Shown in pieces: positions 1-64,000 of a DNA stretch of 64,000 bases. The stretch is from Thermococcus sp. (GTDB lineage: Archaea; Methanobacteriota_B; Thermococci; Thermococcales; Thermococcaceae). Numbering within the stretch: the first letter of the stretch is position 1; every line of letters begins with the position of its first letter. The notes beneath the pieces are model-generated. The model was not told the origin of the DNA. It saw nothing but the letters and a program-made list of their open reading frames with translations, and made no database searches. The translations under genes and the position numbers were made by a program. The DNA lies in NCBI RefSeq assembly GCF_027023865.1, contig NZ_JALVUC010000011.1, positions 1-64,000 of the forward strand, read 5' to 3'.

Positions 1-61
1 GGTAACCTAACACAGAAGACAGAACCAATAGGACGCCAAAAACGACCAGAAACCTCCTCAT
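1..61 (-). CDS. Exported protein, N-terminal fragment (runs off the window)
   Basis: Only the first 20 codons are present. They begin at an ATG complementary to position 61 and read Met-Arg-Arg-Phe followed by a run of Leu, Val, Phe and Ser, which is a typical signal peptide or membrane anchor. An AAGGGAT ribosome site lies just upstream, and an AT-rich TATA-like stretch lies at about 92-104 on the same strand. The gene follows glpK on the same strand after about 60 bp, but its own promoter suggests independent transcription. The function cannot be told from this fragment. Confidence 0.6.
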   Translation of the reverse strand, partial: MRRFLVVFGVLLVLSSVLGY

Positions 62-121
62 GATATCCCTTATTCTTCTACGACTGATATGTTAATAAAA
101 TTTATGGGTAGGAATGGTAAG

Positions 122-1606
122 TCATTGACTGCCGACGACCTTCGCCCATCCCATCGCCCTCGTTACCGCCTCCTTCCAGCCGCGGTAGAGCTTCTCCCTT
201 GTCTCCCCATCCACAGACGGCTCAAAGACCCTCTCCGCCCCCCAGAGGCTCCTTATCTCATCTTGACTGCTCCAATAATCAACGGCTAGTCCTGCAAGAT
301 AGGCCGCGCCAAGGGCGGTGGTTTCCTTCACTACAGGCCTGACGACGCGCCTGTTGAGTATGTCAGCCTGGAAGCCCATCAGGAAGTCGTTGGCCGTTGC
401 CCCACCATCGACGCGGAGTTCCTTTATCCCGACGAGCTTCTCCATCTCCTCAATCACGTCGCGCGTGAGGTATGCTATAGCCTCTAAGGTCGCCCTCGCC
501 AGGTGCTCCCTGCCGGTTCCACGGGTTATGCCGATTATCAGCCCGCGCGCAAACTGATCCCAGTAGGGTGCGCCGAGGCCAACAAACGCTGGGACGAAGT
601 AGACTCCCTCATTGCTTTCCAGCTTTCTGGCAAGTCCCTCCGTCTCTGCGGCGCTCTTGATTATCTTTATCCCGTCGCGGAGCCACTGCACAGCGGCACC
701 TGTTATGAAGATGCTCCCCTCGAGGGCGTAGCTGACCTTCCCGTTTAGACCCCAGGCGATGGTGGTGAGCAGGTTGTCGGAGTAGCGGACAGTTTTACCT
801 GTATTAGCCAGGATAAAGCTTCCTGTGCCGTAGGTGGCCTTTACCATCCCCGCATCGAAGGCTGCCTGACCGAATAATGCGGCCTGCTGATCCCCGGCGT
901 CCCCGCTTACCGGAATCTCTTTGCCCAGGAGTTCTCTCCTGGTGTATCCGTAGATCTCGCTCGATCCCCTGACCTCTGGCAAAACCTCCTCAGGGATGCC
1001 GAATATCTCAAGAAGCTCGTCGTCCCACTCCAGCTTTTTGATGTTGAAGAGCATCGTCCTTGAAGCGTTGGAGTAATCGGTGACGTGTTCTCCAGTTAGG
1101 CGGTAGATAAGGAACGTATCGACTGTTCCAAAGAGGACCTCTCCGCGTTCGGCCTTTTCCCTCAAACCGGGCACGTTGTCGAGGAGCCACTTAAGTTTTG
1201 AAGCGGAGAAATAAGCGTCCGGCACAAGACCGGTCTTTTTCTTAATCAGACCGCCATACTCGCGCTTTATCTCCTCGACCATCTCTGCAGTTCTCCTGCA
1301 CTGCCAGACTATTGCATTGTAGAGCGGTTTTCCACTCCTATCCCAGACAATAGTGGTTTCCCTCTGGTTGGTAACGCCTATAGCAGCTATCTGCCCAGAA
1401 TTAATTTTGGCCCTCTCGATAGCGGTATTTATCGCCCTGAACTGAGCGTTCCATACCTCCTCCGGGTCGTGCTCCACCCAGCCCGGCCTCGGATAGTGCT
1501 GGGGGAACTCGTACTGACCGACGCCGTGTATATTACCCTTCCTGTCGAAGAGTATAGCTCTAGCTGAAGTCGTTCCTTCGTCGAGTGATAGGATGAACTT
1601 CTTCAT
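122..1606 (-). CDS. glpK: Glycerol kinase
   Basis: ATP-dependent phosphorylation of glycerol to sn-glycerol 3-phosphate in the cytoplasm. The 494-residue length matches archaeal and bacterial glycerol kinases of the FGGY family. The N-terminus carries the phosphate-binding [10 protein letters not shown] motif, followed by the [10 protein letters not shown] segment. The [13 protein letters not shown] and [11 protein letters not shown] motifs of the actin-like ATPase fold are in order. The ATG at 1606 has a GGTGAG ribosome site 4 nt upstream. Two glycerophosphodiester phosphodiesterase genes lie directly upstream on the same strand, so the three probably form a unit that frees glycerol phosphate and glycerol from lipid headgroups and feeds them into central metabolism. 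Confidence 0.95.
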
Positions 1607-1654
1607 GTTCTCACCGAAAAGTAGGAAGAGAAGGAAAGTATATTAGGGATTCGG

Positions 1655-2395
1655 TCACTTCAGCCCTATCGAATCGAGGTAGGAGAGCATCCTCTCAATG
1701 TCGTTGACTATGACACCATCGAAGAGGCCACCGAGGCGGACAAGGTTGTCGTTCTGATAGTAGAGTTCCTCGTTTAGAGGCCAGAGAACGGCCTTAAGCC
1801 CAGCTTTTTTAATCATCTGAAGCGCCCCCACGGTCTTCTCAACGCCAAGGATGGCCATCGCGTCTATCGGGGGGTTTATTGACCAGGGTCTAAGCTCCGC
1901 TATAAGCCTTGGGAGCTGGGAGAAGGTTTCCTCGCTGTCTATGAGTATCCCAAGCCTCGTTTTAGAGTCGCGCTTTCTATACTCCCTCAGGGCATCTATG
2001 AGGAAGGATGAAACGATTATCCTGTCAGGATGGTTCCTCCCTATGATTTCAGCGGTCTTTGGAACGGCATCGATGTCCTTTATCTCGACGTTGACAACGG
2101 CATCCTCCGGAATGGTCTCAAAGACCTCCTCCAGAGTTGGTATTCTCTCCCCATCGCCGAAGTCGAGCACCTTAAGCTCCTCGAGCGTCATTTCCTTGAC
2201 TCTACCGCTCCCGTTGCTCGTCCTGTCGACGGTCTCATCGTGGATTACAACGATCTCTCCATCCCTAGTCAGCCAGACGTCAAGCTCGATTCCATCCGCG
2301 CCGGCTTCGATGGCCTTTTTAAAGGCCAGAAGGGTGTTCTCAGGATACTTAGCTGAATATCCTCTGTGGCCGAGAACGAGTGTTTTTCCTTCCAT
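1655..2395 (-). CDS. Glycerophosphodiester phosphodiesterase
   Basis: Hydrolyses glycerophosphodiesters to sn-glycerol 3-phosphate and an alcohol. The 246-residue TIM-barrel protein has the GDPD signature: [13 protein letters not shown] at the N-terminus (catalytic His-Arg), [15 protein letters not shown] with the metal ligands Glu and Asp, [13 protein letters not shown] (second catalytic His), and NVEIKD. No signal peptide is visible, so it should be cytoplasmic. A GTG lies 9 nt upstream, but the ATG at 2395 is preferred because AAGGTGA sits 5 nt before it. The stop is 48 bp before glpK, which suggests cotranscription. Confidence 0.9.
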
Positions 2396-2427
2396 GACAA
2401 TCACCTTCGTTTGGGGTAGGTGGGAGC

Positions 2428-3120
2428 CTAAAAAACCTTTCCCAGCTTAGCTGGATCGTTGGAAATGATTACATCAACAGAAGGGATCAGCCTCGGAATC
2501 CAGAAAAGCTCGTCCATACTGTAGTTCCAGAGGTAAATCCGGAGTCCCCGCCTTCTGAGGGTTCGGATAAGGGTTGCGAGAGGTCTATAACCAATGTATG
2601 CGATGGCATCTATAGGGACGTGTGCCGAATAAAAACCTCGGGAGCGGAGGAGTTCAATGATGGGGCGGAGACCGAGTATGGAGACACCTATCTTGCAGTC
2701 GGGACACTCTTTTAATAGAAGCTTTGATATGCTCACTTTATCTGCAGAAAAAATGGTTTTGTCAAGGGCTTTCTTCCGTTCAACGAGCTTGATAAGGGGT
2801 TCAATGGCCCCCGCTTCCTTAACGTCTGCGTTGAAGAGAGTGGCATTGAGGGACAGCACCTCTGAAACCTTCGGAATCAACGGGCCAAGGGGGTGGAGTT
2901 TTCTGAGCAGGGAGAGACTAACGTTACCTATCCTGAACCTTTTTCCCCCCGCGTTAAAGGCCCTGTCATGATGGACTACTAGCTTTCCATCCTTCGTTAC
3001 CCTGACATCGAACTCTATCCCGTTGGCGTACTTTAAAGCCCTTCTAAACGCTGGAAGCGTATTTTCCAGCGGCCCTCTGAAGCCCCTGTGCCCTAATATG
3101 AAGATATTTTCATTGTTCAT
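2428..3120 (-). CDS. Second glycerophosphodiester phosphodiesterase family protein
   Basis: A 230-residue paralogue of the downstream GDPD. It keeps [28 protein letters not shown] and VVHHD, and has FNADVKE where the family usually has an NxExK strand, so the active-site set appears complete although the chain is shorter and more divergent. Alternative in-frame starts exist at 3138 and further upstream. The ATG at 3120 places the first beta strand immediately before the GHRG motif but has only a weak ribosome site, so the start is uncertain. It is the first gene of the GDPD-GDPD-glpK cluster and is divergent from the MFS transporter. Confidence 0.82.
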
Positions 3121-3160
3121 TTCTGTCCCGATTTTCATCGTCCAGATATGAACTGGCAAC

Positions 3161-3174
3161 CCTTAAAAGCTTAT
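3161..3174. promoter_or_regulatory. Shared palindromic TATA between divergent genes
   Basis: The stretch CCTTAAAAGCTTAT reads as a TATA-like element on both strands. It lies about 40 nt upstream of the GDPD-like start on the minus strand and about 60 nt upstream of the MFS transporter start on the plus strand. This is the only good TATA candidate in the roughly 110 bp between the two genes. That one site serves both directions is an inference. Confidence 0.4.
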
Positions 3175-3229
3175 TCTGTATTACTACTAACGTTTCATCA
3201 CTGTACGGGGTAGAATAAAGGTGATGAGG

Positions 3230-4564
3230 ATGGGCATCGATAAACGGAAGTTCAGCTGGGGAATGGTTCTCAGTCTAGCCCTGCTCGGGTTCAGCATGAG
3301 TACGGGCTGGGCAATAAACAAGGGTCTAACCTTTAAGTTGCTCCAAGAAGGATACACCAACGCTCCGGCGGTTATAGGGGCCGTGCTATCTCTCCAAGGT
3401 CTTATGGGACTCATCGTGCCACCCCTGATGGGGTATTACAGTGATGTTTACTCGTCGGGAAGGGGTAGGAGAACGCCCTTCGTGCTTGCGGGTGGTATCC
3501 TTGCTGGTTTGATAGCCCTAGCTATATACCTGGGCTACGTTGCAAGGATGTCCCTTGCGGCCTTCGCGGTAATCTTGGCGGCGTTCTACTTTTTCATGTA
3601 CTTCTTCGTCGCCCAGTACCGCTCCCTGATGCCGGATGTTGTTGAGAGCGGTGCCCGCGGCAAGGTCAGCGGAATAATAACGCTCTTTGAGTGGATGGGC
3701 AACCTCTTCCTCTTTGGCATGATAGCCTTCCTGGCCGTGAAGGCCAGCGCTGTTACTGGGGTAAGCGACGAGATAAAGGCCATGAGTGAAGCCGGCTACC
3801 TCTGGATTCCCTTCGCTGTGGTCGCTATCTTCCTCATTGGTTCGGCTATCTACGTCTTCTTCAGGGTAAAGGAGCCAAAGATAAAAGGGGAAATGCCAGA
3901 AGAGTCCCTTTGGGACTACTTCAGGACAATACTCTCCGACAGGGACTTCCTGAGCTTCTACATCGCCCAGATGCTCTGGTGGCTTAGCTTCGAGTTCATA
4001 GCTGTATTCATGTTTGGAATCCTCGAATCCGTTCTCGGAACCTCCAGCGTCACCGCCCTTGGAAACGCCATAATGGCCCTCTTCAACGTTACCGTCCTAA
4101 TCGGAGCCATAACCGGCGGCCCACTCTACGACAGGATTGGCAGGAGAAAGTCCATCATCATTGGAGGGGTGCTCTTCCTGATTCCACTCCTCCTTGGCTG
4201 GTTTATCCACACGAAGCTCCAGGTCACGGCACTCATCGGTTTCGCAGGAATAGGCTGGGGAATGCTGATGGCCACCTCCTGGCCGGTCATCGGAGACCTC
4301 CTCACCAAGTACGAGAAGGAGGCATTCAACGGGCGTTACTATGGCTTCTTTGAGGCCACTAAATCCTTCCCGATACTCATAGCGGGCCTCGTTGGCGGCG
4401 GCATCGTCCAGCTCGCTGGGGGAAACTACAAGATCCTCTTCCCGGTAGGGGCTATCTTCGTCCTCATAGCCCTGCCGTTGATATGGGGAATGAAGCACCT
4501 GGACGTTATGTCAAACGAAAAGCCGGGAATAGACAAGATTGAGGACACGCAGGAGGGGGTATGA
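3230..4564 (+). CDS. Major facilitator superfamily transporter
   Basis: Secondary transporter of 444 residues with about 12 hydrophobic segments. The loop 2-3 motif GYYSDVYSSGRGRRTPF and its second-half counterpart GGPLYDRIGRRKS are MFS motif A copies. The long GRGRRTPF form recalls the sugar:cation symporter branch (GPH/SLC45-like), so a sugar or polyol substrate is possible but not shown. GTG and ATG codons lie upstream in frame; the ATG at 3230 is chosen because AGGTGAT ends 4-5 nt before it. It is divergent from the GDPD-glycerol kinase cluster, which makes a glycerol-related substrate a reasonable guess, no more. Confidence 0.85.
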   Translation: MGIDKRKFSWGMVLSLALLGFSMSTGWAINKGLTFKLLQEGYTNAPAVIGAVLSLQGLMGLIVPPLMGYYSDVYSSGRGRRTPFVLAGGILAGLIALAIYLGYVARMSLAAFAVILAAFYFFMYFFVAQYRSLMPDVVESGARGKVSGIITLFEWMGNLFLFGMIAFLAVKASAVTGVSDEIKAMSEAGYLWIPFAVVAIFLIGSAIYVFFRVKEPKIKGEMPEESLWDYFRTILSDRDFLSFYIAQMLWWLSFEFIAVFMFGILESVLGTSSVTALGNAIMALFNVTVLIGAITGGPLYDRIGRRKSIIIGGVLFLIPLLLGWFIHTKLQVTALIGFAGIGWGMLMATSWPVIGDLLTKYEKEAFNGRYYGFFEATKSFPILIAGLVGGGIVQLAGGNYKILFPVGAIFVLIALPLIWGMKHLDVMSNEKPGIDKIEDTQEGV

Positions 4565-4568
4565 AAAC

Positions 4569-5429
4569 GTGTTGTTGGAAGTTTTGATTTTTCTTTTCCT
4601 CCTCTTCATTCTCTTCGCGGTCTTTATAGCGTACAAAATGGCGAAGCCTCCACGCTTCGTCGGTGACTGGACGCCCAAGGATCTCGGCTCCGGCTATGAG
4701 GAGGCAACCTTCGAGACCTCCGATGGTCTTAGGCTAGACGGTTGGTGGATCCCGAACGGGAGCGACAAAACGGTGATTCCCCTCCACGGTTACACGCGGA
4801 GCAGGTGGGACGACGTTTACATGAAGCAAACCACGGAGTTCCTCCTTAGAGAGGGCTACAACGTCCTGACCTTCGACTTCCGCGCCCACGGCAGGAGCGA
4901 GGGGAAGTACACCACAGTCGGGAGGGACGAGGTTAAAGATGTTGAAGCCGCCGTCCGCTGGTTGGAAAAGAACCATCCGGAAGCGGCCGGAAGCATAGCC
5001 CTGATAGGATTCTCGATGGGTGCGATAGTCACCATCCGCTCGCTGGCCGAGCTTGAAGGGGTTTGCTGTGGGGTTGCAGATTCACCACCGATGTATCTCG
5101 ACAGAACAGGCGCGAGAAGCCTGAAGTACTTCGCCAACCTGCCTGAATGGCTTTACCCCTTCGTCAAGCCCTTTGGAAGGCTATTCAGCGGGAGGACGGA
5201 GGACACCATCAATCTGGCGGAGAGAGTGAAGAAGCCGCTCCTGCTCATAGCGGGTGAGAAAGATCCCCTCGTGGGGGTGGGTGAGGTTAGGGAGTTCTAC
5301 GAGCACAACAGGAAGGTCAACCCCGACGTTGAGCTCTGGGTTACCGATGCTTCCCATGTCAGGACGCTGGAGTTCCATCCCGAGGAGTGGAAGGCCAGGG
5401 TCGGGGACTTCCTGAAGAGACACCTCTGA
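4569..5429 (+). CDS. Membrane-anchored alpha/beta hydrolase
   Basis: Serine hydrolase of the alpha/beta fold, about 286 residues. One hydrophobic N-terminal helix (leucine- and phenylalanine-rich, ending near Tyr-Lys-Met-Ala) should anchor it in the membrane. The oxyanion-loop motif PLHGYTRSRWDD, the DFRAHGRSEG motif, the nucleophile elbow IGFSMGA, the acid in AGEKDPLVG and the base His in DASHV are all present and in order. A GTG at 4569 is preceded by GGAGGGGG; a more distant TTG at 4539 would overlap the MFS gene. It probably forms an operon with the MFS gene. The substrate is unknown. Confidence 0.82.
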   Translation: MLLEVLIFLFLLFILFAVFIAYKMAKPPRFVGDWTPKDLGSGYEEATFETSDGLRLDGWWIPNGSDKTVIPLHGYTRSRWDDVYMKQTTEFLLREGYNVLTFDFRAHGRSEGKYTTVGRDEVKDVEAAVRWLEKNHPEAAGSIALIGFSMGAIVTIRSLAELEGVCCGVADSPPMYLDRTGARSLKYFANLPEWLYPFVKPFGRLFSGRTEDTINLAERVKKPLLLIAGEKDPLVGVGEVREFYEHNRKVNPDVELWVTDASHVRTLEFHPEEWKARVGDFLKRHL

Positions 5430-5467
5430 GGGGCAAACTTTTTAGCCATTCCTTCTTTTCACCTCTG

Positions 5468-6190
5468 ATGAAGTCCTCCGGAAAGGTCATCACCATCGTG
5501 TTCCTTGTGTTCCTCGCCTCTTCTTCGCTCGTGAGGCCCGCCTACGTTCCGGCCTTTGGCCACTTCGTAATTCTCCTCCACGATGTCAGCCCGGGCTACA
5601 TGGAGCAGTTGCGGGAGATAACGAACGTAATAAGCGCGTACGGCTTCCAGAACGAGACGTATCTCCTCGTGATTCCAAACCACGGCGGTGAAAAGCCCCT
5701 GTGTAAATATCCTGCATTTGTAAGGTTCCTGGAAATGCTCGAAAGGGAGGGTTATCATATCGAGCTTCACGGTTACAACCACATTGGAGAAGAATTCAAC
5801 TGCAACGCGAGCACGGCGGAGGAGAAGCTTGAGCTTGGTTTAAGGGAGTTCAAAAAATGCGGTCTGCCTTTTCCTGAGTACTTCATTGCCCCAAGGTACA
5901 GTATGTCAAGCGATGCCCTCGGCGTTCTCCTGAGCCACAACATAACCGTCATAGGGAAGGACTTCATTTACTTCCCCGATGGCCGGATCGAGCCGGTTTA
6001 CAACCACGAGTACACATGGTACATCCCCGATTTTCTCGTTCCATACCAGCTTTTGAGCGCGGAGAGTGCTTACTCCCATATTAACGGCACTTTCATTCTC
6101 TCCGTTCATCCGGTGGCAGTCAACAACGACGCGGGAATGACCTTCTTGAGGAGGTTCCTGCGGTTCGTGAGGAAAAAAGATTGGAGCTAA
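5468..6190 (+). CDS. DUF2334/NodB-like polysaccharide deacetylase family protein, exported
   Basis: A 240-residue protein with an N-terminal hydrophobic segment (residues about 6-25), then the NodB-like features LLHDVSPGYMEQL (Asp) and IELHGYNH (His-x-x-x-His). This pattern belongs to the DUF2334 group of putative sugar deacetylases. The ATG at 5468 precedes the signal segment; upstream in-frame codons would lie inside the hydrolase gene. An ACTTTTTAG TATA-like stretch lies about 30 nt upstream, so it may be leaderless. Its last 4 bases overlap the convergent ABC permease. The substrate is not predictable. Confidence 0.75.
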   Translation: MKSSGKVITIVFLVFLASSSLVRPAYVPAFGHFVILLHDVSPGYMEQLREITNVISAYGFQNETYLLVIPNHGGEKPLCKYPAFVRFLEMLEREGYHIELHGYNHIGEEFNCNASTAEEKLELGLREFKKCGLPFPEYFIAPRYSMSSDALGVLLSHNITVIGKDFIYFPDGRIEPVYNHEYTWYIPDFLVPYQLLSAESAYSHINGTFILSVHPVAVNNDAGMTFLRRFLRFVRKKDWS

Positions 6191-7416
6191 CCGAGCCTCT
6201 TCACGGCCCAGTTGTAGAGGAGCACCGCAATCAAGAGAATTCCAAAGGCACTCACGGAGAGCCAGAGGATGCCGGGCAGGACTTCACTAGCAGGCCTATG
6301 ATAAAGTTCGAGCAGTCGGAGTCCCTTGAGCGCGCTGCCAAGCGGGAAGTAGTTGACTATGGGCCTTGCCCAGTCCGGTAGGGTTGCCTCGGGTATGACG
6401 ATGCCAGCAAGAAACAGGAGAGGCATCGATATCAGGTTGACTATCGTGTTGGTTGCCTTTATGCTCCTCGTTGCCATTGCTATTGCCAACCCGAGGCTCA
6501 TCGAGAAGACCGCCGCGAGGAATATCAGGACCCAGCCCGGGGGGCTTGGAAAGATCGTTTCCCCGAAGACCAGCTTCGCGTAGGCTATACCCGCAAGTAT
6601 GCTGATGGTTACAATGGTAAAGGTCGAGAGCACCTTTCCGGCCAGAAAGTCCCAGGCCGTTGCCGGTGAGGCCGCTATCCTCCTGAGGGTCCCGTGCTCT
6701 ATCTCTTCAAGCGTCCCCGAGCCTATCAACAGCATGGTCGCGAAGAGGAACTGAATTCCAATGAAGCTCGTGACGTAGAACTGAATTGGGGATGGGGCAT
6801 TCCCGGTAACGTTTTTCTCCTCCACCTCAATGGGGTTCACCAGGCCGAGAAGGTACGCCTTGCCATCTTCAACGGTGAAGTTGTCCCCAAAATTCGAGGA
6901 CATGTACTTCCCCATATAGGACAGGGTGATGTTCAGTCTCCTCACGGCCATCTCATGCCTAAACTCCGAGAGGAAACCCTTCACCGTTCCGCTTACTACC
7001 TGATACTTCTGGGGGTCGCTTCTATCGAAGTACGCATAAATCCTGATGGGAAGACCTTCGGAGACGTTCTTTTCAAAGCCCCTGGGAAATACAAGGAGTG
7101 CGTCTATCCGTCCCTGGTTGATGGCTTCCATACCTATCTTCTCGCTCCCATACTCTCTGATCTTAAAGACGTGAACTCCGTCAATGGTGAAGTTTTCCAT
7201 TGCAGCAACGACGTTTCCCGTCGTGAAGATGGCGCTCCCATTGGGGCAAACGACGCCGAGCTGAATCGTCACCGGCGGACTGTGACCGCCCCAGATTCCC
7301 CCGAGTAAGGTTATCCACATGAGGGGGAAGGCGAAGACCCAAAACATGGTCATTCGTTCCCTCTTTACCTCCTTCAAATCCTTTAGAATTATTCCTTTAA
7401 CAACCCGTCTGTTCAT
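6187..7416 (-). CDS. ABC-2 type transporter permease
   Basis: A 409-residue membrane protein with one N-terminal helix, a large extracytoplasmic domain of about 190 residues and five or six helices in the C-terminal half. This is the layout of ABC2_membrane_3-type drug or polymer exporters. The segment GTLEEIEHGTLRRIAASPA is the conserved cytoplasmic coupling region. The ATG at 7416 overlaps the stop of the ATPase gene (ATGA), with GGGAGGGG just upstream, so translation is coupled. With the ATPase it makes a complete half-type exporter. The substrate is unknown. Confidence 0.88.
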   Translation of the reverse strand: MNRRVVKGIILKDLKEVKRERMTMFWVFAFPLMWITLLGGIWGGHSPPVTIQLGVVCPNGSAIFTTGNVVAAMENFTIDGVHVFKIREYGSEKIGMEAINQGRIDALLVFPRGFEKNVSEGLPIRIYAYFDRSDPQKYQVVSGTVKGFLSEFRHEMAVRRLNITLSYMGKYMSSNFGDNFTVEDGKAYLLGLVNPIEVEEKNVTGNAPSPIQFYVTSFIGIQFLFATMLLIGSGTLEEIEHGTLRRIAASPATAWDFLAGKVLSTFTIVTISILAGIAYAKLVFGETIFPSPPGWVLIFLAAVFSMSLGLAIAMATRSIKATNTIVNLISMPLLFLAGIVIPEATLPDWARPIVNYFPLGSALKGLRLLELYHRPASEVLPGILWLSVSAFGILLIAVLLYNWAVKRLG

Positions 7417-8303
7417 TCCAGACCCCTCCCGGTGAGTTTGAGAAAAACATCCTCAAGGGTTGGTTCTTCGACCCTTATCGTCCTTATTTCGCTCTCCTCT
7501 GAGATGAGGGTTTCAACAACACGGGGAAGCAAGGTTCTGGCGTTTTCCACTGAAACCCTGAGTATGTTCCCACGCTCTATTACCCTAGGAAACTCCCTTC
7601 TCACGAGTTCAACCCCCCTTAAACTCCCTTCTATGTGAAGAACACTCTCCCTCCCAGCCAGGGACTTCAGTTCGTCAGGTGTTCCCACGGCAATCACCTT
7701 CCCCTCGTTCATTATAGCCACCCTGCTGGCCAGGGCATCGGCCTCCTCCATGTAGTGGGTCGCGAGCAGAACCGTTCTCCCCTCGTACTGGAACCGTTTT
7801 ATTCTCCCCCACAGCTCTCTTCTCGATGGAACGTCCAGCCCTGTGGATGGTTCATCCAGTATGAGGATTCTAGGCTCGTAGAGGAGTGCTACGGCGAGGC
7901 TGAGCTTCCTCTTCATTCCCCCGCTCAGCTCCTTCGCCTTCTTCTCTGGAGGAAGCGAGAACTCCTCAATGAGCTTTGGGATCCTGCTTGGGGGAGCGTT
8001 ATAGATGTCGGCGTAGAAGTCCAGATTCTCCCTCACTGTGAGCAGGTCGTAGGCAACGCTCTCCTGGGGTACGTAACCTATTAGTCTGGCGGTTTCCTTT
8101 GAGAGGTGCTTTCCAAAGACCTTGATCTCTCCGGAATCATAGCCGAGCCCCTCAGTTAGGATTCTTATGAGTGTTGTTTTTCCTGCCCCGTTTGGTCCGA
8201 GAAGGGCGAAGACTTCCCCCTCTTCCACCTCAATACTGACCCCTTTCAGGGCAAAAAACTCACCGTAGCTTTTCTTCAACCCATTAATTTTGATGGCTTT
8301 CAT
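7413..8303 (-). CDS. ABC-2 type transporter ATP-binding protein
   Basis: Energises the downstream permease. The 296-residue protein has Walker A LGPNGAGKTTLIR, a Q-loop region VPQESVAYD, the signature LSGGMKRKLSLA, Walker B ILILDEPSTGLD and the switch LLATHYMEEADAL, followed by a C-terminal domain typical of DrrA/CcmA-type exporters. The ATG at 8303 begins directly before the first strand (MKAIKING). An extended in-frame region to 8396 lacks similarity and a ribosome site. A TATA-like CTTTATATC lies at about 8333-8343 on the minus strand. Confidence 0.92.
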   Translation of the reverse strand: MKAIKINGLKKSYGEFFALKGVSIEVEEGEVFALLGPNGAGKTTLIRILTEGLGYDSGEIKVFGKHLSKETARLIGYVPQESVAYDLLTVRENLDFYADIYNAPPSRIPKLIEEFSLPPEKKAKELSGGMKRKLSLAVALLYEPRILILDEPSTGLDVPSRRELWGRIKRFQYEGRTVLLATHYMEEADALASRVAIMNEGKVIAVGTPDELKSLAGRESVLHIEGSLRGVELVRREFPRVIERGNILRVSVENARTLLPRVVETLISEESEIRTIRVEEPTLEDVFLKLTGRGLE

Positions 8304-8451
8304 GGGCAACCCCAAGCCCAGAAACGGGGTGGAAGATATAAAGAGGGTGGAAACTCTGAAATTCAGAACTGACTGCAAAGCTCCTCTGCAATCCATTTAT
8401 ACTGACTTGGAGAACACTATCACGTCCGAAAACCCATCTACACGTGCTCTT

Positions 8452-8687
8452 CTATTCCCACAAGCCCGTTCCCCTGAAACGAACCCATCTAATAGCGAGC
8501 TGAGAGGCGATATCCCGGGACTTAAGTTTCATTTCCGTGGCTTTCTCGAAGCCGTGAACATGTCAAAGAACGTTTCTATTGCCCTGAAGCACCGGATTAT
8601 CATTTTATCTTCAGGACCATCCCACCGTAGATACCTGTAAAACTCAGCTAAGGACAAAACACCACCTGGCTCATTTAGGAAAGTACT
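8452..8687 (-). pseudogene. Decayed reading frame of unknown family between ABC ATPase and small membrane protein
   Basis: The 505-bp gap 8304-8808 has no intact gene. On the minus strand, 8687-8529 reads for 52 codons with protein-like composition, including LAEFYRYLRWDGPEDK and CFRAIETFFDMF, then stops. A shifted frame continues to 8452 with ATEMKLKSRDIASQLAIRW before a stop. Two adjacent frames that each look protein-like suggest a frameshifted, truncated gene. No start codon with a ribosome site was found and the family was not recognised. It could also be chance. Confidence 0.3.
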
Positions 8688-8765
8688 TTAGAATATCGTT
8701 TGAATTATGTCTTAATAAAGTGTAAATAGTTGACTAGTTAAACACACAAACTTTTACGCAATCGA

Positions 8766-8776
8766 AAAATATAAAA
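8766..8776 (+). promoter_or_regulatory. TATA box for the 107-residue membrane protein gene
   Basis: AAAAATATAAAAAG lies about 35-40 nt before the ATG at 8809 in an AT-rich run. This is the only strong TATA match in the upstream region and would place the transcript start close to the AGGTGAT ribosome site. Confidence 0.6.
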
Positions 8777-8808
8777 AGATTGCATCCAAAATACGCTCAG
8801 GTGATACC

Positions 8809-9132
8809 ATGGACTTTGCGATGTTCATGGAGAGATACGGGTATAAAGCCCTGTGGTATGCAATGCTCCTCTTTGTCATCGTTGGAATACCAATCTGGCT
8901 TGGCTATGCCCTTGTATCGCACGGGTTCTTCACAAAGAGTCAGGCGGCTTTCATAGTCGGGCTTTTCATAGTCGCTTCTGTAATAGCGGCGAACTTTGGA
9001 AAGTTCATGAACACGACAACGAGCCTTTTCAGCAGGCTCGGCTACAACAACAGGGCCAAGCTCTTCGAGGATAAGAAGAAGATCGAGCGCGAGAGGGAGA
9101 AGCTTAAGGAGGAGGGAGGAAAGCTCTACTGA
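8809..9132 (+). CDS. Small two-helix membrane protein
   Basis: A 107-residue protein with two hydrophobic segments (residues about 17-38 and 46-64) and a C-terminal tail of about 25 residues dominated by Lys, Glu and Arg, which probably forms a cytoplasmic coiled coil. The start is fixed by AGGTGAT ending 3-4 nt before the ATG. No enzyme motif is seen and the family was not recognised. It stands alone between its own TATA and a 171-bp gap. A structural or scaffold role in the membrane is possible but unproven. Confidence 0.7.
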   Translation: MDFAMFMERYGYKALWYAMLLFVIVGIPIWLGYALVSHGFFTKSQAAFIVGLFIVASVIAANFGKFMNTTTSLFSRLGYNNRAKLFEDKKKIEREREKLKEEGGKLY

Positions 9133-9175
9133 TGGGCCTCGGTTAACCCTCTTTTCTTCACCATTCAGCGTGGCT

Positions 9176-9255
9176 AACGCTCGTCATTGGCCCAAGGGAA
9201 TTGGGAAAGACTTTTTAAAAAGCAACCGGAAGAATAATGGGGAATGACGAGCGTT
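9176..9255. repeat. 13-bp perfect inverted repeat around a TATA-like palindrome
   Basis: AACGCTCGTCATT (9176-9188) and its exact reverse complement (9243-9255) flank 54 bp that contain CTTTTTAAAAAG (about 9211-9222). The plus-strand TATA-like element would start a transcript near 9240-9250, where no gene follows. It could be part of a small RNA promoter or an operator. Confidence 0.5.
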
Positions 9256-9303
9256 TACCGGTCTGATTCGCTACCAGATGAAGAGACTGGCACTGGCCGA
9301 CCC

Positions 9304-9930
9304 CTACTTCTCCCCGGAGAGTTCGTGCTTGACAAGCTCAACTATATCCTCGTGTATATCCTCGACGCTCGCGAGGGCGTTAACGATCTTCATCTCAGGG
9401 AAGCGCTCCGCTAACCTTAGGTAGTTCTCGCGGACGGCTTTTTGGAGTTCAGCTATCCTATCGAACTCGCTCTTTATGCTTCTTCTGTTTATGCGCCTCA
9501 TGCTCTCCCTGACCGGGAGGTCAAGCAGTATAACTATGTCGGGCCTTACGGCAAACCTGTTCAAGCCGATGAGCCACTCAAGGTTGAGCCCTCTAGCCCA
9601 CTGGTAAGCGAGGGACGAATAGAAGTAGCGGTCGGAGATGACGATTTTACCCTCTTTAATGGCTGGTTTGATGAGCTTCTCAACATGTTCGGCTCGATCA
9701 GCCGCAAAGAGGAGCGCCTCGGCCTCGTGGCTTATCCTAGCGCCGTCTATTATGCCCTCTCTTCCGCCCGTAAGAACGAGCCTCCTGATGAGCTTGCCGA
9801 AGGCTGTATCCGTCGGTTCCTTCGTCAGGACGACCTCCTTTCCCCTCTCCTCGAACCATTCGGCAAGAAGCCTTGCCTGAGTTGATTTACCTGCACCATC
9901 AATGCCTTCTATGACTATGAAAGTCCCCAC
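9304..9930 (-). CDS. tmk: Thymidylate kinase
   Basis: Phosphorylates dTMP to dTDP with ATP. The 208-residue protein has the P-loop [15 protein letters not shown], the FAADRAEH motif, [12 protein letters not shown] (DRY/substrate segment) and a lid region rich in Arg (RRINRRS). The GTG at 9930 is preferred over a GTG 15 nt upstream because GGAGGTGA ends 5 nt before it. A TATA-like GGTTAAAAGG lies at about 9968-9983 on the minus strand. A thymidine kinase gene elsewhere in the window (25.5 kb) supplies its dTMP through salvage. Confidence 0.93.
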
Positions 9931-10023
9931 AGCCCTCACCTCCACGGATGAAACTGGTGAAGTGGTTACCTTTTAACCTTTTTCTGCGAAGGCTTTGCGA
10001 AAAAAACAGGGAAAACTGAAGCA

Positions 10024-10731
10024 TCAGAGGTTCCTTTTCATGTGGTCAAGTAAAGTCCACATGCTGCCGAACTCTTTCTGCTCTCCTTTGTGGTGAAGTT
10101 CTATCGTCCCGTCCGGCCTGAAGCGCAGTCCAAAGTCATAGCCCCCCTTGTTTAACTTGTGGAGAAAGACCTCCTTCGGCTTGGGGGGCAGATAGCTCGT
10201 CATCATGTCGTTGATAAGCTCCGTTTCAAAGTCAAAGTGCTCGCTCATGCGCGGGAAGAAGAGAACCGCTGGGGTGTTCATTGCGTCGACGAGGGCTTTA
10301 CCCTCTATCTTGAAGTTGTAGTGCTTGAAGACCTCGTGCAGGAAGTCATCGAGGGCGTTTGGGTAGTAAACTGTCGCGCCTATGTCGTTCGGGTGTGCCT
10401 CAATGAAGCTTTTACTCTCAAGTATGGTGTTTATCTCATCTGCGTCCATTCCGTTGACGTAAACCCTGACGCCGTTGTAGTAGTAGACGTATGCCAACGG
10501 AAGACCCTTTCTATGGGAGAAGTCCTTCAACGCGACGAGTGGAATCAGGCGGACGTCCATTATGGTCGAACCAGTGCTGACGATTCCAACCACCATCGCG
10601 CGCTTTCCGTACCTCGATATTGCCCTACCGTCTCTTCCAACTATTATGGTACCGTGCGAAATCGTCCCTATGGCCCTTCCAAGCAGGGCCAGCTCCTCAG
10701 GGTTGAACCTTGGGGAATAATATACCTCCAT
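10024..10731 (-). CDS. Phosphohexomutase-like protein lacking catalytic motifs
   Basis: A 235-residue protein that resembles the first half of phosphomannomutase/phosphoglucomutase. EELALLGRAIGTISHGT followed by IIVGRDGRAISRYGKRA and VSTGSTIMDVRLIPL matches domain I. Where the family has the phosphoserine loop TASHNPxxYNG, this protein has AYVYYYNGVRVY; where domain II has the metal loop DGDADR, it has RFRPDGTIE. Neither the catalytic Ser nor the Mg site is present, and domains III-IV are missing. The stop of the guanylyltransferase gene lies within its ribosome site, so the two are translationally coupled. It may be a regulatory or scaffolding pseudoenzyme. Confidence 0.7.
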   Translation of the reverse strand: MEVYYSPRFNPEELALLGRAIGTISHGTIIVGRDGRAISRYGKRAMVVGIVSTGSTIMDVRLIPLVALKDFSHRKGLPLAYVYYYNGVRVYVNGMDADEINTILESKSFIEAHPNDIGATVYYPNALDDFLHEVFKHYNFKIEGKALVDAMNTPAVLFFPRMSEHFDFETELINDMMTSYLPPKPKEVFLHKLNKGGYDFGLRFRPDGTIELHHKGEQKEFGSMWTLLDHMKRNL

Positions 10732-10741
10732 CCTAACCACC

Positions 10742-11827
10742 TCAATCGGGCAGTATTATACTCTCCTTTCCAATCCTCGACTCCACCCATATCTTGACGT
10801 TGGAGCCGATTTTGCTGAAGTCCTCGATGAGCGTGTTATCACCCACAACGCTTCCGGGCTGGATCACAACGCCCTTCCCTATGCGGACGTTTTCACCTAT
10901 TATGGTTTCTTTGATCTCAGCACCATCCCCTATGGTGACGCCTGAAAATATCACCGAACGCTCTATTTTAACGTTTCGTCCTATTTCAACGTCGTTCCCG
11001 ATGACTGCAAAGCCTCTAATGTCGGGTTTCCTAAGGATGCACTGCCTTCCGGTCACTATGGCCCCACCGTGTTCTAAGTTGCCCTTTAAGCTTTCCGTCC
11101 TCAGGCCAGGAAGGGCGAGCCTGCCCGCGAAGACATCCTTAGTGGCCTGGAGATAGCTTGAGGGCCTTCCAACATCGTTCCAGTATTCATTGAAGGTGAA
11201 TCCATAGAGGGGCAGGTCGTTCTCCAGCATCCGTGGGAAGAGGTCTTTTGAGAAATCGAACTCCTTCGCCTTTGGAACGAGGTCAAAGGCCTCAGGCTCA
11301 AAGACGTAGATGCCGGCGTTGACGAGATTGCTGAATGCCTCCTCCTGCTTTGGCTTCTCCTTGAAGCGCAGGATTCTGCCATCACTGTCGATTATCGCTA
11401 TGCCGTACTGGGTCGGGTCCTCTACTGAGGAGAGCGCTATCGTCGCGAGGGCGTTCTTGGATCGGTGGTACTTGTAGAGCGCTTTAGGGTCAAGGTTAGT
11501 CAGGACGTCGCTCGAAACCACGAAGAACGTATCGTCCATGTGCTTCACCACCTTCTTGGTGGCCCCAGCGGTTCCGAGTTTTATGTTGTCCCCATTGGAA
11601 TAGTGTATCTCAACCCCCCATTCACCCCCGTCACCGAAGTAGTCAATTATGCGCTCCTTAAGGTAGCCGACGAGAACGTAGACCTCATCCACCCCCGCAC
11701 TGATCAAGTTCAGCAGGGCGTATTCCATCGGGGACCTGTTGAAGAAGGGAATCATGGGCTTCGGCCTGTAAACTGTCAGTGGGAGAAGCCTTGTCCCCCT
11801 GCCCCCTGCGAGTACTACCGCCTTCAT
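10742..11827 (-). CDS. Mannose-1-phosphate guanylyltransferase-type sugar nucleotidyltransferase
   Basis: Makes a nucleoside diphosphate sugar, probably GDP-mannose, from a sugar 1-phosphate. The 361-residue chain has an N-terminal Rossmann domain with LAGGRGTRLLPLTVYRPKPM (pyrophosphorylase signature) and SSDVLTNLDP (metal Asp), and a C-terminal left-handed beta helix of hexapeptide repeats (from about residue 255). The start at 11827 lies directly before MKAVVLAGG; ATGs 12 and 24 nt upstream are possible. The substrate is inferred from family and from the coupled phosphohexomutase-like gene; glucose-1-phosphate cannot be excluded. Confidence 0.85.
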   Translation of the reverse strand: MKAVVLAGGRGTRLLPLTVYRPKPMIPFFNRSPMEYALLNLISAGVDEVYVLVGYLKERIIDYFGDGGEWGVEIHYSNGDNIKLGTAGATKKVVKHMDDTFFVVSSDVLTNLDPKALYKYHRSKNALATIALSSVEDPTQYGIAIIDSDGRILRFKEKPKQEEAFSNLVNAGIYVFEPEAFDLVPKAKEFDFSKDLFPRMLENDLPLYGFTFNEYWNDVGRPSSYLQATKDVFAGRLALPGLRTESLKGNLEHGGAIVTGRQCILRKPDIRGFAVIGNDVEIGRNVKIERSVIFSGVTIGDGAEIKETIIGENVRIGKGVVIQPGSVVGDNTLIEDFSKIGSNVKIWVESRIGKESIILPD

Positions 11828-11869
11828 GATGCGCACCATCCAATGTATCATTCCCGGTTAATATGCCTT

Positions 11870-11882
11870 GTGATGCCATCAC
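11870..11882. promoter_or_regulatory. Palindrome between divergent guanylyltransferase and PEPCK genes
   Basis: GTGATG-C-CATCAC is a perfect 6-bp inverted repeat with one central base. It sits between the minus-strand TATA-like CATATTAACC (about 11855-11865) and the plus-strand TATA candidates GTATAAAC (about 11908) and TATTTTAAG (about 11929). The position suits an operator for one or both genes. It is not the glycolytic motif, whose half-sites are oriented TATCAC then GTGATA with 5 bp between. Confidence 0.4.
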
Positions 11883-11967
11883 CACTGAACCCATAGGTTC
11901 ATCGGCGTATAAACTTACTCGACAAACTATTTTAAGACATTGCCCAACTCTTCCCGGAGGCGATATT

Positions 11968-13842
11968 ATGGAACCCCTTGAGAGGCTTGAAAAGTTCCTC
12001 GATAAGGAGCAGTTTGAAAAGATAAAGGCGATAGACAACCCGGAGCTGCATGCTTTTTTAGCGGAGTGGATTGAGTGGCTTGGACCGGACAGGGTCTTCG
12101 TCTGCACGGATAACAAAGAGGACGAACTCTACGTCCGCTGGAAGGCCCTCTACTACGGGGAAGAGAGAATGCTCGAAACGCCGAACCACACCATCCACTA
12201 CGACAACTACTACGACCAGGCTAGGGACAAGGCCAACACGGCCATCCTGACCCCCGGCGGAAAGCCCCTCCCGTACCTTAACACCAAGGACAGGGACGAG
12301 GGGCTCAGGGAGATACGCGAGCTTATGAGAGGCATAATGAAAGGCAAGGAGCTTTTTGTCTGCTTCTTCACTCTCGGACCGAAGAACTCCATATTCTCGA
12401 TTCCAGCCGTTCAGCTCACCGATTCCGCTTATGTTGCCCACTCGGAGTTCATCCTCTATAGAAAAGGTTACGAGGAGTTCAAACGCCTCGGCAGGAGCGC
12501 GAGGTTCTTCCGCTTCGTCCACAGCGAGGGTGAGCTTGATGAAAGGAAGACGAGCAAGAACCTCGACAAGAGGAGGATTTACATCGACCTTGATGATGAG
12601 ACTGTTTACTCCGTCAACACCCAGTATGGCGGTAACACAATCGGCCTCAAAAAGCCCGCCTTCCGCCTAACCATAAACAGAGCCGTCAAGGAGGGCTGGC
12701 TAAGCGAGCACATGTTCTTGATGAGAGTAAACGGCCCACATGGCAGGAAGACTTACTTCACCGGTGCCTATCCAAGTATGTGCGGCAAGACCTCAACGGC
12801 CATGATAAGCTGGGAGAACATAGTTGGCGATGACCTGAGCTTCATCCTCCCGGTAAACGGTGTGGCTAGGGGAGCGAACGTTGAAAAGGGCGTTTTCGGC
12901 ATCATCCAGGGGGTGAACCCTGAGGATGACCCGGTAATATGGAACATCCTTCACTCGCCGGTTGAGATTATCTTCTCAAACGTCCTCGTCAAGGACGGCA
13001 AGCCCTACTGGAACGACATGGGTGTTGAGATTCCGAACGAGGGTGAGAACCACAGCGGTGAGTGGTGGTGCGGAAAGAAAGACGCCGAGGGCAACGAGAT
13101 ACCGCCGAGCCACAAGAACGCGCGCTTTACCGTCCCGCTCGAGCACTTCCCCAACGTCGATTTGGAGGCCCTGGATAATCCGTGCGGAGTTGAGGTAGGC
13201 GGCATGATATTCGGCGGCAGGGATGCAGACACTTGGCCGCCGGTGAGGGAGGCCTTTAACTGGAAGCACGGCGTGATAACGATGGGCGCCGCTCTTGAGA
13301 GCGAGACGACGGCGGCAACCCTCGGCAAGGAAGGTGTCAGGGCATTCAACCCGATGGCCATCCTTGACTTCATGAGTGTGCACCTTGGGGGCTACATAAG
13401 AAACTACCTCGACTTTGAGAATCGCGTTAAAAAGCCCCCCAAGATATTCGCCGTCAACTACTTCCTCCGTGACAGAAACGGAACCTGGCTTAACCACAAG
13501 CTTGATAAAGGTGTCTGGCTCAAGTGGATGGAGTTGAGGGTGCACGGCGACGTTGATGCTATAGAAACCCCGATAGGTTATATACCAAAGTATGAGGACC
13601 TGAAGAGGCTATTCAAGGTGGTCCTGGACAAAGAGTACACGAAGGAGGCATATGAGAAGCAGTTCATGATAAGGGTTCCCGAGCTTCTCGCCAAGATAGA
13701 TCGCATTGAAGAAACCTACAGAAAGCTTGATAACGTTCCTGAGGAACTTTTCCAGGTCCTTGAGGAGGAGAGAAAGCGCCTCCTCGCGGCCAGGGAAAAG
13801 TACGGCGACTACATCAGCCCCTTTGCACTTGATGAGATTTAA
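11968..13842 (+). CDS. pckA: Phosphoenolpyruvate carboxykinase (GTP)
   Basis: Interconverts oxaloacetate plus GTP and phosphoenolpyruvate plus CO2, the gluconeogenic entry step or, in Thermococcales, anaplerosis. The 624-residue length fits the GTP-dependent family. The kinase-1a loop GAYPSMCGKTSTAM, the oxaloacetate-binding MRVNGPHGRKTYF region and the ENHSGEWW and FGGRDADTWPPV segments are recognisable. The ATG at 11968 is set by GGAGGCGAT 4 nt upstream; 35 in-frame codons before it have no similarity. A T-rich run (CTGTTTTTATC) just after the stop is a likely terminator. Confidence 0.95.
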   Translation: MEPLERLEKFLDKEQFEKIKAIDNPELHAFLAEWIEWLGPDRVFVCTDNKEDELYVRWKALYYGEERMLETPNHTIHYDNYYDQARDKANTAILTPGGKPLPYLNTKDRDEGLREIRELMRGIMKGKELFVCFFTLGPKNSIFSIPAVQLTDSAYVAHSEFILYRKGYEEFKRLGRSARFFRFVHSEGELDERKTSKNLDKRRIYIDLDDETVYSVNTQYGGNTIGLKKPAFRLTINRAVKEGWLSEHMFLMRVNGPHGRKTYFTGAYPSMCGKTSTAMISWENIVGDDLSFILPVNGVARGANVEKGVFGIIQGVNPEDDPVIWNILHSPVEIIFSNVLVKDGKPYWNDMGVEIPNEGENHSGEWWCGKKDAEGNEIPPSHKNARFTVPLEHFPNVDLEALDNPCGVEVGGMIFGGRDADTWPPVREAFNWKHGVITMGAALESETTAATLGKEGVRAFNPMAILDFMSVHLGGYIRNYLDFENRVKKPPKIFAVNYFLRDRNGTWLNHKLDKGVWLKWMELRVHGDVDAIETPIGYIPKYEDLKRLFKVVLDKEYTKEAYEKQFMIRVPELLAKIDRIEETYRKLDNVPEELFQVLEEERKRLLAAREKYGDYISPFALDEI

Positions 13843-13884
13843 CCCTCTCTTCTGTTTTTATCTTCGTCATCCGACGAGAGGCAG

Positions 13885-13894
13885 ATTTTTAAGG
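13885..13894 (+). promoter_or_regulatory. TATA box of the maltodextrin phosphorylase gene
   Basis: ATTTTTAAGG, with purine-rich GCAG before it as a BRE, lies 46-55 nt before the ATG at 13940. It predicts a transcript start near 13912-13916, inside the downstream palindromic motif. Confidence 0.6.
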
Positions 13895-13909
13895 TCGTGG
13901 GTGACTAGG

Positions 13910-13926
13910 TATCACCTATAATGATA
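13910..13926 (+). promoter_or_regulatory. Thermococcales glycolytic motif (TrmBL1/Tgr site) at the malP start site
   Basis: TATCAC-CTATA-ATGATA matches the known Thermococcales glycolytic motif TATCAC-N5-GTGATA at 11 of 12 fixed positions. It lies just downstream of the TATA box, overlapping the expected transcript start. For this regulator, sites downstream of TATA repress and sites upstream activate. That predicts repression of malP under gluconeogenic growth and release when maltodextrins are present. Confidence 0.75.
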
Positions 13927-13939
13927 TAGGGTGATTGCT

Positions 13940-16435
13940 ATGGCTACGCTTGATAGCTGCACCTGTGATGCAATCAGGGATAAGCTCCCCCACCCCCTCA
14001 AGGGGCTGGCCGATTTGGCCTATAACTACTGGTGGAGTTGGAACAGGAGGGCAACGAAGCTCTGGGAGAGAATTGACCCGGAGCTTTGGACGGAGCACAA
14101 GAATCCCGTTAAGCTCATCCTTGATACCCCTGAGGGTCGCTTTAGGGAACTCCTCCGCGATGACGACTTCATGAACCTCTATGAGCTTGTGATGGATCAG
14201 TTTGAGGCCTATATGAACCCAGATTCCACCTGGTTCTCAACCAACTATCCTAAGTGGGACAGGCCGATAGTCTATATGTGCATGGAGTATGGTATAAGCA
14301 GAAGCCTTCCTATATACTCCGGTGGTCTTGGCATTCTCGCCGGAGACCACGTTAAAACTGCAAGCGACCTTGGACTGCCTTTCATAGCTGTCGGTCTTCT
14401 CTACAAGCACGGCTACTTTAGACAGGAAATCGATGAGAATGGAAGGCAGAGGGAGGTATTCCCCGAGTACAAGCCGGAGGAAATGCCGATACAGCCCGTC
14501 CTCGGGAAGGATGGAAAGCTTCTCCTAATCGAGGTCCCAATCGAGGACAGGACCGTCTACGCAAGGGCCTTTGAGGTCAAGGTTGGAATGGTAAGAATGT
14601 ACCTTCTTGACACCGACGTGCCCGAGAATGACCCAGAAGATAGAACGGTCTGTGATTACCTCTACAACGCCGAGATGGACAAGCGCATAAAGCAGGAGAT
14701 ACTCCTCGGAATCGGGGGGATGAGACTTTTGAAGGCCCTCGGTATTGAGCCTGGCGTTGTCCACCTTAACGAGGGACATCCTGCCTTTGCGAACCTTCAG
14801 AGGATGGCCTGGTACATGGAGGAAGGCCTGACGTTCACGGAAGCTCTGAGCATCGTCAGGGGGACCACAATCTTCACCACTCACACGCCGGTTCCCGCCG
14901 GTCATGACAGGTTTCCCATTGAAGAGGTCAGGAAGAGGCTCTCCGGCTTCTTGGGGGGGAGAGAAAACCTGCTCGAACTCGGCCGCGAGGATGATCAGCT
15001 CAACATGACGCTTCTGGCCATAAGAACATCGAGTTACGTCAACGGAGTCAGCCAGCTTCACACAGAGGTTAGCAAGCATATGTGGAAGGACCTCTGGTCT
15101 GGCGTTCCGATAGACGAGATTCCCATAGTCGGCATAACCAACGGCGTCCACACCATGACTTGGGTCCACAATGAGATGCGTAAACTCTTCGACCGTTATA
15201 TAGGAAAAGTCTGGAGGGAACACACAAATATCGCGGGTGTATGGTACGCGGTGGAGAGAATTCCAGATGGAGAACTCTGGGAGGCCCACCTTGAGGCGAA
15301 GGGACAGTTCCTTGAACTCCTCAGGAGGAAGGTTCTCCTTAGGAACCAGCGCCTCGGCGTCGACAATCCCCTACCGAGCATGGAGGAGAATGCCCTGATA
15401 ATCGGCTTCGCCAGGCGCTTTGCCACCTACAAGAGGGCGACGCTTTTATTCACGGATCTTGAGAGACTCAAGAGGCTCCTTAACGATCCGAAGAGGCCGG
15501 TCTACCTTGTGTTCGGTGGAAAGGCCCACCCGCGCGACGAAGCCGGGAAGGAGTTCCTCAGGCGCGTCTACGAGGTCAGTCAGATGCCGGAGTTTAGGGG
15601 CAAGATATTCATCATGGAGAACTACGACATGGGGAGCGCGAGGCTCATGGTTGCCGGCGTTGACGTCTGGCTCAACAACCCGCGCAGGCCTATGGAGGCG
15701 AGCGGAACGAGCGGCATGAAGGCCGGTCTCAACGGCGTCCTCAACGCGAGTATCTTTGACGGCTGGTGGGTCGAGGGCTACAACGGCAAAAATGGATGGG
15801 TCATAGGTGAGGAGAGCACCGAGCCTGAGACAGAGGCGGACGACCTCAAGGACGCCCAGTCCCTCTACGAACTCCTTGAGAGGGAGATAATCCCGACCTA
15901 TTACGACAACCGCGAGCGCTGGATATACATGATGAGGGAGAGCATAAAAAGCATCGCGCCTCGCTTCAGCACCCACAGGATGGTCAAGGAGTACATGGAC
16001 AGGTTTTACTCAACGGCCATGAGCAACCACATCTGGCTGACGAGGGAGAACTACCGCGGGGCCAAAGAGATAGCCGTATGGAAGGACAGGGTCACGGCAT
16101 CTTGGGACGCGGTTAAGTTCGAGGACGTCAAGGTGAACGAGGAGGGGAAAGTTGAAGCGATCATTTATCTCGATGGTCTTATGCCTGACGACGTCAGGGT
16201 TGAGCTTTACTACGGTGTCAGGGCCCAGGGTTACGAGATAGAGAGACCCCACATAGTTGAGCTGAGGCATCCTCAGAAGGCAGGCGATAGAAGATGGCTC
16301 TACACATATGAGGGCAACGCTCTCAGGCATCTAGGGGACCCATGCTGGCACCACGCGCTCAGGGTTTACCCCCATCATGAGAAATTGCCCCACAGGTTCC
16401 TACTCGGCCTTGTCAAATGGTGGGGTGTTGATTGA
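13940..16435 (+). CDS. malP: Maltodextrin (alpha-glucan) phosphorylase
   Basis: Releases glucose 1-phosphate from alpha-1,4-glucans with phosphate; PLP-dependent, GT35 family. The 831-residue chain is of the short archaeal/bacterial type with an N-terminal DUF3417-like region. YSGGLGILAGDHVKTASDLG, VHLNEGHPAF and FTTHTPVPAGHDRF are family motifs, and the PLP lysine lies in EASGTSGMKAGLNG. A GTG 9 nt upstream is in frame, but the ATG at 13940 follows GGGTGATT by 3-4 nt. The glycolytic motif at its promoter supports a catabolic role in maltodextrin use. The following symporter gene has its own TATA. Confidence 0.94.
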   Translation: MATLDSCTCDAIRDKLPHPLKGLADLAYNYWWSWNRRATKLWERIDPELWTEHKNPVKLILDTPEGRFRELLRDDDFMNLYELVMDQFEAYMNPDSTWFSTNYPKWDRPIVYMCMEYGISRSLPIYSGGLGILAGDHVKTASDLGLPFIAVGLLYKHGYFRQEIDENGRQREVFPEYKPEEMPIQPVLGKDGKLLLIEVPIEDRTVYARAFEVKVGMVRMYLLDTDVPENDPEDRTVCDYLYNAEMDKRIKQEILLGIGGMRLLKALGIEPGVVHLNEGHPAFANLQRMAWYMEEGLTFTEALSIVRGTTIFTTHTPVPAGHDRFPIEEVRKRLSGFLGGRENLLELGREDDQLNMTLLAIRTSSYVNGVSQLHTEVSKHMWKDLWSGVPIDEIPIVGITNGVHTMTWVHNEMRKLFDRYIGKVWREHTNIAGVWYAVERIPDGELWEAHLEAKGQFLELLRRKVLLRNQRLGVDNPLPSMEENALIIGFARRFATYKRATLLFTDLERLKRLLNDPKRPVYLVFGGKAHPRDEAGKEFLRRVYEVSQMPEFRGKIFIMENYDMGSARLMVAGVDVWLNNPRRPMEASGTSGMKAGLNGVLNASIFDGWWVEGYNGKNGWVIGEESTEPETEADDLKDAQSLYELLEREIIPTYYDNRERWIYMMRESIKSIAPRFSTHRMVKEYMDRFYSTAMSNHIWLTRENYRGAKEIAVWKDRVTASWDAVKFEDVKVNEEGKVEAIIYLDGLMPDDVRVELYYGVRAQGYEIERPHIVELRHPQKAGDRRWLYTYEGNALRHLGDPCWHHALRVYPHHEKLPHRFLLGLVKWWGVD

Positions 16436-16537
16436 ACTTTTGTTTAACTCAGAGTTTTATTTCATCCCCTTTGTCATGGGATAAGTTTTTAACTATGCCA
16501 TCGCACCAACTTAGTCCATCAATGGAGGTATGGAATC

Positions 16538-17827
16538 ATGGATGAGATTAAAAAATGGACGGTATACATGATTTTCCTGGTGGCAGGATTCGCAACTGGA
16601 ATAGGAAGCATCGGGCTGTTCCCTCAATTCTGGCTCCAGTATGGCAGCACCGGCCTGGCACTGTACTTGGTTTTCCTAGTGGTGCTGACGTACGTGGCAA
16701 TCCTGGAGACAGAGACTGCCATGAAATCCGGCTACTACTTCGTCGAACTCTACAACAAGGTGTCGAAACGGCCCGCAATGATACTGGCGATATTCACGGT
16801 GATAACCATCTTCCTCTCCTACTACGCCGCCAACGTCATGCTGTCACTCCTCTCACCGGTGCTTGGAACAGGGACGGTCGCAAGGTTCATTGCAAAGCTG
16901 ATAATGCTTGGCATAGTGTTCTGGGTTCTCACAAGGGCCAAGGAAAAGACCTTCGCAATAATGGCGGGAGGCGCTATATTCTTCTTCTTGGCGGTCGTTG
17001 TCACCACTATAGCATTCAAAGTCCAGATACCAGGGAACGCGGCGTTTCTTGGAATGGCAAAGCACATGCTCGTGGCTTCACACCCAGTAACCATGGCAAT
17101 GATTAAGGCCGCGGCTGAGAAGGCAGTCTACGGAGTTGGACTTGGCTTCGCGTTCTACCTCATGATTGGAAGCTTCCTCAACGAGCGCTTCAACGCCAAG
17201 GTGATCATCGGCACCGGAATACTCGTCCAACTCCTCATGGGGTTGATGTCGACCGTTGTTGTTGTTTACTCCATAGCACCGGCCACCCCTGGCAGGCTCT
17301 TGGAATACGTCTACGGAGGGGAAGAAGGTGCCATACAACTCCTAGGAGACCTGCCCCACATACTGTCGAACTATCCGCTACTCTTGGCCCTCATGGCACT
17401 TTCCGTGTTCTTTGCAGGGATAACTAGCCTGCTTCCGACATCGGAGGTCGGCCTCCAGATCATCGAGTCGGTCATGGGCACCGGGAGGGAGAAGGCGGCC
17501 ATGTATCTAACTGGAATCGCCCTCCTCATTGGAATCTTTGACTCTCCACCTACTATAGCCGAGATGATGCTCAAGGCAGTGACCGCTTCACTGTTTTTCA
17601 CCGCGATATTTGAACTTTACCCTGTTATATTCTCCAAGAAGGGTAAGCCAACGGGTGTCATCACGGCGATAGCGGTTGCAGTGACCCTGCTTCTGATTGG
17701 AGGGTTCTACGCATTTTACAGAGACTTCAGCTCCGGCGGAGTTTACATTGCCTCCGGCGTGATTTCTCTGCTCATAATACTGTTCGGTATCTTCGGGGAC
17801 AGGACCGTGTCGCAGGAGACGGTCTGA
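16538..17827 (+). CDS. Sodium-dependent symporter, neurotransmitter:sodium symporter (SNF) family
   Basis: A 429-residue protein with about 11-12 membrane segments. The first helix contains GFATGIGSIGLFPQFWLQYG, matching the unwound substrate- and Na+-binding helix 1 of LeuT-like symporters (GxxxGxGNxxxFP). ETETAMKSGYYFVELY follows as in the family. It is slightly shorter than typical members. The likely cargo is an amino acid; which one cannot be read. A TATA-like GTTTTTAAC (about 16483-16492) and GGAGG before the ATG indicate its own promoter. It is convergent with gltX. Confidence 0.78.
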   Translation: MDEIKKWTVYMIFLVAGFATGIGSIGLFPQFWLQYGSTGLALYLVFLVVLTYVAILETETAMKSGYYFVELYNKVSKRPAMILAIFTVITIFLSYYAANVMLSLLSPVLGTGTVARFIAKLIMLGIVFWVLTRAKEKTFAIMAGGAIFFFLAVVVTTIAFKVQIPGNAAFLGMAKHMLVASHPVTMAMIKAAAEKAVYGVGLGFAFYLMIGSFLNERFNAKVIIGTGILVQLLMGLMSTVVVVYSIAPATPGRLLEYVYGGEEGAIQLLGDLPHILSNYPLLLALMALSVFFAGITSLLPTSEVGLQIIESVMGTGREKAAMYLTGIALLIGIFDSPPTIAEMMLKAVTASLFFTAIFELYPVIFSKKGKPTGVITAIAVAVTLLLIGGFYAFYRDFSSGGVYIASGVISLLIILFGIFGDRTVSQETV

Positions 17828-17877
17828 GACTTTCTTTCAATTTATCCCCTGCTCAAAATCTGAGGAAAGAGAAGAAG

Positions 17878-19593
17878 TCAGCGGTGGGCGAATACCGCCA
17901 CGACCTTCTCACTAACATCGTCAATCCTAACGAAACCAAAGCGCTCAAACTGCACTATGTCATCCACCTTCACCTTGGCGTCACTCTCAAGGAGACCCCT
18001 TCTCACAAGCAGCTCGTCCCCCTCGGGAACGAGAACTTCACAGGGCTTCCCTTCCGTGACCCAGTGAACCATCCTCCAGTGGTTCTTCTTGGCTGTTTCA
18101 TAGTCAACGCCCTGGAACCTTGCCCTGATGCCCTCCTCTTTCACCTCGAGGATTTCAACGTTGAAAAGGTCCTTCAGGCGGACAAAGTTGCCCGGCCCGA
18201 ACAGCCTTATGTCGTCCTTCGAGACGTAGACCGGATCGTTAGGCTTGAATCTGAGCTTTCTTGTCCCCCTCTCCGGATAATCGGGGTGAAGAGGTATCTC
18301 AGCTGTAAACTCCTTAGCCCCTTCTATGTACATCGGGACTGGGTCAGCGACGAAGAAGTAGCGGTTGGCTATCGGCTCGACTATGCGCCTGTTTATTGCC
18401 GCAAGGTTATCCCAGCTTATCGTTGTGTCACTCCTCTTGAGGCCGACCTCTATGATGAGCTCCCTAATTGCTTCCGGTCTTATTCCGCGCCTCTTCAAAG
18501 CGCGGATGGTTCCAAGCCTTGGATCATCCCAGCCGAGGTATTTGCCCTCCTCGATTCCCTTCCTCGTCTTGGACTTGCTGAGGATAACGCCCTCTATGCT
18601 GAGCCTGCCATGGTGGACCGTGACCGGGTACTCCCAGCCGAAATAGTCATAGAGGTAGCGCTGTCTCGTCTCGTTTTCAGCGTGCTCCTGCCCACGGAAG
18701 ATGTGGGTAACTCCTAATTCGTGATCGTCTATGGCTGAGGCGAAGTTGTATAATGGCCAGACGCGGTACTTGTTGCCAACGCGTGGATGGTTTGCGTTGT
18801 CAATTATCCTAAGTGCCGGCCAGTCCCTAACTGCTGGATTTGGGTGCTTGAGGTCGGTCTTTATCCTCACTACCGCTTCTCCTTCTCTATACTCGCCGTT
18901 CAGCATCTTCCTCCAGCGTTCGAGCTGAACTTCTGGCGGCTCGTCCCTGTGAGGGCAGGCGATTCCCTTATCGCGAAGCTCGCGAAACTTCTCAGGTGGA
19001 CATGTGCATACGTAGGCCTTGCCCCCCCGTATGAGCTTCTCGGCGTAGTCGTAGTAGAGTTCAATTCTGTCGCTCGCTATGTGAACCTCATCCACTTTAA
19101 AGCCGAGCCACTCCAAATCTTCCTTAATCCATTCGTAGAACCTCGGCTCCGGTCTCTTGACCTTAGGGTCGGTGTCGTCGAAGCGGAGGATGAACTTCCC
19201 GCCGTAGAGCCTCGCGTACTCGTGGCTCAGGATTGCAGCGCGGGCGTTCCCAAGGTGGAAGGCCCCATCAGGATTAGGTGCGAAGCGGGTGACAACTTTA
19301 CCCTTCTTAGCCTTTGGAAGCGGTTGGAGGCTCTTCTTCTCTTCCTTCTTCTCCTTCTTGGCCTCGAAGAACCCGGGATAAATCTCGCGGAGCTTGGCTC
19401 CCTGTTCCTCTAAGCTAAGGGAGTTCACCTTCTCAATGACATCGTTAACGAGGGGGATTATCTCCTTCGCCCTTGGCCTCAGCTCGGGGTTTTCGCCGAG
19501 AACCTTTCCGATGACGGCCTTTGGATTGGCCTTTCCCCGGTGAGTGTAAGCGTTAACCAGCGCGTACTTCCAGACCAGCGTCTCGACTTCCAT
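17878..19593 (-). CDS. gltX: Glutamyl-tRNA synthetase
   Basis: Class Ic aminoacyl-tRNA synthetase, 571 residues, of the archaeal/eukaryotic type with a beta-barrel anticodon domain in the C-terminal third. The HIGH-like signature is in FAPNPDGAFHLGNARA and the KMSKS-like signature in VILSKSKTRKG. A zinc-type cluster CTCPPEKFRELRDKGIACPH lies between them. About 100 residues precede the HIGH motif, with a Lys-rich stretch at about 78-85. It charges tRNA-Glu (and possibly tRNA-Gln for transamidation). The ATG at 19593 has GGTGG 4-6 nt upstream. Confidence 0.95.
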   Translation of the reverse strand: MEVETLVWKYALVNAYTHRGKANPKAVIGKVLGENPELRPRAKEIIPLVNDVIEKVNSLSLEEQGAKLREIYPGFFEAKKEKKEEKKSLQPLPKAKKGKVVTRFAPNPDGAFHLGNARAAILSHEYARLYGGKFILRFDDTDPKVKRPEPRFYEWIKEDLEWLGFKVDEVHIASDRIELYYDYAEKLIRGGKAYVCTCPPEKFRELRDKGIACPHRDEPPEVQLERWRKMLNGEYREGEAVVRIKTDLKHPNPAVRDWPALRIIDNANHPRVGNKYRVWPLYNFASAIDDHELGVTHIFRGQEHAENETRQRYLYDYFGWEYPVTVHHGRLSIEGVILSKSKTRKGIEEGKYLGWDDPRLGTIRALKRRGIRPEAIRELIIEVGLKRSDTTISWDNLAAINRRIVEPIANRYFFVADPVPMYIEGAKEFTAEIPLHPDYPERGTRKLRFKPNDPVYVSKDDIRLFGPGNFVRLKDLFNVEILEVKEEGIRARFQGVDYETAKKNHWRMVHWVTEGKPCEVLVPEGDELLVRRGLLESDAKVKVDDIVQFERFGFVRIDDVSEKVVAVFAHR

Positions 19594-19649
19594 CTTCCAC
19601 CACCTGGAAAAGAAGGGATGGGAGAGTTATAAAGGTTAGTCCTCCAACG

Positions 19650-19787
19650 TTTCTAGGTCTTCCGGTTCTTCTTCCAACTCATAACCTCGTGGAACATCGG
19701 GCGATGCCGGTTCCTCTGAAAGCGAGGGCCAGATATTGTGAAGTCCACCACCGCGAGGAGAATGCCTCACATTTTTCTTCCCGAAAG
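19650..19787 (+). pseudogene. Relic of the 3' end of a tnpB gene (IS200/IS605 type)
   Basis: The 310 bp between gltX and dnaG hold no intact gene. A plus-strand frame reads VEHRAMPVPLKARARYCEVH, which has the look of the low-complexity tail found after the zinc finger in TnpB proteins. It runs into the hairpin annotated next, the usual position at the right end of these elements. The catalytic part of TnpB and any tnpA are absent, so only about 150-180 bp of the right end remain. Recognition rests on the tail-plus-hairpin pattern, not on a search. Confidence 0.5.
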
Positions 19788-19816
19788 CCTCGCCCTTCAG
19801 GGCGGGGAGGAAGTCA
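19788..19816 (+). ncRNA. Omega-RNA-like right-end hairpin of an IS605 relic
   Basis: CCTCGCCC-TTCA-GGGCGGGG forms an 8-bp stem (one G-U pair) with a 4-nt loop, followed by AGGAAGTCAGC. Hairpin plus GGAGGAAGTCAG is a common ending of archaeal IS200/IS605 (IS1341-type) elements, where the TnpB guide RNA scaffold ends and the guide begins. If transcribed, the guide would be the sequence from about 19817. Expression is unknown. Confidence 0.5.
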
Positions 19817-19903
19817 GCCAAGCTCCACCCTGATTCACCAGCAGGAATTACTCCATCCGGTTGAAACGTTCTAATCAAAAGAATTATGAAGTGAAAAAAG
19901 GAG

Positions 19904-21247
19904 TCACTCCGCAAAGGTGACTATCTTGAGGTTCACAGGCCGTCTAACGACGTTGTACTTCCTTGCACCGATGAGGTGCTTAACTCCGGTCTCGCTGACG
20001 GTGTCTATGAGCCTTTGAGTTATGACGCCGTTGAACACCACCGTATAAACATCCTTGCGCTCCTTTAGATGGTTGGTGAGTTCTCTGACGGGAATTTCAG
20101 CTATGACGTTACGGTTCTCGTCGAGGAGTATGGCAGTTGACTCCTTGCCGTTCTTGACTTTTTCTATGAACATCTTAAACTCGTCAAGCTCGCTCTTCCT
20201 GGACTTCTGGATGGGCCTGATTATGCGCTCCTCCTTCTTTGGCCCCCCTCTTTCGGCTCTCTCGGGTCTGCGCTCCTCAACTACCTTTTGGGCCTGCGGT
20301 GCCTGCTGGGAGGGGGCGGCGACCACAATGGGGGGCACTTTTTTCTCCCTCTCATCCATCTCCTTCTCGCGCTCTTTCTCCCTTATGACATCGTAGAAGT
20401 TCCTGCCCTTGTAGAATATCTCCGTGATGACCTGTTCTGCCGGGACCTTGCTCCTCAGGGCCTTGACCATCTCCTTCTTCGTAAGCTCTTCCACCTCTTT
20501 GCCCTCTGGAGCGCGGGCCACGTAGTCAACGTCTGCGACCTGGAGAAGTTCCTTGAGGATAAGCTCACCGCCACGGTCGCCGTCGGTGAAAGTCGTTACT
20601 ATGCGTTCCCTACTGAGCTTAATTATGGTTTCGGGAATCGAGGTTCCCTCAACCGCTATGGCGTTCTTTATGCCGTGCTTGAGCAGGTTTAGAACGTCGG
20701 CCCTGCCCTCAACGACTATGATCGAGTCGGAGAACGGAACGTGTGGTCCGGCTGGAAGCTTCTCCGGGCCATACTCTATGAGTTCCTTCGCTCGGACAGC
20801 CTTTTTGACCTCTTCAGTAAGCTCCTGAGTCTCCGGTATCCCCTGGTCCATGAGACCCTCGAGTATCTCCTTGGCCCTCTCTATTATGTACTTCCTCTTG
20901 GTTGCCCTGACGTCCTCAATGCGGAGAACCTTTATCTGGGCCTCAGCAGGCCCAACGCGGTCTATCGTCTCCAGAGCGGCCGCGAGGATTGCCGTCTCAA
21001 CCCTGTCAAGGCTTGAAGGAACGGTTATCGTTCCATAGGTCTTTCCTGCCTTGGTGTGAACCTCAACCCTTATCCTTCCGATCCTCCCGGTCTTCTGGAG
21101 TTCCCTTAGGTCAAGGTCGTCCCCGAGGAGTCCCTCGGTCTGACCGAATATTGCACCGACGACATCGGGCCTTTCGACTATTCCGTTTGCCTCAAATTCA
21201 GCGTACACAACATACTTTGTGGTTCCGAACTCATCCTTGGCTGACAT
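19904..21247 (-). CDS. dnaG: Archaeal DnaG-type primase/exosome subunit
   Basis: A 447-residue archaeal DnaG, a Toprim protein that in archaea is part of the RNA exosome and can have primase-like activity. The Toprim core shows IIVVEGRADVLNLLKHG (Glu) and TTFTDGDRGG (DxD). A basic, Pro/Arg/Glu-rich linker (residues about 285-335) precedes the C-terminal domain. Translation is taken from the ATG at 21247 with AAGGTGGT upstream; an in-frame extension to 21388 overlaps the Toprim gene and lacks similarity. It lies 22 bp after the small Toprim gene and is probably cotranscribed with it. Confidence 0.92.
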   Translation of the reverse strand: MSAKDEFGTTKYVVYAEFEANGIVERPDVVGAIFGQTEGLLGDDLDLRELQKTGRIGRIRVEVHTKAGKTYGTITVPSSLDRVETAILAAALETIDRVGPAEAQIKVLRIEDVRATKRKYIIERAKEILEGLMDQGIPETQELTEEVKKAVRAKELIEYGPEKLPAGPHVPFSDSIIVVEGRADVLNLLKHGIKNAIAVEGTSIPETIIKLSRERIVTTFTDGDRGGELILKELLQVADVDYVARAPEGKEVEELTKKEMVKALRSKVPAEQVITEIFYKGRNFYDVIREKEREKEMDEREKKVPPIVVAAPSQQAPQAQKVVEERRPERAERGGPKKEERIIRPIQKSRKSELDEFKMFIEKVKNGKESTAILLDENRNVIAEIPVRELTNHLKERKDVYTVVFNGVITQRLIDTVSETGVKHLIGARKYNVVRRPVNLKIVTFAE

Positions 21248-21269
21248 GTTACCACCTTCTCTTTTCTTT

Positions 21270-21719
21270 TCAAACTTCTGCTTTTCGGACAAAATCTGGT
21301 GTATCACAGTCTTCTTCCTCTTCATCGAATCCCCTCCGAAGGGGGCCAGAAACGGAGACCTTGAGGTAAAGACCGTAGAGGTCCTCAACCCCTTTCACGT
21401 CCTTCTTGACCAGCTTCTTTAATTCCCTGCGCGTCTCTGCATCAACCCTGCAGGGGTAACCTTCGAGATAGCGAAGGAGCTTCCCCGCAAGTTCGTCGCC
21501 CTTCCTGTCAAAGTCGGTAAGTATCATGACTTCCCTATACGATGATGCGGTGAGCGCAATTTCGGTTAAAGGCAGGCGTGAGAGCCTTATTATCCCCGCC
21601 CTGACCCCCAGATTCCTCAGAGCCACCTCGTCTCGCCGACCCTCCACGATGAGGGCACCTTCAAACTCTCGCAGTTTGCATATAATCTCCAGGAATCTTT
21701 TATAGTTTTCGGCGTACAT
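21270..21719 (-). CDS. Small Toprim domain protein (UPF0292 family)
   Basis: A 149-residue stand-alone Toprim protein. GALIVEGRRDEVALRNLG supplies the conserved Glu and VMILTDFDRKGDELA supplies the DxD metal motif. Such proteins are placed near dnaG in Thermococcales and are thought to act on nucleic acids, but the reaction is not known. The C-terminal acid-rich tail is short. A TATA-like ACTTATAACC at about 21748-21758 on the minus strand lies 25-30 nt before the ATG, with no strong ribosome site, so the mRNA is probably leaderless. It is directly upstream of dnaG. Confidence 0.82.
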   Translation of the reverse strand: MYAENYKRFLEIICKLREFEGALIVEGRRDEVALRNLGVRAGIIRLSRLPLTEIALTASSYREVMILTDFDRKGDELAGKLLRYLEGYPCRVDAETRRELKKLVKKDVKGVEDLYGLYLKVSVSGPLRRGFDEEEEDCDTPDFVRKAEV

Positions 21720-21771
21720 GACGCCCCGCAGGGGTAAACGCGTTAGGGGTTATAAGTTTAATGGCATCCCA

Positions 21772-21969
21772 TCAAAGTTTATACCTAAAGCCAAAGATGG
21801 GCCAGCTGAGGTAGTCGGTCTTCCTTCTATAGAGCAGCGCTATTAGTGCCCCGAGGAACGGTAAGTAGAGTAGCACTGCCGATTCCCAGCCTCTTACGTT
21901 CGTCTCGACACCTATCAGTATCGTCACAGTAAAGCCGACTAGAAAGATGGTGAAGACGTAGAATATCAT
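21772..21969 (-). CDS. Tiny membrane protein, second of an overlapping pair
   Basis: A 65-residue protein with two hydrophobic segments and the C-terminal stretch RRKTDYLSWPIFGFRYKL. Its ATG at 21969 overlaps the TGA of the upstream 47-residue gene as ATGA, with AGAGGGCAGGG just before it, which points to translational coupling. A longer reading of the same frame to 22119 is possible but would bypass the better ribosome site. The alternative is that both were one protein before a frameshift. Unknown function. Confidence 0.6.
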   Translation of the reverse strand: MIFYVFTIFLVGFTVTILIGVETNVRGWESAVLLYLPFLGALIALLYRRKTDYLSWPIFGFRYKL

Positions 21970-22109
21970 CCCTGCCCTCTTTGGGTTGATACGGCGAGCA
22001 GGATTATCGTCGAAAATATGGCGGAGGAGATAAGACCAAATCCCCATGCGAGGTACGAGAATGCCAGGAAAATCCCGACCGAAACTATGGGGAGGAGCCA
22101 CCTTGCCAT
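21966..22109 (-). CDS. Tiny membrane protein (47 residues), first of an overlapping pair
   Basis: Starts MARWLLPIVSVG and is almost entirely hydrophobic with two probable helices, ending VSTQRGQG. GGTGGGGG sits 2-3 nt before the ATG at 22109, a strong ribosome site for this genome. The stop overlaps the next start (ATGA). It has no recognised family. Gene pairs of this kind may form a hetero-oligomeric membrane unit; a single-base frameshift in a former 110-residue protein would look the same. Confidence 0.55.
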   Translation of the reverse strand: MARWLLPIVSVGIFLAFSYLAWGFGLISSAIFSTIILLAVSTQRGQG

Positions 22110-22155
22110 GTGCCCCCACCGGATGGATTTTTGAAAAAGTGCGTAAAAAAATTAC

Positions 22156-23430
22156 TCAACAAACGTTTCTCATAGGGATAGTGTGGCTCATTGGCTCCTC
22201 GTAGAACTCCTCCATCAACCTGCGGAGCTTTTTTGAGAGTTCTATTTGAACCCCCCATGAACCCTCGATTTTGCCCTCTGCCGCCATCCTACCCAAGAAC
22301 TTCTTCATTCTGTCACTGAGCGGTGAGGGCTTACAGCGCGACCAGGGGGTTCCCGGCAGGGGCATGAAGTAGTGGGCCCTGACTTTGCCCCCTTTGTTCA
22401 TAATCCACTTCATCAGCTCGATGCTCTCTCTCTGGCTCTCCTCAGTCTCATTTGGTAGACCCACGATGAAGTCAACCACCGGCTCGAAGTCGTACTCCAG
22501 CATGTACTCAATGGCCCTCTGCACGTGTTCCACCTTGTGAAGGCGGTGCATTGCCCTGAGCATCGCGTTGTCCCCGCTCTGCGCGCCTATGGCCAACCTT
22601 CTGTTGTCCGCGTAGTCGATGAGGAGCTCCAGTGTCTCAGGTAGGACGAACTCTGGCCTTACTTCACTCGGAAAGGTACCATAAAAAAGCCTCCTGCCCT
22701 CTTTCCTCAGCGGCTGAAGTGCCTTAAGAAGAGCTTCAAGCTTGTCCAGCTTCAGTATCGCCCCGGGACTTCCATATGCAAAGGCGTTCGGCGTTATGTA
22801 TCGCATGTCCTTCATCCTTTTAGAGTACTTCACGATCTGGTCAATCGGCCTGTGCCTCATTCTGAACCCCTTAATGTACGGCGTCTGACAGTAGTAGCAG
22901 CCGAAGGGACAGCCACGGGTAATCTCTATTGGGGAGATCAGGTGGGCGCTTTCAGGATAGGGTGGAAAGCGCCAGAAGTCCTCCACTTTAGCAAAGCCCG
23001 TAAAAACGAACTCTCCGTTGAGATAGAATGCTAGACCGTTGATACCGAGAAGGTCTTTGGTGATTTTATAGTCGGTTCCCTTAAGCGTTCTGAGGAGTTG
23101 ATGGAGAACCTCCTCGCCCTCACCGATGACGGCTATATCAAAGCCGAGCTGGTTGAGGGTGTATTTGGGCATCGCTATCGCATGGTAGCCACCGGCAACA
23201 AGAAGTGCTCCCCTCTCTCTGAGGAGTGTAACCTCCCTTGGGAGGTCGCCCCATATCTCCTCGGTGAAGAAGGAGTAGAGGACGGCCCTGGGTTTTGCTT
23301 GTAGGATCTCTTTGAAGTCCTTCGTTATGAGAAGCTCGCTCAAATCGAACCCCTGACTCTCCAGAGCACCGAGAAGGTGAACGAAGGCGTTGTGGTTCCT
23401 CTTTGTCATTCTGACAGCTATCTCTGGCAT
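22156..23430 (-). CDS. B12-binding domain/radical SAM protein
   Basis: A 424-residue enzyme with an N-terminal cobalamin-binding-like domain (LLVAGGYHAIAMPKYTL and FDIAVIGEGEEVLHQLL) and a radical SAM core. The cluster motif is RGCPFGCYYCQTPYIKG, CxxxCxxC, near residue 173. It resembles the archaeal MJ_1487-type family (TIGR04013-like), whose reaction is unknown. The minus-strand TATA GGTTTTAAATTCC at about 23447-23459 lies 17-29 nt before the ATG and there is no clear ribosome site, which suggests a leaderless message. Confidence 0.85.
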   Translation of the reverse strand: MPEIAVRMTKRNHNAFVHLLGALESQGFDLSELLITKDFKEILQAKPRAVLYSFFTEEIWGDLPREVTLLRERGALLVAGGYHAIAMPKYTLNQLGFDIAVIGEGEEVLHQLLRTLKGTDYKITKDLLGINGLAFYLNGEFVFTGFAKVEDFWRFPPYPESAHLISPIEITRGCPFGCYYCQTPYIKGFRMRHRPIDQIVKYSKRMKDMRYITPNAFAYGSPGAILKLDKLEALLKALQPLRKEGRRLFYGTFPSEVRPEFVLPETLELLIDYADNRRLAIGAQSGDNAMLRAMHRLHKVEHVQRAIEYMLEYDFEPVVDFIVGLPNETEESQRESIELMKWIMNKGGKVRAHYFMPLPGTPWSRCKPSPLSDRMKKFLGRMAAEGKIEGSWGVQIELSKKLRRLMEEFYEEPMSHTIPMRNVC

Positions 23431-23502
23431 GACTGAAGGATCGGGGAGGGAATTTAAAACCGTAACGGAACAAAAACGGGAAGTGAAAAGCCAAGAAGGC
23501 CC

Positions 23503-23706
23503 TCAGGCCTTGATGGCGAGTTTTATGTCCTCGGCCTTGACGGTCTTCCTGCCAGCGTGGTGGGCAAGGTCGACCGCCTTCTTGGAGATCTCAAGGGCCT
23601 TGTCCTCAAGGTGCTCGGCGAGGAGCTTGGCGGCGTCCTCACTAACGCGGGCGGCACCGGCCTTCCTTATAAGCCTGTCAATCGGGGCAATCGGCAACTC
23701 AGCCAT
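23503..23706 (-). CDS. Archaeal histone
   Basis: A 67-residue HMfB-type histone. It wraps DNA as dimers that stack into longer polymers. The chain begins [20 protein letters not shown] and ends [16 protein letters not shown]-like ([18 protein letters not shown]), with the RKT triad of loop 2 and all residues of the minimal histone fold; no N- or C-terminal tail. GTTTAGGAGGTTGG precedes the ATG. A strong minus-strand TATA lies about 60-75 nt upstream. Confidence 0.97.
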
Positions 23707-23764
23707 TTTCCCAACCTCCTAAACGTTGTTTTGCAGGTATCTGCGTTCTATTTTAAGAGTAAAG

Positions 23765-23780
23765 GTCTATATAAACTTTT
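23765..23780 (-). promoter_or_regulatory. Strong TATA box of the histone gene
   Basis: On the minus strand AAGTTTATATAGACC, a near-ideal Thermococcales TATA, lies about 60 nt upstream of the histone ATG. High expression would be expected for a chromatin protein. Confidence 0.7.
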
Positions 23781-23850
23781 CGGAAAAGAGGGCTTCTCGA
23801 CCCTATAATCCACCTTTTTTGAATGGGCCTCCGAGAAATTGAGCAACCTT

Positions 23851-24011
23851 GACCTCTGCCCTTTGGGATTCCCCATGCTCCCCTTTGTGGGATGATACAA
23901 AAACCATCATTTGTCCTTATCCCCTCTGGTTCTCAGTTCTCCAGCCGTTGTTTGTGGTTCCGTAGAAGATGCAGGTGGGTAAAGCAGTATATTAAGAGCG
24001 TTTTGTAATCA
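23851..24011 (-). pseudogene. Second relic of a tnpB 3' end, upstream of RuBisCO
   Basis: The 390-bp gap between the histone and RuBisCO genes carries a minus-strand frame (24008-23907) reading QNALNILLYPPASSTEPQTT then AGELRTRGDKDK. Asn-Ala-x-Asn-Ile-Leu resembles the last part of the TnpB zinc-finger motif (DRDxNAAxNIL). Past the stop, at 23876-23851, GGGGAATCCC and AAAGGGC-AGAGGTCA recall the hairpin and terminal GAGGTCA of IS605 right ends. The rest of the transposon is gone. Identification is by pattern only. Confidence 0.45.
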
Positions 24012-24019
24012 GTTCTGAC

Positions 24020-24038
24020 CATAAATGTCATATTTATG
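24020..24038. promoter_or_regulatory. Inverted repeat directly upstream of the RuBisCO TATA
   Basis: CATAAAT-GTCAT-ATTTATG is a perfect 7-bp inverted repeat whose right arm ends about 10 bp before the TATA box. A site there would suit an activator. No known regulator was matched. Confidence 0.45.
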
Positions 24039-24048
24039 AACCGCAGGG

Positions 24049-24057
24049 TTTTTATAC
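24049..24057 (+). promoter_or_regulatory. TATA box of the RuBisCO gene
   Basis: TTTTTATAC, preceded by GCAGGG, lies about 40 nt before the ATG at 24097 and would start transcription near 24078-24083, just before the GGAGGTGA ribosome site. Confidence 0.65.
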
Positions 24058-24096
24058 GGGTTGTCCCAACCTGAGGGTTACCAGGGAGGTGAAAGC

Positions 24097-25431
24097 ATGG
24101 TGGAGAAGTTTGATGAGATATATGACTACTACATTGACAAGGGTTATGAGCCCAATCTAAAGAGGGATGTCGTGGCGGTTTTCCGTGTTACCCCTACCAA
24201 AGGCTACACGATTGAACAGACGGCCGGTGCCGTCGCCGCAGAAAGCTCGACCGGAACCTGGACGACCCTTTACCCATGGTACGAGAAGGAAAGATGGGAG
24301 GACATGTCGGCCAAGGCCTACGAGTTCACGGACATGGGCGATGGAAGCTGGGTAGTTAAAATAGCTTACCCTGAACATATCTTTGAGGAGGGTAACATGC
24401 CAGGTTTCCTTGCGAGCGTTGCTGGCAACGTTTTTGGAATGAAGCGCGTTGAGTGGCTCCGCCTCGAGGACCTTTACCTCCCCGAGAGGTTCCTCCGCAA
24501 CTACCCCGGACCGAACTTTGGTATCAAGGGCGTCAGGAAGAAGCTTGAAATATATGACCGGCCGCTCTACGGTGTCGTTCCGAAGCCGAAAGTTGGCTAC
24601 TCCCCAGAGGAACTTTACAAGCTTGCCTTTGACCTCTACACCGGCGGAGCAGACTATGTCAAGGACGATGAGAACCTCACCAGTCCATGGTACAACCGCT
24701 TTGAGAAGAGGGTCGAGGTCATCACCAAGGCGATGGAGAAGGCCGAGAACGAGACCGGCGAGAAGAAGACTTGGTTCGCCAACATAACTGCCCCAATACT
24801 CGAGATGGAGCAGAGGCTTGAGCTCCTTGCCGACTACGGTGTTCCCCACGCGATGATCGATGTGGTAGTCCTCGGGTGGGGCGTTCTTGACTACATCCGG
24901 GAGCTGGCAGAGGACTACGGTATAGCGCTCCACGCCCACAGGGCCATGCACACCGCCTTTGCCCGCTACAAGTACCACGGTATCTCGATGTTTGTCCTGG
25001 CCAAGCTCTACCGTGTCATCGGTGTTGACCAGCTCCACGTCGGAACCGCTGGCGCCGGTAAGATGGAGGGTGAGAAGTGGGAGGTTGTACAGTACAAGAG
25101 GATAATCACCGAGGACCACTACGTTCCTGACGAGAACGACGTATTCCACATGGAGCAGAAGTTCTACCACATAAAGCCCGTCTTCCCGACCAGCTCCGGT
25201 GGCCTGCACCCAGGCAACATCCAGCCGGTTATAGATGCCTTAGGAAAGGATATCGTCCTTCAACTCGGTGGCGGAACCATGGGTCACCCTAACGGACCTA
25301 AGGCTGGGGCTATGGCGGTCAGGCAGGCCATAGATGCCATTGTGCAGGGGATCTCACTTGATGAATACGCCAAGACCCATAAGGAACTCGCTAGAGCCTT
25401 AGAGAAATGGGGACATGTCACCCCCGTCTGA
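24097..25431 (+). CDS. rbcL: Type III ribulose-1,5-bisphosphate carboxylase
   Basis: Carboxylates ribulose 1,5-bisphosphate in the archaeal AMP (nucleoside) degradation pathway, not in a Calvin cycle. The 444-residue length equals that known for the Thermococcus enzyme. The activation lysine region GGADYVKDDENLTS, the HAHRAMHTAF segment, TSSGGLHPGNIQPV and QLGGGTMGHPNGPKAGA are conserved large-subunit motifs. GGAGGTGA 5 nt upstream fixes the ATG at 24097. The partner enzymes of the pathway (AMP phosphorylase, ribose-1,5-bisphosphate isomerase) are not in this window. Confidence 0.97.
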   Translation: MVEKFDEIYDYYIDKGYEPNLKRDVVAVFRVTPTKGYTIEQTAGAVAAESSTGTWTTLYPWYEKERWEDMSAKAYEFTDMGDGSWVVKIAYPEHIFEEGNMPGFLASVAGNVFGMKRVEWLRLEDLYLPERFLRNYPGPNFGIKGVRKKLEIYDRPLYGVVPKPKVGYSPEELYKLAFDLYTGGADYVKDDENLTSPWYNRFEKRVEVITKAMEKAENETGEKKTWFANITAPILEMEQRLELLADYGVPHAMIDVVVLGWGVLDYIRELAEDYGIALHAHRAMHTAFARYKYHGISMFVLAKLYRVIGVDQLHVGTAGAGKMEGEKWEVVQYKRIITEDHYVPDENDVFHMEQKFYHIKPVFPTSSGGLHPGNIQPVIDALGKDIVLQLGGGTMGHPNGPKAGAMAVRQAIDAIVQGISLDEYAKTHKELARALEKWGHVTPV

Positions 25432-25434
25432 GGC

Positions 25435-25456
25435 TCTGACGGTTTTTTCATTTCAT
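25435..25456 (+). terminator. Likely terminator after RuBisCO
   Basis: CTCTGACGGTTTTTTCATTTC follows the stop at once. A run of six T on the coding strand is the typical archaeal termination signal. Confidence 0.5.
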
Positions 25457-25527
25457 CTTCGTCTTGTGTTCAACTTCTCTTCCGTAGGTGATTTTAATCC
25501 AAATTCATTTCTTAAAGCGGTGATTCA

Positions 25528-26109
25528 ATGATTCATCCAGGTGGAATCCTTGAGGTCATAACCGGACCGATGTTCGCTGGGAAGACAAGTGAGCTGATAA
25601 AGAGGATTGAAAGACAGGCCTACGCTAAGAAAAAGGTTGCCCTCTTCAAACCGAGCATAGACGACCGCTATTCAAGGGAAGAGGTCGTTGCCCACAATGG
25701 ATTGAGGTATAGGGCCTATGTAGTCCCGACAAGTAATGAAGGAGTTGAGGAGATAGCGAGGCTCGTTAGACGGGGGAGGTTTGACGTTGTAGGGGTAGAT
25801 GAGGTTCAATTCTTTCCTGCGAAAATAGTCAAAACGCTAAATAATCTAGCCGATTCTGGGATTTACGTCATAGCAAGTGGCCTGAACCTTGACTTCAAAG
25901 CCGAGCCGTTTCCCGTTATGAGGGAACTCCTCGTTAGGGCAGACAACGTGGTTTATCTTACTGCGGTCTGTACGGTTTGTGGACGGCCTGCAACGAGGAG
26001 TCAGCGTCTCATAGACGGGAAACCTGCTCCTAGGGACTCGCCTGTTATACTCGTTGGTGGAAGGGAGAGCTATGAGGCTAGGTGTAGGTTACACCATGAG
26101 GTCCCCTGA
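25528..26109 (+). CDS. tdk: Thymidine kinase
   Basis: Salvages thymidine to dTMP; type II family, 193 residues. Features are the P-loop ITGPMFAGKTSELIKRI, the DEVQFF Walker B-like motif, and a zinc site made of the CTVCGRPATRSQR pair and CRLHH near the C-terminus. GGTGATT precedes the ATG by 3-4 nt. Its last 21 bases overlap the convergent threonine synthase gene. Confidence 0.93.
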   Translation: MIHPGGILEVITGPMFAGKTSELIKRIERQAYAKKKVALFKPSIDDRYSREEVVAHNGLRYRAYVVPTSNEGVEEIARLVRRGRFDVVGVDEVQFFPAKIVKTLNNLADSGIYVIASGLNLDFKAEPFPVMRELLVRADNVVYLTAVCTVCGRPATRSQRLIDGKPAPRDSPVILVGGRESYEARCRLHHEVP

Positions 26110-27270
26110 GAGAACCTTCTCCCATGTCTTCACGTCCTTGAGGCCGTGGCCAGTTGCAACGACAACAACGGTTTCGTCCCTTTCTATTATCCCCCTCTCG
26201 CGCATCTCCTTTGCCAGGGCCAGGGATGTTGCCGATGACGGTTCAACGAAGATTCCTTCCCTTCCGAGTAGCAATCCTGCCTCTGCAGTCTCCCTGTTCG
26301 TAACCGTATCAAGGTGGCCATTGCTCTCCTTTATGGCCTTCATAACGTTCTCGCCATCAACAGGTTTTTTGACGGCTATGGCACTCGCTATTGTAGGAGC
26401 TTTCTTCCTGATTTTCTCTATGGGCTGTCCAGTTTTCCATGCTCTTACGATGGCATCGTAACCCTCTATCTGAGCCCCTGCAATCCTCGGAAGGCTCTCT
26501 ATAAGGCCGACCCTGTAAAACTCTTTAATGCCCTTCCAGATGGCCCTTAGATGGGTTCCAGCTCCTATCGGAACAACAATCCAGTCAGGAACGTTGTAAC
26601 GTAACTGGTCGAGGATTTCAAAACCGGTGGTCTTTTGTCCCTCGACGCGGTAGTGGTAATTGCCCGTCAGGTAATACCCCTCTTCTATGGCTTTCCTTTC
26701 CGCCTCGGCCAGGGCCTCGTCGTAAGTCTTTCCGAAGACCTCGACCTTGGCACCGTACATCCTCGCCTGTGCCAGCTTCTCCTCTGGAGTCCCCTCTGGA
26801 ACGACTATTGTGACCTCGAGTCCTGCCTTGGCACCGTAGGCGGAAACGCTGGCCGCCATGTTGCCGGTTGAGGCCACTATGACCTTCCTAGCGTGGAACT
26901 CAAGGGCCTTGGTTATCTCGACGCTTGAACCCCTGTCCTTGAAGGCTCCGGTTGGATTCTCCCCCTCGTATTTGACGTAGAGCCTGCCAAAACCGAGCTT
27001 TTCCTCGAGGCGCTTGAGCCTGTAGAGCCTTGTTCCTCCCTCGTTGAGGGTTACGATTCTTTTGAGGTTTGAAACTGGCAAAAACATCCAGTACTTCCAC
27101 ACGTGTGGGGTTTCCCTGAACCAGGGGTCGTCGTCTTCGATGAGGTTCGCTATGTCATCGTAATGGTAGGTAATGTCAAGGGGGGCACCACATTTGGGAC
27201 ACTTGTAAATCCCCGAAGCAAGAGGAAATTTGGCACCGCAGTGAGTGCAGACTAACTTGGCCTCGAACAT
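26089..27270 (-). CDS. thrC: Threonine synthase with N-terminal zinc ribbon
   Basis: PLP-dependent conversion of O-phosphohomoserine to threonine. The 393-residue chain begins with a zinc ribbon (CTHCGAKFPLASGIYKCPKC), followed by the fold-type II PLP domain with the Schiff-base lysine in NPTGAFKDRGSS and the glycine-rich phosphate loop in IVVPIGAGTHLRA. A GTG 9 nt upstream is in frame; the ATG at 27270 is better placed after GGGTGAT. A related cysteate or diaminopropionate synthase cannot be fully excluded from sequence alone. Confidence 0.85.
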   Translation of the reverse strand: MFEAKLVCTHCGAKFPLASGIYKCPKCGAPLDITYHYDDIANLIEDDDPWFRETPHVWKYWMFLPVSNLKRIVTLNEGGTRLYRLKRLEEKLGFGRLYVKYEGENPTGAFKDRGSSVEITKALEFHARKVIVASTGNMAASVSAYGAKAGLEVTIVVPEGTPEEKLAQARMYGAKVEVFGKTYDEALAEAERKAIEEGYYLTGNYHYRVEGQKTTGFEILDQLRYNVPDWIVVPIGAGTHLRAIWKGIKEFYRVGLIESLPRIAGAQIEGYDAIVRAWKTGQPIEKIRKKAPTIASAIAVKKPVDGENVMKAIKESNGHLDTVTNRETAEAGLLLGREGIFVEPSSATSLALAKEMRERGIIERDETVVVVATGHGLKDVKTWEKVLSGDLMV

Positions 27271-27346
27271 GTATATCACCCTGTTTACGTAGTGGGAGGG
27301 GTTTTTAAACTCAGCTTTTTAACCGAAAAGGTTTAAAGGATATTTT

Positions 27347-27361
27347 CTAACTCTAGGTTAG
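27347..27361. promoter_or_regulatory. Candidate Phr operator at its own promoter
   Basis: CTAAC-TCTAG-GTTAG is an inverted repeat placed 8-20 bp after the TATA-like GGTTTAAAGGATA (about 27329-27342), so it would cover the transcript start of the phr gene. Phr is known to repress its own gene by binding near the start site. Confidence 0.45.
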
Positions 27362-27379
27362 AGAAAGGGAGGTGAGACG

Positions 27380-27973
27380 GTGGAATCAAATAACATGGGG
27401 AATTTGCTTGACGTTCTCGGCAATAAAACGAGAAGAAGGATACTCGTACTGCTCACAAAGAGGCCATACTTCGTGAGCGAGCTGAGTCAGGAACTCGGAG
27501 TCGGCCAGAAGGCCGTTCTAGAGCACCTCAGGATACTTGAGGGAGCAGGTCTTATAGAGGGTAGGGTAGAGAAGATACCCAGAGGGAGACCGAGAAAGTA
27601 TTACATGATAAAGCGCGGCTTCCGCATGGAGGTTCTCCTCACGCCCTATGCCTTCGGCACGGAGATGTACGAGCCTAGGAAGCCTAGGCAGACGGCCGAG
27701 TACAGCCGCGCAAAAGACCTTATAAAATCCACCGAGCCAGCGGAGGAGAAGATAAGTGAGCTTTTGGCCTTTCTCCACGAGATAGAAGCGAGGGTAGACG
27801 AGCTAATAATGGCAAAGCAGGAGCTTGAGGAGGTTCGCCTTCTGACCGAGACGTATATAGAGAATCTCCTCCGAAGGATATCCATGGAGAACGAGCGCGA
27901 GTTCGAGGCACTCCTCAGGAGGTTCGCTCCGAGGCTTCCCCGTAAGATATTGGATGACCTCAATGACTTTTAG
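27380..27973 (+). CDS. phr: Heat-shock transcriptional repressor Phr
   Basis: A 197-residue winged-helix regulator of the ArsR-like type. NLLDVLGNKTRRRILVLLTK, RPYFVSELSQELGVGQKAVL and IPRGRPRKYYMIKRGFRME closely match, from memory, the Pyrococcus furiosus heat-shock regulator Phr, including its dimerising C-terminal coiled-coil part. Phr represses hsp20, an AAA+ ATPase gene and itself at normal growth temperature. GGAGGTGA five nt before the GTG at 27380 fixes the start. An inverted repeat at the expected start site supports autoregulation. Confidence 0.88.
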   Translation: MESNNMGNLLDVLGNKTRRRILVLLTKRPYFVSELSQELGVGQKAVLEHLRILEGAGLIEGRVEKIPRGRPRKYYMIKRGFRMEVLLTPYAFGTEMYEPRKPRQTAEYSRAKDLIKSTEPAEEKISELLAFLHEIEARVDELIMAKQELEEVRLLTETYIENLLRRISMENEREFEALLRRFAPRLPRKILDDLNDF

Positions 27974-28051
27974 GAAGTCTCTGGAGGGGACGAGCGACGG
28001 GAGTTAGGCAATTGCCGAAAAGCTTATAATGATTGACGAATATCCCCCATC

Positions 28052-28783
28052 ATGCTTGAGAAGGAGAAAGAAGCCCTGGCGAAGAGGATAGCAGGTGAGA
28101 TAACCCTCTCCTCCGACCCGGGAAAGACAATGCGGAAGTGGCGTGAGATATTTGGAATCAGTCAGACGGAACTCGCGGATTACCTTGGTGTTTCTTCTTC
28201 TGTTATCAGCGACTACGAAGGCGGCAGGAGGAAGAGCCCCGGCGCTTCTACTATACGAAAGTTCGTCGAGGCCTTGATAGACTTAGACGAGAAGCGTGGA
28301 GGAAACGTCATACGAGCCTTCAGCAAGACCCTCGCAGGAGAGCTTCCAACGAGTGCCATCCTTGACATCAGGGAGTTTTCCCTCCCGATCACGATAAAAG
28401 ACCTTGTCGATGCGGTCAAGGGCGACGTCGTTGCCAACATTCACCTCCTCGACAGGCGCATCTACGGCTACACCGTCGTCGACAGCATCAGGGCTATCCT
28501 CGAGATGAGCAGTGAGGAGTTCCTCAAGCTCTATGGCTGGACAACGGAGAGGGCGCTGGTCTTCACAAAGGTAACAACAGGGAGGAGCCCCATGATAGCG
28601 GTGCGCGTCCAGGGGCTTAAACCGGCCGTTGTAGTTCTCCACGGTGTTAAGAAGCTCGATGAGCTGGCGGTGAAGCTTGCAGAGCGCGAAAGGGTTCCCC
28701 TCGTTGTCTCAAAGCTCTCCAACGAGTCGGATCTTATAAGTGCCCTCAGGAAGCTCGTGGAAAAGACCGAGAGGGAAGTTTAA
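28052..28783 (+). CDS. XRE-type helix-turn-helix regulator with C-terminal ligand-like domain
   Basis: A 243-residue protein. The Cro/CI-type HTH lies at about residues 25-65 (MRKWREIFGISQTELADYLG and SSSVISDYEGGRRKSPG). The remaining 170 residues form a separate domain with IDLDEKRGG and GWTTERALVFTKVTTGRSPM, found in archaeal regulators of unknown ligand. The TATA-like CTTATAATG ends about 20-25 nt before the ATG, so a leaderless message is likely. It is convergent with the phosphopantothenate synthetase gene (4-nt overlap). Confidence 0.8.
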   Translation: MLEKEKEALAKRIAGEITLSSDPGKTMRKWREIFGISQTELADYLGVSSSVISDYEGGRRKSPGASTIRKFVEALIDLDEKRGGNVIRAFSKTLAGELPTSAILDIREFSLPITIKDLVDAVKGDVVANIHLLDRRIYGYTVVDSIRAILEMSSEEFLKLYGWTTERALVFTKVTTGRSPMIAVRVQGLKPAVVVLHGVKKLDELAVKLAERERVPLVVSKLSNESDLISALRKLVEKTEREV

Positions 28784-29568
28784 ACTTCCAGCTCCTTCCT
28801 CTTCCAGACGCCGTCTCCAGCGAGCAGGGTTAGTCTGTTCTTTATGTGGACCAGAACATCGTTCAGCGTCTTTCCGTTGTCGTACTCCTTGATTATCCCC
28901 AACAGTTCCTCCCGACTGTAATCCTTCATCTCCCTCGCGAGTTCCGTCATCCTCGGGTATGCTCTGACGATGTTGTCAACTATCGTTATGTCTGCCATCC
29001 TCGCGGAGCGGGAGAGGGGGTTGAGGTCGATCGTTATCACGAACTTGCCCATTGCCACTAACGCTTCGGTTCTATCCCCATCCTCCAGCGGGACGACAAC
29101 GACATCTGCCTTCCAAATTCCTCTCTCATCCACCTTCCCGCGCTCGTGCTCTAAACCCGGGATTCTCTTGGTTGGATTTGTTCCAAGGAGATCCACTTCA
29201 GGGTCGTACTTCCTGAGCTCCTCGGCGATGGCCTTAACGCGCTCCTCCGTGCGGTAGAAGAGGTTTATCTCAAGCTTCGCCCCCAGGGCCTTTGCGAGCT
29301 CTATCGTCTCCTCTGGAACCAGCGCGGCCACGTTCCCGTTCACCGAGATAACGGGGTACTTGGCTAAGAGAAGCTTCGCTACTGCCGCCCTCATGGCCCT
29401 CTCAGCAGGCTCTACCGTTTTCTCCCCTATTATGTAGTCGAAGGCCTCGCCGCGACCGTGGGCTATCAAACCGGCCTTGGCGGTCATGCCCTTCTCCATG
29501 CCCTCGATGATCTTCTCTCTGTAATACAGACTCCAGTAGCGAGGGTGACTCTTCGGTATCTTTATCAT
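28780..29568 (-). CDS. 4-phosphopantoate--beta-alanine ligase (phosphopantothenate synthetase)
   Basis: Archaea-specific step of coenzyme A synthesis that joins 4-phosphopantoate and beta-alanine with ATP. The 262-residue chain starts MIKIPKSHPRYWSLYYREKI and contains SVNGNVAALVPEE, LLGTNPTKRIPGLEHERGKV and ITIDLNPLSRSARMADI, all characteristic of this family. A GTG 9 nt upstream is in frame; the ATG at 29568 follows GGTGGT by 5 nt. Confidence 0.92.
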   Translation of the reverse strand: MIKIPKSHPRYWSLYYREKIIEGMEKGMTAKAGLIAHGRGEAFDYIIGEKTVEPAERAMRAAVAKLLLAKYPVISVNGNVAALVPEETIELAKALGAKLEINLFYRTEERVKAIAEELRKYDPEVDLLGTNPTKRIPGLEHERGKVDERGIWKADVVVVPLEDGDRTEALVAMGKFVITIDLNPLSRSARMADITIVDNIVRAYPRMTELAREMKDYSREELLGIIKEYDNGKTLNDVLVHIKNRLTLLAGDGVWKRKELEV

Positions 29569-29778
29569 CCTTACCACCGCTATCCCCTTGGTGATACCCC
29601 CCTAAAAATCTTCCTAACGGTAATACAGCAATACGGCGCCAGAACTGGTCTCTAAAGAATGCTTTCCTATCTTTTTTCAAGGAAGGGAGTTCTGAACCTT
29701 TGGTTTAAAAAACCCATATAACCCTGGAGTGCAAAACCTCTGGTGAACAGAGTTATTCATATGCATAGGTGATGTACC

Positions 29779-30627
29779 ATGGGGTATAGGATTACGGCAA
29801 AGACCGATTTGAGTCCGATTGATTATTTTGTCGAGGTCGAGGCGCCCCACGTGGCGAAGGCCTGGAAACCCGGTCAGTTCGTGGTTTTCATAACCAACGA
29901 GAAGGGCGAAAGGGTTCCAATGTCAGTCTACAAAGCAGAGAACGGAAAAATTGGAATGTTCATCAGGAAGCTTGGAAAGAGCAGCATGCAGCTCTACTAC
30001 GAGTTTACCGTTGGGGACGAGCTTTACAGCATGGTGGGCCCGCTTGGAAAGCCAATAAAAGTAAAACACTACGGGAATGTCGTCTTCGCTTCCGACGCCG
30101 TCTGTGGACAGGCCGAGAACTACGCAACGCTGAAGGCGATGAAGGAGGCCGGAAACTACACGATCTCGATACAGAGCTTCGAGGACGCCGCTAAAGTCTA
30201 TCCCGAGGAGTTCCTCGCGAAGCCTGTTGCTGACGAGTACTACCTGACCACCGACGACGGGAGCGTTGGGATAAAGGGGAACTACCTCGACGTGGTTAAG
30301 GAGCTCATTGAGAAGGACAAGGGGGACATAATATTCGCAGGCGGAAAGCTCGGGACGCTTGCAAAACTCGCCGAACTCACCAGACCGTACGGAATCCCGA
30401 CGATAACGACCGTGAGGCAGATAATGGTCGACGGAACCGGGATGTGCGGTTCCTGCAGGATACTCTACGGCGGTGAGGTAAGGTTCGCGTGCAGGGACGG
30501 ACCAATGTTTGACGCCCACAAGGTCGACTGGGAAGACGTTCTGAAGAGGGCCAACCGCTTCCTCGAGCAGGAGAAGCTGGCCAGAGAACGCTATCTCGAG
30601 GAGCTCCGCGCCAGGGGGGTGGTCTGA
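29779..30627 (+). CDS. NfnA-like small subunit (ferredoxin:NADP oxidoreductase/sulfide dehydrogenase type)
   Basis: A 282-residue FAD and [2Fe-2S] protein, partner of the large subunit next door. The flavin domain shows WKPGQFVVFITNEKGERVPM, and the cluster motif is GTGMCGSCRILYGGEVRFAC. Where Nfn small subunits usually have a glycine-rich GGVGIAP-type nucleotide loop, this one has ASDAVCGQAENYATLKAMK, so its pyridine-nucleotide site is altered. That places it with divergent Nfn paralogues in Thermococcales rather than a standard NfnA. AGGTGATG precedes the ATG. The large-subunit ATG follows the stop directly. Confidence 0.85.
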   Translation: MGYRITAKTDLSPIDYFVEVEAPHVAKAWKPGQFVVFITNEKGERVPMSVYKAENGKIGMFIRKLGKSSMQLYYEFTVGDELYSMVGPLGKPIKVKHYGNVVFASDAVCGQAENYATLKAMKEAGNYTISIQSFEDAAKVYPEEFLAKPVADEYYLTTDDGSVGIKGNYLDVVKELIEKDKGDIIFAGGKLGTLAKLAELTRPYGIPTITTVRQIMVDGTGMCGSCRILYGGEVRFACRDGPMFDAHKVDWEDVLKRANRFLEQEKLARERYLEELRARGVV

Positions 30628-32049
<1,422 letters not shown>

Positions 32050-32061
32050 GCCTCTTTCATT

Positions 32062-32529
32062 CTACCATTCCCTTTTTCTGCTCCCTATGAATAGACCCGT
32101 CTTTAGGTAAGCCATGTACTCGTCGTGGGCAAACTTTAAGCTGAATGCCTGCGTCTCCTCCGGCGAGAGCCACTCAACCTCCTCAGGAATGCCTTCCTGC
32201 CAGACGTAAACGAGACCGTCTCTGTCGCGCGCTATCAGGAGGGTGTGTAGGGGCTTTTCAAGCTCCTGGGCAAGCTTTACCTCCCTTCCAACCAGTGAGG
32301 TGAACTTCCCGAGGGGCGCTACCGCCACGAATATCTCCGCGTCCTTTATCCTGCCGCTGGTGTCACGCAGGCCGTAGTCCGAGGGCACTAGGATGTTGTT
32401 GGAGCCAAGTTTTTCATCTATGATCTCAAGGATTGCTTTCTCGGTCCTCGTATGATATAGGAAGGTAGGTTCGCTCAGGTAGACGAACGGTCCGTGGCGC
32501 TCCTTCTTCCTCCTCAGAAATCCGAGCAT
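32062..32529 (-). CDS. Conserved hypothetical protein, cytoplasmic
   Basis: A 155-residue soluble protein with no signal peptide or membrane segment and no enzyme motif that I recognise. The central part (GRIKDAEIFVAVAPLGKFTS and QELEKPLHTLLIARDRDGLV) alternates strand- and helix-like stretches, suggesting one alpha/beta domain. GAGGTGG lies 4 nt before the ATG; this ribosome site is itself inside a perfect palindrome and a candidate small RNA (next entry). It is convergent with the Nfn-like operon. Confidence 0.6.
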   Translation of the reverse strand: MLGFLRRKKERHGPFVYLSEPTFLYHTRTEKAILEIIDEKLGSNNILVPSDYGLRDTSGRIKDAEIFVAVAPLGKFTSLVGREVKLAQELEKPLHTLLIARDRDGLVYVWQEGIPEEVEWLSPEETQAFSLKFAHDEYMAYLKTGLFIGSRKREW

Positions 32530-32532
32530 ACA

Positions 32533-32600
32533 ACCACCTCAGGTGGGGATAAAACTTCGTCATCGCTCACTCCGTAGGGATGACACTCATCATCGGTTCG
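32533..32600 (-). ncRNA. Candidate C/D box sRNA
   Basis: On the minus strand, box C ATGATGA (32593-32587), an imperfect D' GTGA, box C' ATGACGA and box D CTGA (32542-32539) occur in the order and spacing of archaeal C/D sRNAs: about 55 nt from C to D, with guides of about 16 and 14 nt. Flanking AACC and GGTT can pair as a terminal stem. Box D falls in the palindrome CCACCT-C-AGGTGG that also holds the ribosome site of the gene at 32529. The D' deviation keeps confidence low. Confidence 0.35.
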
Positions 32601-32830
32601 CAACTCAAATCTCCCTTCTAAGGCCTTCTTTCGGCCAAAGGAGACTTTTCCGAGGAGTGGGTGTCATCGGTTAAAGGTGCCCCATCATCCCACCCCTTCG
32701 AAAGTGCTCTAGAAAGGGGGGTTAAAAGGTTTTGCCGTTCCGCCGATAGTTTTCAGGGTATGCTTCCAAAACCTTTATATTCAAAAATTCTTATTTTTAT
32801 CCGGTTATATTGGGATTATGGTGAGAAAAT

Positions 32831-33601
32831 ATGAATACCATGGGGATCTTGAGGCGGCTCTCTGAATTGGGGGATGTATTCACAAAGAAGGAAGCTCAAG
32901 AGAAGCTCGGCATGAGCACGAAGCAGTTAAACTACTACCTTGAAGCCCTCCTTAGAGAGGGATTTCTCAGGAGAGTCACCAAGGGCATCTACACGCTCTC
33001 CCTAGAGCCTGGGAGGACCTCTTCCCCCCACGAGTTCGTTTTGGGGCAGTTGTTAGTGCCCAACGGAGCGGTTGCCTACTGGTCAGCCCTGAACTACTAT
33101 GGAATGACCGAGCAGATCCCAAGAACGGTTTTCATCCAGACACCAGTAAAGAAGGACTACCGGAAGCTCCTGATCGTCGACGGCAAGAGGTTTAAGGTGA
33201 TCGTAGTCAGCCCTGAGAAGTTTTTTGGAATCAGTACCATACGTCTTGGACGCAGAGAGGTCCGGATAACAGACCCGGAAAAGACGATAGTGGACTGTTT
33301 GGACAAGCCCAAGTACTGCGGGGGGATAATCGAGGTTCTTAAGGCCCTCAAGAACGCGAGGCTGGATTATGAAAAGCTGCTGGAGTACGCCGAGAGGATG
33401 AAGAGCAAGGCCGTTCTGAAGCGTTTGGGATTTTTGAGTGGGAGGCTGGGGCTTGGGATTGAGAAGGAAATCAGACTTTCTGAAGGGGACCGGAAGAGCT
33501 TTGCACTCCTCGACCCTTCAATGCCCCCTGAAGGTCGCTTTAACTATCGGTGGGGCCTTCGGATCAACGTTCCGGATGATTACTGGGAGGAGGTAGAATG
33601 A
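32831..33601 (+). CDS. AbiEi-type antitoxin/transcriptional regulator
   Basis: A 256-residue protein with an N-terminal winged helix (residues about 8-55; VFTKKEAQEKLGMSTKQLNY) and a C-terminal AbiEi antitoxin-like domain with VPNGAVAYWSALNYYGMTEQ and ITDPEKTIVDCLDKPKYCGG. It is the DNA-binding antitoxin half of type IV AbiE toxin-antitoxin systems, which usually represses its own operon. GGTGAG precedes the ATG. Several TATA-like runs lie at about 32776-32815. Its stop overlaps the next start (ATGA), as in intact AbiE operons. Confidence 0.82.
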   Translation: MNTMGILRRLSELGDVFTKKEAQEKLGMSTKQLNYYLEALLREGFLRRVTKGIYTLSLEPGRTSSPHEFVLGQLLVPNGAVAYWSALNYYGMTEQIPRTVFIQTPVKKDYRKLLIVDGKRFKVIVVSPEKFFGISTIRLGRREVRITDPEKTIVDCLDKPKYCGGIIEVLKALKNARLDYEKLLEYAERMKSKAVLKRLGFLSGRLGLGIEKEIRLSEGDRKSFALLDPSMPPEGRFNYRWGLRINVPDDYWEEVE

Positions 33602-34014
33602 TTGAGGAGGAGATAAAAGTCCTGAGTTCCGAGCTTGGGGTTCCGGTCTCTACCGTTGAGAAGGACTATGCTATAAGCTGGATGCTCTACGGTCTCTGGA
33701 AGTCAAAGTTTTGGAGGGCACTGGCTTTTAAGGGAGGTACCTGCCTGAAAAAGGCTTACTCCCCGGACTACAGGTTTTCTAAGGACCTTGACTATACTCT
33801 TCTTTTGGAGGAGCCGAGTATAGAGGAGGTTCGAGCTAAAATAGCCGAAGCCGTTGAAGCGGCCAGTGAAGGGCCCCTTCAGTTCCTGGATTTTGAGCTG
33901 AGGCCGAGATACGGAGTAAGGCTTTTCAAAGGGGAGCTTCTTGGATTTGAAGTTCGGATTCCGCTTAGAGTGCTCAGCAGAACCGGAAATCCGCGGGAGC
34001 GGCTACGTTGTTAA
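33598..34014 (+). pseudogene. Truncated AbiEii-type nucleotidyltransferase toxin
   Basis: The reading frame gives 138 residues with the nucleotidyltransferase core WRALAFKGGTCLKKAY and FSKDLDYTLL, which are the GG and DxD catalytic parts of AbiEii/DUF1814 toxins. Family members are usually 220-300 residues. Here the frame ends at once after RIPLRVLSRTGNP, where the second half should begin. Downstream sequence continues to read like protein in other frames, so the toxin is cut off by a frameshift or a recombination join. It is probably inactive although the catalytic core is present. Confidence 0.75.
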
Positions 34015-34143
34015 CATACCCTCAAAGCTGGCCCTCTGGACATTTATTAGAACCAAGGTTTTTTGAGGGTGCCATTAGGGAAGTCATCTCACTGGTAAAA
34101 GACCCTGCCACGACCGGTGTAATGGACCTGGCCATCAGCAACT
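34015..34143 (+). pseudogene. Out-of-frame protein-like tail behind the truncated toxin
   Basis: After the toxin stop, one frame reads YVVNIPSKLALWTFIRTKVF and stops at a run of six T; the next frame continues FFEGAIREVISLVKDPATTG then VMDLAISNY and a stop. Together they look like one C-terminal fragment with a frameshift in the T run. The family was not recognised, so whether it is the lost AbiEii half or a different gene is open. A minus-strand frame overlaps it. Confidence 0.35.
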
Positions 34144-34295
34144 ACTAGATGAGGATCGGACACTCTTGCGTACAGAGGTATTGCATTGGTGTAGAATTGA
34201 AGTGGAATACAATATTCTGGATCCAAAAGTTGAATATCCTTAGGATCTCTCAAACTTAATAGATTCAAAAAAGAGAGGGAGGCTTTAGATCCCAT
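34089..34295 (-). other. Possible 68-residue reading frame after the peptidase gene
   Basis: An ATG at 34295, inside the last codons of the peptidase frame, opens 68 codons ending GRGRVFYQ. The middle (LLDPEYCIPLQFYTNAIPLY and ARVSDPHLVVADGQ) looks protein-like and shares the AT-rich codon use of the peptidase gene. No ribosome site or family was recognised. It overlaps the plus-strand tail fragment, and only one of the two is likely to be a true coding relic. Confidence 0.25.
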
Positions 34296-34892
34296 TGTAA
34301 TAAACAACGTAAGTCCAGTTGCTGTCATAAACCTCGGTCGGAGCCACCGCGTAACCATACTCCCAGCTCCAGCTAGGGTTAGGATCAAGGTTTACTTGTC
34401 CGTTGCTTGCAGCCATGTAAGCCGCCCACACTAGTTGAGAGCAGTAATACTTATCATCATAAACCTTCGGCTTGCTGAAAAAGTCCCAATTGTATGACTT
34501 TCCAACCTGAGCCAGAGCAAACTGGACAGCAGCTTCTTTAATAGCATCACTCACAGCAACCCTCTCAATGGCAACAGTTTCATATCTCGTCAGGAAAGTA
34601 CTAAACGTGGTCACGTGAACTCCAGTACTCGGCTCCGCCTCGACAACGAGCCAATCGTTGTAATAATCACTCCATCCAACAATCATGCCAACATGATCCC
34701 AGTAACCTGGAATTAGTGAGGCGAGCCCTGAGGAGTCATGTCCAAACACTAAGTCACCCACTTCAACGTTGGTTGGGTATGGTGTGTGTAAGAGCCCGTC
34801 CCTGAGCTAAAGCTAAGCGCTGAAGCGAACCCTGCACTACTGACCATTCCCAATACCATCAAGACCAAACCAAGCACGGTCAAACGCTTCAT
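34285..34892 (-). pseudogene. Secreted permuted papain-like (YiiX/NlpC-P60 type) peptidase, frameshifted
   Basis: The main frame encodes VEVGDLVFGHDSSG, WDHVGMIVGW (His), VVEAEPSTGVHV and the Cys motif YYCSQLVWAAYMAA, the order expected for circularly permuted papain-fold amidases such as YiiX. It lacks a start. In another frame, an ATG at 34892 with GAGGTGG upstream begins MKRLTVLGLVLMVLGMVSSA, a clear signal peptide ending near Ala-Ser-Ala. The two parts would join if one G were restored in the run near 34801-34804, giving a protein of about 200 residues. It is either a real pseudogene or a base-calling error in a G run. Confidence 0.7.
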
Positions 34893-34980
34893 ATGAACCA
34901 CCTCAAAAACCAAATAAAGAAAAAACTAATAATAAATCTAACGGTTTTAACAACCGTCCGTTCTAATTAGTAGCTTCTGG

Positions 34981-35006
34981 CCTTCCTCTAACCCAAAGGA
35001 GGAAGG
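34981..35006. repeat. 8-bp stem hairpin next to an interrupted frame
   Basis: CCTTCCTC and GAGGAAGG pair around a 10-nt loop. On the minus strand the right side continues GAGGAAGGCCAG, which recalls the GAGGAAGTCAG ending of the IS605 relic at 19.8 kb. The likeness is weak and is noted only as a possibility. Confidence 0.4.
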
Positions 35007-35305
35007 GTTTCAGTGAGTGACCCTACTTTGCTCTTTAGGGGGTTAGGGCTTTTTCTAAAATCCTCCGTATAAGCCACTGCAAGAGTCTTCAAAAAACTCT
35101 GGCAACCCCTCAACAAGCCAACAAGACCCAACTTCTAATCGACCACCCGTTTGTACTCTTGCTTCCCTTTATGATTTGCATTCTGACCCACTTTTTGCAC
35201 TTTAATCCTATGTGAGAGACTCACGTATCTTACAGGGTGGGTGCCTGGTTGTAGCGTGCAAGATTGTGAAAAAAGAGTGAGTGCACTGCCCCGACGTTTC
35301 AGCAT
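34988..35305 (-). pseudogene. Reading frame of 105 codons with one internal TAG
   Basis: From an ATG at 35305 the minus strand reads 56 codons (MLKRRGSALTLFSQS to QEYKRVVD), meets a TAG at 35137-35135, and continues open for 48 more codons (KLGLVGLLRGCQSFLKTLAV to SLTETLPPLG) to a second TAG at the hairpin. No ribosome site and no family were seen. An AT-rich region could give such a frame by chance, but a single stop in 105 codons makes decay of a former gene plausible. Confidence 0.25.
35212..35243 (+). repeat. Palindrome-containing direct repeat, copy A
   Basis: GTGAG-AGA-CTCAC followed by GTATCTTACAGGGTGGGTG. Copy B, 171 bp downstream at 35383-35413, has GTGAG-AAA-CTCAC followed by GTATGTTATAGTGGGTGG. 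The two share about 27 of 31 positions, including the palindrome, in one orientation. Confidence 0.6.
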
Positions 35306-35336
35306 TTTCTACTTTAGTTTTTTGTGAACAAATTAG

Positions 35337-35365
35337 AAGGGCACACTTCCGACTCAAGTGCCCTT
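35337..35365. repeat. 8-bp inverted repeat (hairpin)
   Basis: AAGGGCAC and GTGCCCTT are perfect complements around a 13-nt loop. The hairpin lies between the two palindromic repeats. There is no strong T run after it, so a structural or protein-binding role is as likely as termination. Confidence 0.5.
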
Positions 35366-35380
35366 AATGTGGAACAATAT

Positions 35381-35413
35381 ACGTGAGAAACTCACGTATG
35401 TTATAGTGGGTGG
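35381..35413 (+). repeat. Palindrome-containing direct repeat, copy B
   Basis: ACGTGAG-AAA-CTCACGT is a perfect 7-bp inverted repeat, followed by the same type of tail as copy A (ATGTTATAGTGGGTGG). The five AGTATCA units begin 3 bp after it. Confidence 0.6.
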
Positions 35414-35415
35414 AG

Positions 35416-35458
35416 AGTATCACAGTATCAGAAGTATCATCTAGTGTCAGTAGTATCA
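35416..35458 (+). repeat. Five iterated AGTATCA units (iteron-like)
   Basis: AGTATCA starts at 35416, 35424, 35433 and 35452, with AGTGTCA at 35443, so units repeat every 8-10 bp, near one helical turn. Such arrays occur at replicon origins and at multi-site operators. The same bases also lie in a 46-codon minus-strand frame (35504-35364, MRHIYARDGTWGSDEM onward), so a small protein with a repetitive Asp-Thr segment is an alternative explanation. Confidence 0.5.
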
Positions 35459-35502
35459 TTTCATCACTCCCCCACGTTCCATCCCTTGCATAGATGTGCC
35501 TC

Positions 35503-35529
35503 ATTATCTATATTAAAAACATAGATAAT
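35503..35529. repeat. 9-bp inverted repeat around an AT-rich core
   Basis: ATTATCTAT and ATAGATAAT pair perfectly around ATTAAAAAC. The core could serve as a TATA element with operator arms, or as an easily melted site. Confidence 0.5.
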
Positions 35530-35620
35530 CGTGAACAGTTTAGAAAAGCACATGAGTATCCCTCTTTTTTAAATCTCACCCCTTAGGACTGGAGGAGGTT
35601 CAGTTTTTCACTAAAACCTA

Positions 35621-35641
35621 TTGAAAGGGCAAGACTTTCAA
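35621..35641. repeat. 7-bp inverted repeat
   Basis: TTGAAAG and CTTTCAA pair perfectly around GGCAAGA. It lies in the gene-free part of the 34.9-35.9 kb interval; no use for it is apparent. Confidence 0.4.
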
Positions 35642-35707
35642 AAGAGAAATGTAAACCTCCTCACTATTTAATCCCCACTCCTCCCATTAAGGCTTTCAGA
35701 GAGGCAG

Positions 35708-35884
35708 TCAAGCTTTAACCAGCCTATCATTGTTGCCCAAAATAACTTCAAGGGTATCAGTGCAGATAACCAAACACAACCTTTTCTCACATCTTCCAGC
35801 AGAGAGATTGCACTCCTTTTTAAGATAATATAAAAGGATATCACATCGACACTTCTCAGTGATCAACTCAATGATGAGCAGACC
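35708..35884 (-). other. Possible short Cys-rich reading frame
   Basis: A minus-strand frame of 58 codons (LLIIELITEKCRCDILLYYL then KKECNLSAGRCEKRLCLVIC and GNNDRLVKA) has protein-like composition with six Cys. It opens after two stop codons, has only TTG as a possible start, and lacks a ribosome site, so it may be the end of a decayed gene. No family was recognised. The remainder of 34.9-35.9 kb apart from the repeats listed shows nothing I can support. Confidence 0.3.
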
Positions 35885-35921
35885 TTATTAAGGTTTAGCC
35901 CGAAAATACCCCGGTGATAAA

Positions 35922-36821
35922 ATGCGTGTTATCCACCTCGCCTCGGAAAGCCTCGGCGTTAGGAGCTTAGCTACCTTCGTCGAAGCCTCTGGTTTAAAAA
36001 TCTTCATAGATCCTGGCGTCGCCCTCGGCCCGAAGCGATACGGCCTTCCACCGGCGAAGGCGGAGCTCAACGCCCTCCACCAGATGAGAAGGAAGCTCCA
36101 GGGCTACGCTAAAAGGGCCGATGTTGTGACCATCTCCCACTACCACTACGACCACCACACGCCCTTCTTTGAGGGCCTCTACGAGAGCTCAAGTGAGGAA
36201 TACGCGAGGGAAATCTACGAGAACAAGCTCCTCTTCATCAAGCACCCGCGGGAGAACATAAACTTCAGCCAGAGGAAGAGGGCATGGGCCTTTCTCAAAA
36301 ACGCTGAGCCGATAGCGAAGAGAATAGAGTTCGCCGATGGGAGGAGCTTTGACCTCGGCGGGGTTACGCTGGAGTTCTCTCCGGCGGTTCCACACGGAAG
36401 CGAGGGATCGAAGTTGGGCTTCGTCGTGATGGTTTTAATTGATGATGGCTCCGAAAGGGTGATTCACGCCAGCGACATACAGCTCCTGAACCGCAAATCC
36501 GTCGAGTGGATAGTCGAGAAGAACCCAGACTTGCTCATAACCGGCGGGCCACCGACTTACCTTGGCCCGAGGGCTGCTGGCGCCTGGGAAACCGGAGTCA
36601 AAAACCTCAATGAGATAATCCGCGAGACGGACGCGGAAATAACCCTCGACCACCACATCATCAGGGACAAGCGCTACCCGGGGTTCTTCGATGAGCTGGA
36701 GGAGAGGCCTAAAACGTTCGCGGGCTACCTGAAGGTTGAGGACAGGCCACTCGAGGCATATCGAAGAGAGCTTCACAGGATTGAAAAGGGAGAGAGGATG
36801 CGGACGTGCCTTCAGGGGTAA
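35922..36821 (+). CDS. MBL-fold metallohydrolase (UPF0282 family)
   Basis: A 299-residue metallo-beta-lactamase fold protein. SHYHYDHHTPF gives the HxHxDH metal motif, VPHGSEGS and HASDIQ supply further ligands, and LDHHIIRDKRYPGF lies near the C-terminus. The family is archaeal and uncharacterised. GGTGATAAA precedes the ATG directly. It marks the right border of the accessory, AT-rich interval. Confidence 0.85.
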   Translation: MRVIHLASESLGVRSLATFVEASGLKIFIDPGVALGPKRYGLPPAKAELNALHQMRRKLQGYAKRADVVTISHYHYDHHTPFFEGLYESSSEEYAREIYENKLLFIKHPRENINFSQRKRAWAFLKNAEPIAKRIEFADGRSFDLGGVTLEFSPAVPHGSEGSKLGFVVMVLIDDGSERVIHASDIQLLNRKSVEWIVEKNPDLLITGGPPTYLGPRAAGAWETGVKNLNEIIRETDAEITLDHHIIRDKRYPGFFDELEERPKTFAGYLKVEDRPLEAYRRELHRIEKGERMRTCLQG

Positions 36822-36855
36822 GACTAGTTTACATCCCAAAGATGATTCGCTAGGG

Positions 36856-37602
36856 TTACCTCTTCACAAGTAGGAGCGACGCTTCCTTTCTCTCTTCGGA
36901 ATCCTTCTTAAAGAATCCGAAGTGCACCGTGTACAGGCTCCCCTGCATCCTGCAGAGCCGGTCTTTCCCACCATCGATGAGGAGGAGGTAGTTGCCCGCA
37001 GTGAGGTAGGGCACGATTAGGGTGGAAAGTTCAGTGAAACTCGCCTTACAGGTCTCGTTCCCGATCCCCACCATGTAAGTACTGTAGGGTATCCCTGTGT
37101 AGGTTACCGTTCCCCTCGTCCAGTTGGAGGGGGTTAACCTGACTGCTATATTGTTCACCCTGAGGATATTGGGTGAGAACTCTACGTCCCCATCGCAGTC
37201 GGGGTCATTGTAGTCATAGACGGAGAGGACAACGTAATTGTAGGTCGCGTTGCCAACCCGGATGACCGTCTCATTTATAACCGTGGAATTGCTGAGCAAT
37301 AAGAGGGAAATGTTAGACAGTGACCTTAAGACGTTCTCATTCCCTTCCCTGGATGTTGCGACACGATAAAGGGCCCTGACCTCTTCGAGTTCGCTCTTCA
37401 TGAGATCCACAGCGAGCCTGTAGGAGGGATCTTTAAGCGTTACATTGTGTGCATTGTTAACGAGAGTCAGGTTTTCCCCAGCTGGACATGCAACGGGCTT
37501 CAGCGGGATGCTCGGGGTACTCTTATGGCCGTGAGCACCTATGCAACCTGCCGTGAATACCACCGCTATTAGGAGGAGAGGGAGAAGTTTTCGGGAGAGC
37601 AT
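36856..37602 (-). CDS. Lipoprotein of unknown function
   Basis: A 248-residue exported protein. The N-terminus LSRKLLPLLLIAVVFTAGC ends in a lipobox, so a lipid-modified Cys should hold it at the outer face of the membrane. The rest has many Asn-x-Ser/Thr sites and no enzyme motif that I recognise. GGTGATCGT precedes the ATG at 37602; an in-frame upstream ATG at 37644 would bury the signal peptide. The ribosome site overlaps the stop of a decayed frame on the same strand, as if both once formed an operon. Confidence 0.72.
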   Translation of the reverse strand: MLSRKLLPLLLIAVVFTAGCIGAHGHKSTPSIPLKPVACPAGENLTLVNNAHNVTLKDPSYRLAVDLMKSELEEVRALYRVATSREGNENVLRSLSNISLLLLSNSTVINETVIRVGNATYNYVVLSVYDYNDPDCDGDVEFSPNILRVNNIAVRLTPSNWTRGTVTYTGIPYSTYMVGIGNETCKASFTELSTLIVPYLTAGNYLLLIDGGKDRLCRMQGSLYTVHFGFFKKDSEERKEASLLLVKR

Positions 37603-37606
37603 ACGA

Positions 37607-37840
37607 TCACCAGAGCTCGTAGTTTCCGGGATAGTGAGTGCCATCTACTTTGTATCCTATGTACAATCTGCCTGGAAGGAAGGGTTTTATTTCTATACTA
37701 TTCCATAAATTCTTTGGAATATCTCCGTAGTTGCCTCCCTCATATACAAAGGCATGTGGTCACAAGACAGGCCCCCATCCTTCAACAAACCAATTTACAT
37801 TGTTTGTTATATTTAAACATTTTGACTCGTTATGAGTAGT
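37607..37840 (-). pseudogene. Decayed exported-protein fragment upstream of the lipoprotein gene
   Basis: The 316-bp gap before the nicotinate phosphoribosyltransferase gene contains a minus-strand frame from 37840 to 37607 broken by one TGA (37762-37760). It reads KCLNITNNVNWFVEGWGPVL, stop, then PHAFVYEGGNYGDIPKNLWN and GRLYIGYKVDGTHYPGNYEL. The aromatic- and Asn-rich composition resembles secreted proteins. A TAA closes it upstream and no start remains. Its final stop overlaps the lipoprotein ribosome site. Confidence 0.55.
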
Positions 37841-37918
37841 TTATTCCACACTACGAAATGGTATCATTTGCCCAGAAACCCTTTAAATCCAGAAATATAA
37901 TCAACCCTGGTGATTAAA

Positions 37919-39145
37919 ATGCGCGACTTCTACATCGCTCATGAAGAGGATATAAAAACCGGGAAAACGACGGACGTCTATTTCATCAGGACGAGGAAAA
38001 TCCTCGAGGAAAAGGGCATCCACAGGAAGGTCTTCGCCGACGTGACTACCACTTCCCTCCCCAACGGATGGAAATGGGGTGTTCTTGCTGGAGTAGAGGA
38101 GGTGGCAAGGCTATTTGAGGGAATGCCCGTCAACATCTACGCTATGCCCGAAGGGACAGTATTCCACCCCTACGAACCAGTTCTTCAGATTGAGGGCTAC
38201 TATAAAGAGTTCGGGATCTATGAGACTGCCTTACTCGGGATGCTAAGCCAGGCGAGCGGGATAGCGACGGCCGCACTTAGAACCAAGATAGCGGCAAAGT
38301 TCAAGCCTGTTTATTCCTTTGGAATAAGGCACATGCACCCGGCGATAGCCCCAATGGTTGACCGCTCTGCCTTCATAGGCGGCTGCGACGGCGTCTCCGG
38401 CGTTTTAGGGGCTGAGATGATGGGGGAGAAGCCCGTCGGTACGATGCCGCACGCCCTCATCATAACGGTCGGCGACCAGGTGAAGGCCTGGAATTACTAC
38501 GACGAGGTTATGCCGCCGGAGGTTCCGAGGACAGCACTCGTTGATACATTCTACGACGAGAAGTTCGAGGCGCTGATGGCCGCTGAAGTCCTCGGCGAGA
38601 GACTGAACGCGATAAGGCTGGACACACCAAGCTCGAGGCGCGGCAACTTCAGGAAAATCATTGAGGAAGTCCGCTGGGAGCTTAATCTAAGGGGCTACGA
38701 CCGGGTTAAGGTACTCGTCTCCGGCGGCCTCGATGAGGAGAGCATAGCGGAAATAGCCGATATTGCGGATTCTTTCGGTGTTGGCTCCAGCATAGCGAGT
38801 GCCAAACCAATAGACTTCTCCCTTGACATAGTTGAAGTGGAGGGTAAGCCCATAACGAAGCGTGGGAAGCTCAGCGGGAGGAAACAGATTTATCGCTGCG
38901 AGAACGGTCACTACCACCGCGTTCCGGCCAACAAGAAGCTTGAGAAGTGCCCGATCTGCGGGGCGAAAGTAGAGCCTCTCCTCAGGCCGCTCATAGAGAA
39001 CGGTGAAATAGTCGCGGAGCTACCGAATGCAAGAGAGATAAGAGAATACGTCCTTGAACAGGCCAAGAAGTTTAATTTAACGCTCGATACAATCCCACGG
39101 GATACCAATTCAAAAATCCTCAAGAAACATTTACACTCGATATGA
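37919..39145 (+). CDS. pncB: Nicotinate phosphoribosyltransferase with C-terminal zinc ribbon
   Basis: Salvages nicotinate to nicotinate mononucleotide using PRPP, feeding NAD synthesis. The 408-residue protein has the type II PRTase-like barrel with YSFGIRHMHPAIAPMVDRSA, ALVDTFYDEKFEAL and VSGGLDEESIAEIADIADSF. Near residues 323-348 a zinc ribbon (YRCENGHYHRVPANKKLEKC then PICG) is added. A GTG 9 nt upstream is in frame; the ATG at 37919 follows GGTGATT. CCTTTAAAT about 40 nt upstream is a good TATA. Confidence 0.88.
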   Translation: MRDFYIAHEEDIKTGKTTDVYFIRTRKILEEKGIHRKVFADVTTTSLPNGWKWGVLAGVEEVARLFEGMPVNIYAMPEGTVFHPYEPVLQIEGYYKEFGIYETALLGMLSQASGIATAALRTKIAAKFKPVYSFGIRHMHPAIAPMVDRSAFIGGCDGVSGVLGAEMMGEKPVGTMPHALIITVGDQVKAWNYYDEVMPPEVPRTALVDTFYDEKFEALMAAEVLGERLNAIRLDTPSSRRGNFRKIIEEVRWELNLRGYDRVKVLVSGGLDEESIAEIADIADSFGVGSSIASAKPIDFSLDIVEVEGKPITKRGKLSGRKQIYRCENGHYHRVPANKKLEKCPICGAKVEPLLRPLIENGEIVAELPNAREIREYVLEQAKKFNLTLDTIPRDTNSKILKKHLHSI

Positions 39146-39162
39146 AGGAAAAGGAGGGGGCT

Positions 39163-39372
<210 letters not shown>

Positions 39373-39495
39373 TCACCGCCTTTAGATGAGCTCGGGGCAA
39401 TATAAAGTTTTCGACGGGGAAAAGGCCCTTCAGGGCAAAGATCGTTGAAAGAAGGATTAAAAACACCCTTAGTGAACAGAAAAATGCAGAATGGG

Positions 39496-40032
39496 TCAGT
39501 AGAGACCCAGCTTCTTCTTGTACTCCGGGCTTATCCTGTCGGGCGTCCAGGGGGGGTCGAAGGTGAGCTCTATCTCCGCGTCCTTAACGCCTGGGATCTC
39601 GAGTATCTTGTCCTCCACAGCGCGAAGGATCCACATCGTCATTGGACAGCCCGGAGTGGTCAGCGTCATCTTAACATAGACCGTGTTGTCGGGCCTGAGC
39701 TTCAGCTCGTAGATGAGGCCAAGGTTTACGACGTCGACACCTATCTCGGGGTCTACAACATCCTTGAGCTTCTCCCATATAATGTCCTCGGTGAGCTGAA
39801 CGTTCTCGTTTACGGTGGTCTTTTCCTCGCGCTCGCGGTTTATGGTTATGAGTCCAACTCCCTCGAGCTTCCCAATCTCCGAGTGGAGCTTTATGAGGAC
39901 GTTGTCTATGTCCGGCGTATCCTTTGCGAGGGTCACCGTCACGTTGCCCTTATCGTCCACCCCGATGGATTTGATAAACCTCTCGTCAACTATTCCCTTA
40001 ACGACCTTTTCGACATCTTCTTTCGTGACCAT
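39496..40032 (-). CDS. FSCA/DUF59 (MIP18-type) Fe-S assembly protein with tandem domains
   Basis: A 178-residue protein. The C-terminal half (residues about 85-178) is a standard DUF59 domain: LKDVVDPEIGVDVVNLGLIY and MTLTTPGCPM with the conserved Cys. The first 75 residues (VTKEDVEKVVKGIVDERFIK, VTVTLAKDTPDIDNVL) have a similar alpha/beta pattern without the Cys, suggesting a duplicated, degenerate domain. Such proteins help build Fe-S clusters. The ATG at 40032 follows GGTGGTGATT; a longer in-frame reading to 40227 overlaps the upstream gene. Confidence 0.82.
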   Translation of the reverse strand: MVTKEDVEKVVKGIVDERFIKSIGVDDKGNVTVTLAKDTPDIDNVLIKLHSEIGKLEGVGLITINREREEKTTVNENVQLTEDIIWEKLKDVVDPEIGVDVVNLGLIYELKLRPDNTVYVKMTLTTPGCPMTMWILRAVEDKILEIPGVKDAEIELTFDPPWTPDRISPEYKKKLGLY

Positions 40033-40094
40033 AATCACCACCCAGCCGGAGTTGGAAAAGACAAATTTAAACCTTTTGGGGCAGAAGTGTGTAT

Positions 40095-40835
40095 CTAAGA
40101 CGATAGAATGTCCTCTATAATTTTGACCGCCATCTCCGGCCTCAGCGCCCTCGCCCTCGTCTCCCTCAGGACGCGCTGAATCCCGTAGCGCTTTATTGCA
40201 GGATTGTTCCTTGCCGCGAGCTTCCAAAGGGGACAGCCAAAGTTGAATTCGTAGCGCCCTCCAATTATCTCTATGATTTCACCCTTATCGAGCGCCAAAA
40301 ATGCCGGAAGGTTGAGGATTACGAGTTCTCCTTTGTGGTAGATCGATATTAGCCCCGAGCTTAGGAGGTCACCGCTCGCGAGAATCTTGACGCCAAGCTC
40401 AAGTGCTTTCCTCTCAACTGCTCTCATGACCATCGTGTGACACCGCCCACATATCGGCGCCCTCTTCTTCATTAGACCTTCCATCTCGTCGGCGTATCCC
40501 CGAATTTCCACGAAAACCGATTCCTCCTTTGTTGCCTTTTCTATCTCTCTCTCGGTCATCTGTGGGAGTCTTGCAGTTATAGGAACCACATCAAAGCCGG
40601 CCCAGCGAAGGATTTTGAGTGAGGCAGTACTGTCAGAGCCTGCCGAGAACGCGAGTGCCATTCTTACCTCCATTGGGGAGCGCTCGAACTCCTCACCGGT
40701 GAGGCGGTACTCCAGGAGGTCCTTAAGGCGAGAATACACCCTCTCCCCGATTTCCTCCCTAACCCGCTCAAGGGCCTCGTGGTTGTATTTGAGGCGGTAG
40801 CGCTTGATGAAGTCGTCTCCAATTGGGTGTATCAT
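40095..40835 (-). CDS. PP-loop ATP pyrophosphatase family protein
   Basis: A 246-residue adenylating enzyme of the PP-loop superfamily. MALAFSAGSDSTASL is the SGGxDS signature, with Ala in place of the first Gly. A CGRCH motif follows in PICGRCHTMVMRAVE and a further Cys lies in NFGCPLW, so a metal or Fe-S site is possible, as in some tRNA thiolases. The substrate is not known; QueC-like or tRNA-modifying roles are guesses. It is 62 bp upstream of the DUF59 gene on the same strand. Confidence 0.75.
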   Translation of the reverse strand: MIHPIGDDFIKRYRLKYNHEALERVREEIGERVYSRLKDLLEYRLTGEEFERSPMEVRMALAFSAGSDSTASLKILRWAGFDVVPITARLPQMTEREIEKATKEESVFVEIRGYADEMEGLMKKRAPICGRCHTMVMRAVERKALELGVKILASGDLLSSGLISIYHKGELVILNLPAFLALDKGEIIEIIGGRYEFNFGCPLWKLAARNNPAIKRYGIQRVLRETRARALRPEMAVKIIEDILSS

Positions 40836-40941
40836 CTGAGGCCAATCGTGGGTGGGCTTATTAAACCTGCCGCTAGGAAAACCTTAAAAGAAGCCCACTC
40901 TAACCCCCTTCACGAACGAAATCCTTCTGGAGGTGCTTGCT

Positions 40942-41997
40942 ATGATGGAGATAGTTGAGAGCGTTAGGGAGAGGACGAACATTCCCGTTTACGAGAGAAC
41001 GGTCGAGAACGTTCTGAGCGCGATACTTGCGAGCGACGATATCTGGCGTATAGTGGATCTCAGCGAGGAGCCACTTCCTCTCGTTGTGAGGGTCATAACG
41101 GTCCTTCATGAGATGGGCTACGTTGCCTTCGATGGGTCGAACGTCGTCCTTACCGAGAGCGGGAAGAGGCTGGTGGAGAAATACGGAATCGGAGCAAGGA
41201 GAGATTACACCTGCTCCCACTGCGGTGGGAAGACGGTCGAGCTTTCCGCCTTCGGCGACCTTCTGGGGCAGTTCAGGGAGATAGTGAAGGACCGCCCGCA
41301 GCCGAAGCACGATTTTGATCAGGCCTACGTTACGCCTGAGACGACCGTCGCTAGGATCGCCTTGATGCACACCCGCGGCGACCTCGAGAACAGGGAGGTT
41401 TTCGTCCTCGGCGACGACGATTTGACCAGCGTTGCCCTCATGCTCTCCGGCCTTCCAAAGAGGATAGCCGTCCTCGACATCGACGAGAGGCTTGTGAAGT
41501 TCATCGAGAGGACCGCGGATGAGATAGGCTATGATAACATCGAGATGTTCACCTTCGACCTGAGGGAACCCTTGCCCGACTATGCGCTCCACAAGTTCGA
41601 CACCTTCATAACAGACCCTCCGGAGACGGTTGAGGCCATCCGCGTCTTTGTGGGGAGGGGTATAGCGACGCTTAAGGGACCGGGTTGTGCAGGCTACTTC
41701 GGCATAACGAGGCGCGAAAGCTCGCTCGACAAGTGGCGCGAGATGCAGAGGGTTCTCCTCAACGAATTCGGCGTTGTCATTACCGACATCATCAGGAACT
41801 TCAACGAGTACGTCAACTGGGGCTACGAGGAGGAGACGAGGGCGTGGAGGCTCCTGCCTGTGAAGGTCAAACCCTCCTACAATTGGTACAGGAGCTACAT
41901 GTTCAGGGTTCAGACACTGGAAGGCTCAAAGGGCTTTGAAAAGAGGATACCCGTTGGGGACGAGCTTTACAACGACGAGGAAGCGTCGACCACATGA
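40942..41997 (+). CDS. bpsA: Branched-chain polyamine synthase
   Basis: Transfers aminopropyl groups from decarboxylated SAM to spermidine to make N4-bis(aminopropyl)spermidine, which protects nucleic acids at high temperature. The 351-residue chain has an N-terminal winged-helix-like part, a CSHCGGKT zinc-type pair partner, and a Rossmann core with VLGDDDLTSVALMLSGLP and FITDPPETVEAIRVFVGRG. From memory it matches the Thermococcus kodakarensis enzyme very closely, ending in DEEASTT. GGAGGTG lies 6 nt before the ATG at 40942; the next codon is also ATG. Confidence 0.93.
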   Translation: MMEIVESVRERTNIPVYERTVENVLSAILASDDIWRIVDLSEEPLPLVVRVITVLHEMGYVAFDGSNVVLTESGKRLVEKYGIGARRDYTCSHCGGKTVELSAFGDLLGQFREIVKDRPQPKHDFDQAYVTPETTVARIALMHTRGDLENREVFVLGDDDLTSVALMLSGLPKRIAVLDIDERLVKFIERTADEIGYDNIEMFTFDLREPLPDYALHKFDTFITDPPETVEAIRVFVGRGIATLKGPGCAGYFGITRRESSLDKWREMQRVLLNEFGVVITDIIRNFNEYVNWGYEEETRAWRLLPVKVKPSYNWYRSYMFRVQTLEGSKGFEKRIPVGDELYNDEEASTT

Positions 41998-42656
41998 TTG
42001 GCCTTATTGACTGCATCAGGCGAGAACTCGGCCGGGTTCCCGGCCTACACTCCCTAATTCTCTACGGCTCCCTCGTCAGAGGGGACTACCTCCAGGGGAC
42101 GAGTGACGTTGACTTCTTCGCGGTTCTCGAAGACGGCATGGAGCCAGAGGAGGTACTCTCCAAACTACAGCCCGTCCTTGAGGAGTGCACTGAAGGCCTC
42201 AAACCCGTTGAGGTTGATATCGCTTGGGAGTGGCTCTCAAACCTCCGCGACCCGCTCAACCTCGGCTACCCCTACAAGTTCCTGACGGTTTACCAGGCCG
42301 ATTTCAGGGAGAACCATCTCGTGGTTCTTGGTGAGGATATAACTGAACTCCTGCCCGAATACCGAGTTGAGGATATCCTCCCCGGAAGACTGGATGGCAT
42401 TCTGAGAAACCTCGAGCGCTTCTCCGGAAACATGAAGATGCCCCACATCCTCGCGGGAGAGACCGCCAGGCTGATGGCGTTTCTCAACGGCTCGAGCCTG
42501 AGGAAAGGGGATGTCCTTGAGAAGCTCAAGGAGCTGGGGGATGAGGAGGCCGTCAGGGTTTACCGCTCCTATCTAGATGGGAGGAAAACAGAGTTTGATG
42601 GGGAGTTCTTGGTGGGGTTCGTAGCTTCCAGGGTGGAAAAACTGAAGAAAAAATGA
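41994..42656 (+). CDS. Nucleotidyltransferase-fold protein
   Basis: A 220-residue protein of the polymerase-beta-like nucleotidyltransferase superfamily. LYGSLVRGDYLQGTSDVDFF contains the GS and DxD catalytic motif and VEVDIAWEW the third acid. The C-terminal helical half resembles HEPN-like or substrate-binding helices. The ATG overlaps the bpsA stop (ATGA), so the two are cotranslated. Unlike the broken AbiEii protein elsewhere in the window, it is complete and has no antitoxin partner. Confidence 0.8.
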   Translation: MIGLIDCIRRELGRVPGLHSLILYGSLVRGDYLQGTSDVDFFAVLEDGMEPEEVLSKLQPVLEECTEGLKPVEVDIAWEWLSNLRDPLNLGYPYKFLTVYQADFRENHLVVLGEDITELLPEYRVEDILPGRLDGILRNLERFSGNMKMPHILAGETARLMAFLNGSSLRKGDVLEKLKELGDEEAVRVYRSYLDGRKTEFDGEFLVGFVASRVEKLKKK

Positions 42657-42659
42657 AAC

Positions 42660-44447
42660 TTATCTCTTTCTCTTTTTTGGCCTCTGTGGCTTCTTCGTTT
42701 GCTTTCCCCTCCATAGAACGACGGCAGCAATGGCTATCAGAATGCTCCCTGCGGTTATGTACGCGTACGCTTTTCCGCCACTGTTCTCCTTTTCCACGGA
42801 TGGAACCGCCCTGAACCCGTTTACACGGTACGCTTTTATCACCAGCGGGTTCTTGGAGGGAAATATAACCACGTAGCCATCCAGTCCTCCAGTGTTCACT
42901 CCCCCCGTTGAGTTTCCTATGTACCTTGAGTCCTCCACCTCGAGGAAAGTAGCGTTCTTGAGGAAAACCCTGCCGCTCTCGATGTTCACCTCAGGTATAT
43001 CCGCGTAGAGTAACCCTCTGAGGAACGAGAATCCCTTTTTGTAGACCTCACTGTTGGTGAGTCCCGCCTCCTGGAGGCCCAAGAGTGCCCGTGCGGTTGA
43101 CGCTATCCCCGCGATTGAACCCTGCGTGTATGGGAACGCCCCAGTGGGATACTGCCGTTCTTTGAGCATACCAAGTGTTGTATTGAGCTCTTTTGCCATC
43201 CCGAACTCGCGGAACACCACCAGCGCCCGGGCGAGGGCGTAGGTTGGCACGCTGTAGTACATGGGCTTTCCCGTTTTAGGGTTCTTTGTGAGCATCCACG
43301 TGATGTTCCTGGAGAGATAGACAAGGGACTTGGAATAATTGTAGTTCACGTTGAGCTTTCTGAATACCCAGACCACGTACTCCGTGTTGTAGAAGTCCTT
43401 CCAAACCCCGTCTCTGTCCGTGGAGAGCAGGTAGCTGACCTCCTTTGAGTAGTTCTCCCCGAGGAGCGCCTTCACCCTCGCGGTCTCAGCAACCTGCCAT
43501 GGAAGGAGCGCCGAGAGGTTGTCCGGTAGCCCGGGCTTGATGCCGCACTCCAGGTAGTAGCTAGCCAGAACGGCCTTTTCCCACTCTGTTCTCGGTTGTA
43601 GCTTCCCCATGTATGGGCAAGCTATCGTCTTTAGGTTTTCGAAGCCGTTTACTCTCGCAACGGTGAGGAGGTCAAGCACCCTGAAGTAGAGTTCTCCCCA
43701 GAATCCAAAGTGCTCCCTCTTCAACAGTTCCTCGCGGTACCTCTGGTTCCCAGTGGCGTAGAGCGCCATAGCTATCGCGATCGTGTCATCGCTTGTGAAG
43801 TTCTCCAGCTGAACCTTTCTTCCCAGGTATGCAAGGGCAAACGCCCTGTATGCCCTCAGGTCGCCGTTCACCTTCATGTTCTCAAGTTCGTTCACTTTTC
43901 CAAGTGCCAAGTAGCCGAAGATCCTCCCTTCATCCGTTCTGGGCTGTGCCGTCATTAACCAGCCGATCGCACGCTCTATCGCTTCCCCAACCTGCTTGTT
44001 CATCCCCGTGAGGTTCTTTAGTATATAGCCCTTCTTGAACTCCTTCAGAGCAATAACTGCTAAAGCTGTGTCGAGGTAGTCGTTCCACGAACCATCTGCC
44101 TTCTGCTTGTAAATGAGCCAGTATGCGGCGTTGTTTATCGTGTGGATGTATCTCCCGTGGGCGATGTTCTCACCCCTCATCAGGGCTAGCATAGCCATCG
44201 CGGTGTACTTTGCTTCCTCCTTCCCACCCTGGGAGTATCCCCATGAATTGAACGGGGTTCTTATTGCCATCAACCATTCACAGCCTTCCAGCACCCCTGT
44301 ATAGTCGCCCGTCTTGTAGAGGGCCAGAACCGCGAAGGCCGTGTCCGGGACGGTTGGGTAATACGTGTACGGCTCGATTTTAGCCGAGACCGGCACCGAT
44401 GATGCAATGAGCAGGATGAACAGCCCGATTACTAGAACCCTCCTCAT
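42660..44447 (-). CDS. Secreted alpha/alpha-toroid protein with C-terminal membrane anchor
   Basis: A 595-residue exported protein: signal peptide (RRVLVIGLFILLIASSVPVS), a long helical region with terpene-cyclase/prenyltransferase-like repeats (DTAFAVLALYKTGDY, GSWNDYLDTALAVIALKEF, YPTGAFPYTQGSIAGIASTA), then a C-terminal helix and a Lys/Arg-rich tail that holds it in the membrane. The toroid repeats suggest binding of peptides or polysaccharides outside the cell rather than terpene chemistry. GAGGTGG precedes the ATG. It follows the subtilase gene by 40 bp and is likely cotranscribed. Confidence 0.75.
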   Translation of the reverse strand: MRRVLVIGLFILLIASSVPVSAKIEPYTYYPTVPDTAFAVLALYKTGDYTGVLEGCEWLMAIRTPFNSWGYSQGGKEEAKYTAMAMLALMRGENIAHGRYIHTINNAAYWLIYKQKADGSWNDYLDTALAVIALKEFKKGYILKNLTGMNKQVGEAIERAIGWLMTAQPRTDEGRIFGYLALGKVNELENMKVNGDLRAYRAFALAYLGRKVQLENFTSDDTIAIAMALYATGNQRYREELLKREHFGFWGELYFRVLDLLTVARVNGFENLKTIACPYMGKLQPRTEWEKAVLASYYLECGIKPGLPDNLSALLPWQVAETARVKALLGENYSKEVSYLLSTDRDGVWKDFYNTEYVVWVFRKLNVNYNYSKSLVYLSRNITWMLTKNPKTGKPMYYSVPTYALARALVVFREFGMAKELNTTLGMLKERQYPTGAFPYTQGSIAGIASTARALLGLQEAGLTNSEVYKKGFSFLRGLLYADIPEVNIESGRVFLKNATFLEVEDSRYIGNSTGGVNTGGLDGYVVIFPSKNPLVIKAYRVNGFRAVPSVEKENSGGKAYAYITAGSILIAIAAVVLWRGKQTKKPQRPKKRKR

Positions 44448-44487
44448 TCAAACCACCTCAAGGAAGAAAAAGAAAGGGGGTTAAAAA

Positions 44488-46542
44488 TCATCCGTAGTAG
44501 ACTTTAACATCGAGCTGGTAGTTGGCGGTCCAGTAGTAGGTGTCGTAGGCGTAGACCACGAAGTACCAGGTTCCTGGAGCCGGGTTATTGTATTCAACGT
44601 GTTGTATTGAACCCAAGTTCTCTGAGCTGTCAACGAGGTTCTGGTTCGGGTCGTAGAGGTAGAGGAAGAGATCATCGTAGCTGTTACCGGTGAGGTCTCC
44701 GGTTATCTTGGTGGCGCCGCTGTTCACGGTCATCTCGTGGACGTTGTAGTCCCCGAAAGTAACGGTTCCAGTGAAGGTTTTCTCGTCAACGGTAGGCTGG
44801 CTTCCGCTTCCGCTGCTACCACCGTTGCTTGGGCTGCTCCCGCCGTTGTTGCCACCGTTGCTGGGGTTACTACCACCGTTGCTCGGACTGCCAGTTCCCT
44901 GACTGACGGTGCCTCCCTCGTCGAGCACCTCGAGCTTGTAGTTGGCGCTGCCGGAGTAGCTGACGATGAGGAAGTACCAGGTTCCTGGGGTGGGGTTCCT
45001 GTAGGCGACCTTCTCAAAGCCGTAGTATGAGGTGTCGGAGTAGTCGACGAGCTGGCCGTTCGGGTCGTACATGTAGAGGTCGAGGTCTGTCTGCTGGTTG
45101 TCCCAGGTGAGGAGTGCCGCTATCCTCGTCGTTCCACTGCTGACGGTGACCTCCTTGGTGACGTTCTGCTTGTTGGCGAGATAACCGGTAAAGTCAACCT
45201 TTGAGTCCTGGTCGTAGTTGAGGGCTTCGTAGGCGTTTATCCTACCGGCGCCGTAGGCTACACCGGCTATGGCGCTCGAGTTCACAACATCGGCGGTTAT
45301 CTCGAGGACATACTTTATCTTGTCAGGCGTCCAGTCCGGGTGGGCCTCCTTGAGGAGAGCCACTGTACCGCTGACGTGTGGGGTGGCCATCGAGGTTCCA
45401 GAGGCGGCAACGTAGTACTGACCGACAGTCTCGCTCGTGAGCTGGGTTCCGGCAGCCCTGTCGGAGATAATCCAGTTCCCCGGAGCGACTACCTCCGGCT
45501 TGAGCCTGCCGTCAGCGGTTGGGCCCCTGCTGGAAAAGTAGGTAATAACGTCGTTCTTGTCAACGGCTCCGACGGTTATAACATCGGGTGCCGCAGCCGG
45601 GGAGCCGATGGTGTAGGTGTTTGGCCCGCTGTTCCCAGCTGCGACACAGACTGTTATTCCATCTGCCCATGCCTTGTCAACCTCCTGACTGAGGGCGTCG
45701 GTTCCATCGGAGCTCTGTGAACTTCCGAGTGAAAGATTGATGACGCTTATGTTGTACTTGTCCTTGTTCTGGATAACCCAGTCGATACCGGCTATTATGG
45801 TTGAAACGGAACCGCTTCCATCCGCATTGAGAACTTTAACGCCGACGAGCTTGGCACCGGGGGCGACACCCCTGTATTTGCCGTTGCTCGCTGCACCCGT
45901 GCTGGCTATTATTCCAGCAACGTGGGTTCCGTGGCCGTTGTCATCGTACGGTGTGGTCCTGTTGTTGACGAAGTCCTTCCATCCTATAACCTTACCCTGA
46001 AGGTCGGGATGGGAGGCGTCGATTCCGGTGTCCACAACGGCCACGGTAACACCGCTCCCATCGTAGCCAACGTTCCAGACCTCTGGGGCGGATATCTGTG
46101 CGGTTGATTCATCAAGTCCCTCAAGGTCAACATCGGCCTGTATCTTGTAGTCCTCCTGGATGAACTGGATTCCCGACATCTGGGAGTTCCCAAAGAAGCC
46201 GGAGTCAATGAGACCGGCTATCATAAGGAGGTCGTGAACCTTGAGTGTAACCGCAACGGCTGGAATGGCCTTGTAGTCGTATTTAATCTTAGCTCCAAGA
46301 AGTTTGAGAACTCGTATCGCGTTCTTTTTGTCCGCCTGATTGTCGAACATTATCACGGTACTGACATCCTGGTTCCAGTTCATGTTCTGAACCTTCTGGA
46401 ACAGGGCCGGGGTAAGCAGGCCATAGTTCTTCTGGGTCTGGACGTGCTTCACTGCTACTGGCTTGGCCGGAACTGCCGCAACCATACCTGCCATTATTCC
46501 AACTAGGAATAAGGCAACCACCACTGTCTTCCAATTCTTCAT
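44488..46542 (-). CDS. Secreted subtilisin-like serine protease
   Basis: A 684-residue extracellular protease. Signal peptide 1-23, N-propeptide to about 135, then the S8 catalytic domain with Asp in [14 protein letters not shown] (about 171), His in [11 protein letters not shown] (about 204), oxyanion Asn in VAAGNSGP and Ser in [13 protein letters not shown] (about 384). Two jelly-roll PPC-type domains follow, separated by a linker of Gly, Ser, Asn and Pro. From memory it resembles Tk-SP of T. kodakarensis, but with a second jelly-roll domain at the C-terminus. A minus-strand TATA ATTTATATTT lies near 46627-46636. Confidence 0.93.
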
Positions 46543-46625
46543 ACTTAAACACCTCTTTACCTTTGGGCTTCTATCAACTCATCAGGGTCATAAACCCTTC
46601 ATTGCAGTCTTGGTATGTTCATGCA

Positions 46626-46637
46626 AATATAAATCTT
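46626..46637 (-). promoter_or_regulatory. TATA box of the subtilase gene
   Basis: GATTTATATTTG on the minus strand lies about 85-95 nt before the ATG at 46542, giving a leader of about 60 nt. The rest of the 315 bp between the subtilase and S17e genes is AT-rich and shows no gene. Confidence 0.55.
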
Positions 46638-46806
46638 TCGAATCTTCAGCGTACGTTTGGAAGTATTATATTAGAATTGGTATTCCTATTTGGAGTATGT
46701 AAAACAAACACATATCTATTCGTTAAGCATTAAGAACCAACTTGAAACTTGGGGTTCCAACAAAGTACCATAGAATCATCAGAAAAAAGCATATAATGGT
46801 AATATG

Positions 46807-46821
46807 TTGGAAATCTTCCAA
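46807..46821 (-). terminator. Possible terminator hairpin after S17e
   Basis: TTGGAA-GAT-TTCCAA (minus strand) is a perfect 6-bp inverted repeat about 40 bp after the S17e stop; a GCTTTTTTC run follows about 30 bp later. Either element could end the transcript. Confidence 0.3.
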
Positions 46822-46857
46822 GAACGGAACGTTAGAACATCAAAAGGCGGAAGGGGC

Positions 46858-47061
46858 TCAGAGCATCTTGCCCTCTTCCTTCATCCTGACGAGTTTGGTC
46901 ATGTAGCCCGCTATCCTGTTTCTGATGGTCTTGCTCTGGACGGTGGTGAGTTCCTCGACCTTCTTCTTGTTGTGCTCGAAGTCCCTTGTGAACTCGTTCG
47001 GGTAGCGGTCAAACAACTCGCGGGCAGCCCTCTTGATGAACGTCTGCTTGATGTTTCCCAT
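46858..47061 (-). CDS. rps17e: 30S ribosomal protein S17e
   Basis: A 67-residue archaeal S17e. The chain [20 protein letters not shown] followed by [18 protein letters not shown] and a Lys/Arg-rich end fits family length and sequence. Two adjacent ATGs (47064 and 47061) follow GGGGGGAT; 47061 is chosen because family members begin Met-Gly-Asn-Ile. A minus-strand GCTTTAAAACC TATA lies at about 47115-47125, back to back with the promoter of the DUF371 gene. Confidence 0.94.
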
Positions 47062-47170
47062 CATCAATCCCCCCGTTATCTTGACCCTGACAACCATACC
47101 CCAGTCTCGAAAGCGGTTTTAAAGCTTTTCCCTCGCTCAGGCTTATAAACCCTCCTCCCGAGCAAAAACC

Positions 47171-47590
47171 ATGCTGAGGGAAGTCATTCACTGCAGGGGC
47201 CACGAGAACGTTAAAGCCACCCATAAATCGACGCTGGAGTTTACGAAGGAGGACTACCTTACCCCAAGGGGAGACTGCATACTCTGCATCAAAGCTGATA
47301 AGGGGATAAACGACCTAAGCGGGGGATTCAAAGCTGCTCTCAGAGCTGGGAAAAGGCTCCTCATTCGCATAAGAGTTGGGGGCATTGTGGACGAGGTCCT
47401 CGCTGAGGGAAGTCCAGACCTGATTTTAGACCACGAGTACTCAATGGTGGTTAGAAGGAGCACTTATGTTGACGGGAGAACGCTCGCGGTGAGGGCTAAC
47501 AAGGCCGCAAGGGACATAGACAGGCGCATCGTTGAACTCCTGAGACATCCGGAAGCGAAGGCAGAGGTGGAACTCCTAATCCTCGACTGA
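47171..47590 (+). CDS. DUF371 family protein
   Basis: A 139-residue archaeal conserved protein. CRGHENVKATHKSTLEFTKE, RGDCILCIKADKGINDL and YVDGRTLAVRANKAARDI are hallmark segments of DUF371, whose function is unknown. GCTTATAAAC at about 47141-47150 is 20-30 nt before the ATG and no ribosome site is present, so the mRNA is probably leaderless. Confidence 0.85.
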   Translation: MLREVIHCRGHENVKATHKSTLEFTKEDYLTPRGDCILCIKADKGINDLSGGFKAALRAGKRLLIRIRVGGIVDEVLAEGSPDLILDHEYSMVVRRSTYVDGRTLAVRANKAARDIDRRIVELLRHPEAKAEVELLILD

Positions 47591-47618
47591 TTTTTAAGAC
47601 CTTATTCATATTTCCCCT

Positions 47619-48935
47619 ATGTTGTCCCAAGCCAGAACAGATGCCCACTCCATACTCGACGCCGCGCTGAAGGCGGCTGATCCATATCTTGCAGTGAAAA
47701 GGGCAATGGGAGTTAGGGGCAACGCCCTAAGGGTTTTTGGGAGGGAGTTTCCTGTAACCGGAAGCATCTACCTCCTCGCCTTTGGCAAGGCCGCCTGCGC
47801 GATGGGCAAGGCCGTCGTTGATCTTCTCGGAAAGCGCATTAAAGAGGGCCTCATCGTCACGAAGTATGGCTACGCTTGGAACTGCCCCAGAATCCAGAGA
47901 ATCAAAGTTATCGAGGCCGGCCATCCCATTCCGGACGAGAACTCCCTCCTCGGAGGAAAGTTAGGCGTTGAACTTGCCAAGAGGATTGGAGAAGAGGATA
48001 TCCTCCTCGTCCTCATCTCCGGTGGTGGTTCCACGCTCTTCCTCCTCCCGGAGGAGGGGATAAGCCTTGAGGACAAAATCCGGACGAATGAGCTTTTGCT
48101 TAAGAGCGGCGCAAAGATATCCGAGATAAACACCGTGAGGAAGCACCTCTCCACAGTGAAAGGTGGAAAGCTCGCGAAGCGCGTTAAGGGGACGGTGATA
48201 AGTTTGATCCTCTCCGACGTCGTCGGAGACCCGCTTGAGACCATAGCCTCCGGTCCCACCGTGAGGGACCCCACGACGTTCCAAGATGCCTATGGGATTC
48301 TGAGCCTCTACGGCGTCTGGGAGAAGCTGCCCGAGAGCGTTAAGAAGCACATTGAGCGTGGTTTGAACGGAAAAGTCGAGGAAACCCTCAAGGAAAATCT
48401 TCCAAACGTTCATAACTTCATTGTGGGGAGTGGGACGAGAGCCTGCGAGGCAGCCCGGAGGAAGGCAGAAGAGCTGGGCTACAACGCCGGAATCCTGACG
48501 ACGGCCCTCGAAGGGGAGGCGAGGGAGGTAGCGCTCGCGATAGGCTCGATAGTCCAGGAAGTGGCCAAATGCAACCGTCCACTTCCAAAGCCGGCCGTTC
48601 TCATAGCGGGAGGTGAGTGGACTGTAACGATTGGTGGAGAAGCCGGCCTCGGCGGTCCGAACCAGGAGTTTGCCATGAGCATTGCCCGGAAGATATCGGG
48701 TCTCAACGCTGTTGTCCTGGCCGTTGATACGGACGGCACAGACGGGCCGACCGGTGCAGCTGGTGGAATAGTTGATGGGAAGACCATTGAAAGACTGGAA
48801 AAGGCCGGAATCAATGTCGAGGACGTCCTTAGGAGGCACGACGCCTACAGGGCACTCAAAACTGTAAATGCACTCCTTAAAACCGGACCGACTGGAACGA
48901 ACGTGAACTCGCTGGTGGTGGCGGTGGTGGTATGA
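47619..48935 (+). CDS. Glycerate 2-kinase (MOFRL family)
   Basis: Phosphorylates D-glycerate to 2-phosphoglycerate, linking non-phosphorylated glycerate to the lower glycolytic pathway. The 438-residue chain has an N-terminal domain (YLLAFGKAACAMGKAVVDLL, VLISGGGSTLFLLP) and the MOFRL domain (LIAGGEWTVTIGGEAGLGGP, AVDTDGTDGPTGAAGGIVDG). TTTTTAAGAC at 47591-47600 lies about 25 nt before the ATG, consistent with a leaderless start. Its stop overlaps the next gene (ATGA). Confidence 0.92.
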   Translation: MLSQARTDAHSILDAALKAADPYLAVKRAMGVRGNALRVFGREFPVTGSIYLLAFGKAACAMGKAVVDLLGKRIKEGLIVTKYGYAWNCPRIQRIKVIEAGHPIPDENSLLGGKLGVELAKRIGEEDILLVLISGGGSTLFLLPEEGISLEDKIRTNELLLKSGAKISEINTVRKHLSTVKGGKLAKRVKGTVISLILSDVVGDPLETIASGPTVRDPTTFQDAYGILSLYGVWEKLPESVKKHIERGLNGKVEETLKENLPNVHNFIVGSGTRACEAARRKAEELGYNAGILTTALEGEAREVALAIGSIVQEVAKCNRPLPKPAVLIAGGEWTVTIGGEAGLGGPNQEFAMSIARKISGLNAVVLAVDTDGTDGPTGAAGGIVDGKTIERLEKAGINVEDVLRRHDAYRALKTVNALLKTGPTGTNVNSLVVAVVV

Positions 48936-49579
48936 AGGTGGAGATCAAAAGGAGGCCAGTTAAATACGCCCGCCTCGAGGTTAAGCCCGATGGAAGGGTG
49001 GTCATCACGGCCCCGGAGGGCTTTGAAGTGAAGGACTTCATCGAGAGGCACAGAAACTGGCTCGAGGCCAGGCTGGCCGAGATAGACGGTCTGCGGGAGA
49101 CAGCCCGGTCAGGCTTTCCGATAAATGGTGAATTCTACACTGTGCTACATGGGGGGAAAACGAAGGTCCATGAACGGTTTAAGACGGTGGTTCTCTCAGG
49201 ATACCGTGATGAGGCCCTCTCCGGGCTGAAGGCCTTCCTCAGGCCTAAGCTTCTCGCCCTTGTTGATGAGTGCTCGCGTAAGATGGAGGTTTCTCCGGGA
49301 AAGGTCTCCATCCGGCACCAGAGGACTCGCTGGGGGAGTTGCTCTCCTAAGGGCAACCTGAACTTCAACGTCCGCCTCGTTTCTGTTCCGGTGGAGCTTA
49401 GAGAGTACGTCGTCGTCCACGAGCTAGCTCACCTGAAGTACATGAACCATTCAAAGGCGTTCTGGAGGCTCGTTGGGCGCTTCTGCCTGGACTACAGGGG
49501 CGCAAGGGAAGAACTTAAGAGATGGTGGAATATCATAGGACTCAACCCCTACTGGCGATGGCTTGGTGGGAAGGAATGA
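48932..49579 (+). CDS. YgjP-like (DUF45) zinc metallopeptidase
   Basis: A 215-residue WLM/DUF45 family protein. VVHELAHLKYMNHSKAFWRL carries the HExxH-type zinc site (HELAH) with the third His in NHSKAFW. Preceding HQRTRWGSCSPKGNLNFN is diagnostic for the family. Substrates are unknown. The ATG overlaps the glycerate kinase stop, and its own stop overlaps the next ATG, so three genes are chained by coupled translation. Confidence 0.87.
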   Translation: MKVEIKRRPVKYARLEVKPDGRVVITAPEGFEVKDFIERHRNWLEARLAEIDGLRETARSGFPINGEFYTVLHGGKTKVHERFKTVVLSGYRDEALSGLKAFLRPKLLALVDECSRKMEVSPGKVSIRHQRTRWGSCSPKGNLNFNVRLVSVPVELREYVVVHELAHLKYMNHSKAFWRLVGRFCLDYRGAREELKRWWNIIGLNPYWRWLGGKE

Positions 49580-49995
49580 GAAGCCTTCTCAAGTTCATGG
49601 CGCTGATGGCCGACGAGGTTGTAGTGGGTCTCTTCCTCATCTGGGTACTGCCGAGCTTTGGGGTTGAGCTTCCCCTCTGGGTGGTGGCGGTCGTCATAGC
49701 GGTTCTCCTGGCCAAGGATTTTCGTGTGGTGCCCTTCATCCTGCGCGGCGGCCTCAGCGCCAAGCCTCAGATCGGCTCTGAGAGCCTGATCGGGAGAACC
49801 GCGATGGTGGTTGAGGATTTAAACCCCAGAGGCCTTGTAAAAGTGGCTGATGAGCTCTGGAGTGCCAAGTGCGTAAACGGAACGGCCCGGAAGGGCGAGG
49901 TGGTTGTGATAGTCGGTGTGAGTGGCGCTAAGATCCTCGTGGAACGCCGAGCATCGCCAGAACCCGGGCAACTTCCTCTGGATGGTTCGTCGTGA
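49576..49995 (+). CDS. NfeD-like membrane protein
   Basis: A 139-residue protein with two hydrophobic helices (residues about 10-60) and a C-terminal OB-fold of the NfeD type (SLIGRTAMVVEDLNPRGLVK, GEVVVIVGVSGAKILVERR). Such proteins usually partner with a stomatin or ClpP-like membrane protease; none is adjacent. The ATG at 49576 overlaps the previous stop, with GGTGGGAAGGA upstream. The last 68 bp overlap the 3' end of the opposite-strand gene in antisense. Confidence 0.72.
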   Translation: MRSLLKFMALMADEVVVGLFLIWVLPSFGVELPLWVVAVVIAVLLAKDFRVVPFILRGGLSAKPQIGSESLIGRTAMVVEDLNPRGLVKVADELWSAKCVNGTARKGEVVVIVGVSGAKILVERRASPEPGQLPLDGSS

Positions 49996-50365
49996 AGGAA
50001 ACAGTCCAGCCCTTCTTCCGCCGTATCGTGACACATGCCTTTGCTGGAAGGGTGAAGTGGATCGTCCCGTAACAGCTCATCCAGCCCTTCCGAACCTCAA
50101 AGCCCGCTATGTTCTCGGTAGAAACCGTCTTCCTGACTACGAGCCCGAAAAGGCCCCTTATTCTAACCTCACGCTCGTCTATCTCGATTTTGATGGCCGT
50201 GACATCCAGAAGGAGAACTGAAATTCCAAGTGTGGTCGTGAGCATTATCTCAAAGCCCTCTCCCGCATGATATGCACCGTAAAGACCCGCGAACATCGCA
50301 AGGACTGGAATCAGCACGATGATTTGAAACACCCTGCTCGTTAGTCTCTCTTCGTATAGCGCCAT
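49928..50365 (-). CDS. Membrane protein with PH-like domain
   Basis: A 145-residue protein with two N-terminal helices (residues about 12-55) followed by a beta-rich domain (IKIEIDEREVRIRGLFGLVV, ENIAGFEVRKGW) that looks like a bacterial PH domain. The function is unknown. It is convergent with the NfeD-like gene, sharing 68 bp of coding sequence read on opposite strands. No strong ribosome site is seen before the ATG. Confidence 0.65.
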   Translation of the reverse strand: MALYEERLTSRVFQIIVLIPVLAMFAGLYGAYHAGEGFEIMLTTTLGISVLLLDVTAIKIEIDEREVRIRGLFGLVVRKTVSTENIAGFEVRKGWMSCYGTIHFTLPAKACVTIRRKKGWTVSFTTNHPEEVARVLAMLGVPRGS

Positions 50366-50430
50366 GTTCTCATCGAAGAAACTTCTCGGTTAGAGTTTTA
50401 AATGTTGCTTTCCAAATCCTCGGGATAGCC

Positions 50431-50859
50431 ATGGTAATGAAGATGCCCGTTGACAGGTTAAGTGATGGGGAAGTTAGGAAAATACTGACGAAGTACAGGA
50501 GGATAGCCCTCGTAGGGGCCTCACCAAAGCCGGAGCGCGACGCCAACCAGGTGATGCGCTACCTGCTTGAGAAGGGCTACGAGGTCTACCCCGTGAACCC
50601 ACGTTATTCCGAAGTCCTCGGAAAGAAGTGCTATCCAAGTGTTCTCGACATTCCTGATAATGTGGAGATAGTCGACCTCTTCGTTCGGCCGGAGTTCACG
50701 ATGGACTATGTGGAGCAGGCCATAAAGAAAGGAGCAAAGGTTGTCTGGTTCCAGTTCGGGACTTACGACAGGGAAGCCTTCAGGAAGGCCAAGGAGGCCG
50801 GTCTAATGGCGGTGGCCCACAGGTGCATAAAGCAGGAGCACGAGAGGCTTATGGAGTGA
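50431..50859 (+). CDS. CoA-binding domain protein
   Basis: A 142-residue stand-alone CoA-binding Rossmann protein of the YccU family. IALVGASPKPERDANQVMRY, GYEVYPVNPRYSEVLGKKCY and VWFQFGTYDREAFRKAKEAG fit the family. The role is unclear; such proteins may regulate acyl-CoA metabolism. TTTTAAATG at 50396-50404 lies about 27 nt before the first ATG, so it is probably leaderless; further in-frame ATGs follow at 50437 and 50443. Confidence 0.83.
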   Translation: MVMKMPVDRLSDGEVRKILTKYRRIALVGASPKPERDANQVMRYLLEKGYEVYPVNPRYSEVLGKKCYPSVLDIPDNVEIVDLFVRPEFTMDYVEQAIKKGAKVVWFQFGTYDREAFRKAKEAGLMAVAHRCIKQEHERLME

Positions 50860-51096
50860 GTTTCAGGAGTTCCAGAAGCTCTCTCGTGTTCAGCACCTAG
50901 ATTTCTCGAATTTCTTTCAGCCTCCTATTGTTGCTCCACAGGGGAGCGTTTACCTTCAGGGCGAGGGCCACAAAGTCTGCGTCGTCTTTATCTGGGCTTA
51001 CCCTAAGTGGCAGGGAATGAACTCGGAGTAAAAGTCCTCATTCACAAAGCTGACTTCTTCCCTGTCGTGAACGGCGAGGTTTTCAAGAGAAAAAGA
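50849..51096 (-). pseudogene. VapC-like PIN domain toxin, C-terminal remnant
   Basis: Between the CoA-binding and TRM11-like genes the minus strand reads SLENLAVHDREEVSFVNEDF and YSEFI, then shifts frame and continues VSPDKDDADFVALALKVNAP followed by LWSNNRRLKEIREI, a TAG stop, and VLNTRELLELLKL. DKDDADFVALAL and PLWSNNRRLK are the classic second half of PIN-domain ribonucleases with two catalytic Asp. The N-terminal half, a start and a VapB antitoxin gene are gone. The remnant begins directly after the TRM11-like stop and overlaps the end of the convergent gene. Confidence 0.75.
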
Positions 51097-51102
51097 TAAC
51101 AG

Positions 51103-52203
51103 TTAGCCCCTGTACTTCAGCACATGGATATCCCTAACCAGGCGGTGCCTCTCCTCGTAGTCTGTGTACCTCCCCAGAACTTCAAAGCCGAGCTTCCCGA
51201 GCCACTTTCGCTCTTTCCTGTAAACTCCACCGCCACTCAGCTTATACGCTGGGAAGACGAAAACAACCCTCCCGTTCCTCTTCAGCACGTTGGCAAAGCT
51301 CTCGAAGACAGGATAGTAGAAGCGGTCAAGCTCGTTGGCGAATTTAATTGCTTCGTCCCTGCTAGGGTTCCTCTTGAGGGGCTTTCCAAGGTATGACTCG
51401 GTTACTATCGCGTCGAAGCGCTGTCTAAAGCACCTCTTGAGCTTCCTCGCGTCGCAGACCTCCAGGTGGGCAGAATTTTTGAGGTGGAACTCCTCCCTGA
51501 GCCAGGCGAGGTTCTTCTTTGCCGCGTTTATCTGCCCTCCATCCCTGTCGCACCCGTATGCGTTTAAACCCTGAAGGACGAACTCCTGAACGACGGTTCC
51601 AATGCCGCAGAATGGGTCTAAAAAACTCCCCTTCCTAACTTCGGTAAGGTTAACCATTGTCCTCGCGAGCCTGGGTGGAATTGAAAGGATGGGCTTCTGA
51701 ATGGGCCTCCCGACGTCGAGCTTCTTCAGCTCGAAGGGGTCGGTGACCTTAACCGTCTCGCCGACGAGAGCGCTTTCACCCTCTCTAAAAAGAAAAACGA
51801 AGTCTTTCACCTCTGGAAAGCCCTTCAGGAGCAGCTCCGCCGGCATCGCGTAGACTTTAGCCGGCTTGAAGAACTTTGTAGGACCCCCCTCCTTAAAGTG
51901 TCTCTTTATCTTGCTCCCGAGCTTCCTCCAGAGCCTCCAGTCGTTTCTTCCATAGAGGCTTAAAGTGAAGAACCGAGAGTACTCCAGATCCTTTACGGCT
52001 CCCTCACCCTCCCCTACTATTTTTATCAGCTTCAAAGAGCCACCGAGCCAGTGGAAGTATCTTTCAACCTTACGTGAGGAATTGAATAACAACCAGTAAC
52101 GACTCGACCTGATTGGCTTAACGTTAAGACCGAATCTCCGACTGAAGGAATAAAATTCCGCCTCACTGAGGGCTGGATTTTTACCAAATAGCACCGCGTA
52201 CAT
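51103..52203 (-). CDS. TRM11/TrmG10-like RNA methyltransferase family protein
   Basis: A 366-residue SAM-dependent methyltransferase-fold protein. The C-terminal Rossmann domain has the motif I region GSFLDPFCGIGTVVQEFVLQ, as in TRM11/TrmG10 guanine-N2 methyltransferases. The usual catalytic DPPY is replaced by TESYLGKPL. The N-terminal 170 residues are long enough for a THUMP-type RNA-binding part. It may modify tRNA or another RNA with changed chemistry. The ATG at 52203 begins MYAVLFGKNPALSEAEF; upstream in-frame codons lie in the divergent promoter. Confidence 0.78.
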   Translation of the reverse strand: MYAVLFGKNPALSEAEFYSFSRRFGLNVKPIRSSRYWLLFNSSRKVERYFHWLGGSLKLIKIVGEGEGAVKDLEYSRFFTLSLYGRNDWRLWRKLGSKIKRHFKEGGPTKFFKPAKVYAMPAELLLKGFPEVKDFVFLFREGESALVGETVKVTDPFELKKLDVGRPIQKPILSIPPRLARTMVNLTEVRKGSFLDPFCGIGTVVQEFVLQGLNAYGCDRDGGQINAAKKNLAWLREEFHLKNSAHLEVCDARKLKRCFRQRFDAIVTESYLGKPLKRNPSRDEAIKFANELDRFYYPVFESFANVLKRNGRVVFVFPAYKLSGGGVYRKERKWLGKLGFEVLGRYTDYEERHRLVRDIHVLKYRG

Positions 52204-52322
52204 GGTTAAAACTTCAACGGGGCCATTTAAAAACGTTCCGAGGGATAACTTAATAAGTGAAAATGCATAATATTCCAACGAAGACCTTGACAATATCCTT
52301 AATCACCCGGGGGCGATATTGT

Positions 52323-53603
52323 ATGTTAATCAACGAAATCCTCTCATCTGTTGAGGTAATTCCAGAGCCCTATGTAAAATCTGCAACATATGCTAAAATA
52401 GGCGAGAGGCTCGTTTCGGTCCACAACGAAGGTTTTAAAACGGCCTTCGTGAAGGCAATGGAAACCGTTAAGGACATAGACAATCCTATGACAGCATTCC
52501 GCGCACTCCTTTCGATTGGATATTCAATGGGCAAGGCTGGTCTGAAATCTTCGAAGAGGATCTACCATAGTGTTTTTGAGGATTCCCGGGTTCTCCCGGA
52601 TGCACAGAGGGATATAGTCCTCCAGACTGCTAGCACCTATCTTATCGCCCTTGGGGACCTTGGCGAGGCCATCCGCTTTGCCGGCGACATCTCCAACCGT
52701 GAACTGCGCAACGAGACCCTATACAGTATAATTCGCGCCGGAAGCAGGGCCATGGGGAAAAGTCAGCTGGAGATTGCTTACCACATCAGAAAGATAAAGC
52801 TCGCCCTTGAGTACATCGATGGAGAACCTTACCGCTCCAAGTCCCTCCTTGAGGTCATCAAGGCCTACCTTGCTATGGGAAACTACGATGGGGCGGTTTC
52901 AATGCTTCGCGAGGTAGAGGTCAGGGAGTGGGCGAAGCGCGCTTTCAAGGAGGTTGTTTTCTTCATGAAGGAGAAAGGCGTCCTCGGCCACTACATCGAT
53001 GCACTTGAGGGAACCGCAAAGGCCCTGATAGAACGCTTTGATGGGGCCTTTGTAGAGGAAATGGCTCTTGCCCTTGCCCTTTCCAGCCACGGAAGTGCAG
53101 CTCTCGACCTCATCCGCCGCATTGAGAGCGATGACCTTCTGGCAAAGATCGCCCTCGAACTCCTCGAGAGGGACGCGGGTGCACTCGTCTCTTACATTGA
53201 TGCCCTCACCGACGAGGAGGCGGTTCCCGTTGGGAAGGCCGTTCTGAACAGAATTCTGGAGCTTAGAGATCTTGACCTTTGGGATGTCGTCGTGGCGGTT
53301 GGAAGGAGCACCGCAAATGAGGAGGTCTGGGCGAAGATAGCGCGCTTCTACGTCCTCAACAACAGGCTGGAGGATGCGATGAAAATCGGAATGATGATGA
53401 AGGACAAGCGCCTGCGCTCCATAGTCTTGGCGGACGTGGCCCACAACTTCGTTAAGTCTGGAGGGGTCGAGAGGGCCATTGATGCTGCGCTTGAAGTCAG
53501 GGACATAAAGTTCGCTTCGTTCCTTGTGTCTGAGATACTCCTGGCCGCGCTGGACACTGAACTTAATGGGAGGGTTGTGCCGTGGAACGACTCAAGATGC
53601 TGA
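52323..53603 (+). CDS. Large helical-repeat (TPR/HEAT-like) protein
   Basis: A 426-residue soluble protein built from helix pairs of about 33 residues with TPR-like positions (YLIALGDLGEAIRFAGDI, AYLAMGNYDGAVSMLREV, RFYVLNNRLEDAMKIGMMM). It is probably a protein-binding scaffold. I do not recognise a named family, though Thermococcales carry similar proteins. GGGGGCGATATTGT precedes the ATG at 52323. It overlaps the next gene by 22 bp. Confidence 0.7.
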   Translation: MLINEILSSVEVIPEPYVKSATYAKIGERLVSVHNEGFKTAFVKAMETVKDIDNPMTAFRALLSIGYSMGKAGLKSSKRIYHSVFEDSRVLPDAQRDIVLQTASTYLIALGDLGEAIRFAGDISNRELRNETLYSIIRAGSRAMGKSQLEIAYHIRKIKLALEYIDGEPYRSKSLLEVIKAYLAMGNYDGAVSMLREVEVREWAKRAFKEVVFFMKEKGVLGHYIDALEGTAKALIERFDGAFVEEMALALALSSHGSAALDLIRRIESDDLLAKIALELLERDAGALVSYIDALTDEEAVPVGKAVLNRILELRDLDLWDVVVAVGRSTANEEVWAKIARFYVLNNRLEDAMKIGMMMKDKRLRSIVLADVAHNFVKSGGVERAIDAALEVRDIKFASFLVSEILLAALDTELNGRVVPWNDSRC

Positions 53604-53890
53604 TGGGAAGAAGGAATGGCATGCATCGCCTCGACTTTTTAAGGGATATGGTGGTAGTTCTCCTAACCGACCGGGGGATCTATTCCGACGAGACTCTGTT
53701 CAGAGACGCCGTTGAGGAGATATACAGAACCTTGAGGGAGGTCGTTCTTGAGGAGGGGAACCGGGACGCCGTTGAAGCCTACGAGCTTGCGGTTCTCCTA
53801 CGTGCGGTGGTTTTCCAACGGGTTCTGGATGTGGAAAGCGCTTTAAAGGCCATCGAGAAATCCCTCTCAGGTGAGGGGAATGCTCTTTGA
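53582..53890 (+). CDS. Small helical protein downstream of the repeat protein
   Basis: A 102-residue protein, all helical in prediction by eye (RDAVEEIYRTLREVVLEEGN, LAVLLRAVVFQRVLDVESAL). It starts at a GTG with GGGAGGG upstream inside the end of the repeat-protein gene and ends inside the YjbQ gene, so three genes are overlapped. The family was not recognised. It may bind the upstream repeat protein. Confidence 0.6.
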   Translation: MERLKMLMGRRNGMHRLDFLRDMVVVLLTDRGIYSDETLFRDAVEEIYRTLREVVLEEGNRDAVEAYELAVLLRAVVFQRVLDVESALKAIEKSLSGEGNAL

Positions 53891-54302
53891 GCTTGAGGTT
53901 CCAACTTCTGAAAAGTTTCAGATAGTTGATATAACTGATGACGTTCAGAGGCTTGTCTACCGCTCCAAGGTGAAGCACGGCATAGTCATCGTCTTCACCC
54001 GGCATACCACAACCGGCCTCTTTATAAACGAGGCTGAAAATGGACTCCTTGAAGACATAAAGGCCAAGATGAAGGAACTTGTGCCCAAAGGCGCCGGCTA
54101 TTCTCACGACCGTATTGACGGCAACGCACATTCCCACATCAGGGCAAGCCTGTTTCTAAACCCTGAGGTGGTCATCCCCATCGACGAGGCTGAGCTTCAG
54201 CTCGGCACCTGGCAGAGGATTCTCTTCGTTGAACTCGACGGTCCGAGACACAGGAAGGTTCAGGTAATGGTTTGTCCCTGCCCAGAGTTCCTAGAGGAAT
54301 AA
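53880..54302 (+). CDS. YjbQ/UPF0047 family protein
   Basis: A 140-residue trimer-forming family; some members show thiamine-phosphate-synthase side activity, but the true role is unsettled. FTRHTTTGLFINEAENGLLE and DGNAHSHIRASLF (His cluster) and GTWQRILFVELDGPRHRKVQ are the conserved parts. The ATG at 53880 lies after AGGTGAGG; a GTG 9 nt earlier is in frame. It is convergent with the GTPase gene, separated by one base. Confidence 0.9.
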   Translation: MLFELEVPTSEKFQIVDITDDVQRLVYRSKVKHGIVIVFTRHTTTGLFINEAENGLLEDIKAKMKELVPKGAGYSHDRIDGNAHSHIRASLFLNPEVVIPIDEAELQLGTWQRILFVELDGPRHRKVQVMVCPCPEFLEE

Positions 54303-54303
54303 A

Positions 54304-54861
54304 CTAAACGTACTGAGCGTAATGCGCTATCCTCTCGAGGAGTTCGTTGAAGCCCTTGTAGGTAACGAGCGAGAGGGGGACGGTCTCCTGTTCAAGCCTC
54401 TTCTTTATGATTTCCCTAAGTTCTTCAACGCGCTCCCTCGGAACGAGGTCTATCTTGTTGATTACCACTATTATCGGCTTCTCGTAGCGCATCTTAAGGA
54501 CGTGGTGGAGCCTCTCCATCCCCCTGTGTAGGCCAACCGTTGCATCGACCATGTGAATGATAATGTTCGCTGAGACTATCTCGTCAATTATCCCCCTAAA
54601 ACGCTCCTCGCTGAGCACCTTTCCCCTTGTTTCCCCCTGGGGGTCAAAGAGGCCGGCCGTGTCGATGAGCACGAACTCATCGGCCCCCCCGAGTGGATTC
54701 TTCATGCCCTTCGGTATCTTGAGCTTGCCAAAGCGCCGCCTTATCACCCCTTTGGTCGTCCCAGGTAGGTTCTCGACCTCGCTCACCCTCCCCCCTATGA
54801 GGGCGTTCATGAGTGTTGATTTACCTACGTTCTCCGCCCCAATAATCGCAACCTTTATCAT
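54304..54861 (-). CDS. Small Era/Der-like GTPase
   Basis: A 185-residue P-loop GTPase with a single G domain. G1 IIGAENVGKSTLMNALIGG, G2 region PGTTKGVIRRR, G3 LIDTAGLFDPQGE and G4 VVINKIDLVPRE are present. There is no KH or second G domain, so it is not a canonical Era or Der; archaeal members may act in ribosome assembly. The ATG at 54861 follows GGTGAGGGT; a longer in-frame reading to 54912 is unlikely. Confidence 0.85.
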   Translation of the reverse strand: MIKVAIIGAENVGKSTLMNALIGGRVSEVENLPGTTKGVIRRRFGKLKIPKGMKNPLGGADEFVLIDTAGLFDPQGETRGKVLSEERFRGIIDEIVSANIIIHMVDATVGLHRGMERLHHVLKMRYEKPIIVVINKIDLVPRERVEELREIIKKRLEQETVPLSLVTYKGFNELLERIAHYAQYV

Positions 54862-54910
54862 ACCCTCACCCCAAGTGGTGATGAGCCAAAGAGATATAAA
54901 GGTGATGAAC

Positions 54911-55225
54911 ATGCCCAGGCGGGTTAAATTCGGTCACCATTACTACTATATCGTCACAGTCGATGACCTTCATTCGGGCGGCTTCAGGGGAAAGAACGTT
55001 GTCATTGAAGGCACGGTAGAGGACAAACCCTTAGTCGAGTTCCTGCCTATGGAACTGCCCGGTTACAGGACTACCTTTCGAGTTTCTGGCATAAGGGTCG
55101 AATTCTCCGGAAGCCCGTGCATCAGCTTGGGGGATAGAGTCAGGGTCTACGGCCGCTTCCTTGGTGACTGCATAATCTCTAGTGCCGTTGAGACAGAGAG
55201 AGCGCTCTTCACAACGGAGGAGTGA
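54911..55225 (+). CDS. OB-fold nucleic acid-binding protein
   Basis: A 104-residue protein. VIEGTVEDKPLVEFLPME, YRTTFRVSGIRVEFSG and SLGDRVRVYGRFLGDCIISS trace the five strands of an OB-fold like those in single-strand binding proteins. Upstream codons GTG-ATG-AAC precede the ATG at 54911, which is chosen because AAAGGTGAT ends 4-5 nt before it. It begins an operon with the HD phosphohydrolase gene, divergent from the GTPase. Confidence 0.7.
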   Translation: MPRRVKFGHHYYYIVTVDDLHSGGFRGKNVVIEGTVEDKPLVEFLPMELPGYRTTFRVSGIRVEFSGSPCISLGDRVRVYGRFLGDCIISSAVETERALFTTEE

Positions 55226-55227
55226 AA

Positions 55228-55788
55228 ATGTCCCTCATTGAGCTTTTTCTCGAGGCCGGCAACCTCAAGAGACTCCCGAGAACTGGCTGGCTTCTCCGTG
55301 GGATCAAGAACCCAGAGAGTATAGCGGATCACAGCTTCAGAACAGCCCTAATAACACTCTTCCTCGCGGATGAGCTGAAATCCAAAGGCGTTGAGGTCAA
55401 TATTGAAAAGGCTATTAAGATGACCCTTCTACACGATTTGGCCGAGGCTAGAATAACCGACGTGCCGCTCACTGCCCAGGAATACCTCAACAAAGCGACC
55501 GGCGAGAGGGAAGCACTCCAAGAGATGCTCTCCCCGGTCGGTCGTCGGGACCTATTGGATCTCTTTGATGAGTACGAAAACGAGACCACCCTCGAGGGCA
55601 AGCTCGTAAAGTTCGCGGACAGGTTGGAGATGCTGGTTCAGACCCTTGAGTATGAGCGAACTGGATTCCAAAACCTCGACGAGTTCTGGGGGGCCGTTGA
55701 GAAGCTCAGGGAGAGCGAGCTTTACGACGAGCTAGGTTATTTGGTGGAGGAACTCCTCAAATTGAGAAAACACGAGAGTTTACGTTAA
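55228..55788 (+). CDS. HD domain phosphohydrolase (YfbR/HDDC2 5'-deoxynucleotidase type)
   Basis: A 186-residue HD protein. SIADHSFRTALITLFLADEL, TLLHDLAEARITDVPLT and LVKFADRLEMLVQTLEYERT contain the His, His-Asp and Asp metal ligands in the order of 5'-deoxyribonucleotidase YfbR and HDDC2. Dephosphorylation of dNMPs is a likely reaction. The ATG at 55228 follows GGAGGAGTG; a GTG 6 nt upstream is also in frame and overlaps the previous stop. Confidence 0.87.
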   Translation: MSLIELFLEAGNLKRLPRTGWLLRGIKNPESIADHSFRTALITLFLADELKSKGVEVNIEKAIKMTLLHDLAEARITDVPLTAQEYLNKATGEREALQEMLSPVGRRDLLDLFDEYENETTLEGKLVKFADRLEMLVQTLEYERTGFQNLDEFWGAVEKLRESELYDELGYLVEELLKLRKHESLR

Positions 55789-55803
55789 TGCCTTTGTTTG
55801 CTC

Positions 55804-55823
55804 AAAATGTTTAAATACATTTT
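55804..55823. promoter_or_regulatory. Inverted repeat over the wtpA TATA box
   Basis: AAAATGT-TTAAAT-ACATTTT is a perfect 7-bp inverted repeat whose centre, TTTAAATAC, is the TATA box. A regulator bound here would block TBP. The wtpA ATG at 55849 follows after 25 nt, with GGTGGG in the short leader. Confidence 0.5.
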
Positions 55824-55839
55824 CTGTCATCCTACTTAG

Positions 55840-56910
<1,071 letters not shown>

Positions 56911-56952
56911 CCGCTTTCCCTCTTTTTGTTAAATAAACCGATAGGAGGCGAA

Positions 56953-57729
56953 ATGACCCTTATCGAGTGGGGAACCATGAGGCGCGACTACACCCTGTAC
57001 TTCTTTGCCGCACTCGGTAGCTTCCTCATCGTCTACATACTCCTCCCCCTGGCTACGATATACGCGAGACAGGCCGGTGATTTTGACACCTTCGTTAAAA
57101 CCCTCCACGACCCAATAGTGATTTCGGCGGTTAAACGCTCCCTTCTCACGGCAACGGCAACGGCTTTGATAGCGATCACCCTGGGGGTCCCCCTCGGCTA
57201 TATCCTGGCCAGAAAAGACTTCCATGGAAAGAGCCTCGTCCAGGCCATCATAGACGTTCCCATAGTCATCCCCCACTCGGTCGTTGGAATAATGCTCCTC
57301 GTGACCTACTCCACCTACATCCTCGACAACTATCGGGGGATAATTGCGGCTATGCTATTTGTTTCTGCATCCTTCACCGTAAACTCCGCGAGGGACGGCT
57401 TTTTAGCTGTGGATGAGAAGCTTGAGGCCGTTGCGAGAACTCTCGGTGCCTCCCGCCTCAGGGCCTTTTTCTCGATATCCCTCCCAATGGCCTTTCCCAA
57501 CATAGCTAGTGGGGCGATAATGACCTGGGCGAGGGCCATAAGCGAGGTCGGTTCAATCCTGATAGTTGCATATTACCCGATGACGGCACAGGTTCTGATC
57601 CTCGAGTACTTCAACAACTACGGCTTGAGAGCTTCAAGGCCGATAGCGGTTCTCATGGTCACGATAAGCCTTGGAATCTTTGTAGTTCTCAGATGGCTGA
57701 TAGGGAGGAGTGCCAATGCTCCGCGCTGA
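56953..57729 (+). CDS. wtpB: Tungstate/molybdate ABC transporter permease
   Basis: A 258-residue permease with about five to six membrane helices and the EAA loop [20 protein letters not shown] that contacts the ATPase. The sequence of [11 protein letters not shown] and [20 protein letters not shown] matches ModB/WtpB permeases. GGAGGCGAA precedes the ATG at 56953; an upstream in-frame TTG is less likely. wtpA lies 42 bp before, wtpC overlaps its end by 14 bp. Confidence 0.93.
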
Positions 57730-58750
57730 GGAAATCTCCAAGGATTGGAGGGAGTTCCACCTCAGGGGTATAACCTTTGAGGTTGAAAGTGGTGAGTACT
57801 TCATAATCCTCGGTCCGAGCGGTGCCGGAAAGACCGTTCTCCTTGAAATCATCGCCGGAATCATAGAGCCTGACGGGGGCAGAGTCTACCTTAACGGAAG
57901 GGATGTTACGGATTTACCGCCCGAGAAGAGAGGCCTGGCCTACGTTCCCCAGAACTACGCCCTCTTCCCAAACATGAGCGTTTACGACAACATAGCCTTT
58001 GGACTGAAGGTCAGAGGGGTTCCAAAGGGTGAGGTTGAGAGAAAAGTGAAAGATATATCCGAAGTCATTGGCATCTCCCACCTGCTCTCCAGAAAGCCGA
58101 GAACCCTGAGCGGTGGGGAGCAACAGAGGGTAGCCCTCGCGAGGGCGCTCGTAGTTGAACCTCCCCTGATACTCTTGGATGAACCCTTTGCGAACCTCGA
58201 CGTCCAGACCCGCTCGAAGCTTTTGAGTGAGATGAAGCTCTGGAGGGAAGAGCTCGGGTTCACTACCCTTCACGTCACCCACTCCTTCGAGGAAGCGGTC
58301 AGCCTCGGCGACCGCGTCGGTGTTATGCTCGGCGGAAGGCTCATCCAGGTCGGTTCCGTTAGAGAAGTCTTCTCAAGGCCGGCAAACGAAGAGGTTGCCC
58401 GCTTCCTGGGATTCGAAAACGTAATTGAGGGAATCGCCAAAGGGAGAAAGCTACAGGTCAACGGCATTGAGATAGAGCTTCCGATAGAGGCCAGTGGAAG
58501 GGTCCGCGTCGGTATAAGACCCGAGGATATAATCCTCTCGACGGAAGAGGTAAGGACCTCGGCCAGGAACACCTTTGAGGCGACCGTTGAGGGCATAGAA
58601 GAACTCGGACCCCTCGTGAGGGTCAGGCTTAACGCCTCCGGAACGGCACTTTCGGCATTCGTAACCCGTTCCTCGATGCTTGAAATGAATTTGACGCCCG
58701 GAAAAAGGGTCTGGATGAACTTCAAGGCGAGCGCCCTTCACGTCTTCTGA
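57716..58750 (+). CDS. wtpC: Tungstate/molybdate ABC transporter ATP-binding protein
   Basis: A 344-residue ATPase with Walker [17 protein letters not shown], signature [16 protein letters not shown], Walker [13 protein letters not shown] and the switch THSF, followed by a TOBE/oxyanion-binding C-terminal domain ([17 protein letters not shown]). The extra domain may sense tungstate and inhibit transport. GGGAGGAGTG precedes the ATG at 57716. Its end overlaps the convergent TrmO-like gene by 29 bp. Confidence 0.94.
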
Positions 58751-59387
58751 GCTTATCTTTTATCTCGACAGGCAGGCTTTCGTACACCCCCTCCAGCGTT
58801 TCAATCAGCTCGACCAGTTCTTCAGCTGTCAGCGTCGTTGCCTTCGGCCCTATCTCGAGGATTACTGCATCGTACTCCCCCGGCGAAACCTCCTCAAGCT
58901 CGTCTAAGTGCTCGTTCTCCCTCGGGATAATGTTAACCTCGTCGATCATCCTACCCCCTCTAATGTCGGCTTCCCTCCCCTCTATGGGCATCTCCTTGGG
59001 GCAGTCGTACCTCTCAACGAAAATTTTTATATCGACAACCGGAGTGCCGTCCATTGCATCTATCCAATCTATGTAGAGGCGGTTTCCTTCAATGCGATGG
59101 ATTCTGACGGTGTAGAGCGCTACCGGGTTCGGCCTGTAGGGTGAGCGCGTTGCGAAGACCCCAGTCAAGGGGTTCTTGGGATTGCCGTAGGGGTGAACTT
59201 TTAGAACTCTTCTCCCTGCAGGTGTATCGCTCCTGTGGAACCAGAGGACGAGCTTTATCCAGTCTCCCTCATGCAGGCCTTCAATCGCTTCCCGAAACTT
59301 GTGAAGGATTTCAATGTAAGTTTCCTGAAGTTCCTCGTTCTTCCTTACATATCTGATAGGGAGAATTTTAAAGGGTTCAAATTTCAT
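58722..59387 (-). CDS. TrmO/TsaA-like tRNA methyltransferase family protein with C-terminal extension
   Basis: A 221-residue protein. The first about 150 residues are the TsaA/TrmO beta-barrel domain: [39 protein letters not shown] and [17 protein letters not shown], motifs that bind SAM and methylate N6 of t6A37 in tRNA-Thr of bacteria. The remaining 70 residues ([33 protein letters not shown]) are an extension with unknown role. No strong ribosome site is seen upstream; a minus-strand TATA-like CTTTTAAAGG lies about 30 nt before the ATG. Confidence 0.82.
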
Positions 59388-59494
59388 CGTATCACTGAAC
59401 CATCTTTTCTCCGGAACTTTTAAAGGAACCGCAAGATTTAAAACTCTATCTTATTATTAGCGACGGAAATCCAATAGTAATAGCGGTGGTTATA

Positions 59495-60469
59495 ATGGAC
59501 GTTGAGGAGCTGAAAGAGCTGTCGTCTTCGATCGTTGAATCAGTTTCAAGCGTTTACATTGGAAACGATAACGTTATTATGAAAACACTTACCGCGGCTC
59601 TTGTCAACGGCAACGTTCTCTTTGAAGATCACCCTGGTCTTGGTAAAACGCTTCTCGCAAAGGCGTTTTCAAGAGTTCTTGGTCTGGATTATAGGAGAGT
59701 TCAGTTTACTCCAGATTTACTCCCTGCAGACATACTGGGAACCAAGGTGTGGCGTCAGAACCTCGGAGCTTTCGAGCTTGTTAAGGGGCCTATTTTCACC
59801 AACGTCCTCCTTGCCGATGAAATAAATCGTGCTCCCCCGAAAACGCAGAGCGCCCTCCTCGAGGCAATGGAAGAGAAACAGGTCACGATTGAGGGTGAAA
59901 CTCTGAAACTGGAGAAGCCGTTCTTTGTAATAGCAACGCAGAATCCAATCGAGTATGAGGGAACTTATCCCCTTCCCGAGGCTCAGCTTGACAGGTTTCT
60001 CCTCCGTCTCAGTGTAGGCTATCCCGAAACCCTCGAAGACGAGATTGCAATCCTCGAGGCGAGGATTAAGTGGAAGAAAGATGACCCGACGGCTGACTTG
60101 AGGCCCGTTATTGACAGAGGGACCTTTTTGAGGATGCAGGAAATTGTTGAGAACTCGGTGTACGTTAGCAGACCTGTTGTGAAATACATTGCAGAGCTCG
60201 TGAGAAACGCGAGGATGGACGATAGAGTCGAGGCAGGGCCGAGTCCTAGGGGTGCCCTTGCTCTGTTGAAGGCATCAAAGGCAAACGCCGCTTTGGAAGG
60301 GAGAGATTTCGTGATTCCCGACGATGTGAAGCGGTTTGCGGTTGATGCTCTTGCCCACAGAATCGTAATAAAAGCCGAGTACTCCTTTGAGGGGATTAGT
60401 GGGAGAAACGTGGTCAAAAGGGCACTACATAATACTCCCGTACCCAAGGAAAACGAGAGTGAAGAGTGA
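59495..60469 (+). CDS. MoxR-type AAA+ ATPase
   Basis: A 324-residue MoxR ATPase. Walker A is in HPGLGKTLLAKAFSRVLG, Walker B in VLLADEINRAPPKTQSALL, followed by EKQVTIEGETLKLEKPFFVI and ATQNPIEYEGTYPLPEAQLD, the sensor-1 and family signature. Such ATPases work with DUF58/VWA proteins to mature metal enzymes or to support envelope functions. The ATG follows GGTGGTTAT. Its stop overlaps the next gene, and a DUF58 protein gene lies two genes downstream. Confidence 0.92.
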   Translation: MDVEELKELSSSIVESVSSVYIGNDNVIMKTLTAALVNGNVLFEDHPGLGKTLLAKAFSRVLGLDYRRVQFTPDLLPADILGTKVWRQNLGAFELVKGPIFTNVLLADEINRAPPKTQSALLEAMEEKQVTIEGETLKLEKPFFVIATQNPIEYEGTYPLPEAQLDRFLLRLSVGYPETLEDEIAILEARIKWKKDDPTADLRPVIDRGTFLRMQEIVENSVYVSRPVVKYIAELVRNARMDDRVEAGPSPRGALALLKASKANAALEGRDFVIPDDVKRFAVDALAHRIVIKAEYSFEGISGRNVVKRALHNTPVPKENESEE

Positions 60470-62292
60470 TGGATAAGGTTAGGGCTTCCCTCCTCGTGTT
60501 TCTGCTATCTGCCTTGATGGTGCTGTCACTCAGCTACATCCTCATTCCCCAAGGTGGTTTAGCGAAGGGCATATCAAAGTTCCACGAGAGACACTCTGGG
60601 GAGAACTCCTCGAGTAAAAAACTGGTATCTGGCGAAGGCAACGTTCCGCCAAGGTTGAACTTTACCTTCAAGCCAACAAATAAAACAGCACCCTGCCCTG
60701 TATCGCTTTATCCGAGCAACCCAATGCTTGTCTGTGTTGATACACCCGCCAAGAACGTTCCAATATCAATCAACGAAACATGGGACCTTCTTGTGAAACA
60801 ACCGGGTGTTTACTACGTTCCCCTTGAGACTTATGGACTCATTAAAGGCGTGGACAAACTTGAATATCTGAGAATTGATAGACCCCTTCAGAAGACTCCC
60901 GTCGGGGGAACGTTTTCCGTTAGGATTACTTCCACGATTATTGGCTCCCTAATTTTTAATAAATCGAAGTATCTTGAGGTCGTTGATTCGTCATCTCTTC
61001 CCGGGGAGTTTATGTATACCATTCATGTTGCCAACGATACCCCACCAGGATATTACCCCCTCTTCTTTGAGCTGAACGTCAGCGGGTACATTGAAAACGC
61101 CCTTCTGGCCTGGGTTCAGGTTCTCCCCCGGGCGGTTGTCAGGATTACTTCTCTTCCCTCCACGCTCAGGGGCAATGACGAGCTCACTATGCATGTTTCG
61201 GGAACTGTGGCCTACCCCAATGGAAGCCCAATTAGAAGGGGAACGGTGGCGATAACAATAAACCGGACCAAGGCTGAAAAGGGCATCGTCGTTGGTATGG
61301 GAAACGTTGTAAACGGAACCTTCAACGTGACGTGCAGTATACCCTCCAGTGTCTCTGCCGGCGGTTACTCCGTTGTTGCTCACTATACAGGTCCTGACGC
61401 CTATCCAGGAAACAGCGACCCCCGGGTAGTCATACAGCGCTATCCGGAAATTGACGTCAACGTTACAACTGGCAACGAAACCATGGTTACCGGTCTTCTG
61501 CACTACGGGAACATTCCTCTGAACGGAACCGTTATCTTGGTTGTCAGGACAGATAATGGAACGGTGAGAATTCCCGTGAAGGTCAACAATGGGGTTTTTA
61601 ATGTAACTCTCAGCTTGACTGTGAAGTCAGTCAAAATTCTTTACCCTGGCAACGGTTTGTACCTTTCGGTGGAAAAAACCGTTTACAAAAAACCCTTTTT
61701 GGAGTTCCGCTGGATTGAAATCCATGTCCCGAATAAAGCCACCATTTACTCTTCGATTTTGGCCCTGACTGCCCTTGGGATTGTGGGTATTCTCATGGGG
61801 AGAAGGGTTCGGATTGTAGCTGTTGGGGAGGAAACCCCAGAACAGAAAGCTCCTGAACCGCCGAAGGTCTCAGAGCTTCCCATAAAAAGAAGGGTTTTTG
61901 TTGAAAGGGAGGTTATTGAACTTCCCGACCTTGGCTGTAAGCTAAAGCTCGATGGCAGGCCGGTCGAGGAGAGAAGGGCAGAGCTAAGAAGGACTGGGCT
62001 TCATATTCTGGAGGCATGTGATATGATATCGGAGCTTTGGGTCCTACATCCCAAAGAGGCCGTTGTAACGCTCTATAAACTCCACTTCTTGCCGTTCGCG
62101 ATGAAATACGTTCCTGTGGAAAATAAGACCCCCTTTGAGATTGCACTGGCCCTCTCTGAGAAGGGCTTTCCCGGAGACGTCTTTCAGATAGCCAGAATTT
62201 TCACAACGGCACTTTACTCGCCAAAAGACGTTAACAGGGAGAATTTCTTCAGAATGGTTGATTCTCTCCAGAGGATGGGGGTGTTCCAATGA
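60469..62292 (+). CDS. Membrane protein with Ig-like extracellular domains and DUF4129-like tail
   Basis: A 607-residue protein. N-terminal anchor (LLVFLLSALMVLSLSYIL), a long extracytoplasmic part with Ig-like repeats (GTVAYPNGSPIRRGTVAI, GLLHYGNIPLNGTVILVV) and many Asn-x-Ser/Thr sites, a second membrane helix at about 425-445, then a cytoplasmic tail with RRAELRRTGLHILEACDMIS and ALYSPKDVNRENFFRMVDSL that resembles DUF4129. It is coupled to MoxR (overlapping stop/start) and to the next gene. Confidence 0.7.
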   Translation: MDKVRASLLVFLLSALMVLSLSYILIPQGGLAKGISKFHERHSGENSSSKKLVSGEGNVPPRLNFTFKPTNKTAPCPVSLYPSNPMLVCVDTPAKNVPISINETWDLLVKQPGVYYVPLETYGLIKGVDKLEYLRIDRPLQKTPVGGTFSVRITSTIIGSLIFNKSKYLEVVDSSSLPGEFMYTIHVANDTPPGYYPLFFELNVSGYIENALLAWVQVLPRAVVRITSLPSTLRGNDELTMHVSGTVAYPNGSPIRRGTVAITINRTKAEKGIVVGMGNVVNGTFNVTCSIPSSVSAGGYSVVAHYTGPDAYPGNSDPRVVIQRYPEIDVNVTTGNETMVTGLLHYGNIPLNGTVILVVRTDNGTVRIPVKVNNGVFNVTLSLTVKSVKILYPGNGLYLSVEKTVYKKPFLEFRWIEIHVPNKATIYSSILALTALGIVGILMGRRVRIVAVGEETPEQKAPEPPKVSELPIKRRVFVEREVIELPDLGCKLKLDGRPVEERRAELRRTGLHILEACDMISELWVLHPKEAVVTLYKLHFLPFAMKYVPVENKTPFEIALALSEKGFPGDVFQIARIFTTALYSPKDVNRENFFRMVDSLQRMGVFQ

Positions 62293-63089
62293 ACTTGGGG
62301 AATTTACTGAAGACGTACCTCGAGGGTATAGCCCTCTGGGGGCTCCTGGGAATACTGCTCCGGGGATCTCTTGGAGACATTACGATAATCCTCGTTTTCC
62401 TCCTCGCCCTTGCAAATTTGGCGACCGTCTATGGAGAGCCTAGGGGTTATTTGGTGAGAACGCTCGCGTTTCTTTCATCCTCGGTGGTGCTTCTCTTGTC
62501 CCTTGGAGGATGGGTTAAAGGGATTCTAGCCGTTCTTTTCCTTTTCGTCGGTTTGGCGTACTTGGTCTCATACCCTCTTTACAGGAGAGGCAACGATTTT
62601 CTTCCCCGAAACATGCTGGGCGTGGCTCTCGCAGGTGGTGTCGTTGGATTCGCGACATTTTACGGGCCCTCTTCACTGAAGGCCATTTATTTCCTGGACT
62701 TTCTCATTGTAGTGGCCCTTACTTGGATAGCGTTTGTTATCGGGAAGTACGTTTCACTGAGGTTCGGCTCGGGTAACGTGGTGGCGGTTGATACCCCCCC
62801 TACAGAAGTCGGCAAAGCTGATTCCTGGCTAAGGGAGGCGGAGAACGCCGTTCGTCAGTTTGTGGAGTACACCAATAAAACTCCCCTCGTTGTCGTTGTT
62901 TCCAGGGTTGCTCCCCGAAATGTCAAAAACGGAGATGTCGAGAGGGCTCTGGAGCCAATTATAGGATATCAGCCTGACCTGGGAGGTCCTCTAACACCGG
63001 TCTGGCTCAGGCTTCTTTACATGGAGCGGGAAAGGAGAAAACGAAAACAGCTAGTTAACGAGCTTTTCAAAAAAATAAAGGCTTGGTGA
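62289..63089 (+). CDS. Polytopic membrane protein of the MoxR-DUF58 operon
   Basis: A 266-residue protein with about six hydrophobic helices in the first 160 residues and a soluble C-terminal half (VVVVSRVAPRNVKNGDVERA, YQPDLGGPLTPVWLRLLYME). The ATG overlaps the previous stop. No family was recognised. Its position suggests a membrane partner of the DUF58 and Ig-like proteins. Confidence 0.65.
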   Translation: MNLGNLLKTYLEGIALWGLLGILLRGSLGDITIILVFLLALANLATVYGEPRGYLVRTLAFLSSSVVLLLSLGGWVKGILAVLFLFVGLAYLVSYPLYRRGNDFLPRNMLGVALAGGVVGFATFYGPSSLKAIYFLDFLIVVALTWIAFVIGKYVSLRFGSGNVVAVDTPPTEVGKADSWLREAENAVRQFVEYTNKTPLVVVVSRVAPRNVKNGDVERALEPIIGYQPDLGGPLTPVWLRLLYMERERRKRKQLVNELFKKIKAW

Positions 63090-63094
63090 TTATT

Positions 63095-64000
63095 ATGAAC
63101 TGGCTTCGCTGGTTTGTTCTCTTTACATTCCTTCCGTTGGTTCTCTCGGTGCTGACGGGAGCGATTAGCATCTCCTATCTTGCCCTTCTTCCAGCATCTG
63201 TGCTGGCATTTTCCCTTCTGTTTGAGACTCCTTCGGGTTTCTCCGTTGAGAGAACCGTTGAGAAGACCGGTCTAAAGATAGGTGAAGAGACAGAAGTTAA
63301 GGTCAAGCTGAATGTTGAGCGCGGAACGGGTATTGTTCTGGTGGGAGACGTCGTTTCCCCGGCACTTGAAATCGTTGATGGAACCAACAGGCACGTCTTC
63401 TTCAAATTGCCTGAGAAGAAACTTGATGTCGAGTATTCCTACAGAGTAAGGGCCATTAAGCGCGGAAGTCATACAATCTCCCCCGTGGAGGTTGAGGGAA
63501 GGCACTTTTTTGAGCTTGAGGAGCCAGGATATGCGCTCTTTTCGGAAGAAGTCAGAATCACGGCCAGTTCAAAAATCATGAACATAAAGAGATCCACACC
63601 CAGAAGATTGGGGAGACAGGGCTTTCCGCAGGTTACAAGGGCCAGAATGGGTGTTTCCTCAACAGATTTCAGGGAGATACGGGAATACCGACCTGGGGAC
63701 CCGATGAGAACAATAAACTGGAAGGCCACTGCCAGGCTGGGAGTTCCACTTGTAAACGAATACGAGAGGGAGGGATCCCTTATTTTCATATTTTACGTTG
63801 ATGCCTCTGATTCAATGGCAGTTGGTGGCTTTAAGGAGAGTGCCCTTGAGGTCGCGGTAAGTTTTATGTTGCCACTGGTTTCGTATCTTCTCAACAGAGG
63901 TTACCGTGTCGGCCTTTACGCTCTTGGGCACGGTACCTTGATTTCTCCCGTTTCGGGTTCAGATTCCCTCTCGACGTTTACGAGATTTTTGCTCTCCCTG
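63095..64000 (+). CDS. DUF58 protein, N-terminal part (continues past the window)
   Basis: The frame is open from the ATG at 63095 to the edge (302 codons). Two membrane helices near the N-terminus are followed by an Ig-like beta domain and the DUF58 core: DFREIREYRPGDPMRTINWK, a family signature, and FYVDASDSMAVGGFKESALE, a VWA-like MIDAS start (DxSxS). DUF58 proteins act with MoxR ATPases. GGTGATTATT lies before the ATG. It lies 5 bp after the polytopic gene. Confidence 0.87.
   Translation, partial: MNWLRWFVLFTFLPLVLSVLTGAISISYLALLPASVLAFSLLFETPSGFSVERTVEKTGLKIGEETEVKVKLNVERGTGIVLVGDVVSPALEIVDGTNRHVFFKLPEKKLDVEYSYRVRAIKRGSHTISPVEVEGRHFFELEEPGYALFSEEVRITASSKIMNIKRSTPRRLGRQGFPQVTRARMGVSSTDFREIREYRPGDPMRTINWKATARLGVPLVNEYEREGSLIFIFYVDASDSMAVGGFKESALEVAVSFMLPLVSYLLNRGYRVGLYALGHGTLISPVSGSDSLSTFTRFLLSL

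Follow-up and report, generated by a model that had tools for sequence, protein, structure and literature searches.

What is the origin of a kilobase that holds no clear gene and is crowded with palindromes and short direct repeats? The question is raised by positions 34893-35921 of the window, that is, of the whole 64,000-nucleotide stretch of Thermococcus DNA analysed here. A first-pass annotation, made from the letters alone, had listed a series of repeats in this interval and read them as a plasmid or virus origin or as a multi-site operator in a former integrated element. The repeats are real and lie far above chance. The lack of a clear gene was also borne out, the longest wholly contained open reading frame (ORF) being 58 aa. 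As claimed, the interval is AT-richer (GC 0.42 against about 0.53 around it) and genes nearby are broken: a C92 peptidase gene is frameshifted and an AbiEii gene ends at 138 aa. No RNA family reached its cut-off within the kilobase, and sub-threshold snoRNA matches there were rejected as being at chance level. A scan for sigma-70 promoters, a model not apt for an archaeon, gave barely more than chance.

The repeats and related features of the kilobase are the following.

35209 to 35227, no strand: palindrome 1, operator-like TATGTGAGAGACTCACGTA
35337 to 35365, no strand: 8-bp hairpin AAGGGCAC/GTGCCCTT, arms at 35337-35344 and 35358-35365
35380 to 35398, no strand: palindrome 2, operator-like TACGTGAGAAACTCACGTA
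35416 to 35458, plus strand: four AGTATCA units and one AGTGTCA
35503 to 35529, no strand: inverted repeat ATTATCTAT-N9-ATAGATAAT
35585 to 35662, minus strand: IS605/TnpB-type transposon end within a 16-bp inverted repeat

Two direct repeats with a central palindrome had been placed 171 bp apart, and they are found there as units of 27 nt (35209-35235 and 35380-35406) that are 85% identical. Each is a near-perfect palindrome, and the palindromic repeat site was absent from 100 of 100 shuffles of the window. Both units also have a common downstream stretch, CATTnTCTA...GTGAACA..TTAGAA..GCACA, which on its own is weakly significant (12 of 500 shuffles were as good); the palindrome repeat may amount to an imperfect module of about 170-210 bp. 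The 8-bp hairpin is present, with a z of -4.0. The iteron-like units are spaced at 8-10 bp as described, and four of the five are exact (AGTATCA starting at 35416, 35424, 35433, and 35452), the fifth being AGTGTCA at 35443. In 300 simulated 64-kb sequences (first-order Markov), no 7-mer of this kind occurred four times within 45 bp, and the array is the sole cluster of its kind within the window. The inverted repeat reported around ATTAAAAAC was likewise recovered at 35503-35529. For the AGTATCA array and the 12-bp inverted repeat, no counterpart was found elsewhere. Overall, the kilobase has five centres of inverted repeats whose arms measure 7 bp or longer, against 0.66 expected (about 8-fold); none of 400 simulations reached five.

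One of these repeats, the 7-bp pair TTGAAAG/CTTTCAA, lies inside the transposon-end remnant at 35585-35662. Seven related copies of this end occur in the genome, some of them directly upstream of TnpB genes; at four loci (L007, L013, L015, and L016) a copy of the terminal sequence stands about 85 bp upstream of TnpB. A genus-wide match at 35624-35655 was considered as a CRISPR repeat and rejected, as it is this IS605/TnpB-type end.

The claim of a former integrated element can be followed through the genomes of relatives. The features that enclose the kilobase are given below, where MBL stands for the metallo-beta-lactamase-fold gene.

32062 to 32529, minus strand: conserved 155-aa gene, left chromosomal flank; in the 15 genomes with an empty site it adjoins sR55 and MBL
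32537 to 32597, minus strand: box C/D sRNA gene sR55 (Rfam RF01307; 66.4 bits, cut-off 35), intact, the integration target
32578 to 32597, plus strand: left att core GGATGACACTCATCATCGGT, the complement of the sR55 5' end with box C, from junction analysis
32598 to 32830, no strand: island left end, common to islands at the same site in other genomes
32831 to 33601, plus strand: AbiEi-like antitoxin gene, island cargo (Pfam AbiEi_1, AbiEi_4)
33598 to 34014, plus strand: AbiEii-like toxin gene, truncated at 138 aa (Pfam AbiEii, 1.8e-12)
34285 to 34913, minus strand: C92 (YiiX-type) peptidase gene with a signal peptide, split by a frameshift into two overlapping ORFs (Pfam PF05708, 3e-28)
35844 to 35863, plus strand: right copy of the att core, in register and degenerate (11 of 20 bases; HMM columns 45-97, E = 0.002)
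35864 to 35921, plus strand: conserved MBL upstream region, right chromosomal flank, 74-82% identical in relatives
35922 to 36821, plus strand: MBL gene, conserved, right flank (Pfam Lactamase_B_2)

A genome from the same genus has the 155-aa gene, sR55, and the MBL gene next to one another. Therefore, the region upstream of the MBL gene was compared across 60 genomes. For 45 genomes of the genus the comparison was possible, with both flank genes on one contig and in the expected orientation. Fifteen of these sites are empty: the flank genes lie 121-162 bp apart, with only sR55 between them, strongly conserved. The other 30 are filled, with gaps of 0.85-46.7 kb that reach at least 14 kb in eight genomes. 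Family-wide, sR55 is present in 85 of 94 genomes and MBL homologs in 83 of 94. A further gene of the box C/D sRNA type, sR34, is present at 9137-9191 of the window.

When filled sites were matched to an HMM of the empty site (97 columns), they aligned in two pieces, one next to the 155-aa gene (columns 1 to about 64) and one next to the MBL gene (columns about 41-97). The two pieces overlap in a 20-nt core, GGATGACACTCATCATCGGT, which is complementary to nt 1-20 of sR55, box C among them. Complete islands carry this 20-bp core at both ends. sR55 remains whole at the left junction, and most insertions begin at its 5' end. Left junctions fall at or just past the core in 27 of 33 cases; six run beyond it, so not all insertions at the locus arose alike. 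Five right junctions are clean (L045, L051, L057, L070, and L084). In two genomes (G010 and G053), the core stands beside the recombinase and is followed by further DNA rather than the MBL flank, and in G010 this DNA begins like the left end of another island; the arrangement is as expected of a putative tandem integration.

Some loci depart from this pattern. At L040, L046, and L078, 1-1.5 kb separates the flank genes and the sR55 region apparently continues past the core, and other insertions therefore occur beside the site. At L065 (G014), 11.7 kb lies between the flank genes, and their orientation to each other is unusual, suggestive of an inversion there. In addition, about 120 bp of the island left ends is held in common (window 32598-32720; L098, L100, L101, and L106-L108). 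A second GTCATCGGTTAAAG motif lies about 75 bp inside these left ends and could be a recombinase arm site.

In complete islands, a protein of 390-440 aa adjoins the right core and reads away from it. It carries the invariant R...K...R...Y pattern (R207, K242, R331, and Y387), and the first fold match of the structure predicted for the G055 protein is Cre, with a match probability of 1.0. By residues and fold, the protein at the sR55 site is a predicted tyrosine recombinase. Pfam does not recognise the G055 protein, and a distant relative at the G032 site has a weak Phage_integrase match. The recombinase profile gave nothing significant against PDB sequences, and no match was found in the plasmid and phage collections. 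Homologs occur in 16 of 94 family genomes, with the core just upstream of the gene in 10 of them. Two of these 10 (G065 and G076) belong to other genera, where sR55 does not neighbour the MBL gene; in both, an intact sR55 follows the recombinase on the same strand, at a distance of 31 and 44 kb. Because recombinase and core co-occur in two other genera where sR55 lies elsewhere, the integration target is sR55 itself and not its neighbourhood.

Against this background, the kilobase is the non-coding right part of an integrated-island remnant of about 3.25 kb, at 32598-35843. The left att core of the window is perfect, and a search that allowed 3 mismatches found it nowhere else in the genome. 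The adjoining island left end is 90% identical to that of G039 over 235 bp and 52-71% identical to most others. The right core is degenerate, with P of about 0.004 at fixed register. No trace of the recombinase is left; the element is called a remnant because the recombinase is absent from the window but present in relatives at the site. The proposed integration in the window rests mainly on comparison with other genomes, since the right core keeps 11 of 20 bases and the recombinase has left no trace. With the empty-site genomes, the att duplication, and the integrase-bearing relatives, the suggested former integrated element takes shape as a 3.25-kb remnant at a recurrent sR55 site.

The cargo of the remnant consists of the AbiE pair and the peptidase gene; no replication gene was found in it. 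AbiEi homologs occur at the same site in eight genomes. Intact relatives of AbiEii have about 264 aa against 138 aa in the window, and the pair is probably inactive because AbiEii is truncated. Among larger islands, that of G032 has genes for type I restriction-modification and for McrBC, that of G010 combines AbiE with genes for a methylase, PLD, and a DEAD helicase, and that of G007 has metabolic genes; the C92 peptidase gene is absent from the other islands. At the sR55 site of G032, the island (L111, G032:C1:966300-980600) is 14 kb long and encodes McrBC, an AAA ATPase, a methylase, and a type I specificity subunit; here the recombinase gene adjoins sR55, at the opposite end of the island.

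The palindromes have counterparts at other loci. The exact core CGTGAGAAACTCACG occurs in nine copies among 61 genomes, all nine in five Thermococcus genomes, where about 0.2 would be expected from genome size, and three of them in the genome studied here. The other two copies in this genome lie just upstream of pseudogenes of a small helix-turn-helix (HTH) protein, one of them next to AbiE genes and the other next to a CRISPR array, and in G035 the palindrome precedes an intact HTH homolog. In G030 and G048, it stands 83-93 bp upstream of a gene for a protein of 235-253 aa. Across this family, a CGTGAR-N3-YTCACG-like palindrome is found at -83 to -97 in 14 of 16 loci. The structure predicted for the 235-253-aa protein has PadR in complex with its operator as first match, although Pfam does not assign the protein to PadR. 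The palindrome is thus probably the operator of PadR-like regulators, whose binding to it we infer from the conserved distance and the predicted fold. In several genomes, the predicted PadR-like regulators sit near AbiE genes, and an AbiEii gene is close by at the G030 locus.

Other surroundings of the palindrome were also noted. At L036 (G000:C19:307224-310421), the CGCGTGAGAAACTCACGCA palindrome and an HTH pseudogene adjoin a CRISPR-DR6 array. At L029 (G000:C25:4285-7303), a palindrome and a pseudogene of the HTH protein are flanked by a second AbiE-type pair of the genome. At L155 (G030:C1:209606), the palindrome lies beside ORFs resembling cas1 and cas2, known from sequence only. Four palindrome matches in viral contigs were rejected, as the contigs are without related genes and four is about the chance number. 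The same was done with the 28 matches in genome contigs, of which one is in Thermococcus (the G035 contig) and the rest are scattered over bacteria, as expected by chance. The HTH protein had no match in plasmids.

By analogy with these loci, the window palindromes look like orphan operators of PadR-like type whose regulator was lost. The reading is by analogy because the kilobase is without a PadR-like or HTH remnant; neither these nor an integrase remnant was found in it. We hold it likely, with room for doubt, that a decayed island integrated in the sR55 gene has the kilobase as its non-coding right arm and that the palindromes of the kilobase are orphan operators.

The sequences show empty and filled sites, the duplication of att, a recombinase at the junction, sR55 as the target in three genera, and a palindrome at constant distance from the regulator genes; the recombination itself and the order of decay are what we infer. 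A tyrosine recombinase, since lost here, would have put an island into the sR55 gene by recombination within its first 20 nt. sR55 would have been left whole at the left junction, with island DNA where its own upstream sequence had been, and the 20 nt would have been duplicated at the right junction, next to the MBL gene. Most of the island would later have been deleted, leaving the AbiE pair, the broken peptidase gene, the transposon end, and the regulatory segment.

The density of repeats invites other explanations. In a former plasmid or virus origin, the AGTATCA units would be iterons of a lost initiator, the inverted repeats would be sites of unwinding or nicking, and the palindromes would form part of that origin. 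Direct repeats at a regular 8-10 bp, AT-rich DNA, dense inverted repeats, and the location in a former mobile island all agree with this. However, a search of plasmid and phage collections, in line with the first-pass annotation's proposal to search archaeal plasmids and viruses, gave no homologs of the kilobase (a single phage match had E = 0.3), the array was not found elsewhere, and the remnant has no replication or initiator gene, the kilobase being without coding sequence. Elsewhere, the palindrome is found next to regulator genes, AbiE, and CRISPR loci, not at replicons. An origin is unlikely, with some probability left to it by the AGTATCA array, which nothing else here explains, and of the two functions first suggested the multi-site operator is the better one, favoured by the palindrome-regulator distance, while the origin found no support.

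Operators could instead belong to the C92 peptidase gene (34891, reading leftward), so that the island history would be irrelevant. The kilobase is indeed the intergenic DNA that separates this gene from the MBL gene, and the palindromes are operator-like, but they stand 300-500 bp from the peptidase start as against 83-97 bp at PadR-like genes, and the gene is frameshifted and absent from other islands; we regard this explanation as distinctly unlikely. That the kilobase is non-functional debris, a product of transposon ends and chance repeats in decaying DNA, would fit the transposon-end remnant, the broken neighbouring genes, and the lack of relatives for the rest of the kilobase. It is made very improbable by the statistics of the palindromes and the array, and by nine exact cores with conserved placement against an expectation of about 0.2. 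In fact, the kilobase is debris now, but debris made of former functional sites.

Beyond the preferred reading of a decayed island in sR55, a broader proposal is put forward tentatively, as possible rather than probable: a box C/D guide-RNA gene would be a long-standing hot spot for defence islands in Thermococcales. As the site of recombination is the sRNA 5' end, islands would replace the promoter side of the sRNA with their conserved left end (about 120 bp), which would then have to drive, or at least tolerate, sR55 expression, and islands may control the expression of this conserved guide RNA or depend on it. Whether islands alter guide-RNA expression becomes testable, and sR55 offers an exact place to look for islands in Thermococcales. 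Likewise, the palindrome-regulator pair is a testable candidate for an archaeal operator recurring near AbiE and CRISPR loci. Used by one recombinase family in three genera, and filled in about two-thirds of the Thermococcus genomes compared, this conserved box C/D sRNA gene would add a class of targets to those known.

Several known systems resemble parts of the locus. PadR autoregulation in Bacillus subtilis (PDB 5x11) is similar in its winged-helix fold and in having a palindrome at a set position ahead of the gene that encodes the regulator; the proteins here, whose operator binding is predicted, differ in a sequence that Pfam does not recognise as PadR and in a palindrome that is not alike. 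As in copies of IS200/IS605 family transposons beside TnpB genes, the terminal sequence is retained in the window, but as a single end without a transposase gene. Iteron-type plasmid origins also have regularly spaced short direct repeats in AT-rich DNA; the kilobase differs in having no initiator gene, and no related replicon was found. The AbiEi and AbiEii domains follow the usual order of AbiE (type IV) toxin-antitoxin loci, with the difference that AbiEii is truncated in the window.

The closest comparison is with elements integrated in tRNA genes. Descriptions of archaeal integrative elements have them mostly in tRNA genes and at a few intergenic or protein-gene sites. According to a review, archaeal tyrosine recombinases target tRNA genes, intergenic sites, and protein genes (PMC8371274); the words "sRNA" and "snoRNA" do not occur in it. 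The islands and plasmids of Thermococcales described in other papers use tRNA genes (PMC5126054, PMC6972569): PYG1 is integrated in tRNA-Gln (PMC5126054), the pT26-2 family was integrated in tRNA genes by tyrosine recombinases (PMC6972569), and pTN3-like elements use the 5' half of tRNA genes (PMC8371274). No report of a C/D sRNA or snoRNA gene as an archaeal integration target was found in the open-access papers searched, most subscription papers lying outside the search. The sR55 islands share with these elements a site-specific recombinase at one end, an att direct repeat located in a small structured RNA gene, which stays intact, and a cargo of defence and accessory genes. They differ in that the target is a box C/D sRNA gene with a core of about 20 bp at its 5' end, and in that the recombinase gene stands whole beside the core and is not split by it.
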